From positions 1,736,001-1,800,000 of the forward strand of contig NZ_CP059676.1 of assembly GCF_014069875.1 (NCBI RefSeq): DNA of 64,000 nt, given 5' to 3'. The translations under genes and the position numbers were made by a program. Positions 1 through 64,000 of this stretch are shown here, piece by piece (positions within the stretch are counted from its first letter, which is position 1; each line of letters opens with the position of its first letter). This DNA is from Flaviflexus equikiangi (lineage in GTDB: Bacteria > Actinomycetota > Actinomycetes > Actinomycetales > Actinomycetaceae). Below the pieces are notes generated by a model, which was not told the origin of the DNA, did no database searches, and saw only the letters and a program-made list of their open reading frames with translations.

Positions 1-1036
1 TACCGGAACCGAAGAGGAACTGGACGGCAAGCTGGGTGAGATTCAGGCGAAGGTGTTCGAAGGCTCTCGCGAGTTCTTCCCCTTTCCGCACGACCCCGAT
101 TTCGTCCTCCGAGACCCCGACATCCCCGAGGAGGTCAAGGAGCGCTATCGCGCGGCCGATGAGACGCCCGTTCTCGCTGGGCTGGACGGATTCTCCGACG
201 AGGAGCGTGCCCTCGCAGATTCCTACTGGCGTGCCGGCTACCAGGGTTCGTCGGAAAAGGCCTCCTCTCTCATGGCCAAGCACTGGGCCGCGCTGTCCGA
301 CCATCGCCTCAGCCTCCTTGACGATCAGACCCTGCGGTACAAGCTCAAGGACGGCATGAAGGGCATCTACGAGAAAATTGCGGCTGACGTTCACGGGCCG
401 ATTCACCTGTCGACACCCATCGACGCAGTCGTCCACCACGACAAGGGTGCGACTCTTACCCTGAGTCATGGGACGACACGCGAATTCGATGCCGTCGTTG
501 TCACGATCCCCGCAGGAGCGCTGGGCAACGTGTCGTTCTCGCCTGGCCTGCCTACCGACGTTCAGAAGATTGTCGACTCGAAATGGGGCTGTACCGGCTT
601 CAAGATCTGGATCAAAGTCGAGGGCCACAAGAACGTGTTTGCCTACGGAGACGCCGGGCATCCGATTGCAATGATCCGATCAGAGTATTTTCTCGATGAT
701 GGGACCACCATCATGGTGGGCTTCGGCCCTGACCACACCGAGCTGGACGGCGAGGACGTGGCCGAGGTCAACCGAATCGTCAAAGAATGGGATCCAGAGC
801 TTGAAGTCGTGGGCTCAACGTGGCACAACTGGCAGGAAGATGAATGGTCGGGCCAGACCTGGACCACACCGGCACTCGGCCAGTTCGCCGCAGCGAAGCC
901 GCATGACCTTGGCGCTTCACGCCTCGTCCTGGCCGGCAGCGACTGGGCGGCCGGGTGGAATTCCTTTGTTGACGGGGCGATCGAGACCGGCTATCGCGCC
1001 GCCAACAAGATCAACAGCCTAGCCCGCAAGGCTTGA
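1..1036 (+). CDS. Flavin-containing amine oxidase (C-terminal part, cut by window start)
   Basis: The reading frame is open from base 2, so the gene begins upstream; about 345 C-terminal residues of a protein usually 430-500 aa long are visible. The N-terminal FAD dinucleotide motif lies outside the window. The C-terminus LVLAGSDWAAGWNSFVDGAI followed by ETG matches the conserved FAD-contacting end of monoamine/polyamine oxidases, and AVVVTIPAGALG resembles the usual VIVTVPLGVL strand. The family oxidises amines to aldehydes with release of ammonia and H2O2; substrate cannot be read from sequence. It is followed by an AraC-type regulator, a GMC oxidoreductase and an aldehyde dehydrogenase, an arrangement recalling bacterial tynA/feaB/feaR amine catabolism. 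GTG at 53 could start only a fragment and is not the true start. Confidence 0.85.
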   Translation, partial: TGTEEELDGKLGEIQAKVFEGSREFFPFPHDPDFVLRDPDIPEEVKERYRAADETPVLAGLDGFSDEERALADSYWRAGYQGSSEKASSLMAKHWAALSDHRLSLLDDQTLRYKLKDGMKGIYEKIAADVHGPIHLSTPIDAVVHHDKGATLTLSHGTTREFDAVVVTIPAGALGNVSFSPGLPTDVQKIVDSKWGCTGFKIWIKVEGHKNVFAYGDAGHPIAMIRSEYFLDDGTTIMVGFGPDHTELDGEDVAEVNRIVKEWDPELEVVGSTWHNWQEDEWSGQTWTTPALGQFAAAKPHDLGASRLVLAGSDWAAGWNSFVDGAIETGYRAANKINSLARKA

Positions 1037-1114
1037 GAACTCCGCTCCGCCTCCGCCCGGTAACTCCACGCGGTATCATCGTGTGCAATGCCGCGTGCCA
1101 AAGGGGGTGGAGCG

Positions 1115-2038
1115 GTGAACTTGAGTGAGTTCAAGATAGCGGTCAACGAGTCTTTCGTACCGCTAGACGTCACGACAGATGTGTCAGATTTCCACGCCGA
1201 AATGCGTGAACACCGCTTGGTCGACCAGCTGGGTACTTCGTTTGTCGCCGTGCGCGCCGATCGACACGTGGTTCGCCGCACAGAGCAGCTGATCGAGGAT
1301 TCTCCGCGATCCTTCTTCAAGATTTCCCTGCAGCTTGAAGGGCAATCATCCATGGAACAGGCGGGCCGCGAGGTTCACCTGACCGCAGGGGACCTTGTCA
1401 TCTACGACACATCGAAACCTTATGTCCTCTCGTTCGACTCTCCGTTCGCCCTCATGGTCATCCAGATCCCACATGACAAGCTGCGGATCCCCACGGGACT
1501 CGTCGCCAATGCCGTCGCCACTCGAATCGGCGCCAGCGATGGTCTCGGCCGCGTCGTGTCCCCCTTCCTCATGTCGATCGCCACAAACATGGAGCACCTG
1601 AAGGGCCCGGCCGGAGCGATGCTGGCCAAGAACGCCCTCGAGCTCCTCGAGTCTCTGATCACCAACCAGCTGGATGTGGTGAAGACAGCCCGAGATCCCC
1701 ACTGGGACCTCCTGCGCAAAATTCAGGATTACGTTGATGACAACCTGGCAGACCCCGACCTCGGGCCCGCCAGTGTGGCCGCCGCCGTTCATATCTCGAC
1801 GCGGCACCTGCATTCGCTGTTCGCGCGGCAGAGCACAACCGTCTCCACCTATATTCGCTCGCGCCGCCTCGAGAAGTGCTATCTCGACCTGACGAACAGA
1901 GCACTCGCCGACATTCCCGTTTCAAGCATCGGTGCCGCCTGGGGATTTACGGACGCCGCACATTTCTCCCGCACCTTCAAAGCCGAGTACGGCCAGGCGC
2001 CGCGAGAAGCCCGAACCCGGGCACTGCGTGACGTATAG
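1115..2038 (+). CDS. AraC-family transcriptional regulator, FeaR-like
   Basis: About 307 aa. The N-terminal half (to ~residue 180) fits an AraC-binding-like sensor domain (LEGQSSMEQAGREVHLTAGD, then LVIYDTSKPYVLSF). The C-terminal ~100 residues form a double helix-turn-helix of the AraC/XylS type, ending AAWGFTDAAHFSRTFKAEYG followed by QAPREAR. This arrangement is that of FeaR-like activators of amine degradation. The GTG at 1115 is preferred because a purine-rich AAGGGGGTGGAG lies just upstream; an in-frame ATG at 1088, eight bases after a TATCAT hexamer (1074-1079), is the alternative. It lies 78 bp downstream of the amine oxidase and upstream of the GMC/aldehyde dehydrogenase pair, so it probably controls this cluster; the ligand is unknown. 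Confidence 0.85.
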   Translation: MNLSEFKIAVNESFVPLDVTTDVSDFHAEMREHRLVDQLGTSFVAVRADRHVVRRTEQLIEDSPRSFFKISLQLEGQSSMEQAGREVHLTAGDLVIYDTSKPYVLSFDSPFALMVIQIPHDKLRIPTGLVANAVATRIGASDGLGRVVSPFLMSIATNMEHLKGPAGAMLAKNALELLESLITNQLDVVKTARDPHWDLLRKIQDYVDDNLADPDLGPASVAAAVHISTRHLHSLFARQSTTVSTYIRSRRLEKCYLDLTNRALADIPVSSIGAAWGFTDAAHFSRTFKAEYGQAPREARTRALRDV

Positions 2039-2148
2039 CGCCCAAAGTCATATAGCATGCGCCAGGAGTCAAGAAGTGGCGTAAACAACATGACCATACT
2101 TATCTCACGTCGTTGGAGCACTGGCGCTCACGACAGAAAGGTAAAGCC

Positions 2149-3678
2149 ATGGCAGAAATCCCCGACTACATCATTGTCGGAGCAGGTTCCGCAGGTTGCG
2201 TCCTAGCCCGCCGGCTCATCGATGCCGGCAAGAGGGTCACGGTTCTCGAGGCAGGCGGTTGGGACACGAACCCCATTATCCCCAATGTGTGGGAAGCCGG
2301 GGCACTGTGGGGCGGCCCGGAAGACTGGGCCTACGTCACCACCGAACAGGAGGGGTGCAATAACCGCAGGCTCGCACTTCCGCGCGGCAAGGTCCTCGGC
2401 GGCTCCCACGCGCTCAACGCGACTATCTGGGTCCGTGGCCACGCACGGGACTATGACACGTGGGAGTATCAGGGCTGCCCGGGATGGGGCTGGGATGATG
2501 TCGCTCCCATCTTTGAACAGATTGAGAAATACGATGGCGGAGACACCGGTGGGCGCGGCACTGAGGGACTGCTCGACGTCGTCAACGACTTCGACATGAA
2601 CCCCATCCAGCATTCCATCATCGCCGCCGCCGAGCAGTGGGGTCTGCCCATCAACACGGATTACAACGTGGGCGAGCTGGACGGTGTTGCACCCACCCAG
2701 ATCACCGTGCGAGATTCGAAGCGCCTCTCGACGTGGAAGGCCTACCTCGAGCCCATCAAGAATCACGAGAATCTGACGATCATGACAGATGTCAAGGTGA
2801 CCCGCATGATCGTCAACAACAGAGTTGTCTCGGGCCTCGAGATCGAGAAGGCGGGCGAACAGTCCATCATTCACGCCGGCGAAATCGTCTTGGCAGCAGG
2901 AACAATCGGGTCCGCCGAGATTCTGCTGCGATCCGGCATCGGGCCGGCAGCGGAGCTCACCGAGGCGGGAGTGGACGTGGTCCATGACCTCCCTGGAGTG
3001 GGAAAGAACCTCCACGATCATCTGCTGTCGCCGGTCATTTTCACCACGGAGAAGAAGCCCGTCCCTGCCAGCACCGTGGGTGCTGCCGAGACCCACATGT
3101 TCTGGAAGTCCAGCGATGACCTCGCCGTACCCGATACCCAACCCATCAACTTCGCGCTTCCGATGTATTTCACTGAAGACTTGACGGGGCCGGACAACGG
3201 ATTCTCGTTGGTGGCCGGTATCGTGCGACCGATGAGCCGCGGGGAGCTGACACTGACCGGCCCGAGCCTCAACGATCCTATCGACATCGATCTGGGTGCC
3301 CTGCGCGAGCAGGCAGATGTGGATTCGCTCGTCGCGTCGTTGCGGCAATGCCGAGAGATTGGCCGCCAGAATGCCTTTGACGAATGGGGAGCGGTGGAAG
3401 TTCATCCGGGCCCCGAGGTCGATGACTCCGATGAGGCACTTGCAGAGTACGCGCGTCAGACCGCCGTCACCTACCACCACCAAGTCGGCACCTGCAAAAT
3501 GGGGATCGATTCGATGGCGGTTGTGAACCCGCGAACGTTCGAGGTCCATGGGCTGACCGGACTTCGCATCGCCGATGCTTCCATCATGCCGACCGTAACC
3601 ACCGGAAACACAAACGCTCCCACCATCATGATCGCCGAGAAAGCGGCGGCTGTGCTGGCCACATCTGACAGGAACTAA
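2149..3678 (+). CDS. GMC-family FAD-dependent oxidoreductase (choline dehydrogenase-like)
   Basis: 509 aa. The N-terminus has the Rossmann FAD motif VGAGSAGCVLARRL; GMC signature 1 is GGSHALNATIWVRGHARDYD and signature 2 is AAGTIGSAEILLRSGIGP. The C-terminal domain has YHHQVGTCKMG with the catalytic His region, and ends in the FAD-binding TTGNTNAPTIMIAEKAA. The ATG at 2149 is chosen over one at 2113 because AGAAAGGT lies 6-8 bases upstream and the FAD motif then begins near residue 6. Family members oxidise alcohols such as choline to aldehydes. Only one base separates it from the aldehyde dehydrogenase start, so an alcohol-to-aldehyde-to-acid sequence is likely. Choline to betaine is one possibility; the neighbouring amine oxidase makes other amino-alcohols equally plausible. 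Confidence 0.9.
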   Translation: MAEIPDYIIVGAGSAGCVLARRLIDAGKRVTVLEAGGWDTNPIIPNVWEAGALWGGPEDWAYVTTEQEGCNNRRLALPRGKVLGGSHALNATIWVRGHARDYDTWEYQGCPGWGWDDVAPIFEQIEKYDGGDTGGRGTEGLLDVVNDFDMNPIQHSIIAAAEQWGLPINTDYNVGELDGVAPTQITVRDSKRLSTWKAYLEPIKNHENLTIMTDVKVTRMIVNNRVVSGLEIEKAGEQSIIHAGEIVLAAGTIGSAEILLRSGIGPAAELTEAGVDVVHDLPGVGKNLHDHLLSPVIFTTEKKPVPASTVGAAETHMFWKSSDDLAVPDTQPINFALPMYFTEDLTGPDNGFSLVAGIVRPMSRGELTLTGPSLNDPIDIDLGALREQADVDSLVASLRQCREIGRQNAFDEWGAVEVHPGPEVDDSDEALAEYARQTAVTYHHQVGTCKMGIDSMAVVNPRTFEVHGLTGLRIADASIMPTVTTGNTNAPTIMIAEKAAAVLATSDRN

Positions 3679-3679
3679 C

Positions 3680-5098
3680 ATGACCACCTACACGTTTGAT
3701 CAACTGCTGAAGTCAGTGACCGTCGGCGAGGGCGAAGGCGCCGCAGTGCGCGACCCTGCGACCGACGAGATATTGGGACATGCTCCGCAGAGCACCGAGG
3801 ACGATCTGAATGCAGCCGTCGAGGCAGCCCGCGCCGCTCAGAAGACGTGGGCGACGCTCTCACACGATGAACGCTCGGATTATTTGAATAAGGCGGCGGA
3901 CGCCATTGAGGCTAACACCGACGCGCTGGCCGAACTGCTCTCCCGCGAGCAGGGCAAACCAATCAAGAACGGGCCGAACGCCCTGTTTGAGGTAGGCGCA
4001 TGCTCGGCATGGATGCGATCCAGCGCTTCATTCCCCATCGAGCCGGAGGTTGTGCTCGATGACGAGTCCGGTTATGCCGAGTTGCATTACGTGCCTATCG
4101 GCGTCGTTGGGGCCATCGGCCCGTGGAACTGGCCGATGATGATCTCGATCTGGCAGATCGCCCCTGCCCTGAGGATGGGCAACACTGTCGTGCTGAAACC
4201 CTCTGAATACACACCGCTGTCCGTCCTCGCGCTCGGCCGTGTCATGAACGATGTCCTGCCAGAGGGCGTCCTGCAGGTGCTTGCTGGCGGCGGCGACCTG
4301 GGCAAAGCGATGACGGCACACGACGGCATCGACAAGATCACGTTCACCGGTTCCACAGAGACCGGCAAGGCGATCATGCGCTCCGCTGCGGCCGATATGA
4401 AGAGGTTGACGCTGGAACTCGGCGGAAACGACGCCGGGATCGTCCTGGATGATGTTGATCCCAAGGAAATAGCCGAAAGCCTCTTCTGGGGTGCGTTCAT
4501 CAACACGGGGCAGACCTGTGCGGCGCTCAAGCGCCTGTACGTGCCCGAATCAATCTACGACGACGTGTGCGACGCGCTAGCTGAGGTCGCTGGTGCGATG
4601 CCGATGGGACGTGGCATCGAGGAGCAGAACGTCCTGGGACCGCTGCAGAACCGAGCCCAGTATGACGTCGTCGCCCGCCTCGTCGAGGCGGCCCGGTCAT
4701 CGGGCGCCCGCATTCTGATCGGCGGGAACCCCGACGATCGTGCGCCCGGCAACTTCTATCCCGTGACACTGGTGGCAGATATCGACAACGACAACCCGCT
4801 CGTCGCCGAGGAGCAGTTCGGCCCAGTTCTCCCGATCGTCAAGTACACCGACCTCGACCAGGCTATCGAATGGGCCAACGGCTTGGACGTGGGATTGGGC
4901 TCCTCAGTGTGGTCGTCGAGCCGTGAACGTGCCCTCAAGGTGGCGCACCGCCTCGAGGCAGGAACGACGTGGATCAACCAGCACGGCACACTCGATCCGC
5001 GCGTCCCATTCGGCGGGATCAAAGAATCGGGAGAGGGCTTGGAGTTCGGGCTGGAAGGCCTGAAGCAGATGGCGCTCCCCAAGATCATTTCGGGCTGA
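3680..5098 (+). CDS. NAD(P)-dependent aldehyde dehydrogenase
   Basis: 472 aa, full length for the ALDH superfamily. Visible motifs: PWNWPMM and KPSEYTP in the cofactor fold, FTGSTETGKAIM, general base Glu246 in LELGGND and catalytic Cys280 in FINTGQTCAALKRLYVPE. The start ATG lies one base after the GMC oxidoreductase stop, indicating translational coupling. It would oxidise the aldehyde made by the GMC enzyme or by the amine oxidase to a carboxylic acid. A strong terminator follows at 5122-5158, so it ends the transcription unit. Subfamily and substrate are not determined from sequence. Confidence 0.92.
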   Translation: MTTYTFDQLLKSVTVGEGEGAAVRDPATDEILGHAPQSTEDDLNAAVEAARAAQKTWATLSHDERSDYLNKAADAIEANTDALAELLSREQGKPIKNGPNALFEVGACSAWMRSSASFPIEPEVVLDDESGYAELHYVPIGVVGAIGPWNWPMMISIWQIAPALRMGNTVVLKPSEYTPLSVLALGRVMNDVLPEGVLQVLAGGGDLGKAMTAHDGIDKITFTGSTETGKAIMRSAAADMKRLTLELGGNDAGIVLDDVDPKEIAESLFWGAFINTGQTCAALKRLYVPESIYDDVCDALAEVAGAMPMGRGIEEQNVLGPLQNRAQYDVVARLVEAARSSGARILIGGNPDDRAPGNFYPVTLVADIDNDNPLVAEEQFGPVLPIVKYTDLDQAIEWANGLDVGLGSSVWSSSRERALKVAHRLEAGTTWINQHGTLDPRVPFGGIKESGEGLEFGLEGLKQMALPKIISG

Positions 5099-5121
5099 TC
5101 CGACAAATCACAAACGACAGG

Positions 5122-5158
5122 GCTCGGTCTCAACCACCTCGGTTGAGACCGAGCTTTT
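5122..5158 (+). terminator. Rho-independent terminator after the aldehyde dehydrogenase gene
   Basis: Perfect 14-bp inverted repeat GCTCGGTCTCAACC / GGTTGAGACCGAGC with a 5-base loop, followed by TTTT. It starts 24 bp after the aldehyde dehydrogenase stop and closes the oxidoreductase cluster. Confidence 0.92.
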
Positions 5159-5490
5159 CGCTGAAGACCATGCCCTCGGACGCTTCCCCCACCGACTACC
5201 AGCCTCGGTCGCACATGTCCTCGCCTGACGACTGGTCGGGGAGCCTTCCAGCACGTCCTGCCCTCTTGGGCGCCACCGTGGCCCCGGACAACGCGGCCCG
5301 GGAAGAACCCGGAGGGAGGTTGTCAGATGGTCGACGAGGGCAAGGCCGCCGCACGACAAAGGAGAAACGGCTACGGCTTCCGAGATCACCAGACGGCGCA
5401 TCCTCGATAGCCGGACCGAGCTTACACCGGCAGAAGTCGTTCTCCGGGAGCAGGGATAGAATAGGACGCCGACGAGAAGGAGAGCCGATC
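5159..5490. other. Intergenic stretch of 332 bp, no supported gene
   Basis: No recognisable coding gene. A frame running 5373-5459 (28 codons, ending in TAG) lies 8 bases after AAAGGAG but would need an ACG start. TAGAAT at 5457-5462, 29 bases before the next gene, could be a -10 element for that gene, without a good -35. Confidence 0.5.
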
Positions 5491-6108
5491 ATGATTCCCC
5501 ACTACTTCAGCCTCACCGACGAGGAGAGACTCCGCTTCATTGCGGAGCAAGGGGCTGGCACGCTCGTGACAGCGCGCCCGGACGGCGCAATCGACGCGAC
5601 ATTCTTGCCCTTTGTCATCGGGGATCAGGAGATCCTTCTCCACATGGCGCGATTCAACGGGCACTGGAAGGCAATCCATTCGCCTCAACCTGCTGCCATC
5701 GTCATGACGGGCCCACATCACTACGTGAGTGCACGGGACTACCTGCCAGACGGCGCAGCGGGTGCTTCCACGTGGGACTACACGCAGGTCACTATCCACG
5801 GCACCATCACAGTCCACGACGATTCGACGTGGGTGAAGACGGCGGCTCTGGAACTCGCCGGCCAGTGGGATCCCGAGCATGGGATGGACGATACGTATGT
5901 CGACAGATCTGCGAAAGCTATCATCGGCCTCTCGATGACCATCGAACGGATCGATGGCCAGGCCAAGCTCTCGCAGAACAAGCTGCCTGAAGAGAGAGCA
6001 CAGATCGTTAGCCGACTGCAGGGGCTTCCGGACGCTTGTGCGCATGCGCTGGCCGAGGACATCGCACAGGCGCCCTCGCGTGCTCGCCGCACGCCATACA
6101 ACGGCTAA
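5491..6108 (+). CDS. PaiB-like FMN-binding protein (putative negative regulator)
   Basis: 205 aa, the usual PaiB size. Conserved family segments are visible in order: an N-terminal MIPHYFSLTDEE, the LVTARPDGAIDATFLPFVI strand, HMARFNGHWKAI, GPHHYVSARDY, STWDYTQVTIHGTI and a C-terminal KLSQNKLPEER. In Bacillus PaiB is linked to repression of sporulation and protease genes; many homologues are annotated only as FMN-binding split-barrel proteins, so a regulatory role here is inference. The ATG at 5491 follows GAGAAGGAGA at 7-10 bases; the open frame extends upstream to 4969 but overlaps the aldehyde dehydrogenase gene and the terminator. It is convergent with the outermost rrn operon, whose terminator lies 27 bp beyond the stop. 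Confidence 0.85.
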   Translation: MIPHYFSLTDEERLRFIAEQGAGTLVTARPDGAIDATFLPFVIGDQEILLHMARFNGHWKAIHSPQPAAIVMTGPHHYVSARDYLPDGAAGASTWDYTQVTIHGTITVHDDSTWVKTAALELAGQWDPEHGMDDTYVDRSAKAIIGLSMTIERIDGQAKLSQNKLPEERAQIVSRLQGLPDACAHALAEDIAQAPSRARRTPYNG

Positions 6109-6130
6109 AGCACGTAAAGATTCTGGACAT

Positions 6131-6164
6131 AAAAGTGAGGCCCCTCCGGGTGGAGGGGCCTCAC
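6131..6164 (-). terminator. Terminator of rrn operon copy 1
   Basis: Perfect 13-bp stem GTGAGGCCCCTCC / GGAGGGGCCTCAC around a 4-base loop. Read on the minus strand it is followed by TTTT (complement of AAAA at 6131-6134). It lies about 10 bases beyond the 5S 3' end. Only this copy of the three has a U-tract. Confidence 0.9.
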
Positions 6165-6173
6165 GGGGTTGAA

Positions 6174-6293
6174 TGGCGGCGGTGTCCTACTCTCCCACAC
6201 CCTCCCGAGTGCAGTACCATCGGCGCTGGTGGGCTTAGCTACCGGGTTCGGAATGAGACCGGGCGTTTCCCCACCGCTATAGCCACCGCCAAA
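6174..6293 (-). rRNA. rrf: 5S rRNA, copy 1
   Basis: About 120 nt. On the minus strand it starts near TTTTGGCGGTGGCTATAGCG, contains GAAACGCCCGGTCTCATTCC and ends near GACACCGCCGCCATT, the classical 5S sequence of actinobacteria. Ends are estimated to within a few bases. Confidence 0.93.
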
Positions 6294-6414
6294 ACTTTGG
6301 GGTCGCATAACGATCATATAGTGTTATGGGTTACCGGGGTGGTTTGAATGGTAACCATACAGTGGACGCGAACACGCTAAAGTCATGAGAACTCAGAGCT
6401 CGTTTAATTGTGTG

Positions 6415-11343
<4,929 letters not shown>

Positions 11344-11488
11344 ACCTTTACAGAAAAGCTGAAACAGCTCCATAAAAAAACAAAACAAAATCAATCAAAT
11401 AAAAAAAACGACACACTATTGAGATTCAAAACCAGCAACCCACAGCCAAAGACCATCAAACAACAATCTCTCGCGGAGCAACCTCTCT

Positions 11489-11637
11489 ACCTTAGCACAC
11501 CCAGCCGAGCCAGACAAATTCAAACCATGTGATCCGAACCACCCACACCCAACCAGACCCACAAGCCCAGAGGCATCCCTCCCGAACTCGCCGGAAGCAA
11601 CTTGATAAATCTAGGCCCCCACAACCAACCCCGTCAA
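11489..11637 (-). promoter_or_regulatory. Tandem rrn promoters, copy 1
   Basis: Two sigma-A-like promoters read on the minus strand. Distal: TTGACG (11632-11637), 18-bp spacer, TAGATT (11608-11613). Proximal: TTGTCT (11512-11517), 17-bp spacer, TAAGGT (11489-11494), about 145 bp before the 16S start. Both are conserved in all three operons, including copy 3, where the right-hand flank is unrelated; this supports function. Confidence 0.75.
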
Positions 11638-12071
11638 ACCACAACCACGTGACCCTCAACACCAACCCACCCCCACCAGCACAAACACCCCAGAAAGACG
11701 TGAAATCGCGCCTTAAAGCAGGTCATTTCTGCACGATTCTTACGCTCACAGTTTCGCGTCCGTCAGTTAGGCAGCGCTGGTTGATCGTTATTTCCGCAGT
11801 GTTTCGTGCGCCAGATCACCAGCAGTATGGGGGCGGAAAGGCTGCAGCGGGACCCGACAGACGCGTATGGCACGGATCGCCGGCCCCGGTCGCCTCGGTA
11901 AGCGTGGGGAGATGATCCCTCACTGTGTCCAGTGTCATGAGGATCGCGAACGATCACGTTGCACGACGCCTTCCCCATTCGAGCACCTCCGCTGGCAGCG
12001 GTGGAATATCCGGGGAGAGTCCTGGGACGGCCGGCGAGCGGCGGTACTGATGCCGCTCTCTTCCTCGGATG

Positions 12072-12103
<32 letters not shown>

Positions 12104-12303
12104 GAGCGAGAGACCGTACGGATTTCGGGCTTGGTTCCGAACTCACCACATGTCCTTCTAGGTGAGTCCGATCGCCCAGATCGCTCGGTTGTCGATAGGA
12201 GCCTCTGCCCGGTCCGCGCTAAAGATCAAAGGTGGGCGACGTAAACACAGTGTCCCGGTGCTCGGGCTCGACGAGGCGGAGCGGGACCGAGGCCGTTGGG
12301 CAT

Positions 12304-12353
12304 CGAACCCGATAGGCCATTATGCGCGTGGGCACCGCAGCCTATCGGGTTCG
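12304..12353. repeat. 14-bp perfect inverted repeat, 22-nt loop
   Basis: Arms CGAACCCGATAGGC and GCCTATCGGGTTCG. It lies about 210 bp beyond the acyltransferase stop and has no U-tract on either strand, so it is not a typical intrinsic terminator. The second S copy has it at 19966-20015. Confidence 0.6.
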
Positions 12354-12560
12354 CGCTGGTCTGTGTCGATGCCGCCGGAGCACCGCATAGTCGACGCAAC
12401 CGAGGGAACCATCTTTGGTCCCCCAGTCTTGTCCGCCACGCTCACCGCACGCATCGCAGTTCAAGAGCGATGCTCAGCGGCTGACTGAAGCACCCGTAGG
12501 AACACGCTCACCAGCAGACTCTCCAACAGGAATCCAACCATCCGGCGAGCTCCGGTGCCA

Positions 12561-13619
12561 TCACCTGCGGGCCGGAGATTCGTTCGGAACCATAGGCGCA
12601 CGGAAGAGCAGCGGGGCTCGGGGGCGGAGAAGATCCCAGATAAGACAAGAAAGAACTGTCATTCCGGCCGTCATGAATGCGACGAGAAGGGCTGCCTCGA
12701 CACTCGTCAGTTCGGGCAGGCGGAGCCCCGAGGACTTCAACAGCACGATCATGTAGGCGTGGAGCAAATATATTGGCAGCGTCCGCATCGCAACATAGCG
12801 GCTGACCTTCCGCCCCCGGGGTGAACGAGCGATCAGCTCCGCCATGCCGATGACGATGATGATGCCGACGACGCTGAGCGCGAATGACAGGTCGGCGACG
12901 ATTGCTGGCTGCCGGGTCACGAACGTCAGCGCACCGAACAGCGGAATCAAGGGAACCCATAGGATCCTCGAGAGACTGACGATCGACGGCACCAACGACG
13001 TCGCGCAGGCCCCCGCGGCGTACCAGATGAAGAACATACAGAATCGGTAGGCGGTCGTTCGGACGTCCTCGAGGAAGATGTTCTCTGTCACCGGGATGCT
13101 ACCGGCCCCGAAGCGGAGCACGAGTGCCGCCGCGAGAACGATCGTGGGATGGACGCTTTGTGTCAACTTCATGGCGACGAACATCAGGACCAGCATCGGC
13201 AGGAACCAATAGGCTCCCGAGAGGTTGACCGCCCACAGCAGTGCGCGGCGCAAGATATCCTCGACGTCTTCCGCAGCAGCACTATACGCATAGGGGAATG
13301 CGTAGAGAACCGTCCAGAGGACGAACACCCACAGCAGATTGATCACGCGCTTCTGGAGCACCGCCCGCCATGGGCGGGCAAAAGCGTTGACCGCAAGAAG
13401 GCCAGAGACGAAAAAGAACAGCGGCATCCGGACCGGGAGCAGAGCTCGGCTCATCTCACCGATAAGTGCCTCGCCTCGGCTCTCTCCGTCGACCAGCCAC
13501 ACAAGAGCTATCGGCGATACGTGGTAGAGAACAACGAGGACGACCGCAATCGCCTTTGCCGTGTCCGCCCAATAGAGCCGGGAAGAACTCTCGCGCCGCG
13601 CGCTATCAACTGTCGCCAT
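12561..13619 (-). CDS. Acyltransferase-3 family integral membrane protein (intact copy)
   Basis: 352 aa with about ten hydrophobic helices. The N-terminus YWADTAKAIAVVLVVLYHVS fits the acyltransferase-3 signature (R/Y-x-x-D-x-x-K-x-x-A-I-x-x-V-x-x-x-H). Members O-acylate sugars, polysaccharides or lipids at the membrane; substrate unknown. The ATG at 13619 follows GAGGT by 7 bases; the frame extends upstream to 13763 but that part is not hydrophobic or domain-like. A TATACT hexamer (plus strand 13712-13717) could be its -10 element, but no convincing -35 is seen. The gene lies directly downstream of rrn copy 2, whose terminator stem lacks a U-tract, so co-transcription with rRNA is possible. 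A second, frameshifted copy sits at 20223-21279. Confidence 0.85.
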   Translation of the reverse strand: MATVDSARRESSSRLYWADTAKAIAVVLVVLYHVSPIALVWLVDGESRGEALIGEMSRALLPVRMPLFFFVSGLLAVNAFARPWRAVLQKRVINLLWVFVLWTVLYAFPYAYSAAAEDVEDILRRALLWAVNLSGAYWFLPMLVLMFVAMKLTQSVHPTIVLAAALVLRFGAGSIPVTENIFLEDVRTTAYRFCMFFIWYAAGACATSLVPSIVSLSRILWVPLIPLFGALTFVTRQPAIVADLSFALSVVGIIIVIGMAELIARSPRGRKVSRYVAMRTLPIYLLHAYMIVLLKSSGLRLPELTSVEAALLVAFMTAGMTVLSCLIWDLLRPRAPLLFRAPMVPNESPARR

Positions 13620-13798
13620 ATGTCGTACCTCGAAATCGTGACCATTCCTCGTCACCAGCGGGGTGCAGATCGGGCCCCCTTGCACGCGGCAAACGACGTC
13701 GAGGCACCGGAAGTATACAGGTGGACGCGACACGCTGCCGCTCCAGGCCGCGGTAAGAACCACGACCGAGCTGGACTGGTGAATTTTTGGGTATGCGT

Positions 13799-13828
13799 GT
13801 GAGGCCCCTCCGGGTGGAGGGGCCTCAC
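13799..13828 (-). terminator. Terminator-like stem of rrn copy 2, without U-tract
   Basis: Same 13-bp stem as in copy 1, but on the minus strand it is followed by ACGCATACCCAAAAATTC instead of TTTT. Intrinsic termination should be weaker, and the acyltransferase gene begins 180 bp downstream on the same strand. Confidence 0.6.
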
Positions 13829-13837
13829 GGGGTTGAA

Positions 13838-13957
13838 TGGCGGCGGTGTCCTACTCTCCCACACCCTCCCGAGTGCAGTACCATCGGCGCTGGTGGGCTT
13901 AGCTACCGGGTTCGGAATGAGACCGGGCGTTTCCCCACCGCTATAGCCACCGCCAAA
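13838..13957 (-). rRNA. rrf: 5S rRNA, copy 2
   Basis: Identical to copy 1 as far as read, 7664 bp further right. Confidence 0.93.
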
Positions 13958-14078
13958 ACTTTGGGGTCGCATAACGATCATATAGTGTTATGGGTTACCG
14001 GGGTGGTTTGAATGGTAACCATACAGTGGACGCGAACACGCTAAAGTCATGAGAACTCAGAGCTCGTTTAATTGTGTG

Positions 14079-17167
<3,089 letters not shown>

Positions 17168-17472
17168 ACATTAAAGAACTCTTCGATTCACACAAACCAA
17201 AGATGCTCGCGTCCACTATACAGTTACCAAACAACCCACCCACATCACACAAACACACCACAACAGTGCACCCACATGACAGAGCAACCAGGGCTGCTAA
17301 CCCCAAACCCCAACAGCATGCCGTTTCCTACCACAAAACCGATTCCATTCCGAGCAACCATTCAAGCAGGCGCCACCCACTATCCCATCGGCAGGAACAT
17401 CGCCACCACACAACCACCACCCACAAACGCAGGCGTGACATGATCGCATGGATTTCGGGAAAAAATTCTCCC

Positions 17473-19006
<1,534 letters not shown>

Positions 19007-19152
19007 ACCTTTACAGAAAAGCTGAAACAGCTCCATAAAAAAACAAAACAAAATCAATCAAATAATAAAAAACGACACACTATTGAGATTCAAAACCAGC
19101 AACCCACAGCCAAAGACCATCAAACAACAATCTCTCGCGGAGCAACCTCTCT

Positions 19153-19301
19153 ACCTTAGCACACCCAGCCGAGCCAGACAAATTCAAACCATGTGATCCG
19201 AACCACCCACACCCAACCAGACCCACAAGCCCAGAGGCATCCCTCCCGAACTCGCCGGAAGCAACTTGATAAATCTAGGCCCCCACAACCAACCCCGTCA
19301 A
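19153..19301 (-). promoter_or_regulatory. Tandem rrn promoters, copy 2
   Basis: Same two promoters as in copy 1: TTGACG-18-TAGATT (19272-19301) and TTGTCT-17-TAAGGT (19153-19181), read on the minus strand. Between them and 16S the A-rich run differs slightly from copy 1. Confidence 0.75.
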
Positions 19302-19740
19302 ACCACAACCACGTGACCCTCAACACCAACCCACCCCCACCAGCACAAACACCCCAGAAAGACGTGAAATCGCGCCTTAAAGCAGGTCATTTCTGCACGA
19401 TTCTTACGCTCACAGTTTCGCGTCCGTCAGTTAGGCAGCGCTGGTTGATCGTTATTTCCGCAGTGTTTCGTGCGCCAGATCACCAGCAGTATGGGGGCGG
19501 AAAGGCTGCAGCGGGACCCGACAGACGCGTATGGCACGGATCGCCGGCCCCGGTCGCCTCGGTAAGCGTGGGGAGATGATCCCTCACTGTGTCCAGTGTC
19601 ATGAGGATCGCGAACGATCACGTTGCACGACGCCTTCCCCATTCGAGCACCTCCGCTGGCAGCGGTGGAATATCCGGGGAGAGTCCTGGGACGGCCGGCG
19701 AGCGGCGGTACTGATGCCGCTCTCTTCCTCGGATGAAGAA

Positions 19741-19764
19741 AGAGAGAGAGAGAGAGAGAGAGAG
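19741..19764. repeat. (AG)n dinucleotide microsatellite, about 12 units
   Basis: Counterpart of the tract at 12077-12102, one unit shorter. Confidence 0.85.
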
Positions 19765-20222
19765 GGAGCGAGAGACCGTACGGATTTCGGGCTTGGTTCC
19801 GAACTCACCACATGTCCTTCTAGGTGAGTCCGATCGCCCAGATCGCTCGGTTGTCGATAGGAGCCTCTGCCCGGTCCGCGCTAAAGATCAAAGGTGGGCG
19901 ACGTAAACACAGTGTCCCGGTGCTCGGGCTCGACGAGGCGGAGCGGGACCGAGGCCGTTGGGCATCGAACCCGATAGGCCATTATGCGCGTGGGCACCGC
20001 AGCCTATCGGGTTCGCGCTGGTCTGTGTCGATGCCGCCGGAGCACCGCATAGTCGACGCAACCGAGGGAACCATCTTTGGTCCCCCAGTCTTGTCCGCCA
20101 CGCTCACCGCACGCATCGCAGTTCAAGAGCGATGCTCAGCGGCTGACTGAAGCACCCGTAGGAACACGCTCACCAGCAGACTCTCCAACAGGAATCCAAC
20201 CATCCGGCGAGCTCCGGTGCCA

Positions 20223-21279
20223 TCACCTGCGGGCCGGAGATTCGTTCGGAACCATAGGCGCACGGAAGAGCAGCGGGGCTCGGGGGCGGAGAAGATCCCA
20301 GATAAGACAAGAAAGAACTGTCATTCCGGCCGTCATGAATGCGACGAGAAGGGCTGCCTCGACACTCGTCAGTTCGGGCAGGCGGAGCCCCGAGACTTCA
20401 ACAGCACGATCATGTAGGCGTGGAGCAAATATATTGGCAGCGTCCGCATCGCAACATAGCGGCTGACCTTCCGCCCCCGGGGTGAACGAGCGATCAGCTC
20501 CGCCATGCCGATGACGATGATGATGCCGACGACGCTGAGCGCGAATGACAGGTCGGCGACGATTGCTGGCTGCCGGGTCACGAACGTCAGCGCACCGAAC
20601 AGCGGAATCAAGGGAACCCATAGGATCCTCGAGAGACTGACGATCGACGGCACCAACGACGTCGCGCAGGCCCCCGCGGCGTACCAGATGAAGAACATAC
20701 AGAATCGGTAGGCGGTCGTTCGGACGTCCTCGAGGAAGATGTTCTCTGTCACCGGGATGCTACCGGCCCCGAAGCGGAGCACGAGTGCCGCCGCGAGAAC
20801 GATCGTGGATGGACGCTTTGTGTCAACTTCATGGCGACGAACATCAGGACCAGCATCGGCAGGAACCAATAGGCTCCCGAGAGGTTGACCGCCCACAGCA
20901 GTGCGCGGCGCAAGATATCCTCGACGTCTTCCGCAGCAGCACTATACGCATAGGGGAATGCGTAGAGAACCGTCCAGAGGACGAACACCCACAGCAGATT
21001 GATCACGCGCTTCTGGAGCACCGCCCGCCATGGGCGGGCAAAAGCGTTGACCGCAAGAAGGCCAGAGACGAAAAAGAACAGCGGCATCCGGACCGGGAGC
21101 AGAGCTCGGCTCATCTCACCGATAAGTGCCTCGCCTCGGCTCTCTCCGTCGACCAGCCACACAAGAGCTATCGGCGATACGTGGTAGAGAACAACGAGGA
21201 CGACCGCAATCGCCTTTGCCGTGTCCGCCCAATAGAGCCGGGAAGAACTCTCGCGCCGCGCGCTATCAACTGTCGCCAT
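20223..21279 (-). pseudogene. Acyltransferase-3 gene, second copy, broken by two single-base deletions
   Basis: Nucleotide sequence matches the intact gene at 12561-13619 almost completely, with the same start ATG (21279) and GAGGT ribosome site. A G missing near 20807 (GTGGATGG against GTGGGATGG) and another near 20394 (CGAGACTT against CGAGGACTT) shift the frame twice, so the coding sequence is split into three overlapping frames. Both changes are in short G runs and there is no other decay, so this is either a very recent duplicate or, more likely, a consensus-sequence error in a long repeat. If the bases were restored the product would equal the intact copy. Confidence 0.75.
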
Positions 21280-21457
21280 ATGTCGTACCTCGAAATCGTG
21301 ACCATTCCTCGTCACCAGCGGGGTGCAGATCGGGCCCCCTTGCACGCGGCAAACGACGTCGAGGCACCGAAGTATACAGGTGGACGCGACACGCTGCCGC
21401 TCCAGGCCGCGGTAAGAACCACGACCGAGCTGGACTGGTGAATTTTTGGGTATGCGT

Positions 21458-21486
21458 GTGAGGCCCCTCCGGGTGGAGGGCCTCAC
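21458..21486 (-). terminator. Terminator-like stem of rrn copy 3, without U-tract
   Basis: Stem as in the other copies but one G shorter in one arm (GGAGGGCCTCAC), and like copy 2 followed by ACGCATACCC rather than T residues on the minus strand. Confidence 0.55.
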
Positions 21487-21495
21487 GGGGTTGAA

Positions 21496-21615
21496 TGGCG
21501 GCGGTGTCCTACTCTCCCACACCCTCCCGAGTGCAGTACCATCGGCGCTGGTGGGCTTAGCTACCGGGTTCGGAATGAGACCGGGCGTTTCCCCACCGCT
21601 ATAGCCACCGCCAAA
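21496..21615 (-). rRNA. rrf: 5S rRNA, copy 3
   Basis: Same sequence as the other two 5S copies. Confidence 0.93.
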
Positions 21616-21736
21616 ACTTTGGGGTCGCATAACGATCATATAGTGTTATGGGTTACCGGGGTGGTTTGAATGGTAACCATACAGTGGACGCGAACACGCT
21701 AAAGTCATGAGAACTCAGAGCTCGTTTAATTGTGTG

Positions 21737-24822
<3,086 letters not shown>

Positions 24823-25127
24823 ACATTAAAGAACTCTTCGATTCACACAAACCAAAGATGCTCGCGTCCACTATACAGTTACCAAACAACCCACCCACAT
24901 CACACAAACACACCACAACAGTGCACCCACATGACAGAGCAACCAGGGCTGCTAACCCCAAACCCCAACAGCATGCCGTTTCCTACCACACAACCGATTC
25001 CATTCCGAGCAACCATTCAAGCAGGCGCCACCCACTATCCCATCGGCAGGAACATCGCCACCACACAACCACCACCCACAAACGCAGGCGTGACATGATC
25101 GCATGGATTTCGGGAAAAAATTCTCCC

Positions 25128-26661
<1,534 letters not shown>

Positions 26662-26806
26662 ACCTTTACAGAAAAGCTGAAACAGCTCCATAAAAAACAA
26701 AACAAAATCAATCAAATAATAAAAAACGACACACTATTGAGATTCAAAACCAGCAACCCACAGCCAAAGACCATCAAACAACAATCTCTCGCGGAGCAAC
26801 CTCTCT

Positions 26807-26955
26807 ACCTTAGCACACCCAGCCGAGCCAGACAAATTCAAACCATGTGATCCGAACCACCCACACCCAACCAGACCCACAAGCCCAGAGGCATCCCTCC
26901 CGAACTCGCCGGAAGCAACTTGATAAATCTAGGCCCCCACAACCAACCCCGTCAA
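26807..26955 (-). promoter_or_regulatory. Tandem rrn promoters, copy 3
   Basis: TTGACG-18-TAGATT (26926-26955) and TTGTCT-17-TAAGGT (26807-26835), identical to the other operons. As the outermost promoter pair on the transcription strand, this one is preceded by gatB rather than by another rrn operon. Confidence 0.75.
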
Positions 26956-27019
26956 ACCACAACCACGTGACCCTCAACACCAACCCACCCCCACCAGCAC
27001 AAACACCCCAGAAACAGCA

Positions 27020-27047
27020 AAAACGGAACCCCGGAGGGTTCCGTTTT
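27020..27047 (-). terminator. Terminator of the gatCAB operon
   Basis: Inverted repeat AAAACGGAACC / GGTTCCGTTTT; on the minus strand the stem ends in TTTTT. It lies 17 bp beyond the gatB stop and separates this operon from rrn copy 3. Confidence 0.88.
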
Positions 27048-27063
27048 CGCTGCGATCGCCGGG

Positions 27064-28551
27064 TTAGATGCGGGACAGGATGATCTCCCGAACCTTTGCG
27101 GCGTCGGCCTGGCCCCGCGTCAGCTTCATGACTGCACCGACGAGAGCGCCAGCCGCCTGGGTCTTACCGCCGCGAATCTTCTCGACAACATCGGGATGTG
27201 CTGCCATCGCCTCATCGACTGCCTTCTCGAGGGCCGAATCGTCGGAGACGATCTCCAGCCCGCGGGTTGCCGCGACGTGTGCGGGAGTGCCCTCCCCTGC
27301 AAGGGTGCCCTCGAGGGCCTGGCGTGCCAGCTTGTCGTTCAGCTTTCCGGACTGGACCAGTCCATCGAGCTCGGCGATGTCCGCGGCCGTGACAGGTGCT
27401 TCGTCGAGCGTGATGCCCTGCTCGTTGCAGTAGCGGGCGATGACACCCGACCACCATTTGCGGGCGGCCTGCGGAGTTGCGCCCGCCTTGACTGTCTCCT
27501 CGACAATATCGAGCGCTTGCGCGTTGACGAGATCGCGGAGCTCGAGGTCGGACAGTCCCCACTCCTTCTGAAGCCGATCACGCTTGGCGTGCGGCAACTC
27601 GGGCAGGGAAGCACGGATCTCCTCGACCCATTCGCGCGACGGTGCGACGGGAACGAGATCCGGTTCGGGGAAGTAGCGGTAATCCTCAGCATCCGACTTC
27701 TCGCGGCCCGCTGATGTGCTGCCGTCCTCGTCATGGAAGTGACGCGTCTCCTGGACGATGGTGCCGCCCTGGCTGAGGATGGTGCCCTGTCTCCTCATCT
27801 CGTACGTCACGGCCTGCTCGATTGCCGTGAACGAGTTGACGTTCTTCGTTTCGGTGCGGGTCCCCAGCGGGGATTCAGGACTATCGCGGAGGGAGATGTT
27901 GATGTCGGCACGGACATTGCCGCGCTCCATGCGAGCCTCGGACACGTCGAGGGCCCGGAAGATGTCGCGCAGAGTACGAACGTATGCCGCCGCGACCTCG
28001 GGGGCGCGATCTCCCACGTTGGGAATGGGGCGGGTGACGATCTCGACGAGGGGCACACCGGCACGGTTGTAGTCGACGAGGGAATAGTCTGCACCCTGGA
28101 TCCGACCATTGCCGCCGACATGGCTGTTCTTGCCCGCGTCCTCCTCCATGTGGGCGCGCTCGATCTCGACGCGCACGGTCTCGCCGTCGTCGAGTTTGAC
28201 ATCCACCCAACCATCGAAGGCGATCGGCTCATCGAACTGGGAGGTCTGGAAGTTCTTCGTCAGGTCGGGATAGAAGTAGTTCTTCCTGGCGAAGCGGCAG
28301 GATTCGGCGATGGAGCAGTTGAGTGCCAAGCCGATCTTGATCGCATATTCGACCGCTTTTCGGTTCACGACCGGGAGCGATCCCGGCAGGCCGAGAGAAG
28401 AGGGCGTCACGTGTGCGTTCGGGGCTCCGCCAAACTCGTTGGGCGCGCCGTCGAACATCTTCGTCTTCGTGCCCAGCTCGACGTGGACTTCGATGCCGAG
28501 AACGGGGTCGAAACGTTGGGCGACCTCGTCGAATTCGAGTAGCTGAGACAT
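27064..28551 (-). CDS. gatB: Asp-tRNA(Asn)/Glu-tRNA(Gln) amidotransferase subunit B
   Basis: 495 aa. Family motifs: [20 protein letters not shown] at the N-terminus, [11 protein letters not shown], the [16 protein letters not shown] strand, [13 protein letters not shown], and [14 protein letters not shown]; the C-terminal YqeY-like helical tail ends [13 protein letters not shown]. GatB binds the misacylated tRNA and phosphorylates Glu or Asp before amidation by GatA. The ATG at 28551 shares one base with the gatA stop (TGATG), the usual coupling; an upstream in-frame start at 28581 lies inside gatA and is rejected. Last gene of the gatCAB operon. Confidence 0.96.
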
Positions 28552-30050
28552 CAGTTGTCCTTCCAATCTTTGGCGGGGCACGAGCCTGGAATATCCCCGG
28601 CGCCGGCCTCGACCGCGGCGGCCACCTCGTACATGAGGTCGTCTCGGTGAACGGGTGCGAGAATCTGGAATCCGACCGGCAGGCCTTCCGAGAGGCCGCA
28701 GGGCACGGAGATGCCGGGAATGCCGGCCAGGTTCGCGGGAATCGTGGCCAGGTCGTTGAGGTACATCGCCATCGGGTCGTCGATCTTCTCCCCGAACTTG
28801 AATGCCGTCGTGGGCGATGTCGGGGTCACGAGGACGTCGACCGAGGCGAAGGCCTGCTCGAGGTCACGTTGGACAAGCGTGCGGACCTTCTGCGCCGAAC
28901 CGTAGTAGGCATCGAAATAGCCGGCCGACAGGACGTGGGTTCCGAGGATGATGCGACGCTTCACCTCGTCACCGAAGCCTTGTCCGCGGCTTTCCGCCAT
29001 GACACGCTCGGCCGTGATGGGGCCCGACTCGGGCTCGGCGCGAAGACCGAAGCGCATGCCGTCGAAACGTGCCATGTTCGATGAGACCTCGGCTGGCATG
29101 ATCAGGTAGTACGCCGCAAGAGCATATTCGAACGAAGGACAGGAGACTGTGACGATCTCGGCCCCGGCTGCCTCGAGACGATCGACTGCCGCTTCGAACT
29201 CGGATCGCACTCCCGGCTCGAAGCCGTCGGTCATCATCTGTTCGACGACACCGATCTTCATGCCCTTGATACGGTCCGCACCGACCGCGTTGACGAGATC
29301 CTCGAGATGAGGGACGGGTGCGTCGAGCGACGTCGAGTCGAGTTCGTCGTGCCCCCCGATCACTTCTTGGAGGGCGGCAGCATCCGCCACCGTCCTCGCG
29401 ACGGGGCCGACCTGGTCAAGGGAGGAAGCCATGGCGATGAGGCCGTAACGGGACACTGCCCCGTAGGTCGGCTTCGCACCGACCGTACCCGTGACGGAGC
29501 CGGGCTGACGGATGGAGCCGCCGGTGTCAGAGCCCAGCGCGAGAGGAACCATGAATGCCGCGACTGCCGCGGCGCTGCCGCCGCCTGAGCCGCCCGGGAT
29601 CCGTTCGACATCCCACGGGTTCTTGGTCGCACCGAAAGCTGAATACTCTGTCGAGGAGCCCATGGCGAATTCGTCCATGTTTGTCTTGCCGACGATGGGC
29701 ATGCCTGCTTCACGGACGCGTGTCACGACCGTCGCGTCGTAGGGCGGACGCCAGCCGTCGAGCATCTTCGAGCCGCACGTCGTGGGTACGCCCTTCATGA
29801 CGAGGTTGTCCTTGATGGCGATCGGAATGCCGGCGAGACGGCCGAGCGCTTCGCCCTCGGCACGCCGGGCGTCAACATCGCGGGCTGTTGCCAGTGCCCC
29901 TTCTTCGTCGACATGGAGGAAAGCGTTGATCGTCGGGTTGAGCTCCCTGATTCGATCGAGGCTTGCCCGGGTGAGTTCAACCGAGGTGATCTCTCCCGCC
30001 GCGAGGAGATCCGCCAGCTCTGTGGCGGACTTGAGAAGCAGGCCGTTCAT
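28551..30050 (-). CDS. gatA: Asp-tRNA(Asn)/Glu-tRNA(Gln) amidotransferase subunit A (amidase)
   Basis: 499 aa. Amidase-signature enzyme that releases ammonia from glutamine. Visible: catalytic Lys in [20 protein letters not shown], the glycine/serine-rich signature [14 protein letters not shown], and cis-Ser/nucleophile Ser in [13 protein letters not shown]. The ATG at 30050 overlaps the gatC stop by 4 bases (ATGA) and has GGAGGA a few bases upstream. The frame continues far upstream to 30422, but there it only shadows gatC. Confidence 0.96.
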
Positions 30051-30346
30051 GCTTCCTCCCCAAGGATCTGGGGAACGAGGAACTTGCCGTCCTCGCTCGC
30101 GGGTGCCTGCGCCAGGAACTCTGCCGGGTCGAGGCAGTCGACGACTACGTCGTCGCGCATGACGTTCGTCAGCGGAATCGGGTGCGACGTGGCGGGAATA
30201 TCGGGGGTAGCGACTTCGGAGACTGCTGCTACTGCGTCGGCCACGACGGCCAGTTCGCCGGAGAAGCGTTCGATCTCCTCCTCGGTCAGGGCAATGCGGG
30301 CGAGTGCCGCCACGCGGGCGACCTCGGCGGTAGATATAGACGACAT
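30047..30346 (-). CDS. gatC: Asp-tRNA(Asn)/Glu-tRNA(Gln) amidotransferase subunit C
   Basis: 99 aa, normal for GatC, the small subunit that wraps around and stabilises GatA-GatB. N-terminus [20 protein letters not shown] and C-terminal LRDD-like [10 protein letters not shown] are typical. There is no Shine-Dalgarno sequence; TAGACT (plus strand 30353-30358) ends six bases before the ATG, indicating a probable leaderless transcript. First gene of gatCAB, divergent from the phospholipase D gene. Confidence 0.92.
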
Positions 30347-30352
30347 GGTGAC

Positions 30353-30423
30353 AGTCTAATACGCGTGCCGCAGTGGCGTGATCCAACGTTCCGTAACAAG
30401 GAGCACGTGGCGCCACGTACAAT
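30353..30423. promoter_or_regulatory. Divergent, probably leaderless promoters of gatC and the phospholipase D gene
   Basis: Minus strand: TAGACT at 30353-30358, six bases before the gatC ATG. Plus strand: TACAAT at 30418-30423, seven bases before the ATG at 30431. Neither start has a correctly placed ribosome site. The -35 regions are weak. Confidence 0.55.
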
Positions 30424-30430
30424 TCGGTGC

Positions 30431-31690
30431 ATGAGAAGACTCCCCATGCCGTCAGTTGGTCGTCTGTGGCACGGCATCAAGGTTGGACTCACCGTGTCCT
30501 TCGCGCTCCAGGTCGCCGCCGTGAGTGTGGTGACGGCGGTCGATGAGAGGCGCAAGCGTCGCGAGCCGCCCACGGGGGAGTTTCCCCACTTCATGCCCAA
30601 GCATGCTGATGTGGCGAATACGGAAGTCACGACCTATACGTTCGGGCGCGATCTCTACGCCGATATGCTCGACGCCATCAACTCGGCCCAGACGTCCGTC
30701 TATTTCGAGACATATATCTGGAAGGCCGACGAGGTCGGCATCGCCTTCCGTGAGGCGATCATCGCGGCAGCGAAACGCGGCGTGGCGACCTACGTCATCG
30801 TGGACGTGTTCGGCAATCTCAACCAGGATCCACGGTTCCGACATTTCCCTGAGATCGACAACCTTCACGTGCTGCGCTTTCCGTTTGTCCAGCCGGGCCG
30901 CATGACCGGTTTTATCCGGCACTCGGGCCTCGATCATCGGAAGCTCCTCATTGTGGATTCGGAGATCTCTTTCGTGGGCGGCTACAACATCGGCAGCCTC
31001 TATGCCGATCATTGGCGTGATACTCACGTGCGGCTCACAGGGCCACAGACGTGGGAGCTGGAGAATGCGTTCGTCGACATGTGGAACGCTCATCGCCCCC
31101 GAGGCGAGAAGCGCCTCACTGATCGCGGCACCCCCGAGTGGAACTCCCGCGTGCGCGCCGTGCAGAATCTCCCCGTTCGCCTCTCCTACCCGATCAGGTC
31201 CCTCTATCTCGGCGCACTCGACAGGGCAGGGTCGCATGCGTGGATCACGATGGGCTACTTCATCCCGGACAGGGATCTGCAGGAAGCCTTGATTGCGGCC
31301 GCCGCTCGTGGGGTTGATGTCAGGGTCCTCATCCCCGAATACTCCAATCACATCGTCGCGGACTGGGCGGGCAGACCATCCTATAAGGGTCTCCTCGACG
31401 CTGGAGTGCGCATCTTCCTCTATCAGGGCGCGATGGTGCACTCGAAGACGATGACGGTCGACGGGGAGTGGTCAACAGTCGGCACTGCGAACCTGGACGC
31501 CCTCTCCATGCGCGGGAACTACGAGATCAATGTGGAGATCTATTCCGCCTCGCTCGCGGAGAAGCTCGAGAAGATCTTCCACCTCGACCTCACGAACTCG
31601 CGCGAGCTCACGAGCGAGGAGTGGGAGAACCGCCACCGACTCGCCCGAGTGCTCGAGAGGATCCTCCGTCCACTCGGTGTCATCCTCTAA
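30431..31690 (+). CDS. Phospholipase D family protein, cardiolipin synthase-like
   Basis: 419 aa. One hydrophobic N-terminal segment (about residues 15-37) anchors it to the membrane. Two HKD motifs: His169-Lys171-Asp176 (HRKLLIVD) and His337-Lys339-Asp344 (HSKTMTVD), the second followed by [20 protein letters not shown], typical of bacterial cardiolipin synthases of the PLD type. Such enzymes join two phosphatidylglycerols or related lipids; other PLD-type transphosphatidylases cannot be excluded. The ATG at 30431 is supported by TACAAT seven bases upstream (leaderless); the frame is open back to 30182 but overlaps gatC. It is convergent with ligA, with only about 10 bp between stops. Confidence 0.85.
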
Positions 31691-31700
31691 AGTCAGATCA

Positions 31701-34167
<2,467 letters not shown>

Positions 34168-34173
34168 ATGCGT

Positions 34174-34863
34174 ATGTGTGGCCGATATGCGACGTTCACG
34201 AGGCTCGATGAGCAGCCGGGCCTGTTCGACCTTGACCTCATCACCGATGCTGTCGCGGAACGTCCTGCGAACTGGAATGTTGCCCCTACGACAGGTGTTC
34301 CCATCATCGTGCAGCGCCCCGACAAGACGAGGGAGGCTCATCTCGCTCATTGGGGTCTCGTTCCACCGTGGTCGAAGGACACGTCGTTCTCGGTGAAGAT
34401 GATCAATGCGCGGGCGGAGACGATTGCCGAGAAGCGTTCTTTCGCCCCGTCGCTGAAGAAGCGCCGCTGCCTCGTGCCCGCCGACGGATACTACGAGTGG
34501 AAGCGTGACGGGGAGAGGAAGCAGCCGTATTTCATCTCGAGGCGTGACGGTCTGCCGCTCGCCTTCGCCGGCCTCTATGCCTGGTGGAAGGACGGAGACG
34601 AGTGGCTGCTGAGCACGACGATCGTGACTCGTGCGGCCGACCAGTTGGCGGACATTCACGACCGCATCCCGGTTATCCTCGACCGTGACGACTTCGCGCC
34701 ATGGCTCGACCCCTGTGCGGAGGACGTCGACTCGGCTCTCGAGATCCTGTCCCATCCCGATCCTGCTCTTGCGGCTCGCCCTGTCGCCCCAGACGTGGGC
34801 AGGGTGGGGGTCAACGGCCCCGAGAATATTGTGGAGATTCCACCGGACCGGGTCGTGTGCTGA
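34174..34863 (+). CDS. SRAP-domain protein (HMCES/YedK-like abasic-site binder)
   Basis: 229 aa, one SRAP domain. The family needs Cys at position 2, exposed after Met removal, to form a thiazolidine crosslink with abasic sites in single-stranded DNA. Starting at the second ATG (34174) gives MCGRYA with Cys2; the upstream ATG at 34168 would bury it. Other conserved residues: Asn in MINARAET, Glu in DGYYEWKR, and His in IHDRIPVIL. The choice is reinforced by TAGAGT placed six bases upstream of 34174, which fits a leaderless transcript. It shares its promoter region with ligA, consistent with a role in DNA repair. Confidence 0.92.
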   Translation: MCGRYATFTRLDEQPGLFDLDLITDAVAERPANWNVAPTTGVPIIVQRPDKTREAHLAHWGLVPPWSKDTSFSVKMINARAETIAEKRSFAPSLKKRRCLVPADGYYEWKRDGERKQPYFISRRDGLPLAFAGLYAWWKDGDEWLLSTTIVTRAADQLADIHDRIPVILDRDDFAPWLDPCAEDVDSALEILSHPDPALAARPVAPDVGRVGVNGPENIVEIPPDRVVC

Positions 34864-34870
34864 ACGTTGG

Positions 34871-35269
34871 TCAGATCGCCTCTGGTCCGTCAAGGAACTG
34901 TGCGCGACGGATCTTGATCAGAGCAAGGGACACGGCGATCGCGTAGAGAATGATGATCGTGATGATCGGGAGTGACAGGAAGTCGGTCGATATGACGGCG
35001 CCGCCGATGAGGAGGACCTGGAGGGTGATGGCGGGGCCTGTCGCCCACCGGACCTCCCGCCAGACCGCGAACGAGATCCCGGCAAGCATGAGTGCGACGA
35101 CGAACATGAAGGCGCCAAGGGTCGTTTCGCTGCCGTCTTGGGTGACGACACGCTCCCCCGTCAGGCCCGAGACCAGCACTGTTATCGACCATGCTCCGAG
35201 GAGGAGCGCTTCGAGGGCTACCCCAAGGGCGGCAAGGATTTCGGTCCGCATCAGATTCCGTTCGCGCAT
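34871..35269 (-). CDS. Small four-helix membrane protein, function unknown
   Basis: 132 aa with four predicted transmembrane segments (about 8-34, 50-70, 77-97 and 100-120) and short polar loops. No recognised domain. The ATG at 35269 is favoured because TAGTAT (complement of 35276-35281) lies exactly six bases upstream, the same leaderless spacing seen at neighbouring genes; an internal ATG at 35251 is the alternative. Convergent with the SRAP gene (7 bp between stops). Confidence 0.7.
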   Translation of the reverse strand: MRERNLMRTEILAALGVALEALLLGAWSITVLVSGLTGERVVTQDGSETTLGAFMFVVALMLAGISFAVWREVRWATGPAITLQVLLIGGAVISTDFLSLPIITIIILYAIAVSLALIKIRRAQFLDGPEAI

Positions 35270-35376
35270 GCGTTCATACTACCTGGGAGCCTGTGACAGA
35301 CAGCACCGGAGGGACTCCCCTCAAAACCCTTTACCGTTCGCGATCCGCGTGACAAGGTAATGAACTAGATGTTCAT

Positions 35377-35395
35377 CCGACGTTTGATTCGTCGG
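35377..35395 (+). promoter_or_regulatory. Short inverted repeat in the whiB1 leader
   Basis: CCGACG-7-CGTCGG, ending just before the AAGGAG ribosome site (35398-35403). It could be an operator or a leader hairpin that affects translation. A TTTACC/CAAGGT pair at about 35331-35359 might be the promoter; this is weak. Confidence 0.4.
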
Positions 35396-35414
35396 CATAA
35401 GGAGACGATTATCT

Positions 35415-35663
35415 ATGGATTGGCGCCATCGCGCAGCATGTCTGACAGAGGACCCCGAGCTGTTCTTCCCGATCGGCAACTCCGGTCCCGCTCTCGCTCA
35501 GGTTGAGCAGGCGAAGGCTGTCTGCCACAGGTGCGACGTCCGCGATGTGTGCCTCAAGTGGGCGCTCGAGACAGGCCAGGATGCTGGCGTGTGGGGCGGC
35601 ATGTCCGAAGAGGAGCGCCGTTCGCTCAAGCGCCGCACGGCACGAGCACGCAGAGCCTCCTAG
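35415..35663 (+). CDS. whiB1: WhiB-family Fe-S transcriptional regulator, WhiB1-like
   Basis: 82 aa, all WhiB. Four cluster-binding cysteines: Cys9, Cys37, Cys40 and Cys46 (C-x2-C-x5-C after the first), followed by the GVWGG turn and a basic C-terminal tail (RRSLKRRTARARR) that binds DNA. The length and segments DPELFFPIGNSGPALAQ and TGQDAGVWGGMSEEERR match mycobacterial WhiB1, an essential NO-sensitive regulator that binds sigma A. The ATG follows AAGGAG by 11 bases. Convergent with the PdtaS-like kinase, a pairing also seen in Mycobacterium. Confidence 0.93.
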   Translation: MDWRHRAACLTEDPELFFPIGNSGPALAQVEQAKAVCHRCDVRDVCLKWALETGQDAGVWGGMSEEERRSLKRRTARARRAS

Positions 35664-35690
35664 AACATATAAGCGGCTGAGAATCGGCAC

Positions 35691-35726
35691 AGGAGAGGCG
35701 ACCATCTGGTCGCCTCTCCTCCTTTT
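35691..35726. terminator. Terminator between whiB1 and pdtaS, probably bidirectional
   Basis: Perfect 12-bp stem GGAGAGGCGACC / GGTCGCCTCTCC with a 4-base loop, followed on the plus strand by TCCTTTT. It lies between the two convergent stop codons. Confidence 0.85.
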
Positions 35727-35741
35727 CCTAGTCCCGCTTTT

Positions 35742-37184
35742 TTAGTCGCGTTTCCTCATCTGCGCATGAACCTTGACGACGGTCCCGCCTTCGTCTCCGG
35801 GATTCCAGGAGATGCTCCCCAAAAGGTCAGACTTGATCATCGTTTCGACGATCTGGGTTCCAAGCCCGCTGCCGCGCTCTCCGGACTTGATCCCCACGCC
35901 GTCGTCGACGATGAGGATGTCGAGCTGGTCGTTGTCCCGCTCCGCTCGAACCGTGATCGTGCCATCGCGGCCCTTCAGGCCGTGCTCGACCGCGTTGGTC
36001 ACGATCTCGTTGAGCACCACCGCGAGCGATGTCGCCTCTTCGGCATGGACTTTGCCGAAGGAGCCCTCGAACGTGGTCCGCACCTGTTGGCCCGTTGCCG
36101 CGACTCCCGCGGCGAGCCTCATGAGCCGGCTGAAGGTCTCATCGAAGTCGACCGTGTCGGCACCGGTCCGCGCGAGAGCCTCATGCACCATCGAGATGGT
36201 GTAGATACGACGCTGAGCATCATCCAGGCTCTGCTTCGCTCCAGGGTCGGTCGTCCTGCGGGATTGAAGCCTCAGGAGAGCCGAGACCGTCTGCAGATTG
36301 TTCTTCACACGGTGATTGATCTCCCGGATCATCGCGTCCTTCGTCATGAGTTCGCGCTCTGAACGACGAAGCTCCGTCACGTCCCGGCACAGCAGCATAG
36401 CGCCGGTGCGGACACCCCTGTCCGTGAGCTGAATGGCACGGAGCGACACGACCACGCCGCGGGATTCCAGTTCGGTGATCCACGTTCCGCGCCCCATGAT
36501 GACGACCGGGAGCATCTCGTCGACGCTTGTCGAGTACTCCATGATGACGGTGACGGTTTCGGCGAGGACGGTACCCGGCAGGAGCCGGGGGACGCCGAGG
36601 CGATGGAAGGCTGAGCTGGCGTTGGGCGAGGCATACAGGACGACGCCGTCGGCGTCGAGATGGATGAGACCATCGGAGACCCTGGGGGTGCCGTGCCGGA
36701 AGTTCGATGGGGCGTCCTCGGCCGGAAATTCGCCGCGGGAGATCATCGACAGAAGCGAGTCGGTGATTGTCGTGTAATTCGTCTGGACCTGATCGGGCAC
36801 CCGGTCCGCCACCGCCATCGTCACCACCGCGAGCACGGCAATGACTTTCCCTGACTTGGGAGCGACCGGCACGAACTGGAACTTGAGCCCCTCACCGTTG
36901 AAGCTGCGCCGCTCCCCGGTGGCGAAGCACTGCTGGATCTCATCATTCACCTCGGCTGGAGCCGCTGTTCCCACAACGTCGTCGTCTTCGATCGTTGCGG
37001 CGGTTGCTGGACGGCAGTGGGCAGCGATGATGCTCCCCCCATCGTTCGTCTGGAGGATGAGGAAGAGATCGGAAAAGGAGACATCGGCTAGGGGATGCCA
37101 GTCACCGGCGAGATGATGGATGTGCTCAATCTCGTCGCTCGTCAAGGTCCCCGCCTGCTTTATCATGTTGGAAAGTGTTGGCAC
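35742..37184 (-). CDS. pdtaS: Cytosolic sensor histidine kinase, PdtaS-like
   Basis: 480 aa, no transmembrane segment. Order: N-terminal GAF-like HK sensor domain (~1-150), PAS domain (~165-275), HisKA_2 dimerisation domain with phospho-acceptor His291 in EINHRVKNNLQTVSALLRLQ, and HATPase with N-box NEIVTNAVEHG and G-boxes DDGVG and GSGLG. This is the layout of mycobacterial PdtaS, which phosphorylates the ANTAR antiterminator PdtaR; no pdtaR is in this window. The GTG at 37184 is six bases after TAGGCT (complement of 37191-37196) and lacks a ribosome site, so it is probably leaderless; ATG at 37166 is the alternative. Confidence 0.9.
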   Translation of the reverse strand: MPTLSNMIKQAGTLTSDEIEHIHHLAGDWHPLADVSFSDLFLILQTNDGGSIIAAHCRPATAATIEDDDVVGTAAPAEVNDEIQQCFATGERRSFNGEGLKFQFVPVAPKSGKVIAVLAVVTMAVADRVPDQVQTNYTTITDSLLSMISRGEFPAEDAPSNFRHGTPRVSDGLIHLDADGVVLYASPNASSAFHRLGVPRLLPGTVLAETVTVIMEYSTSVDEMLPVVIMGRGTWITELESRGVVVSLRAIQLTDRGVRTGAMLLCRDVTELRRSERELMTKDAMIREINHRVKNNLQTVSALLRLQSRRTTDPGAKQSLDDAQRRIYTISMVHEALARTGADTVDFDETFSRLMRLAAGVAATGQQVRTTFEGSFGKVHAEEATSLAVVLNEIVTNAVEHGLKGRDGTITVRAERDNDQLDILIVDDGVGIKSGERGSGLGTQIVETMIKSDLLGSISWNPGDEGGTVVKVHAQMRKRD

Positions 37185-37217
37185 ATGGTCAGCCTATCCG
37201 TCGCGACAGGAGAACAC

Positions 37218-37709
37218 ATGCACGTCGAGCGAAGTATTACCTATCACGCTGATCTGGAGACGGTCCTCGGTGTCCTCGTCTCCAGCGATCTCGCCTCTGC
37301 GCGAGCGAAAGCCGGCGGCTTGGATCATCCCGAGCACACCCTGACGAAGGAGCACACGGCGCCCGAAGCCGTCACGGTCGTGACGGTGCCCGCCGAGAAG
37401 CTCCCCGACAAGGCGCGTAAACTTGTCAGCCGCACGACGGTCGTCACGATCACCCAGGTGTGGGACGGGCGGGGGCCGGAGCGTGCGACAGCGTCGTTCA
37501 CGGTCGACGTCGGGTCACTGCCAGTCACGATCAGACTCACCCAGACACTCATCGCGCAGGGAGAGACGACGCTGTCGACGTTCGAGGGCGATGTCAAGGT
37601 CTCGATCCCCTTCATCGGGTCGAAGCTCGAACAGCTCGCGGCCAGCAAGGTCGATGCTGTCCTCGCCGCCGATCACCGGATCGTCAACTCGCTCCTGGCG
37701 GCCAGATGA
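37218..37709 (+). CDS. DUF2505 protein
   Basis: 163 aa, START/SRPBCC-like DUF2505 family common in actinobacteria; function unknown, possibly lipid or hydrophobic ligand binding. N-terminus VERSITYHADLETVLGVLVS and C-terminal FEGDVKVSIPFIGSKLEQLA fit the family. The ATG at 37218 follows ACAGGAGAAC; an upstream start at 37095 would overlap pdtaS and is rejected. Divergent from pdtaS and overlapping the OsmC-like gene by 4 bases. Confidence 0.85.
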   Translation: MHVERSITYHADLETVLGVLVSSDLASARAKAGGLDHPEHTLTKEHTAPEAVTVVTVPAEKLPDKARKLVSRTTVVTITQVWDGRGPERATASFTVDVGSLPVTIRLTQTLIAQGETTLSTFEGDVKVSIPFIGSKLEQLAASKVDAVLAADHRIVNSLLAAR

Positions 37710-38134
37710 AAGCGATCCGTACCGGGGTCCGCGAATGGATCGCGACGAACGATCGCGGCGCGATCGTCAAGATCGGTGATCCTGCCGCTCCTGAGGTCTT
37801 CTCTCCCGGGGAGCTCCTCCAACTGGCCGCGGCCACGTGCGCGGGCCTCTCCATCGATCACAGGCTGACGTACGCGCTCGGGGAGGACGTACACGTCACC
37901 CTCGACGTCGAACCGGACAAGGTAGCTGAAGAGAATCGATACTCCGCGATCAATACGACGTTCTCCATCGATCTCGCCGATCTCGGTCAGGATGAGCTGC
38001 TCGCCCTGCAGCGGAAGATCGACGAGGCGATCGAACGGTCGTGCACCGTGAAGAGGACGCTCGATGCGACGGCAGAGTCCCGCCACGTCCTCAAGCATGT
38101 CCCGCGAGACGAGAACTCAGGCCCGCTCGAATAA
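37706..38134 (+). CDS. OsmC-family protein
   Basis: 142 aa, normal OsmC/Ohr length. The two redox cysteines of thiol peroxidases are present: Cys45 in AAATCAGLSI and Cys113 in ERSCTVKRTL. Such proteins reduce organic or inorganic hydroperoxides, usually with lipoylated partners. The start overlaps the DUF2505 stop as ATGA, so the two are translationally coupled. A terminator hairpin follows at 38147-38185. Confidence 0.85.
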   Translation: MKAIRTGVREWIATNDRGAIVKIGDPAAPEVFSPGELLQLAAATCAGLSIDHRLTYALGEDVHVTLDVEPDKVAEENRYSAINTTFSIDLADLGQDELLALQRKIDEAIERSCTVKRTLDATAESRHVLKHVPRDENSGPLE

Positions 38135-38146
38135 GGCGAAACCTCC

Positions 38147-38185
38147 GAAGCCCCGCCATTGCGAAGCCCGCAACGGCGGGGCTTC
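38147..38185 (+). terminator. Terminator after the OsmC gene
   Basis: Perfect 11-bp stem GAAGCCCCGCC / GGCGGGGCTTC with a 17-base loop, followed by GTCTTG. The U-tract is weak. Confidence 0.7.
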
Positions 38186-38217
38186 GTCTTGCCCCCCCTC
38201 CATCACACCTGCTTCAC

Positions 38218-38238
38218 CTTGAGCGAATGTCACTCAAG
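38218..38238 (+). promoter_or_regulatory. HAIR operator (HspR binding site) before hsp20
   Basis: CTTGAGC-N7-ACTCAAG, 13 of 14 positions of the HspR-associated inverted repeat CTTGAGT-N7-ACTCAAG. It ends five bases before the -35 hexamer. A further CTTGAGT half site is at 38298-38304. HspR itself is not in this window. Confidence 0.85.
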
Positions 38239-38243
38239 TTTGG

Positions 38244-38272
38244 TTGACATGACTCGAAGCCATTTGCATAAT
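38244..38272 (+). promoter_or_regulatory. hsp20 promoter
   Basis: TTGACA (38244-38249), 17-bp spacer, CATAAT (38267-38272), close to the sigma-A consensus. The transcript leader of about 45 nt includes a 7-bp inverted repeat AAGTCCG-5-CGGACTT at 38282-38300. Confidence 0.85.
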
Positions 38273-38323
38273 GATGTCAGGAAGTCCGAAACGCGGACTT
38301 GAGTGATTGAAAGAGTGGTAATC

Positions 38324-38740
38324 ATGGCAAAGATGAATGACCCGTTCCAGGATCTCGAGCGTCTGTTCTCCTCGTCCTTCACGCGCCCCACGGTGCCCGG
38401 CATGCCGATGGATCTCGTGCGGACCGGCGATGAGTACGTGGCCGAACTCGATCTGCCCGGCGTTGACCCGGCAACGATCGATATCGACATCGACGACAGG
38501 ACGCTGACCGTTCGAGCGGAGCGCAAGGGCCGCGAGGGCGAGGTCGAGTGGTTGACGAAGGAACGGCCGACCGGCACGTTCGCACGCCAGCTCACCCTCG
38601 GCTACGGCGTCGCGGTCGACAAGATCAAGGCCGACTACTCGGGCGGTGTCCTCACGCTGACGTTCCCTGTCGCGGAAGAGGCCAAGCCTCGGAAGATCTC
38701 GGTCAACACCCCGGACGATCGCAAGACGATCGACGCCTGA
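38324..38740 (+). CDS. Hsp20/alpha-crystallin family small heat-shock protein
   Basis: 138 aa. Alpha-crystallin domain from about residue 27 to 125, with YVAELDLPGVDPATIDIDID, LTVRAERKG and the terminal GVLTLTFPVAEEAKPRKISV; the short N-terminus FQDLERLFSSSF is typical of actinobacterial Hsp18-type proteins. It is an ATP-independent holdase. The ATG at 38324 (MAKMND) is preferred over 38303 because the latter lies within the leader and overlaps the half HAIR site. Heat-shock control by HspR is inferred from the HAIR element. Confidence 0.93.
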   Translation: MAKMNDPFQDLERLFSSSFTRPTVPGMPMDLVRTGDEYVAELDLPGVDPATIDIDIDDRTLTVRAERKGREGEVEWLTKERPTGTFARQLTLGYGVAVDKIKADYSGGVLTLTFPVAEEAKPRKISVNTPDDRKTIDA

Positions 38741-38749
38741 CGCGAAGAC

Positions 38750-38776
38750 GCGGCCCCGAGCATTCCTCGGGGCCGC
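38750..38776 (+). terminator. Terminator after hsp20
   Basis: Perfect 11-bp stem GCGGCCCCGAG / CTCGGGGCCGC with a 5-base loop, followed by TCCCTTTCC. Confidence 0.8.
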
Positions 38777-38843
38777 TCCCTTTCCCCGTGCGGGTTTCGC
38801 GCAGAGCGCTAGACCGGCTGGTACCGTTAGGGGCGGTCTGCCC

Positions 38844-38855
38844 TAGACTGGTGGA
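38844..38855 (+). promoter_or_regulatory. -10 element of thyA, leaderless spacing
   Basis: TAGACT (38844-38849) then six bases to the GTG start of thyA. The adjacent GGTGGA touches the start codon and is too close to act as a ribosome site. Confidence 0.55.
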
Positions 38856-39650
38856 GTGAATACGTCCTACGAAGATCTCCTCCGTCATGTTCTCGAGAAC
38901 GGCACACACAAGTCCGATCGCACCGGAACCGGCACTCGGTCCGTGTTCGGGCATCAGATGCGATTCGATCTCGCCGAGGGCTTCCCTCGTATCACGACGA
39001 AGTTTGTCGCCATGAAAGCCGTCAAGGGTGAGCTCCTGTGGTTCCTCCAGGGCTCGACGAATATCGATTGGCTTCGCCGCAACGGCATCACCATTTGGGA
39101 CGAGTGGGCGGATGAGTCCGGGGAGCTTGGCCCCGTATACGGCTACCAGTGGCGGTCCTGGCCCACCCCGGATGGTCGGCACATCGATCAGATCGAGCGG
39201 CTGATCCGGGAGATTCGCAGCAACCCGGATTCTCGCCGGCTCGTCGTCTCCGCCTGGAACGTTGCCGACCTCGACGCGATGGCACTGCAGCCGTGCCACG
39301 CACTCTTCCAGTTCTATGTCGCGGACGGAAAACTGTCCTGCCAGCTCTACCAGCGCAGCGCGGACCTCTTCCTGGGCGTGCCCTTCAATATCGCCTCCTA
39401 TGCCCTACTGACGCATATGGTCGCGCAGCAGACCGGCCTCGAGGTGGGCGAGTTTATCTGGACGGGCGGGGACTGCCACATCTATGACAATCACGTCACC
39501 CAGGTCACCGAGCAGCTCAGCCGGGACCCGTATCCGTTCCCGCGCCTGTCCCTGACGAAAGCTGCTTCGATCTTCGACTATGCGATGGAGGACATCGCGA
39601 CGATCGGCTACGAGCATCATCCTGCGATCAAGGCCCCGGTGGCGGTATGA
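38856..39650 (+). CDS. thyA: Thymidylate synthase (ThyA type)
   Basis: 264 aa, same length as E. coli ThyA. Catalytic Cys147 in [13 protein letters not shown], folate and dUMP contacts [19 protein letters not shown], and the ending APVAV (E. coli ends KAPVAI). It methylates dUMP to dTMP using methylene-tetrahydrofolate, producing dihydrofolate that FolA, encoded immediately downstream with a 4-base overlap, recycles. GTG start, probably leaderless. Confidence 0.97.
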
Positions 39651-40195
39651 CGCTCGCGGCGATATGGGCGCAGGGACACGACCGTGCGATCGGCCGCGGC
39701 GGACGCATGGCCTGGAGCGTGCCGGAGGATTTCGCGCACTTCAAGCGCATGACGCTCGGACACCCGGTCATCATGGGACGCGCTACCTACGATTCTCTCG
39801 GGGAGAAGTACCGTCCGCTCCCGGGCCGACGCAACATCGTCCTCACAAGGTCGAGCCTGGAGTTTCCTGGCTGTGAAACGGCCGCATCCCTCGACGATGC
39901 TCGAGCACGTGTCGAGGGCCAGTTCGCGTGGATCATCGGCGGTGCCCAGGTCTATGAAGAAGCACTCCCCTACGTGGACGGTCTTGTCGTCACCGACATT
40001 GACGTCGACGTGCCAGGGGCGGATGCTTTCGCTCCCGTCCTGCCCGACTGGTTCTCTGCGGACGCCCCCGAGTGGGAGATCGTCGGGGCGGATCCAGAAC
40101 GGGGTTGGCACACGTCATCGACCGGCATCTCCTACCGTTTCACCGCGCTTCAACGTCGCGGCACCACACCCTGGGTTGAGAACCCCCTCGGGTAG
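39647..40195 (+). CDS. folA: Dihydrofolate reductase
   Basis: 182 aa. Motifs: [20 protein letters not shown] at the N-terminus, acidic DHFR residue in [28 protein letters not shown] and [12 protein letters not shown]. Reduces dihydrofolate with NADPH. The ATG overlaps the thyA stop (ATGA), so the two are made together. An inverted pair GGGGAA / TTCCCC follows at 40207-40229, before the ABC transporter genes; its role is unclear. Confidence 0.95.
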
Positions 40196-40287
40196 ACCCA
40201 CTCATCGGGGAAATATCGGGGTGTTCCCCTATTCCCACCTGACGTACGAGGCTGGTTGACTGAAGCGACAGCCCATGAGGAGACACC

Positions 40288-41046
40288 ATGTCCACAGCAT
40301 TCACACGTACTCTCGCCCCGATCTCGGACCCGGTCGTGACCGTCCGTGCCCTGACGAAGACTTTCGGGAGGGGAAGCACTCTCGTGCCGGCCCTGCGCGG
40401 CATCGATCTCGATATCGGGCGGGGGGAGCTGACGGCGATCATGGGGCCCTCCGGCTCCGGCAAGTCCACCCTCATGCACTGCATCGTCGGTCTCGAGGCG
40501 GCAACGTCCGGCACTGTCACGATCGACGGCAAGGAAGTCACCTCGATGAAGGAGTCCGAGCTGACGAAGCTCAGGCGAGACCACATCGGTTTCATCTTCC
40601 AGTCCTTCAACCTCGTCCCGACCCTCAACGCCCGGGAGAACATCACCCTGCCGGCAACGATCGCGGGACGCGAGATCGACAGGGAACGCTTCGATCAGGT
40701 CGTCGAGACGGTGGGCTTGGGCGATCGCCTCGAACATCGGCCCACAGAGCTGTCCGGCGGCCAGCAGCAGCGTGTCGCATGTGCGCGGGCGATGGTGGGA
40801 TCCCCCGATGTCGTCTTCGCGGACGAACCGACAGGCAACCTGGACTCGTCGGCCACCGCCGACATCCTCCAGTTCCTGCGCACTTCGGTTGACGAGCTGG
40901 GCCAGTCCGTCGTCATGGTCACGCACGAGCCCGACGCTGCGGCATGGGCGGATCGTGTCGTCGTCCTGCGCGATGGTCAGATCCTCGGGGAGCTTCGCAA
41001 TCCCACGAGGGACAGCGTCCTCGACGCGCTGAGGGACGGCAAGTAA
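40288..41046 (+). CDS. ABC transporter ATP-binding protein, MacB/LolD type
   Basis: 252 aa. Walker A GPSGSGKST at about 53-61, Q-loop in FIFQSFNLVPTLN, signature LSGGQQQRVACARAM, Walker B VVFADEPTGNLD, and switch His in VTHEPDAAAW. The FQSFNLVPTLNAREN segment is typical of the LolD/MacB/FtsE-like family that drives FtsX-fold permeases. The start follows GAGGAGA by 4 bases. The permease starts 2 bases after its stop. Confidence 0.93.
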   Translation: MSTAFTRTLAPISDPVVTVRALTKTFGRGSTLVPALRGIDLDIGRGELTAIMGPSGSGKSTLMHCIVGLEAATSGTVTIDGKEVTSMKESELTKLRRDHIGFIFQSFNLVPTLNARENITLPATIAGREIDRERFDQVVETVGLGDRLEHRPTELSGGQQQRVACARAMVGSPDVVFADEPTGNLDSSATADILQFLRTSVDELGQSVVMVTHEPDAAAWADRVVVLRDGQILGELRNPTRDSVLDALRDGK

Positions 41047-41048
41047 CC

Positions 41049-43574
41049 ATGTGGCACGTGACCCTGCGCGGTATCCGCGCCAATCTTGGGCGGTTCTTCC
41101 TCACCGCCCTTTCGGTGATGCTCGGCATCGCCTTCCTGTCCGGCACCCTGGCCTTCCGTGATGTTCTCGGCCAGACATTCACGAACCTGTCGGCGGGCAC
41201 CTCGACAACGGACCTCACTGTTCGCGGGGCTCCTATCACCACCGACAGCCCCTTCCAGGGATCCAACTCCCCGATCAGCGAGACCGTGGCTGAGGACGTG
41301 ACCGCTGTCGATGGTGTCGAGCAGGCCTTCCCCATCTACGTGGGCAACGGCGTCCTCATCGGCACCGACGGGCAGCCCGCCAATATCGCGCAGGCCCCCG
41401 CCCTTGCTTTCGGCTGGGTCGAGGAGACTGACGCCGGCTTCCTCATGGAGGGCACTGGACCACAACTCCCAACCGATGTGGTCCTCGAAGCCGGTACGGC
41501 CGAGACGGCTGGGCTCGGTGTGGGCGATACTGCGATCCTTCTCGTCAACGCGGAACCGGTCACCGTCGACGTCGTCGGCATCGTGTCCTTCGGCTCGAGC
41601 GTTGCCGGTGCCTCCATCACCATCCTCGAACCCGAGTTCGCGAGGGAGTCGTTCAGCGCCGGCGGTCTCGTCTCCGAGATCGGTATCCTCATCGAGGATG
41701 GTGCCGATCCTGCCGCTGTGGCTGAGACCATCGAGGAGACGGTGCAGGGCGACCTCGAGGTGCTGACTGCGGCCGAGGTCCAGGCCGAGACCGAGGAGGC
41801 GGTCTCCACGATCCTCGACACGATCAACACGTTCCTGCTCGTCTTCGTGGCCCTCGCACTCGGTATCGGCATCTTCATCATCACGAACACTTTCCGCATC
41901 TCGGTGCGCCAGCGCCAGAAAGAGTTCGCGCTGCTGCGCGCCATCGGCGCGGCACCCCGCCAGATCTTCACGGTCGTTTTCGTCCAGGCCATCATCATCG
42001 GCCTCGTGGGTTCCGCCATCGGCGTCCTGACCGGGCAGGGCCTCGTTCTCGCGATCCGCGCCGCACTCGAAGCATGGGGCATGTCCCTTGATGCTGAGCT
42101 CATCATGACTCCCCGGATCATCGCCACCTCCATGATCATCGGCGTGCTCGTCACCGTGATCGCGGCTCTTCTCCCGGCACGGGCCGCCGCTCTCACACCA
42201 CCGATCGAGGCGATGAGAGAGACTTCCGGTGCGACCGAGAAGCCTCTCCGGCGTCGCACGGTCGCGGGCCTCGTCACCCTCGTCATCGGCCTTGCCGCTT
42301 TCATCGCCGGGTCCTTGAGGGCTCTTGATGCTGCCGGAACAGCCCTTGGACTTGGGGCGTTCCTCATCATCGCCAGCCTGATCGTCATCTTCCCCGCCCT
42401 CGTCGGCCCTGCCGTGCGCACCTTGGGGTGGCCGATGAGGAGATGGTCTCCCGTCCAGGGCAAGGTTGCGTCCGAGTCGGCCGCGGCGAGCCCCCGAAAG
42501 ACAGCATCGACGGCTGCCGCCCTCATGATCGGTGTCGCTCTCGTCGCCACCGGCGCGACTCTCGCGTCATCCGTCAAAGCCTCCCTCAATGACATCATCG
42601 ACTCCTCGGTGACAGCGGATCTTGTCGTCATGACGAACACCCCCGTCTCCGATGCATCGGCGGGAGTGGAACTCATGAAGTCAGTCGATGGTGTGGAGAA
42701 CGTCGACGATTCGGTGCGCGTGGGGCGGGCACTCATCCCGTCCGACACTCCCGAGGCTGTCATCATCACATCGCTGTCGGTCGCTGCGGTGCAGGATCTG
42801 GGGCTCGAGTTCGTGTCCGGTGACATCGGAGCGTTCGAGGACGGCCGCATCGCGATCCACGAGTCCTACGCGGCCGAGGAGGGCCTCGGGGTGGGTGACG
42901 AAGTCTCGCTGCTCGGGGCTGATGGTCCGGCCACGCTCGAGGTCGGTGCCGTTGTCGCCTCTGAGTTCGTCACCTCGTCGGTGTACGTCTCCCCGGAGAC
43001 GTTCTCATCCCTTCAAGTCGACAATTCGTTTATCGCCGTCATCATCATCGATGTCGCGGACGGAGCAGACCTGGACGTGGTGAAGGAGCGTGTCATCTCC
43101 GCGGTCGATGACCTCTACGTCTTCCAGGTTCTCGATCGCGACGACGTCAAGGGCGTCGTCGGTCAGAGCATCGATCTCGTCCTCACCATGCTCTACGCGC
43201 TGCTCGGCCTCTCGATTGTCATCGCCGCTCTCGGCATCGTCAACACACTCTCCCTGTCGGTTTCTGACAGGACGCGCGAGATCGGACTCCTGCGTGCCAT
43301 CGGGCTGTCGAAGGGAGGCGTCCGGATCTCCATCCTCATCGAGTCGATCATCATCTCGATCCTCGGTGCGATCATCGGGATCCTTGTCGGAGTGCCTCTC
43401 GCTATCGGCCTCAACGAGTACCTTGCCGATGATTCTGTCGCAATCAACGTCATCCCGTGGCCTGCCCTCGGAATCATGCTGATCCTTGCGGTCGTCGTCG
43501 GCGCTCTCGCCTCGGTGCTGCCTGCCAGGAGGGCTGCGCGTCTCAACGTGCTCGACGCAATCGCGACCGACTAG
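41049..43574 (+). CDS. FtsX-like ABC permease, two-domain (MacB type)
   Basis: 841 aa. N-terminal transmembrane helix (about 15-37), extracytoplasmic MacB periplasmic-core-like domain, three helices of the first FtsX domain (about 255-400), further helices near 425-470 and 480-520, a second extracytoplasmic domain and a C-terminal FtsX domain (about 715-835). The RQRQKEFALLRAIGAAPRQI and DRTREIGLLRAIGLSKGGVR repeats are coupling segments typical of the family. With the preceding ATPase it forms an exporter or mechanotransmission machine; the substrate is unknown. ATG at 41049 is taken because upstream sequence overlaps the ATPase gene. Confidence 0.92.
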   Translation: MWHVTLRGIRANLGRFFLTALSVMLGIAFLSGTLAFRDVLGQTFTNLSAGTSTTDLTVRGAPITTDSPFQGSNSPISETVAEDVTAVDGVEQAFPIYVGNGVLIGTDGQPANIAQAPALAFGWVEETDAGFLMEGTGPQLPTDVVLEAGTAETAGLGVGDTAILLVNAEPVTVDVVGIVSFGSSVAGASITILEPEFARESFSAGGLVSEIGILIEDGADPAAVAETIEETVQGDLEVLTAAEVQAETEEAVSTILDTINTFLLVFVALALGIGIFIITNTFRISVRQRQKEFALLRAIGAAPRQIFTVVFVQAIIIGLVGSAIGVLTGQGLVLAIRAALEAWGMSLDAELIMTPRIIATSMIIGVLVTVIAALLPARAAALTPPIEAMRETSGATEKPLRRRTVAGLVTLVIGLAAFIAGSLRALDAAGTALGLGAFLIIASLIVIFPALVGPAVRTLGWPMRRWSPVQGKVASESAAASPRKTASTAAALMIGVALVATGATLASSVKASLNDIIDSSVTADLVVMTNTPVSDASAGVELMKSVDGVENVDDSVRVGRALIPSDTPEAVIITSLSVAAVQDLGLEFVSGDIGAFEDGRIAIHESYAAEEGLGVGDEVSLLGADGPATLEVGAVVASEFVTSSVYVSPETFSSLQVDNSFIAVIIIDVADGADLDVVKERVISAVDDLYVFQVLDRDDVKGVVGQSIDLVLTMLYALLGLSIVIAALGIVNTLSLSVSDRTREIGLLRAIGLSKGGVRISILIESIIISILGAIIGILVGVPLAIGLNEYLADDSVAINVIPWPALGIMLILAVVVGALASVLPARRAARLNVLDAIATD

Positions 43575-43620
43575 CGGGGCAGGTCTGGCCGACGAGTAGA
43601 AGAGTGTTCGAGGAGGAATG

Positions 43621-43655
43621 GAAGTATAGGGGCGGATGATCCGCCCCTATACTTC
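43621..43655. promoter_or_regulatory. 15-bp palindrome over the HD-gene promoter
   Basis: GAAGTATAGGGGCGG, 5-base loop, CCGCCCCTATACTTC. The right arm includes TATACT (43648-43653), six bases before the GTG start of the HD gene. By symmetry the minus strand has the same TATACT at 43623-43628. There is no U-tract on the plus strand. It may be an operator covering the promoter, or a hairpin ending the exporter transcript. Confidence 0.7.
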
Positions 43656-43659
43656 TGCT

Positions 43660-44322
43660 GTGACCTCAGTATTCTTCGAGCCTGCCCGTATTGCCCTCCG
43701 CGACCATCTCCTGAGCCGAGATGTGCCGCTTTCCGAACGCATGTACCGCTATGAGCATTGCCTGCGCGTCGCCCACATCGGCCGCCTCGTAGCCGAAGCG
43801 GAGGGTCTCGACGCTGACCGTCTCGAAGTGGCCTGCCTGCTGCACGACATCGGCAAGTACGATGCGGAGGTGGCTGTTGATCACGGCCGCGTCGGTTCGC
43901 GGCTGGCGCGGGGCATTCTCGTGGAGCTGGGGATGCCGGGGGATGCTGTCGACGACATCTGCCAGGGCATCGCCATGCATGTTGACGGAAAGTGGAACGA
44001 CTCCCCCGTTGATCATCCGGGGCGCGACGTGGTCGACAGCGAGCCGAGTGTTCTCGCCCGCTCTGTGGGCGACTGCGACAATGTAGACCGCTACTCCCTC
44101 CTGCGCATCCACGGGACCATGTCGTGGGTGGGTTTCTCGGAGATGACAACTCCGCAGGCGATCGCCTGGATCGCGGACTACCGGGCCAAGCTCGTGAGGG
44201 AAGCACGGTATGAGTGTGCGACGGAGACGGCAGACGCGATGTGGCGTGCCGCTCTCGCCGATCACGACAATTATTTCTCGCGTCTGGCGGAGATGATGGC
44301 ACCCGCGGACAGAGACCTATAG
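43660..44322 (+). CDS. HD-domain phosphohydrolase-like protein
   Basis: 220 aa. The HD metal site is visible: His near the start (RVAHIGRLVAEAEG), His-Asp in ACLLHDIGKYD, and later His in AMHVDGKW and Asp in SVGDCDNVDR. The family cleaves nucleotides or cyclic nucleotides, but substrate is unknown. GTG at 43660 is chosen because TATACT lies six bases upstream (leaderless); the in-frame ATG at 43636 lies within the palindrome loop and upstream of that -10 element. Convergent with pflA, with about 9 bp between stops. Confidence 0.8.
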   Translation: MTSVFFEPARIALRDHLLSRDVPLSERMYRYEHCLRVAHIGRLVAEAEGLDADRLEVACLLHDIGKYDAEVAVDHGRVGSRLARGILVELGMPGDAVDDICQGIAMHVDGKWNDSPVDHPGRDVVDSEPSVLARSVGDCDNVDRYSLLRIHGTMSWVGFSEMTTPQAIAWIADYRAKLVREARYECATETADAMWRAALADHDNYFSRLAEMMAPADRDL

Positions 44323-44331
44323 GGGTCTGGC

Positions 44332-45201
44332 TCAGTAGACGATGGGGATCCCGAGGTCGCGGAACCTCTGGCGCACGGCCTCCGTTGTCTCGTTCGAGGG
44401 CGGCTCGACGTCATCGAGTTCGTAGACGGCCCCGATCGATTCCCACTTGTCCCTCCCCATCTGATGGAAGGGGAGGACTTCGAGACGTTCCACGTTGGGC
44501 CACCGGCGCACGATCGCGGCGATAGCATCAATGTTCTCGGGAGCGTCCGTATGCCCGGGGACGAGGACGAAGCGCAGCCAGACAGCCTTGCCCAGGGCCG
44601 CGAGCCGGTCTCCGAAATCAATCGTGGGCTGCAGGTCTCGCCCCGTCAGGGCACGATAGGTATCCGGTAGGCCAGACTTGACGTCGAGGAGGACAAGGTC
44701 GAGGTTGTCGAGATCGTCATCCCCGATCGCGGCCCCAAGATAACCGGAGGTGTCGATCGCGGTGTGGATGCCGCGCTTCTTCGCCTCCGCGAGAATGTTC
44801 GCGACGAAGGCGGGCTGCATGAGCGGTTCGCCGCCCGAGATCGTCAACCCTCCCCCGCTGGCCGCGAAGATCCGCTCGTACCTGAACACGCGAGCCATCA
44901 CCGCCTCCAGTGTGACCGGCTCCCCGTCCTTCATCTTCATCGTGTCGGGGTTGTGGCAGTACAGGCAGCGCAGCGGGCACCCCGCCAGGAAGAGTGTCAT
45001 GCGGGAGCCGGGACCATCAACAGCCGTCACGAGCTCCCACGAGTGGATGGACCCGAGCCTGCCGGCGCGCACCATCTCGAAATGCTCGCTGCGCGACATG
45101 TCGGGTGCGGGGGTGAGCCCGTCGATGCCGGAGCCGGCCACCCGAGGCACCTCGAACTCGAGTGCCTCGGGGGCGGCCAGGCCGCTGACGCCGTCGGTCA
45201 T
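44332..45201 (-). CDS. pflA: Pyruvate formate-lyase activating enzyme (radical SAM)
   Basis: 289 aa. Radical SAM cluster motif CPLRCLYC in [17 protein letters not shown], the GGE motif [11 protein letters not shown], and FHQMGRDKW near the C-terminus, all typical of PFL activases. An N-terminal extension of about 40 residues precedes the core compared with E. coli PflA (246 aa). It generates the glycyl radical on PflB. The ATG overlaps the pflB stop (ATGA), so the two are co-translated. Confidence 0.94.
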
Positions 45202-47441
45202 ACCCGGTCGTGGAACGTGCGGGAGATGACGTCGAGCTGCTGTTCGCGCGTGAGACGGACGAAGTTCACGGCATAGCCCGAGACGCGGATCGTCAGCTGA
45301 GGATACTTCTGCGGGTTCTCCATCGCGTCGTACAGCGTGTCGCGGTTGAGGACGTTGATGTTGACGTGGAAGCCCTGGGAGACCATGTAGGAGTCGAGCA
45401 GACCCACGAGGTTCGTGACCTGCTCGGACAGGTTGCGTCCGAGGCCCGAAGGCACGACCGTGTTCGTGAGGGAGATGCCGTCCTGCGCCTCCGAGTACGG
45501 CAGTTTCGCAACCGACAGCGCCGAGGCGAGCATGCCGTGCGTGTCCCGGCCGTTCATCGGGTTTGCACCCGGTGCGAAGGGTTCGCCCTTGCGTCGACCA
45601 TCCGGCGTGTTGCCGGTGTGCTTGCCGTAGACGACATTCGACGTGATGGTGAGAACCGACTGGGTGTGAACCGAGTTGCGGTATGTGGGGAGCTTGCGGA
45701 TCTTGTCCATGAAGCTCCGGACCAGCATGACAGCGATCTCGTCGACACGATCGTCGTCGTTGCCGAACGTCGGGTAGTCGCCCTCGACCTCGTAGTCGGT
45801 GATGAGGCCGTCTGCGTCGCGTACGGGACGGACGGTGGCGTACTTGATGGCGGAGAGGGAGTCGGCCGCGACCGAGAGACCGGCAATACCGCAGGCCATG
45901 GTGCGGAGAATGTTCGCATCGTGCAGCGCCATCTCGATCCGCTCATAGGCGTACTTGTCGTGCATGTAGTGAATGCAGTTGAGAGCATCGACGTACGTCT
46001 GTGCCAGCCAGTCCATCATCACATCGAGCTTCTGCGCGACATCGTCATAGTCGAGGACATCGCCCTCGACCGCCGGCATCGGCGGTGCGATCTGTTCGCC
46101 CGAGTTCTCGTCCTTGCCGCCGTTGATGGCGTAGAGAAGAGTCTTGGCAAGGTTGACGCGAGCCCCGAAGAACTGCATCTGCTTGCCGATCGCCATCGCG
46201 GACACACAGCAGGCGATACCAGCGTCGTCGCCCCAGCTGTCCTTGATGAGATCGTCGGACTCGTACTGGATCGCGGACGTCTCGATCGAGGTGCGCGCAC
46301 AGAACTCCTTGAAGCCCTCGGGGAGCTTGTCCGACCAGAGCACCGTCAGGTTGGGTTCGGGTGCGGGGCCGAGGTTGTGCAGGGTCTGGAGGAAGCGGAA
46401 GGAGCTCTTCGTGACGAGCGGACGACCATCGGCACCGATGCCGCCGATCGACTCGGTCACCCACGTCGGGTCGCCCGAGAACAGCTCATCATATTCGGGG
46501 GTGCGGAGGAAGCGGACGATGCGGAGCTTGATGACGAAGTCATCGATGATCTCCTGCGCTTCCTCTTCCGAGAGCACGCCTGATTCGAGATCGCGCTGGA
46601 AGTAGACGTCGAGGAAGGTCGAGACGCGCCCGAGAGACATGGCCGCGCCGTTCTGCTCCTTGACCGCAGCGAGGTAGGCGAAGTACAGCCACTGCACGGC
46701 TTCCTTCGCGTTCGAGGCGGGCTGGGAGATATCGAAGCCGTAGAACTGTGCCATCTCCTTGAGCTGGCCGAGTGCACGGATCTGTTCCGAGAGCTCCTCG
46801 CGATCGCGGATCACATCTTCGATCGAACGCTCCTCATCAAGAGCGGCCTTTTCCGCCTTCTTGCTCTCGATGAGGTAGTCGACGCCGTAGAGTGCGACGC
46901 GGCGGTAGTCGCCGATGATGCGGCCGCGGCCGTAGGCGTCCGGCAGGCCGGTCACGATGTGGGAGGAGCGTGCCTTGCGCACGGCTGCGGGGTAGACGTC
47001 GAAGACGCCCTGGTTGTGGGTCTTCCGGTAGGTCGTGAAGACCTCCTTGAGGAACGGGTCGACCTCGTAGCCGTATGTCTTGAGCGAGTTCTCGACCATG
47101 CGCCAGCCGCCGTAGGGCATGATCGCACGCTTGAGCGGGGCGTCGGTCTGAAGGCCGACGATAACCTCGTCCTCTTCGGAGATGTATCCGGGTGCATGGG
47201 CGGTGATGGTGGAGGGCGTGGTCGCGTCAACATCGTAGACGCCCTTCTCGCGCTCCTCGGGGAACATGTCGGAGAGGATGCCCCAGATCTTCAGGGTGCG
47301 TTCGGTGGGGCCGGCAAGGAAGCTGTCGTCACCGAGGTAGGGCGTGTAGTTCTTCTGGATGAAGTCCCGAACATCGACGTGCTCGATCCAGGATCCAGTC
47401 TCAAAACCATGCCACGCTTTAAGCTCGTTTGTTACGCTCAT
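45198..47441 (-). CDS. pflB: Pyruvate formate-lyase
   Basis: 747 aa (749 if the ATG at 47447 is used). Counting from that first ATG: adjacent catalytic Cys413-Cys414 in [10 protein letters not shown] and glycyl radical Gly724 in [10 protein letters not shown]. Converts pyruvate and CoA to acetyl-CoA and formate under anoxia; this implies mixed-acid fermentation. GGAAGGAA abuts the first ATG but stands 8 bases from the second (47441), which is therefore preferred. The 190 bp upstream has no gene; a TTCGT-C-ACGAA palindrome is at 47575-47585, of unknown meaning. Confidence 0.95.
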
Positions 47442-47639
47442 TGCCATTTCCTTCCCAGAAGGGCGGATCGCGCCCCGTTGTCTGTTATGTCGATAAGCCT
47501 ATGGATTCTCGACCCGAAGCGCCTGGGCCAGGGGTCCCGAATCGCCGTTAACTCGGGAAAAACCGTGCGTGTGTTTCGTCACGAACGGGGACTTAGGCCA
47601 CTGTTGGCGACACCGATGCATTGGCTATATTACGCCGTT

Positions 47640-48386
47640 TCAGGCGGCATCGAGGATCGCTCGGCGATAGCGATCCGTTGCCTCCGCCACCTCGTTGTTG
47701 TACACCACACTCCGGTTATAGTTGCCGATCGCTGTGATCCAGTTCTCAGCGGCCCCCACATCATTGCCCACCCGGCACAGATATCTCGCTGCCGCGAGCG
47801 CAGCATCATCAATGTTCTGCGGGTCCTTCACGCCGTCGAGATTCCCGTCGGCTCCCATGTACTCCCATGTGGAGGGGATGAACTGGAGGGGGCCGACGGC
47901 CCGATCCCATTCCTTATCCCCATCGAGCACTCCCCCGTCGGTGTCGGGGACTTCTGCCGTCGAGACGCCGTCGAGTGCGATGCCGACGATGGTCGGGACC
48001 TGCTGCCCGCTGGGGTCGATGGAGCCGCCCTGGAGGGTGCCGTGGCGTGATTCCACGTACCCGATGCCGGCAAGGGTCGTCCAGTCAAGGCGGCACCCCG
48101 GGAGGTCTTCCCGGAAGGCGATCTCGGCGCCGGCGTAGGCGCGCAGGGCGCGGTGGGGAATCCCGGTCGCGGCTGAGGCCCCGTCCAGCCAGGCCTCGTC
48201 GACGATGCCGGGCAGGCCCTCCGTGGCGAAGTCGAGACCGTTATCGCCCGCAGGCACCGCCGCAACGGTGGGCGCCACGGAGACCGGTGCGGTCTGCGTG
48301 TCGGCAGCAAGCCAGGCGAAGAAGCCCGCCAGGGCGACGACCCCTCCGATCGCGATGATGACGGCCGACAGTCTCCGAGCAGCCAT
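47640..48386 (-). CDS. Membrane-anchored lytic transglycosylase-like protein
   Basis: 248 aa. N-terminal hydrophobic segment (about residues 8-30) without a lipobox, a Ala/Val/Pro-rich linker, then a lytic transglycosylase domain with catalytic Glu in GIGYVESRHGTL, and GPLQFIPSTWEYMGADGNLDG, characteristic of MltB/SLT_2 proteins. It would cleave peptidoglycan strands outside the membrane. ATG at 48386 follows AGAGGGAGATCT; upstream open frame overlaps the CstR-like gene. It starts 32 bp after that gene on the same strand and could be co-transcribed. Confidence 0.88.
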   Translation of the reverse strand: MAARRLSAVIIAIGGVVALAGFFAWLAADTQTAPVSVAPTVAAVPAGDNGLDFATEGLPGIVDEAWLDGASAATGIPHRALRAYAGAEIAFREDLPGCRLDWTTLAGIGYVESRHGTLQGGSIDPSGQQVPTIVGIALDGVSTAEVPDTDGGVLDGDKEWDRAVGPLQFIPSTWEYMGADGNLDGVKDPQNIDDAALAAARYLCRVGNDVGAAENWITAIGNYNRSVVYNNEVAEATDRYRRAILDAA

Positions 48387-48418
48387 AGATCTCCCTCTGG
48401 TGTCGATCAACGGGCCGT

Positions 48419-48688
48419 CTATGCCAGTGCGAGGAAGACCTTCTCCAACTCGTCCGTTGTCATTCCGTCCCGTTTCTCGGCTCCCTCGGGATCGACGATG
48501 CAGTTCTCCATGGCGCTGGAGATCATGAGGAAGCCGGCCCTGTTGAGGGCGTGCGTGACGGCGGCGAGCTGTGTGACGACGTCGCGGCACGACTCCCCCC
48601 GCTCCGCGGCCGCGATGACACCATCGAGCTGGCCCCGTGCTCTCTTGAGGCGGTTCAAGATCTTCTTCTGCGCTTGCGCATCATTCAT
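48419..48688 (-). CDS. CsoR/RcnR-family repressor, CstR-like
   Basis: 89 aa all-helical DUF156 protein. RLKRARGQLDGV is the DNA-binding helix-1 region. Of the Cu(I) site of CsoR (Cys-x24-His-x3-Cys), Cys34 and Cys63 are kept with the right 29-residue spacing, but the His position is Ala59. Two cysteines without the His is the pattern of CstR, which senses persulfides and other reactive sulfur. The context (CoA-disulfide reductase/rhodanese fusion and DUF2892 protein upstream) supports this. It probably represses its own operon through the palindrome at 50644-50659. ATG at 48688 overlaps the preceding gene by 8 bases. Confidence 0.88.
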   Translation of the reverse strand: MNDAQAQKKILNRLKRARGQLDGVIAAAERGESCRDVVTQLAAVTHALNRAGFLMISSAMENCIVDPEGAEKRDGMTTDELEKVFLALA

Positions 48689-48923
48689 CGTCGTTCCCTT
48701 CGTGCCGCATGTGCGGCGTTTGAGCACCGGTTGTGCATGGTCCCACGTTCGTACATGTGCCAGTCCAGGCGAGCCGGCCCGCGAGCAGGGCAACGACTCC
48801 CGCGCCGATCGCGGCGACAGCATTCTCTGCCGCGATGCTCACGGCGGAGGCCGCGAGGAGGACGGCGATGATGCTCGCGAGGAGGCGTTCACCGCTCCAT
48901 GCCGCTCCCACCATTCTAGACAT
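48681..48923 (-). CDS. DUF2892 (YgaP-type transmembrane) protein
   Basis: 80 aa with two predicted transmembrane helices (about 13-30 and 32-50), preceded by GERLL and followed by TGTCTNVGPC, a cysteine-containing end like the CP-type motif of YgaP transmembrane domains. In E. coli YgaP the same module is fused to a rhodanese. ATG at 48923 lies within the last codons of the oxidoreductase gene; a second in-frame ATG at 48914 is possible. It overlaps both neighbours, so it is part of a compact three-gene operon. Likely role: membrane handling of sulfane sulfur; not proven. Confidence 0.75.
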   Translation of the reverse strand: MSRMVGAAWSGERLLASIIAVLLAASAVSIAAENAVAAIGAGVVALLAGRLAWTGTCTNVGPCTTGAQTPHMRHEGNDDE

Positions 48924-50598
48924 TCTGCATCTGAGGAAGAGCGGCGGCGGCACGCTCCCCGAGAACTGCTCGGAGGGTGAGAATGCCTCCCGAGAGCGAA
49001 GCTGAATCGAATCCTGCCTGGGTGAGGACACGGTGTGCGATTGCGGATCGTACGCCGGAGGCGCACATGACTCGTACCGGTCGCCCTGCAGCCGCCTCCG
49101 TCACCTCGTCGAGCCGCTCGCGCAGCTCGGTGTGGGGAATATGGAGGGCGTGGGGCAGCATGCCGGTCGCGACTTCTGCCGCATTGCGCACGTCGAGGAT
49201 GAGGGCAGTCTCGGAGACTGTCTCGAGATCCTCCGCGTACCAGAGGCGCAGCGTGCCATCGAGAACGTTCGTTCCCACCATTCCCGCCAGGTTCACCGCA
49301 TCCTTCGCCTGGCCGTAGGGCGGGGAGTAGGACAGGTCGAGATCGATGAGATCGCCGACGTGGGCACCATTCCGGATTGTTGTCGCGAGAACATCGATCC
49401 TCTTGTCGACTCCGTCTGCCCCGACAGCCTGAGCGCCCAGGATTCGACCATCGTTGCCGATGTGGACCGTGAGGTGGATCTGGCTGGCTCCGGGGAAGTA
49501 GCCCGCGTGCTGGGCCGGATGAAGGTGGAGGGTGTGGAATGGAATGCCTGCCGCCCCGAGTGCACGCCTGTTCACCCCCGTCATCGCGGCCGTCAGCGCG
49601 CCGACGCGGACGATCGAGGTGCCGAGAGGCTGTGGGATGGAACGGGCCGTGTCCGGTCGCATGACGTGATCGGCGACGAGGCGACCCGCACGGTTCGCGG
49701 GGCCAGCCAAGGCCACGGGACGTCGCACTCCGGTGATCGGATCGGTGCTGATCGTCGCATCGCCCACCGCGTAGACGTCTCCGAGGGAGGTGCGTCCGTG
49801 CTCGTCGATGACGATCGCGCCGCGTTCCCGCTCGATGCCGGAGGAGTCGAGGAATGCCGTATCGGGCCGGACTCCGACGGAGAGGACGATGATGTCCGCG
49901 TCGATCTCCGTCCCATCGGTCAGAATGACGGTGTCGCTGTCGGTGCCGGGCACAATGCTCGTGGCACCCGCCCCGGATCGCACTGCGATGCCGAGCCTGG
50001 TGAGTTCGTCCGTGACGAGGGATGCCTGCTCGTCGTCGAGCGGCGGGAGGACATGGGGAGCGAGTTCGACGATCGTCGTCTCCAACCCCATCATCCGCAG
50101 CGCTTCCGCGGCCTCGATGCCGATGAATCCCGCACCGAGGACGACTGCGCGCCTCATGCCGCTCTCCACTGCACTGCGGATGCCGATCGCATCGTCGACA
50201 CTGCGAAGAGTGAAGACGCGAGTCGATGCATCGAGGCCATCGATGTCGGGGCGGATCGCCGCGGCGCCCGGGGAGAGAATGAGACGGTCGTAGCTCATGG
50301 TGTGCTGCACGCCGTCGTGCTCGACCGTGATCTCGTGATCATCCGGGTTGACGCCGATGACGTTGTGTCCGGTACGGACATCGAGATTGAGCGATGCTGC
50401 GAGCGAGGCGGGGGTCTGGACGAGGAGTTTCGATCGGTCCTCGATCTCACCGCCCACATAGTAGGGCAGTCCGCAGTTCGCGAACGAGACGTAGGGTCCG
50501 CGCTCGAGGACGATGATCTCGGCCGATTCGTCCAGCCGCCGCGCCCGTGCGGCAAAACTCATACCGCCGGCCACTCCCCCAACAACAACACACCGCAT
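48916..50598 (-). CDS. CoA-disulfide reductase-like flavoprotein with C-terminal rhodanese domain
   Basis: 560 aa. N-terminal FAD motif VVVGGVAGGMSFAARARR, redox Cys42 in SFANCGLPYYVGG (Cys43 in S. aureus CoADR), NADH-binding VVLGAGFIGIEAAEAL, and FAD contact VYAVGDA. After a dimerisation domain, residues ~465-555 form a rhodanese domain with active Cys512 in MCASGVRSA. The fusion (CoADR-RHD) reduces CoA persulfides, polysulfides or sulfur in other bacteria. AAGGAG precedes the ATG by 8 bases. First gene of the operon with the DUF2892 and CstR-like genes. Confidence 0.9.
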   Translation of the reverse strand: MRCVVVGGVAGGMSFAARARRLDESAEIIVLERGPYVSFANCGLPYYVGGEIEDRSKLLVQTPASLAASLNLDVRTGHNVIGVNPDDHEITVEHDGVQHTMSYDRLILSPGAAAIRPDIDGLDASTRVFTLRSVDDAIGIRSAVESGMRRAVVLGAGFIGIEAAEALRMMGLETTIVELAPHVLPPLDDEQASLVTDELTRLGIAVRSGAGATSIVPGTDSDTVILTDGTEIDADIIVLSVGVRPDTAFLDSSGIERERGAIVIDEHGRTSLGDVYAVGDATISTDPITGVRRPVALAGPANRAGRLVADHVMRPDTARSIPQPLGTSIVRVGALTAAMTGVNRRALGAAGIPFHTLHLHPAQHAGYFPGASQIHLTVHIGNDGRILGAQAVGADGVDKRIDVLATTIRNGAHVGDLIDLDLSYSPPYGQAKDAVNLAGMVGTNVLDGTLRLWYAEDLETVSETALILDVRNAAEVATGMLPHALHIPHTELRERLDEVTEAAAGRPVRVMCASGVRSAIAHRVLTQAGFDSASLSGGILTLRAVLGERAAAALPQMQNV

Positions 50599-50640
50599 TG
50601 ATACTCCTTACCACTCGTGGACGCGTTGCCCACACCGTCC

Positions 50641-50669
50641 AATATACCCCTCGGGGTATCGAGTGGCAA
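50641..50669 (-). promoter_or_regulatory. Promoter and CsoR/CstR operator of the sulfur-response operon
   Basis: Minus strand promoter TTGCCA (complement of 50664-50669), 17-bp spacer, TATATT (complement of 50641-50646). The spacer is almost filled by the perfect palindrome ATACCCCTCGGGGTAT (50644-50659), the known operator type of CsoR and CstR repressors. Repressor binding would block RNA polymerase directly. Confidence 0.88.
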
Positions 50670-50677
50670 TGTGACGT

Positions 50678-51478
50678 CTAGATCTTGCCGATCTCGGTGC
50701 GCTTCTCCGCCTGGAAGACATCCTCTTCGCGTCCGTAGGCCCAGTAGCCCGAGATAGAGAGCCTCTCACGGGGGATGTCGCGGAAGAGCCGACGCAGGTG
50801 TTTCATGGCCTCGCGCTCACCGTGCGCGAAAACAGACACGTCCCCCTCGGGAAGATCGAGCCTGCCGACGCGCTCGGCCAGAACAGTCGGGTCGTACTCC
50901 GCGCCCCCGCGGACGATCCACTCGACCGTCACGCCGGCGGGTGCACTCACATCGAGTGCGTGCTCCGCCGCCTCGAGGATCACGGCGCCCACAGCGTCAC
51001 CCGGGAGCCGCTCGAGGCTGGCCGCAATAGCGGGAATGGCGGACTCGTCGCCGACGAAGAGATGGAAGTCAGCATCGTCGGCCGGAGACCATGCGCCGCC
51101 GGGGCCCATGAACTGGATGAGGGAGCCCGGTTCGACCGTCGCGGCCCATGGTCCCGCAATCCCGGAATCCCCGTGGATGACGAAATCGATCGAGATCGTC
51201 CGCGCCTGCCGGTCGACCGATCGCACCGTATACGTGCGTGTCTTCGGCCATGTTTCGTTCGGCGTCGACGCGCGCAGCGCCGCCACATCGACCGGTTCAT
51301 CGTACGGGCGCCCCTCGTGGTCGAACACGATCTTCACGTACGAGTCGGCGAAGCCTGCATCACGGAAGGCGTCGAAGTTGGGGCCGCCGGCGGTGAGTCG
51401 AACCATGTGGGGCGTGAGCCATTGCCGATCGAGGACGGTCAGATGAGTGGTGGGGCGGGGTGGACGCTGGGGCTTCAT
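50678..51478 (-). CDS. Siderophore-interacting protein (ferric reductase, ViuB/SIP family)
   Basis: 266 aa. FAD-binding domain with RTYTVRSVD (FAD contact RxYTxR), DFVIHGDSGIAGPWA and GPGGAWSP, then an NAD(P)H-type domain with FVGDESAIPAIAASLERLP and the C-terminal SGYWAYGREEDVF. The family reduces Fe(III)-siderophores in the cytoplasm, freeing the iron. It is the last gene of the siderophore operon, 52 bp after the ATPase gene. Confidence 0.9.
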   Translation of the reverse strand: MKPQRPPRPTTHLTVLDRQWLTPHMVRLTAGGPNFDAFRDAGFADSYVKIVFDHEGRPYDEPVDVAALRASTPNETWPKTRTYTVRSVDRQARTISIDFVIHGDSGIAGPWAATVEPGSLIQFMGPGGAWSPADDADFHLFVGDESAIPAIAASLERLPGDAVGAVILEAAEHALDVSAPAGVTVEWIVRGGAEYDPTVLAERVGRLDLPEGDVSVFAHGEREAMKHLRRLFRDIPRERLSISGYWAYGREEDVFQAEKRTEIGKI

Positions 51479-51530
51479 CGTTCTCCAGTGAGTTGGGCGG
51501 GGCGGCGTCGGGGACGCGGTTCGGGCGGGC

Positions 51531-52286
51531 CTAGTAGTAGGAGGCCATGAGGCCGTCCTCGGTTTCGAGTATTTTGACGTTCGTGTGGAACACGCGCGAG
51601 AGGACCTCTTCCTTCATGATGTCTTCGGCGCGTCCGAACTCGGTCACCTTCCCGTCATTCATCGTGCAGATGTAGTCGGCATATTTGCCGGCGAAGTTGA
51701 TGTCATGGAGAACGATGACAATGGTTCTCCCGAGCTCGTCGGCGGCTCTGCGCAGCTGCCTCATCATCTGGACCGAGTGCTGCATGTCCAAGTTGTTGAG
51801 AGGCTCGTCGAGAAGCACGAAGTCCGTGTTCTGGGCAAGCACCATCGCCACGTAGGCGCGCTGTCTCTGACCGCCCGAAAGCTGGTCGAGGTAACGGTGC
51901 TCGAGGTCGGTGAGATTCAGGAAGTCGATCGCTTCCGTGATGTAGTACTCGTCCTCCTGGGTGAGCCTGCCCTGCGAGTAGGGGTAGCGGCCGAAGCCCA
52001 CGAGCTGGCGCACCGTCAGGCGGGTGATGAAGTGGTTCTCCTGGCGCAGGATCGACAGGATCTTGGCGATCTGCTGGGACGAGCCCTTGCGAACATCGTG
52101 CCCCGCGACCTCGATGGTGCCTTCATCGAGGTCGAGGAGACGGCCGATCATGGTGAGAATCGTTGACTTGCCGGCACCGTTGGGGCCGACGAGGGCGGTG
52201 ATTCCGCCCTCGGGGATGTCGAGGGACACGGGGCCGATCGTGACCGTGTCGGAGTAGACCTTCGTGACGTTCCGGAGCTTGATCAC
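51531..52286 (-). CDS. Ferric-siderophore ABC transporter ATP-binding protein
   Basis: 251 aa. Walker A GPNGAGKST (~34-42), signature LSGGQRQRAYVAMVL, Walker B FVLLDEPLNNLD and switch His in VLHDINFAGKYAD; FecE/FhuC class, and most like the ATPase of petrobactin-type (Fat/Ycl) systems by its neighbours. GTG at 52286 overlaps the permease stop by 4 bases. The much longer open frame upstream to 53141 shadows the permease. Confidence 0.92.
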   Translation of the reverse strand: MIKLRNVTKVYSDTVTIGPVSLDIPEGGITALVGPNGAGKSTILTMIGRLLDLDEGTIEVAGHDVRKGSSQQIAKILSILRQENHFITRLTVRQLVGFGRYPYSQGRLTQEDEYYITEAIDFLNLTDLEHRYLDQLSGGQRQRAYVAMVLAQNTDFVLLDEPLNNLDMQHSVQMMRQLRRAADELGRTIVIVLHDINFAGKYADYICTMNDGKVTEFGRAEDIMKEEVLSRVFHTNVKILETEDGLMASYY

Positions 52287-53428
52287 AGGCGTCCCTTTCT
52301 CATGATGACGATGAGGAAGACCAGGCCGCCGACGAGTTCGATGATGACGGTGACCGCTCCCCCGGCGTAGAAGATGTTGCGAAGAATGAAGTAGGCGCCG
52401 CTGAGGACGACGAAGCCGAGCAGGAATGCCACCGGATAGATCATGCGATGGTCGTACGTGTCGGTGAGCGAATAGGCGAGAGTTGCCACGAGGAAGCCGA
52501 GGAACGTCATGGGGCCGACGAGTGAGGTTGTCATCGCCATGAGAACCGAGACGAGGAGCAGCACCGTCATCGTCTCCCTGCGATGGTTCATCCCCAGGTT
52601 CGAGCACACATCCTTGCCGAGAGCGAGCACGTTGAGCCTGCGGGCCCTCAGCCACAGGATCGTGCAGCAGACGATCACGATCGGGATCACGATCGGGAGA
52701 TAGTCCGTTTCCGCATTGGACAGGTTGCCGAACAGGCGGGCCGTGAGGACATCGAACTCGTTCGGGTCGAGCAGGCGCTGCATGAAGGTCGAGAGGGCAC
52801 CGAGACCGCCGCCGAGGACGACCCCGACGAGAAGCATGACATGCATGTTCCCGAACTTGCCGGACAGGAGCCAGCCGTAGAGGACGCTGGCGAAAGCGAT
52901 CATGAGGAGCACCTGGAGGATAAACTGCCCCGTGCCGATCATGAGGGTGACACCGGCGGCTCCGAAGAAGAACACGACCGATGTTTGGATCACCGTGTAG
53001 AGAGACTCGAACCCCATGATCGAGGGCGTGATGATCCGATTCGCGGTGACGGTCTGGAAGCTGACTGTCGCAAAAGCCTGGCAGGCGGCGACGATGACCA
53101 TGACGACAAGAGTCTCCGCTCTCATCGATGCGATCTTCCAATACCCTTCGGACCCGAACGGCATTCCGTTGCTATAGCTCAGCACCCCGAAGGCGAAGGC
53201 CACGGCCATCACCGACAGGACGGACACGATCGCGATATAGCGAACCTTCTGCTTCGTGTTGATGACGGGGCCTGAACACCCGTTCCGCCGGCACTTGCGC
53301 GGATTGCCCGTGCACGGCTCGACCGCGGTGCGAATAGTGGCCGCGTCCTCCGCTATCACGGTCTCACCCGACGTGAGGGGGCCCTGCGCCATCCGCTCCG
53401 ACATTTTTTCCTGTAATGCTTCAGCCAC
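52283..53428 (-). CDS. FecCD-family siderophore permease with Cys-containing N-terminal extension
   Basis: 381 aa with about nine transmembrane helices from residue 63 on, including RAETLVVMVIVAACQAFATV and LGMNHRRETMTVLLLVSVL, typical of FecCD permeases. Unusually, 60 cytoplasmic residues precede the first helix and include Cys39, Cys46 and Cys51 within basic sequence (CTGNPRKCRRNGC); such a tail is not part of the core family. GTG at 53428 overlaps the previous permease by 8 bases. Pairs with the other permease as a heterodimer. Confidence 0.9.
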   Translation of the reverse strand: MAEALQEKMSERMAQGPLTSGETVIAEDAATIRTAVEPCTGNPRKCRRNGCSGPVINTKQKVRYIAIVSVLSVMAVAFAFGVLSYSNGMPFGSEGYWKIASMRAETLVVMVIVAACQAFATVSFQTVTANRIITPSIMGFESLYTVIQTSVVFFFGAAGVTLMIGTGQFILQVLLMIAFASVLYGWLLSGKFGNMHVMLLVGVVLGGGLGALSTFMQRLLDPNEFDVLTARLFGNLSNAETDYLPIVIPIVIVCCTILWLRARRLNVLALGKDVCSNLGMNHRRETMTVLLLVSVLMAMTTSLVGPMTFLGFLVATLAYSLTDTYDHRMIYPVAFLLGFVVLSGAYFILRNIFYAGGAVTVIIELVGGLVFLIVIMRKGRL

Positions 53429-54440
53429 GACGCTGCCTAACGAGAAGGAACACGAACACGACGGCGCCGACGACGCCGAGGATGAGAGAGACGGGAACTT
53501 CGAACGGCATGATGATCGTGCGCCCGATGATGTCGCAGATCGTGACGACGCAGATGCCGACGATGCAGACCCAGGGGAGGTTGGTGCGCAGGTTGTCCCC
53601 GCGGAACATCGACACGATGTTGGGCACGATCAGACCGAGGAAGGGCAGCGCGCCGATAACAACGGTGACGACACCGGTCACGGCGGCAACGATGGCGATC
53701 CCGGTGAAGATGATCGCGTTGTAGTTGAGGCCGACGTTCGTCGCCACGTCCTTGCCGAGACCCGCCACCGTGAAGCGGTCGGCGATGAAGAAGACGATGA
53801 TGAGGAGGAAGAAGACGATCCACAGGAGTTCGTACCGGCCGCGCACCACCATCGTGAACGAGCCCGCGAACCAGATCCCCAGGCTCTGCAGCATATCGGT
53901 CTGAAGGGCGATAAAGGTGGAGACAGCGCCGACGACAGCGCCGAGCATGATGCCGACGATGGGAACGATGAGGGAGGACTTGAACGTCACCCTGCGCAGG
54001 AAGAGGAAGAACACGATCGTGCCGAAGAAGGCGAAGATGATCGCGCCGATCATGCGGACGACGATCGGGGATCCCGGGAAGAGGATCATGGTCGTCAGCA
54101 GGCCCAGGCCCGCCCACTCGGTCGTGCCCGTCGTCGACGGCTCCACGAACCTGTTCTGCGTCATCAGCTGCATGACGAGCCCACAGATCGACATGGCGGC
54201 CCCGGCGAAGATCAGGGCGATGGTCCGCGGCACGCGGGTGATGAAAAACATCTCCCAGCCGTCTTCGCCGCCAGCGATGTCGTACACGCCGACAAAGAGG
54301 GACAGGATGACGAGGGAGATGGTGATGATGACGCCGACGACGAGAGGGCCCGCCGAGGAGCGGGCGCTGTCAGCCCTGCTCACAACGCGCACAGCAGTGT
54401 CATCGTTGCCGGGTCTGTCTTGGTCCGTTGCTATTGCCAC
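53421..54440 (-). CDS. FecCD-family siderophore permease
   Basis: 339 aa with about nine helices. The conserved RVPRTIALIFAGAAMSICGLVMQ and QNRFVEPSTTGTTEWAGLG segments (family: R-x-PR-x-x-x-A-x-x-x-GAALA, N-PLA-P) and GLIVPNIVSMFRGD mark a FecCD permease of the petrobactin/FatD subgroup. GTG start at 54440. It is separated from the binding-protein gene by 63 bp containing a strong hairpin (54461-54495). Confidence 0.92.
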   Translation of the reverse strand: MAIATDQDRPGNDDTAVRVVSRADSARSSAGPLVVGVIITISLVILSLFVGVYDIAGGEDGWEMFFITRVPRTIALIFAGAAMSICGLVMQLMTQNRFVEPSTTGTTEWAGLGLLTTMILFPGSPIVVRMIGAIIFAFFGTIVFFLFLRRVTFKSSLIVPIVGIMLGAVVGAVSTFIALQTDMLQSLGIWFAGSFTMVVRGRYELLWIVFFLLIIVFFIADRFTVAGLGKDVATNVGLNYNAIIFTGIAIVAAVTGVVTVVIGALPFLGLIVPNIVSMFRGDNLRTNLPWVCIVGICVVTICDIIGRTIIMPFEVPVSLILGVVGAVVFVFLLVRQRRG

Positions 54441-54460
54441 ATCGTGTCTTTCAGGTCGGG

Positions 54461-54495
54461 CGCTGCCCGGGACAGCGAATACTGTTCCGGGCAGC
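54461..54495 (-). promoter_or_regulatory. Intercistronic hairpin after the binding-protein gene
   Basis: About 15-bp stem (CGCTGCCCGG...CCGGGCAGCG, continuing through ACAG/CTGT) with a 6-base loop and no U-tract. It is placed between binding-protein and permease cistrons, where such hairpins often protect the upstream message or attenuate, so that more binding protein than permease is made. Confidence 0.6.
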
Positions 54496-54503
54496 GTCTG
54501 GGA

Positions 54504-55550
54504 TTACTGACCTTCGAAGGCGTCTGCCATCTGGTTGAAGAGCTCCGTGTAGTGCTGGATATCTTCGGCCGTGTAGAAGTTGGGGTTGAGGTAGATGATG
54601 TTCCCCTCCTGGATCGCGGTGACGTTGGCGAGAGCCTCCGATTCCGCGATGATCTCCTGCGCGGAGCTGGCACCCTCCGTGTTCGCGCCAGCGTCGCGGT
54701 CGAGAACAAGGATCCAGTCGGGATTCGCCTCGGCGATCGCCTCGACCGAGATGTCGTCGCCCTGGTGGTTGGACGAGCCATCCCTCTCAAGAGCGGGAGT
54801 CAGGCCCAAGACGTCGTAGAGGGGGCCGATGGAGCGGCCGGTCACGGGAGCGACATAGTTGATCGAACCGCCGGAGGTGAGGAGACCGACAACCGTCTGC
54901 TCGGAATCGTAGGCGGCTGCGGCACGCTCGATCGAGGCATCGAAATCGGCGATAAGCTGCTCGGCATCGCTCTGGCGGCCGAAGACATCGCCGAGGAGTG
55001 TCGTCAGCTCGCGAAGCTTCTCATCGATACGCGCCTCTTCGGGCTCGAAGTGGGTCGAGACGAAGGGGACGTCGCCGACGAGGGACCGGATGTCCTCCTC
55101 GTACTGGGCGAAGCGCTGGCCGTTGAGGATGAGATCCGGCTCGGCGGTGATGAAGACCTCCATCGTCGGCTCGCGATGGTTGCCGATGTTCTGGACGTCT
55201 GCATTCTCCATGTACACAGACAGGATCTCTTCACCGGACGGCATGAGGTCGATCGGCGCGGCAGAGAGCTCGATGCCCCATTCGGCCAGCGTCCCGAAGA
55301 TACGGTTGTCGGTCGCGATGATCGACTGCGGGTCCGCGGGAATATCGACCGTGTTGCCCGCCATGTCCGTCACCTGGGCGGCCGGAGCGTCAGCATCATC
55401 GGCACCCGCCTCATCCTCGGCAGCCTCCTCGGAAGCCTCGGTCGTGGGCTGATCGGTTGCTTCGTCGGTCTCGGCTTCGCCACAGGCGGCAAGCGTGAGC
55501 GCGGCAACTGCCGCCATCGCCACGAGACCAGAACGGGTCGCAATCTTCAT
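54504..55550 (-). CDS. Siderophore-binding lipoprotein (FatB/CeuE-like)
   Basis: 348 aa. Lipoprotein signal with lipobox LAAC (Cys23), then an acidic linker (about 25-58), then a type III periplasmic-binding fold: VTDMAGNTVDIPADPQSIIA, EPDLILNGQRFAQYEEDIRS, and NPDWILVLDRDAGAN. This fits the FatB/CeuE/YclQ subgroup that binds catecholate or petrobactin-type siderophores; exact ligand unknown. First gene of the operon, directly under the iron box at 55600-55618. Confidence 0.92.
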   Translation of the reverse strand: MKIATRSGLVAMAAVAALTLAACGEAETDEATDQPTTEASEEAAEDEAGADDADAPAAQVTDMAGNTVDIPADPQSIIATDNRIFGTLAEWGIELSAAPIDLMPSGEEILSVYMENADVQNIGNHREPTMEVFITAEPDLILNGQRFAQYEEDIRSLVGDVPFVSTHFEPEEARIDEKLRELTTLLGDVFGRQSDAEQLIADFDASIERAAAAYDSEQTVVGLLTSGGSINYVAPVTGRSIGPLYDVLGLTPALERDGSSNHQGDDISVEAIAEANPDWILVLDRDAGANTEGASSAQEIIAESEALANVTAIQEGNIIYLNPNFYTAEDIQHYTELFNQMADAFEGQ

Positions 55551-55599
55551 TCGTCAACTACTTTCGTTCAAAAATTCTGGGGAGCGATACCCTCTCGCT

Positions 55600-55618
55600 C
55601 AAGGTAAGGCTAACCTAA
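55600..55618 (-). promoter_or_regulatory. IdeR/DtxR-type iron box
   Basis: Minus strand TTAGGTTAGCCTTACCTTG, 17 of 19 matches to the DtxR/IdeR consensus TTAGGTTAGCCTAACCTAA. It lies about 50 bp before the lipoprotein ATG, with TTGTTT upstream as a possible -35. Repression by Fe(II)-loaded IdeR/DtxR is inferred. Confidence 0.88.
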
Positions 55619-55995
55619 TTTATTTACGAAACAACAAGTGTTCTTAATTAGACTTTTCGGCTAGGCGGCGCCATAGTTCCTTCGTCCTAGACGAATTCCC
55701 GCGCCACTGCGCGAAAAGTGGGGACAGGCGCCCAAAAAAGGCGCCACGGGGACATGACCTTTATCACGGAATAAAGCGCCCCTATACACCCCTCACTTTG
55801 GAATGGTTCCAGAAAGTGGCTCTGTGGCGCCGTTTCACGTCAGCGCTCAAGACATGGACGAACATCAAAAAGGAGGAGACGCGGGGCCCAGGCTTTCTTC
55901 CGCCACGGTCCCGCTCCCGTCCATTTTCTGGTCCCTCTTTTCGATGACACATGACTAGGTGTAGAACTAACCCAGGACAAAGACGGAGGTTCTCC
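55619..55995. other. 377-bp divergent intergenic region (siderophore operon / gltB)
   Basis: No gene. On the plus strand a candidate promoter TTTATC-17-TATACA (55760-55788) would give gltB a leader of about 200 nt. GGCGCC occurs four times (55667, 55727, 55740, 55826) and a palindrome TGGAATGGTTCCA is at 55799-55811. No known nitrogen-regulator site was identified. Confidence 0.45.
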
Positions 55996-58900
55996 ATGAT
56001 TCGGTCAACATTGCCCCAACCAGAGGGGCTTTTCGACCCTCGGTTCGATAAGGACGCCTGTGGCCTCACCATGGTCGCAACCCTGCGCGGGTACGCCGGG
56101 CATGATGTCATGGAACGCGCTCTCGATGCGCTCCGTCATCTGGAGCATCGCGGCGCGGTCGGCTCTGACGCCGGCACGGGCGATGGTGCGGGGATCTTGA
56201 CGCAGATGCCGGATGAGTTCTTCCGCGGTGTCTGCACATTCGACCTGCCGGACGCCGGACAGTACGCCGCCGGCCTCGTCTTCCTCCCCCACGACACGGC
56301 AGATGAGTCTCGCTCTGCGATCGAGGAGCTTGCACGCGACGAACACCTGACGGTGCTGGGCTGGCGCAATGTTCCGACACGCCCCGAGCACCTGGGGCCC
56401 AAGGCTCGGGAGACCATGCCCCATATCTGCCAGCTGTTCGTCGCGGGCGATGGCCTCGCTGGACTCGAACTCGACCGCCGCACATATCGGCTTCGCAATA
56501 GGATCGAGAACACGGTCGGGGACTATGTGCCGTCCCTGTCGAGCAGGACCATCACCTACAAGGGAATGGTCACCACTCTGCAGCTGGAGCCCTTCTATCC
56601 AGACCTGTCGGATCCGCGTTTCGCATCGGCTCTCGCGATCGTCCATTCCCGCTACTCGACGAACACGTTCCCGTCGTGGCCGCTCGCCCAGCCTCTGCGG
56701 ATGATCGCCCACAACGGCGAGATCAATACGGTGCGCGGCAACAGGCAGTGGATGAAGGCGCGCGAGTCCCAGCTGTCGTCAGAGCTGCTCGGCGATATGG
56801 CGCCTCTCCTTCCCATCCTCACTGAGGGGGCCTCCGATTCCGGTTCCTTCGATGAGGCTCTCGAGCTCCTGACGCTGAGCGGCAGATCCCTCCCCCACGC
56901 CATCATGATGATGGTTCCCCAGGCGTGGGAATCCGCAACCGATCTCCCTCAAGAGCTCCGAGACTTCTACGAATACCATTCGTTGCTCATGGAGGCATGG
57001 GATGGTCCTGCGGCACTCTGCTTCACGGACGGCAGCCTTATCGGGGCAACGCTCGACCGGAACGGCCTTCGCCCCGGTCGATGGATGAAGACGACGGACG
57101 GTTTCGTCGTCTGCGCGTCGGAAACCGGCGTCCTGCCGGATATCCCGCCCCACATGATGGAGGCGCGCGGCAGGTTGAAGCCAGGCGAGCTTTTCCTCGT
57201 CGACACGGAGAAAGGCATCATTCTCGACTCGGACACCGTCAAGCACGAGGTGGCAACGCTCGAGGACTGGGGGGCCTGGCTGGAATCATCTCGGATCGAA
57301 CTATCCGATCTTCCCGACCGCGAGCATATCGTCCACACGTCGGCATCTGTCGTGCGCCGGCAGCGGACCTTCGGATATACGGAGGAGGATCTCAAGATCC
57401 TCATCGGCCCCATGGCCGAGAAGGGTGTCGAGCCGATCGGTGCGATGGGATCGGACACCCCGATCGCAGTCCTCTCCTCTCGGCCGCGATTGCTCTTCGA
57501 CTACTTCTCCCAGGCATTCGCCCAGGTGACGAACCCTCCCCTCGATTCGATCAGGGAAGCGATCGTCACGTCCATGAGGTCGGGGATCGGGCCGGTCCGC
57601 AACCTGTTGACCGCGACACCGCTCCATGCCAGCCAGATCATGACAGATTTCCCCGTGCTGACGAATGAGGAGCTGGCCAAGATCAAGCGCATCGACCGCT
57701 CCCCGGGATCCCGGCGGACGGTGACGTTGGCGCTGCTCTTCACGGGTTCCCTTGCAGATCGGCTCGAGGAACTGTTCGACGAGGTCGATGAGGCGATTGC
57801 CGATGGTGCGCAGTACCTGGTGCTGTCCGATCGGGACTCGGACCGGCTTCGGGTTCCCATCCCCTCTCTCCTTGCCACGTCCGCCGTGCACCAGCACCTC
57901 ATCCGGACAGGCCAGCGTATGAAGGTCGGCCTCGTCGTCGAGGCGGGTGATGCTCGGGAGGTGCACCATATCGCCCTGCTGCTCGGCTACGGCGCGAGTG
58001 CCATCAACCCCTATTTGGCCATGGAGTCCGCAGAGCAGCTCGTCGCCAGCGGAGAGATCACCTCCGACGCCGCCGTCCACAACCTCATCAAGGCTCTGGG
58101 CAAGGGCGTCACGAAGATCATGTCGAAGATGGGGATCTCGACGGTCGGCTCCTACATTGCCGCCCAAACCTTCGAGGCCGTGGGACTGGCGCCCGAGGTC
58201 ATCGACCGGTACTTCACGGGCACCCCGTCCCGTCTCGGCGGGATCGGCCTCGATCAGATCGAGAAGGATGCTCGCGCACGCCACGCATCCGCCTACCAGT
58301 CGGAGTTCGCACCCCACGCTCATCGTCGTCTCGACTCGGGCGGGGAGTACCACTGGCGGCGGGATGGGGAGGTGCATCTCTTCTCCCCCGAGACCGTGTT
58401 CAAGCTCCAGCACGCAACACGGGAGGGACAGTTCGACGTCTTCCGCGACTACACGCGCCTTGTCAACGATCAGGCCCGTGAGCTGAAGACGCTGCGCGGA
58501 CTCTTCGCATTCAAGGCTCGCACGCCGATCGACCTGTCGGAGGTGGAGCCGATCGAGGCGATCATGGCGCGCTTCCAGACGGGAGCGATGAGCTACGGGT
58601 CGATCTCTGCCGAGGCGCACGAGACTCTCGCCATTGCGATGAACAGGATCGGGGGCCGGTCCAATACCGGGGAGGGCGGAGAACCGCTCGATCGGCTGCT
58701 CGATCCGGAACGCCGATCCAAGATCAAGCAGGTCGCCTCGGGCAGGTTCGGGGTCACCTCGATGTATCTCACGCACGCGACCGACATCCAGATCAAGATG
58801 GCGCAGGGCGCGAAGCCGGGCGAGGGCGGCCAGCTCCCGGGAACGAAGATGTATCCCTGGATCGCCAACGCTCGCGGGTCAACCCCGGGGGTCGGACTCG

Positions 58901-60477
58901 TGTCCCCTCCCCCTCATCACGACATCTATTCGATCGAGGATCTCAAGCAGTTGATCTTCGACCTCAAGAGGGCGAATCGCCGCGCCCGCATCCACGTCAA
59001 GCTCGTATCCCAGTCCGGCATCGGGGCCGTCGCCTCGGGTGTTGCGAAGGCGAAGGCGGACGTCATCCTCATCTCCGGCTTCGATGGTGGGACCGGGGCG
59101 GCTCCGCTCAACTCGCTCAAACATGCTGGTATTCCGTGGGAGATCGGCCTTGCGGAGGCCCAGCAGACGCTCCGCGCCAACAATCTGCGGGGCCGAGTGA
59201 GCCTGGCCGTGGACGGTTCCCTCAAGACGGGACGCGACGTCATCATTGGCGCACTGCTCGGTGCGGAGGAGTTCGGCTTCGCGACGGCGCCGCTCGTCGT
59301 GTCCGGCTGCATCATGATGCGGAAGTGCCACCTCGACACGTGCCCCGTCGGCATCGCAACCCAGAACCCGGAGCTGCGGGCCCGCTACAGCGGCAAGCCC
59401 GAGTTCGTCGAAACATTCTTCCGATACATCGCGACCGAGGTTCGCGAGCTTCTCGCCCAGCTCGGCTTCCGCTCCATCGAGGAGGCTGTTGGCCGCGCCG
59501 ATGTGCTCGAACTCGATCAGGCTATCGGGGAGGTGAAGGCCGACGGACTCGATCTCACTCCCATCTTCGCCATGGTGGGCGATGGTCCGCTCCATCGCGT
59601 CGAGGAGCAGGATCACGAACTGGACGATCAGATCGATGCTCGTCTGCTCGATGAGGTGTGGGGCTCTCTCGATGAGACGGGCGACTATCGCACTCATCTG
59701 GTCGTGCAGAATACGGATCGCGCCATCGGGACGATGCTCGGGAACGAAGTGACATTGAGGTATGGCGTCGACGGACTGGAGCCGGGCTCGATCGTCTTGG
59801 ACCTCGAGGGATCGGCAGGCCAGTCGCTCGGTGCCTTCCTCCCGCGCGGCATCACGCTGCGCCTGCTCGGAGATGCGAACGACTACGTGGGCAAGGGCCT
59901 TTCGGGCGGCAGGATCTCTGTGGCCCCACATCCCGACTCCCCCCTTGTCGCCCATGAGAACGTCATCGCCGGCAATGTGGTGGGCTACGGCGCAACCGGC
60001 GGCTCCCTCTTCCTCCGCGGCATCGTCGGAGAACGGTTCCTCGTCCGCAACTCCGGAGCCGAGGCCGTGTGCGAAGGGACCGGCGATCATGCACTCGAAT
60101 ACATGACGGGTGGCGTGGCCCTGATCCTCGGCCCCACGGGGCGGAACCTCGGCGCCGGCATGTCGGGCGGGTACGCCTACGTCCTTGACCTCGACGATCG
60201 TCTCATCAACAGGGAATCGCGCGCAGATCTCACTCTCGACGCGCTTGACGACTGCTCGATCGCCGAGCTGACGCGCCTCCTCACGGAGCACGTCAATGCA
60301 ACCGGCTCCGCTGTCGCCACGGAACTGCTCATCTCCCCCGCATGGGACCGCTTCACGAAGATCGTCCCCAAGGAGTGGGCGCTGGTGACGAAGGTTCGCG
60401 CACAGGCTCATGAGCTCGGACAGGACCCTGATGGTGCAGAGACATGGAACAAGATTTTGGAGGTGACCCGTGGCTGA
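55996..60477 (+). CDS. gltB: Glutamate synthase, large subunit
   Basis: 1493 aa, full length. Starts with a propeptide of 21 residues before catalytic Cys22 (DKDACGLTMVA), which becomes N-terminal after processing. Then glutaminase domain, central domain, FMN-binding synthase domain with GGEPLDRL and SGFDGGTGAAPLNSLKHAGI, 3Fe-4S cysteines in CIMMRKCHLDTCPVGIA, and the C-terminal beta-helix GXGXG domain (GGRISVAPHPDS, MSGGYAYVLD). It makes two glutamates from glutamine and 2-oxoglutarate. ATG 55996 follows GGAGG by 7-8 bases. Confidence 0.97.
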   Translation: MIRSTLPQPEGLFDPRFDKDACGLTMVATLRGYAGHDVMERALDALRHLEHRGAVGSDAGTGDGAGILTQMPDEFFRGVCTFDLPDAGQYAAGLVFLPHDTADESRSAIEELARDEHLTVLGWRNVPTRPEHLGPKARETMPHICQLFVAGDGLAGLELDRRTYRLRNRIENTVGDYVPSLSSRTITYKGMVTTLQLEPFYPDLSDPRFASALAIVHSRYSTNTFPSWPLAQPLRMIAHNGEINTVRGNRQWMKARESQLSSELLGDMAPLLPILTEGASDSGSFDEALELLTLSGRSLPHAIMMMVPQAWESATDLPQELRDFYEYHSLLMEAWDGPAALCFTDGSLIGATLDRNGLRPGRWMKTTDGFVVCASETGVLPDIPPHMMEARGRLKPGELFLVDTEKGIILDSDTVKHEVATLEDWGAWLESSRIELSDLPDREHIVHTSASVVRRQRTFGYTEEDLKILIGPMAEKGVEPIGAMGSDTPIAVLSSRPRLLFDYFSQAFAQVTNPPLDSIREAIVTSMRSGIGPVRNLLTATPLHASQIMTDFPVLTNEELAKIKRIDRSPGSRRTVTLALLFTGSLADRLEELFDEVDEAIADGAQYLVLSDRDSDRLRVPIPSLLATSAVHQHLIRTGQRMKVGLVVEAGDAREVHHIALLLGYGASAINPYLAMESAEQLVASGEITSDAAVHNLIKALGKGVTKIMSKMGISTVGSYIAAQTFEAVGLAPEVIDRYFTGTPSRLGGIGLDQIEKDARARHASAYQSEFAPHAHRRLDSGGEYHWRRDGEVHLFSPETVFKLQHATREGQFDVFRDYTRLVNDQARELKTLRGLFAFKARTPIDLSEVEPIEAIMARFQTGAMSYGSISAEAHETLAIAMNRIGGRSNTGEGGEPLDRLLDPERRSKIKQVASGRFGVTSMYLTHATDIQIKMAQGAKPGEGGQLPGTKMYPWIANARGSTPGVGLVSPPPHHDIYSIEDLKQLIFDLKRANRRARIHVKLVSQSGIGAVASGVAKAKADVILISGFDGGTGAAPLNSLKHAGIPWEIGLAEAQQTLRANNLRGRVSLAVDGSLKTGRDVIIGALLGAEEFGFATAPLVVSGCIMMRKCHLDTCPVGIATQNPELRARYSGKPEFVETFFRYIATEVRELLAQLGFRSIEEAVGRADVLELDQAIGEVKADGLDLTPIFAMVGDGPLHRVEEQDHELDDQIDARLLDEVWGSLDETGDYRTHLVVQNTDRAIGTMLGNEVTLRYGVDGLEPGSIVLDLEGSAGQSLGAFLPRGITLRLLGDANDYVGKGLSGGRISVAPHPDSPLVAHENVIAGNVVGYGATGGSLFLRGIVGERFLVRNSGAEAVCEGTGDHALEYMTGGVALILGPTGRNLGAGMSGGYAYVLDLDDRLINRESRADLTLDALDDCSIAELTRLLTEHVNATGSAVATELLISPAWDRFTKIVPKEWALVTKVRAQAHELGQDPDGAETWNKILEVTRG

Positions 60478-61927
60478 TCCGTACGGCTTCTTGACGACCC
60501 GGGAACGGGAGCTTCCCCCGAAGCGTCCCGTCGCGGTCCGCATCGGCGACTATCGAGAGATCCAGGAACGCCGCACCGACGGCCCCCTGCTGAAGCGACA
60601 GGCCGGCCGGTGCATGGACTGCGGAGTGCCCTTCTGCATGTCGGGATGTCCGCTGGGCAATCTCATTCCCGAGTTCAACGACTATGCACGCCAGGGCCTG
60701 ACCAGGCTCGCGGCGGACCGTCTCCTCGAGACGAACAACTTTCCGGAACTCACGGGCAGGCTCTGCCCGGCACCGTGCGAGTCCTCCTGCGTTCTCGGCA
60801 TCAACCAGCCGCCCGTCACCATCAAGTCGATCGAGCGCGCGATCGCGGACGATATCGTGGAGAACGGCTGGATGGAGCCGCAGATTCCCGGGCGCCTGTC
60901 CGACAAGACGGTCTGCATCGTGGGTTCCGGGCCCGCCGGCCTTGCCGCAGCCCAGCAGCTCACCCGCGCCGGTCACACGGTCGTCGTCTATGAGCGGGAC
61001 GACCGTATCGGCGGTCTCCTGCGCTACGGCATTCCAGATTTCAAACTCGACAAAAAGGTGCTTGACGCCCGGCTGGCGCAGATGGAGGGGGAGGGCACCC
61101 GCTTCCGCACGGGGGTGAACGTCGGAACCGACGTCTCCTGGACCGAACTCCGCGAGCGCTTCGATGCCGTCATCGTCGCGACCGGGGCCTTGAAGCCACG
61201 CGACCTGGACATTCCCGGCCGCCAGCTGGACGGAGTGCACCAGGCGATGGAGTTCCTCACGGGAGCGAACCGGGAGGTGGCCGGGGCACGTGAGGCCAGC
61301 CAGATTCGGGCAGACGGCAAGCATGTGGTCGTTCTGGGCGGCGGCGATACCGGTTCGGACTGTATCGGCGTTTCGCACCGTCAGGGGGCGGCGTCGGTTA
61401 CGAACATCGCGATCGGTGTTCGCCCGCCCGACGAGAGGGGCCCGAACGAGCCGTGGCCCATCCACCCGAAGCTCTACGAGGTGCAGTCGTCCCATGAGGA
61501 GGGCGGTGACCGCGTCTACCTGACATCGACGGTCGAGTTCATCGATGACGGTCAGGGTTCCGTGTGCGCTATCCGGATCGCCGAGACGGAGATCCTGTCG
61601 AGCGGCGACCGTGTTCCGCGGGCTGGTACGGAGCGCGAGATCCCGGCTGATCTCGTTCTCCTGGCTCTCGGTTTCACGGGGACCGATGCTGAGCTCGGCG
61701 GCTTGGGGGTGCCGTTCGGCCGAGGCCAGGTTCTCTCCCGGCACGCCGACTATGCGACGGATCAGGAGGGTGTCTTCGTCGTCGGCGATGCTGGTCGGGG
61801 CGCTTCCCTCGTCGTGTGGGCGATCGCTGAGGGCCGCGCGGCGGCACGTTCTGTCGACGCCTATGTCCAGGGCGGATCAGGCTTGCCAGCGCCAGTCGCC
61901 GCAACGGATCGGGGCCTCCGCCTCTGA
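60470..61927 (+). CDS. gltD: Glutamate synthase, small subunit
   Basis: 485 aa. N-terminal 4Fe-4S cysteines in CMDCGVPFCMSGCPLGN and CPAPCESSCVLG, FAD motif VGSGPAGLAAAQQL, NADPH motif LGGGDTGSDCIG, and C-terminal FVVGDAGRGASLVVWAIAEG. Transfers electrons from NADPH to GltB. GTG at 60470 overlaps the gltB stop by 8 bases. Confidence 0.97.
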   Translation: MADPYGFLTTRERELPPKRPVAVRIGDYREIQERRTDGPLLKRQAGRCMDCGVPFCMSGCPLGNLIPEFNDYARQGLTRLAADRLLETNNFPELTGRLCPAPCESSCVLGINQPPVTIKSIERAIADDIVENGWMEPQIPGRLSDKTVCIVGSGPAGLAAAQQLTRAGHTVVVYERDDRIGGLLRYGIPDFKLDKKVLDARLAQMEGEGTRFRTGVNVGTDVSWTELRERFDAVIVATGALKPRDLDIPGRQLDGVHQAMEFLTGANREVAGAREASQIRADGKHVVVLGGGDTGSDCIGVSHRQGAASVTNIAIGVRPPDERGPNEPWPIHPKLYEVQSSHEEGGDRVYLTSTVEFIDDGQGSVCAIRIAETEILSSGDRVPRAGTEREIPADLVLLALGFTGTDAELGGLGVPFGRGQVLSRHADYATDQEGVFVVGDAGRGASLVVWAIAEGRAAARSVDAYVQGGSGLPAPVAATDRGLRL

Positions 61928-61941
61928 CACCCTGCTGTCTC

Positions 61942-61976
61942 GTGTGGCTGGGCCTCTCATGGAGGCTCAGCCACAC
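61942..61976 (+). terminator. Terminator-like hairpin after gltD
   Basis: 15-bp stem GTGTGGCTGGGCCTC / GAGGCTCAGCCACAC (one G-U pair) with loop TCATG. The following sequence is not T-rich, so termination efficiency is uncertain. Confidence 0.65.
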
Positions 61977-62307
61977 CCGTATCTTTACCCTAAACAGACT
62001 TTGCCGCCCACACTCTTGAGCCAATCCTTACGCATGAATATGCGAGAGAATTCAGGGAATTGGCGAAATACCGGGACTTTCGACTCAAGACTCCTCGAGT
62101 TTCATGCCATAATCCCATTATTTGGATATGTATTTACCCAGCTTTGCGTAAGGATATACGCTCTCAGCATTCATTAAGACTTCCGTTTTTGGTCAAGGTT
62201 TCGTCTTGATGGATGGTCGGTGCGATCCGCTGCCGGCCTATGGATCGGAGAATGCGGTCCGGACCTATCCGGTGACGTTCCCTTCTCCCTCATCGACAGG
62301 AGTTCTC
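61977..62307 (+). promoter_or_regulatory. amt upstream region with candidate promoter
   Basis: Relatively A/T-rich and without a gene. A candidate promoter is TTTACC (62133-62138), 16-bp spacer, TATACG (62155-62160). A perfect palindrome CGCAT-GAAT-ATGCG is at 62031-62044. Nitrogen control is expected but no GlnR or AmtR box is recognised with confidence. Confidence 0.45.
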
Positions 62308-63537
62308 ATGGACGCTGGAAGCATCGCGTTTGGCGTTATCGCCACAGCGCTTGTGCTCTTCATGACCCCGGGCGTCGCCTTCTTCTACGGCGGCCTCGTC
62401 CGTGTCCGCAGCGTCATCTCAATGATGATGCTGTCCTTCGCCACTCTCGGCATCGTCGGCGTGCTGTGGATCCTCTACGGCTACGCCATGTCGTCCGTCA
62501 GCACCGAATTCGGCTTTGCGGGCAACCCGCTCTCCGACTTCGCACTGTCATCGACCGTAGCCTCAGAGACCGCCAACACGGATCTCGTGGGAGTGGCCTA
62601 CGGGTCCACCTTCGCGATCATCACCGTCGCCCTTATCTCAGGCGCCATTGCCGACCGTGCCCGCTTCGGGCCGTGGCTCGTCTTCGTCGTCTCGTTCGCG
62701 ACACTCGGATACTTCCCCATCGCAGCCTGGGTGTGGGGCGGTGGATGGGTGGATGCTCTCGGAGGCTGGCTCGGCGCCCCCGGGATCATCGACTATGCGG
62801 GTGGTCTCGCAGTCCACACGAACGCCGGCGCTGCCGCTCTCGCCCTCGCGATCGTCCTCGGCCCCCGCCTCGGCTTCGCGAAGGGCAGCCACCGCCCCCA
62901 CAATGTCCCGTTCGTCATTCTCGGCGCCGCCATTCTCTGGTTCGGCTGGTTCGGCTTCAACGTCGGTGCGGAGTGGACGAACGGTCTTGGCAACGCGGGC
63001 CTCATCACCATCAACACGATCGGATGTACGGCGGCAGCGATTTGCGGCTGGCTGCTGGCCGAGAAGCTCAAGGGCGGCAAGCCGTCCGCTGTCGGGGCGG
63101 CCTCCGGCGCGATCGCCGGCCTCGTCGCCATCACCCCGGCCTGTGCGAACCTGACTCCGGGATGGGCACTGCTGCTGGGCGCGATCACCGGTGTCATCTG
63201 CTGCTACGCGATCGAGGTCAAGTACCTTCTCCAGCTCGATGACTCTCTCGATGTTGTCGGCATCCACCTCGTCGGCGGCCTCATCGGCACCGTCTACCTC
63301 GGCTTCTTCGCCATCGATACCGGCCTGTTCACCGGTGGCGGCTTCGGCCAGCTCGCAGTCCAGGTCATCGCCTGCGTCGGCGTGTTCGCCTACTCGTTCG
63401 TCCTTTCTCTCGTTCTCGGCACGATCATTTCGAAAGCGATCGGCTTCCGCGTGGACGACGCCTCGGAGCTTGCCGGGGTCGATGAGACCCTGCACGGCGA
63501 GATCGCCTACGAGCTCTCGGATCGAGTGGATTCGTAA
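62308..63537 (+). CDS. amt: Ammonium transporter (Amt family)
   Basis: 409 aa with 11 predicted helices. Twin pore histidines: His170 in DYAGGLAVHTNAGAAA and His320 in DVVGIHLVGGLIG. FFYGGLVRVRSV at the N-terminus and WFGWFGFNVG are typical of AmtB proteins. ATG at 62308 follows ACAGGAG. Located after gltBD, so nitrogen uptake and assimilation genes are adjacent. Unlike many bacteria, no glnK follows in the next 240 bp; a terminator and a lipoprotein gene do. Confidence 0.94.
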   Translation: MDAGSIAFGVIATALVLFMTPGVAFFYGGLVRVRSVISMMMLSFATLGIVGVLWILYGYAMSSVSTEFGFAGNPLSDFALSSTVASETANTDLVGVAYGSTFAIITVALISGAIADRARFGPWLVFVVSFATLGYFPIAAWVWGGGWVDALGGWLGAPGIIDYAGGLAVHTNAGAAALALAIVLGPRLGFAKGSHRPHNVPFVILGAAILWFGWFGFNVGAEWTNGLGNAGLITINTIGCTAAAICGWLLAEKLKGGKPSAVGAASGAIAGLVAITPACANLTPGWALLLGAITGVICCYAIEVKYLLQLDDSLDVVGIHLVGGLIGTVYLGFFAIDTGLFTGGGFGQLAVQVIACVGVFAYSFVLSLVLGTIISKAIGFRVDDASELAGVDETLHGEIAYELSDRVDS

Positions 63538-63573
63538 GACTCACCTGCGGCGCGTCAGTCGAGCCGACGTTCT

Positions 63574-63597
63574 GGGCGCCCTCTTCGGAGGGCGCCC
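63574..63597 (+). terminator. Terminator hairpin after amt
   Basis: Perfect 10-bp stem GGGCGCCCTC / GAGGGCGCCC closed by a UUCG tetraloop, 37 bp after the amt stop. The T-tract is weak. Confidence 0.75.
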
Positions 63598-63776
63598 ACT
63601 GCATTCCCGCGTGTTTGCGGGGAGAAAAAATTGCTTCGAATTCATCCAATCCAAACTGGCGGGGGGCTCCGAACCATAGATACACAGCCGGTTCGGCATA
63701 AGGCCTCGAAGGCATACCGATCAGGATGTCTTATTGGCCGTGTTGTTCATACCAATCGACTTACAAGGAGTTCCCC

Positions 63777-64000
63777 ATGAACCGCTCACTTCGCACCCGC
63801 AGCTCAGCAGTTCTCAGCGTGGCAGCGCTGTCCGTTCTCACGCTGGCGGCTTGCTCCGACGACACTGAAGAGACCGAGGATACGACCGCAGCCGTTGAAG
63901 AGACAACGGAAGCCATGGACGAGACCACGGATGAGATGGAGACAGAGGAGGAGATGGAGGAGGAGACCACCGATGAGATGGTCTCTGCAGATGCTCCGTT
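63777..64000 (+). CDS. Secreted lipoprotein, N-terminal part (cut by window end)
   Basis: Open to the window end; 74 residues visible. Lipoprotein signal with lipobox LAAC (Cys26) and then a strongly acidic, Glu/Thr/Met-rich linker (ETEDTTAAVEETTEAMDE and on). ATG follows AAGGAG by 6 bases. The folded domain lies beyond the window, so function cannot be given. Composition of the linker resembles that of the siderophore-binding lipoprotein at 54504-55550. Confidence 0.8.
   Translation, partial: MNRSLRTRSSAVLSVAALSVLTLAACSDDTEETEDTTAAVEETTEAMDETTDEMETEEEMEEETTDEMVSADAP

Follow-up and report, generated by a model that had tools for sequence, protein, structure and literature searches.

The window, a stretch of 64,000 nucleotides from Flaviflexus equikiangi, carries a minus-strand operon that ends in a gene for a CsoR-superfamily regulator, and it raises the question of whether this protein responds to copper or to reactive sulfur species and how far its control extends beyond its own operon. 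Inspection of the open reading frames of the window revealed three minus-strand genes, running from 50598 to 48419 in the order CoA-disulfide-reductase (CoADR)-rhodanese fusion, small membrane protein and regulator (Table 1). As the first-pass annotation had stated, the genes are joined by short overlaps: the ATG of the membrane-protein gene at 48923 overlaps the stop codon of the CoADR gene, and the ATG of the regulator at 48688 overlaps the stop codon of the membrane-protein gene. The same annotation had described the membrane protein as a YgaP-type DUF2892 protein. We had to abandon this label, which is not supported by searches of the protein and of the whole genome with PF11127 (DUF2892/YgaP): a model search of the protein gave no match at E<=10, and no locus reached the cut-off in the genome-wide search. 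The orthologue in the congener G005 scored 12 bits against the same model (E 0.45). The protein is kept in position in three congeners. Some 33 nt past the regulator begins a lytic-transglycosylase-like (SLT_2) gene (47640-48386), a neighbour that is conserved in congeners and that is possibly read through from the operon. Directly upstream of the operon lies a gene for a siderophore-interacting (SIP) protein (50678-51478), which three congeners also have beside the operon, and ABC-transporter genes follow further upstream.

Table 1. Positions in the window of the operon genes and of the predicted control elements
Feature	Positions	Strand	Basis
CstR-type repressor, 89 aa, Cys34/Ala59/Cys63	48419..48688	-	PF02583 77.9 bits; residue fingerprint; tree
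Small membrane protein, about 80 aa	48681..48923 (ATG 48923 or 48914)	-	Positional orthologues in three congeners
CoA-disulfide/CoA-persulfide reductase with rhodanese domain, 560 aa, Cys42, Cys512	48916..50598	-	Best match 8a56
-10-like hexamer TATATT	50641..50646	-	Overlaps operator by 3 nt
Predicted operator ATACCCCGAGGGGTAT, 7-bp arms, 2-nt centre	50644..50659	.	Equals ATACCn6GGTAT (PMC7533328)
-35-like hexamer TTGCCA	50664..50669	-	Sigma-70-like promoter

The regulator matches the CsoR/RcnR domain PF02583 far above the cut-off of 22.8 bits. In CsoR, copper is held by a Cys-His-Cys set of ligands. Alignment with CsoR of M. tuberculosis places Cys34, Ala59 and Cys63 of the regulator at these three positions and confirms what the first-pass annotation had read from the sequence, namely two cysteines 29 residues apart and alanine instead of the histidine; the Cu(I) site of CsoR is thus incomplete in this protein. 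Among 48 regulators of the window type neither cysteine varies, and Ala, Gly, Ser or Thr, but in no case His, stands at the middle position, while all of the copper-type actinobacterial paralogues (21/21) have Cys-His-Cys. The earlier remark that Ala59 is typical of CstR holds for the actinobacterial form of the protein but not for the Firmicute CstR references, which have Asn at this position. A phylogeny against CsoR, CstR and RcnR, proposed in the annotation as a check, separated the window-type proteins together with known CstRs from CsoR, InrS, FrmR and RcnR (support 98/93), and the regulator was not placed inside the CsoR clade, an outcome that would have spoken against the reading of the annotation. 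To avoid circularity the columns of residues 33, 34, 59 and 63 were taken out for a second tree; the actinobacterial CstR clade was retained (97), and its join to the Firmicute CstRs was recovered but weak (68). Besides the regulator the genome encodes just one PF02583 protein; it has the Cys-His-Cys ligands, sits after the gene for a copper P-type ATPase (CopA) and groups with CsoR of S. lividans. A CoADR or rhodanese gene lies within about 5 kb of the window-type regulator in 37 of 47 loci. The replaced His ligand, the grouping with known CstRs in the tree, the linkage to a CoA-persulfide reductase (CoAPR), the operator of the S. coelicolor type described below and the presence of a separate copper CsoR thus support the assignment of the regulator as CstR-type rather than as a copper CsoR, in agreement with the first-pass annotation.

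The operon is preceded by a sigma-70-like promoter in which a 17-nt spacer separates the two hexamers and 10 of 12 bases agree with the consensus. The predicted operator is an exact match to ATACCn6GGTAT, the sequence bound by ScCsoR of S. coelicolor, a two-Cys sulfane-sulfur repressor whose site was mapped by EMSA (PMC7533328). The annotation had seen here a perfect palindrome that fills the promoter spacer. The operator is indeed located in the promoter, but it is an inverted repeat around a non-palindromic 2-nt centre (GA/TC), and besides occupying 13 nt of the spacer it runs into the -10 hexamer, the first three bases of which are the last three of the operator. Because the exact motif occurs three times in the 2.34-Mb single-contig genome, compared with no occurrence of a reversed control pattern, the presence of the operator is beyond chance; in six congeneric genomes 18 exact sites were found as against one for the reversed pattern. 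The fetched loci comprise 29 distinct CoADR-like genes, and for 25 of them a site of this type lies in the 420 bp upstream. The end of the operator enters a TAnnnT -10 element on the gene side in 16 of 28 sites and on the other side in 5 of 28 (binomial p 0.0003 against 0.25; Fisher p 0.005). Occlusion of the -10 element, as predicted from these sequences, is thus a common design of the sites before CoADR-like genes and not a peculiarity of the window.

The two remaining exact sites of the genome stand in tandem (C1:1402940/1402974) and are followed by genes for a small Cys-rich protein, a thioredoxin, an MBL-rhodanese protein, TauE, a DUF4395 protein and a rhodanese. The Cys-rich protein at the head of this operon has 61 residues (L098:8022-8207) and no Pfam or NCBIfam match. 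The MBL-rhodanese protein, a CstB-like dioxygenase by its sequence, aligns along almost its entire length with 3r2u (E=1.8e-84), which we take to be staphylococcal CstB. Sites with one mismatch precede two further genes. The first, at C1:862015, lies before an SQR-like gene, whose 71% homologue in the congener G002 is preceded by a perfect site, at a distance of 34 nt from the ATG; in G003 (C1:2281207) and G005 (C3:72263) a site is found 9 nt before a different, type-III-like SQR gene. In G005 this gene is followed by DsrC/TusE-like and DsrE-like genes, so that the motif here heads an alternative sulfide module. The second, at C1:438502-438517, precedes a minus-strand gene for a PIG-L deacetylase (C1:437914-438492). 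The motif stands 9 nt before the ATG in all congeners having this gene (4/4), its first base being A or G. The conserved last ~29 residues of the PIG-L protein are encoded in another frame in the window genome, which suggests a frameshift close to the 3' end of this copy, unless the sequence is in error. A possible link of PIG-L to mycothiol is offered by an MshC-like protein of the genome, which scores below the curated cut-off (446.7 bits compared with 485.1). A literature search retrieved no description of PIG-L control by CstR, and none of the papers it listed contained both names. Three further sites (G001 1964749 and 2363248, G004 998722) adjoin no recognised sulfur gene and were set aside as chance or unknown.

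Genes for CstA, CstB and Sqr are absent from the vicinity of the window operon, as the first-pass annotation had noted. However, the unit is not self-contained, since CstB-like, TauE and SQR-like genes are present elsewhere behind the same operator. No CstA-type TusA gene was found at the operator-bearing loci, and the one TusA match of the genome lies elsewhere. The window CstR is the only CstR of the genome and the same operator is present at three other promoters, and for these reasons we assume regulation in trans: most likely, as judged from the sites, the regulator runs a dispersed regulon of CoADR, the dioxygenase-TauE operon, SQR and PIG-L.

The trans sites could also be read in another way, with CstR controlling only its own operon and the other sites being bound by the copper CsoR or left behind, without function, by lost regulators. 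CsoR and CstR sites are indeed alike, and in S. aureus CstR seems to govern just one operon (PMC5480029). Moreover, the dioxygenase operons of G003 and G005 have a second, divergent CstR paralogue of their own (G005:C42, G003:C1), which the window genome has lost or never had, so that control of the dioxygenase by the window-type CstR is not general in the genus. In the window genome, where the dioxygenase operon and its sites are still present, the absence of this second protein leaves the window CstR as the only candidate of its type. The spacing of the sites is also informative. Upstream of the copper ATPase operon of the window genome tandem operators of the form ATACCN7GGTAT are found (C1:193013-193061; 193013/193045), whereas the core of the trans sites has 6 nt, as in the window site, and not 7 nt as in these copA sites. 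We considered a general spacing code, with a 7-nt core for copper and a 6-nt core for sulfur; it holds in the window genome but is broken by one copA site with a 6-nt core in G003. Given this site and the close relation of the CsoR and CstR motifs, some cross-binding between the copper CsoR and CstR sites may occur. Against an effect confined to the own operon speak, in addition, the position of the sites before SQR and PIG-L, which is conserved from species to species, and the joint absence of CstR, CoADR, dioxygenase and SQR from G004. We therefore regard such a confinement as unlikely and retain the dispersed regulon as the preferred reading.

The best solved relative of the first enzyme of the operon is the CoA-persulfide reductase of E. 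faecalis (8a56; E=1e-144, residues 3-547, nearly full length), so that the fusion of a CoADR with a rhodanese at the head of the operon, as annotated, is confirmed by domain match and solved relative alike. The catalytic cysteines of the E. faecalis enzyme, Cys42 and Cys508 (PMC9405070), have their counterparts in Cys42 and Cys512 of the window enzyme; a CoADR domain and a C-terminal rhodanese domain are thus present with both active cysteines, as in a CoAPR. With 389.1 bits the protein remains below the cut-off of 578.8 of the CoA-disulfide reductase equivalog TIGR03385, and its substrate may be CoASSH or CoA disulfide. In E. faecalis, CoAPR is regulated by CstR (PMC9405070).

In another, somewhat less probable alternative the cysteine pair responds to disulfide, nitroxyl or oxidative stress instead of persulfides, and the reductase is mainly a CoA-disulfide reductase. 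Reduction of CoA disulfide is an activity of the enzyme family, and HNO produces a C31-C60' disulfide in CstR of S. aureus (PMC5480029). However, sulfane sulfur is favoured by the rhodanese domain with its active cysteine and by the SQR, dioxygenase and TauE genes that share the operator, and we consider this alternative rather improbable. That the regulator senses copper or another metal, as do CsoR, RcnR or InrS, and merely adjoins sulfur genes would fit its superfamily and the CsoR-type operator, but we rejected this very remote reading because of the missing His ligand (0 of 48 relatives), the position outside the CsoR clade and the separate Cys-His-Cys CsoR at copA with sites of its own.

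We therefore propose with considerable confidence to read the 89-aa protein as CstR in its actinobacterial form, which acts as a dithiol repressor on its own operon and, most likely, on a dispersed regulon. In the resting cell reduced CstR would occupy the ATACCn6GGTAT sites over the -10 elements and block RNA polymerase. When per- or polysulfides build up, Cys34 would become persulfidated and react with, or be stabilised by, Cys63; the product could be a Cys-Sn-Cys link, known from Firmicute CstR, or a persulfide, the form reported in S. coelicolor. The modified CstR would leave the DNA and the operon would be derepressed, upon which the CoA-persulfide reductase-rhodanese could convert CoASSH to CoA and H2S, and more CstR would be made as feedback. 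In trans, derepression would reach the operon of thioredoxin, CstB-like dioxygenase-rhodanese, TauE and rhodanese, the SQR-like gene and the PIG-L deacetylase gene. SQR, dioxygenase and TauE together could then turn sulfide into exported sulfite. The genes, residues and operators, their conservation and their joint absence are read directly from the sequences; DNA binding, persulfide sensing, the enzyme activities and regulation in trans are assumed here from gene content and from analogy with characterised systems. In its most inclusive form the model describes a genome-wide regulon in an actinobacterial genus, with one CstR in charge of CoA-persulfide reduction, of sulfide oxidation by SQR, of persulfide oxidation with sulfite export and of a PIG-L deacetylase (MshB/BshB/Mca-like); for this form we see roughly even chances.

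The switch type as such is already known, with CstR-CoAPR of E. faecalis and ScCsoR of S. coelicolor as precedents. In E. faecalis (PMC9405070; 8a56) CstR likewise represses a CoADR-rhodanese that reduces CoASSH and whose two catalytic cysteines are conserved here; the operon there includes RhdA/RhdB, whereas the window operon has the small membrane protein and the regulator as last gene. The S. coelicolor protein (PMC7533328) is, like the window regulator, an actinobacterial two-Cys CsoR-like repressor of sulfur genes with the same operator, and two sites precede its dioxygenase gene as they do in the window genome. Its four targets (dioxygenase, rhodanese, sulfite transporter and regulator) are clustered and no CoADR is named among them, whereas in the window genome the regulator is linked to CoADR, with the dioxygenase operon elsewhere. 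The CstR/CstA/CstB/TauE system of Staphylococcus (PMC5480029), of which L183 is a plasmid-borne example, shares the regulator type, and CstB-like and TauE genes stand behind the same motif here; CstR of S. aureus apparently governs one operon, in contrast to the dispersed sites of the window genome, which lack a CstA-type TusA. With copper CsoR (M. tuberculosis 2hh7, S. lividans 4adz) the window regulator shares the fold family and the general operator form, but neither the Cys-His-Cys site nor the clade, and the genome's own CsoR adjoins copA.

The novelty is accordingly modest and lies in the scattered putative regulon and its candidate PIG-L target. One actinobacterial lineage unites two precedents that had been described separately, the CstR-CoAPR pair of E. 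faecalis and the operator of ScCsoR from S. coelicolor, and it offers a short list of candidate promoters, all of them open to testing with a single purified protein. A functional site before PIG-L would tie the sensing of persulfides to low-molecular-weight thiol metabolism.
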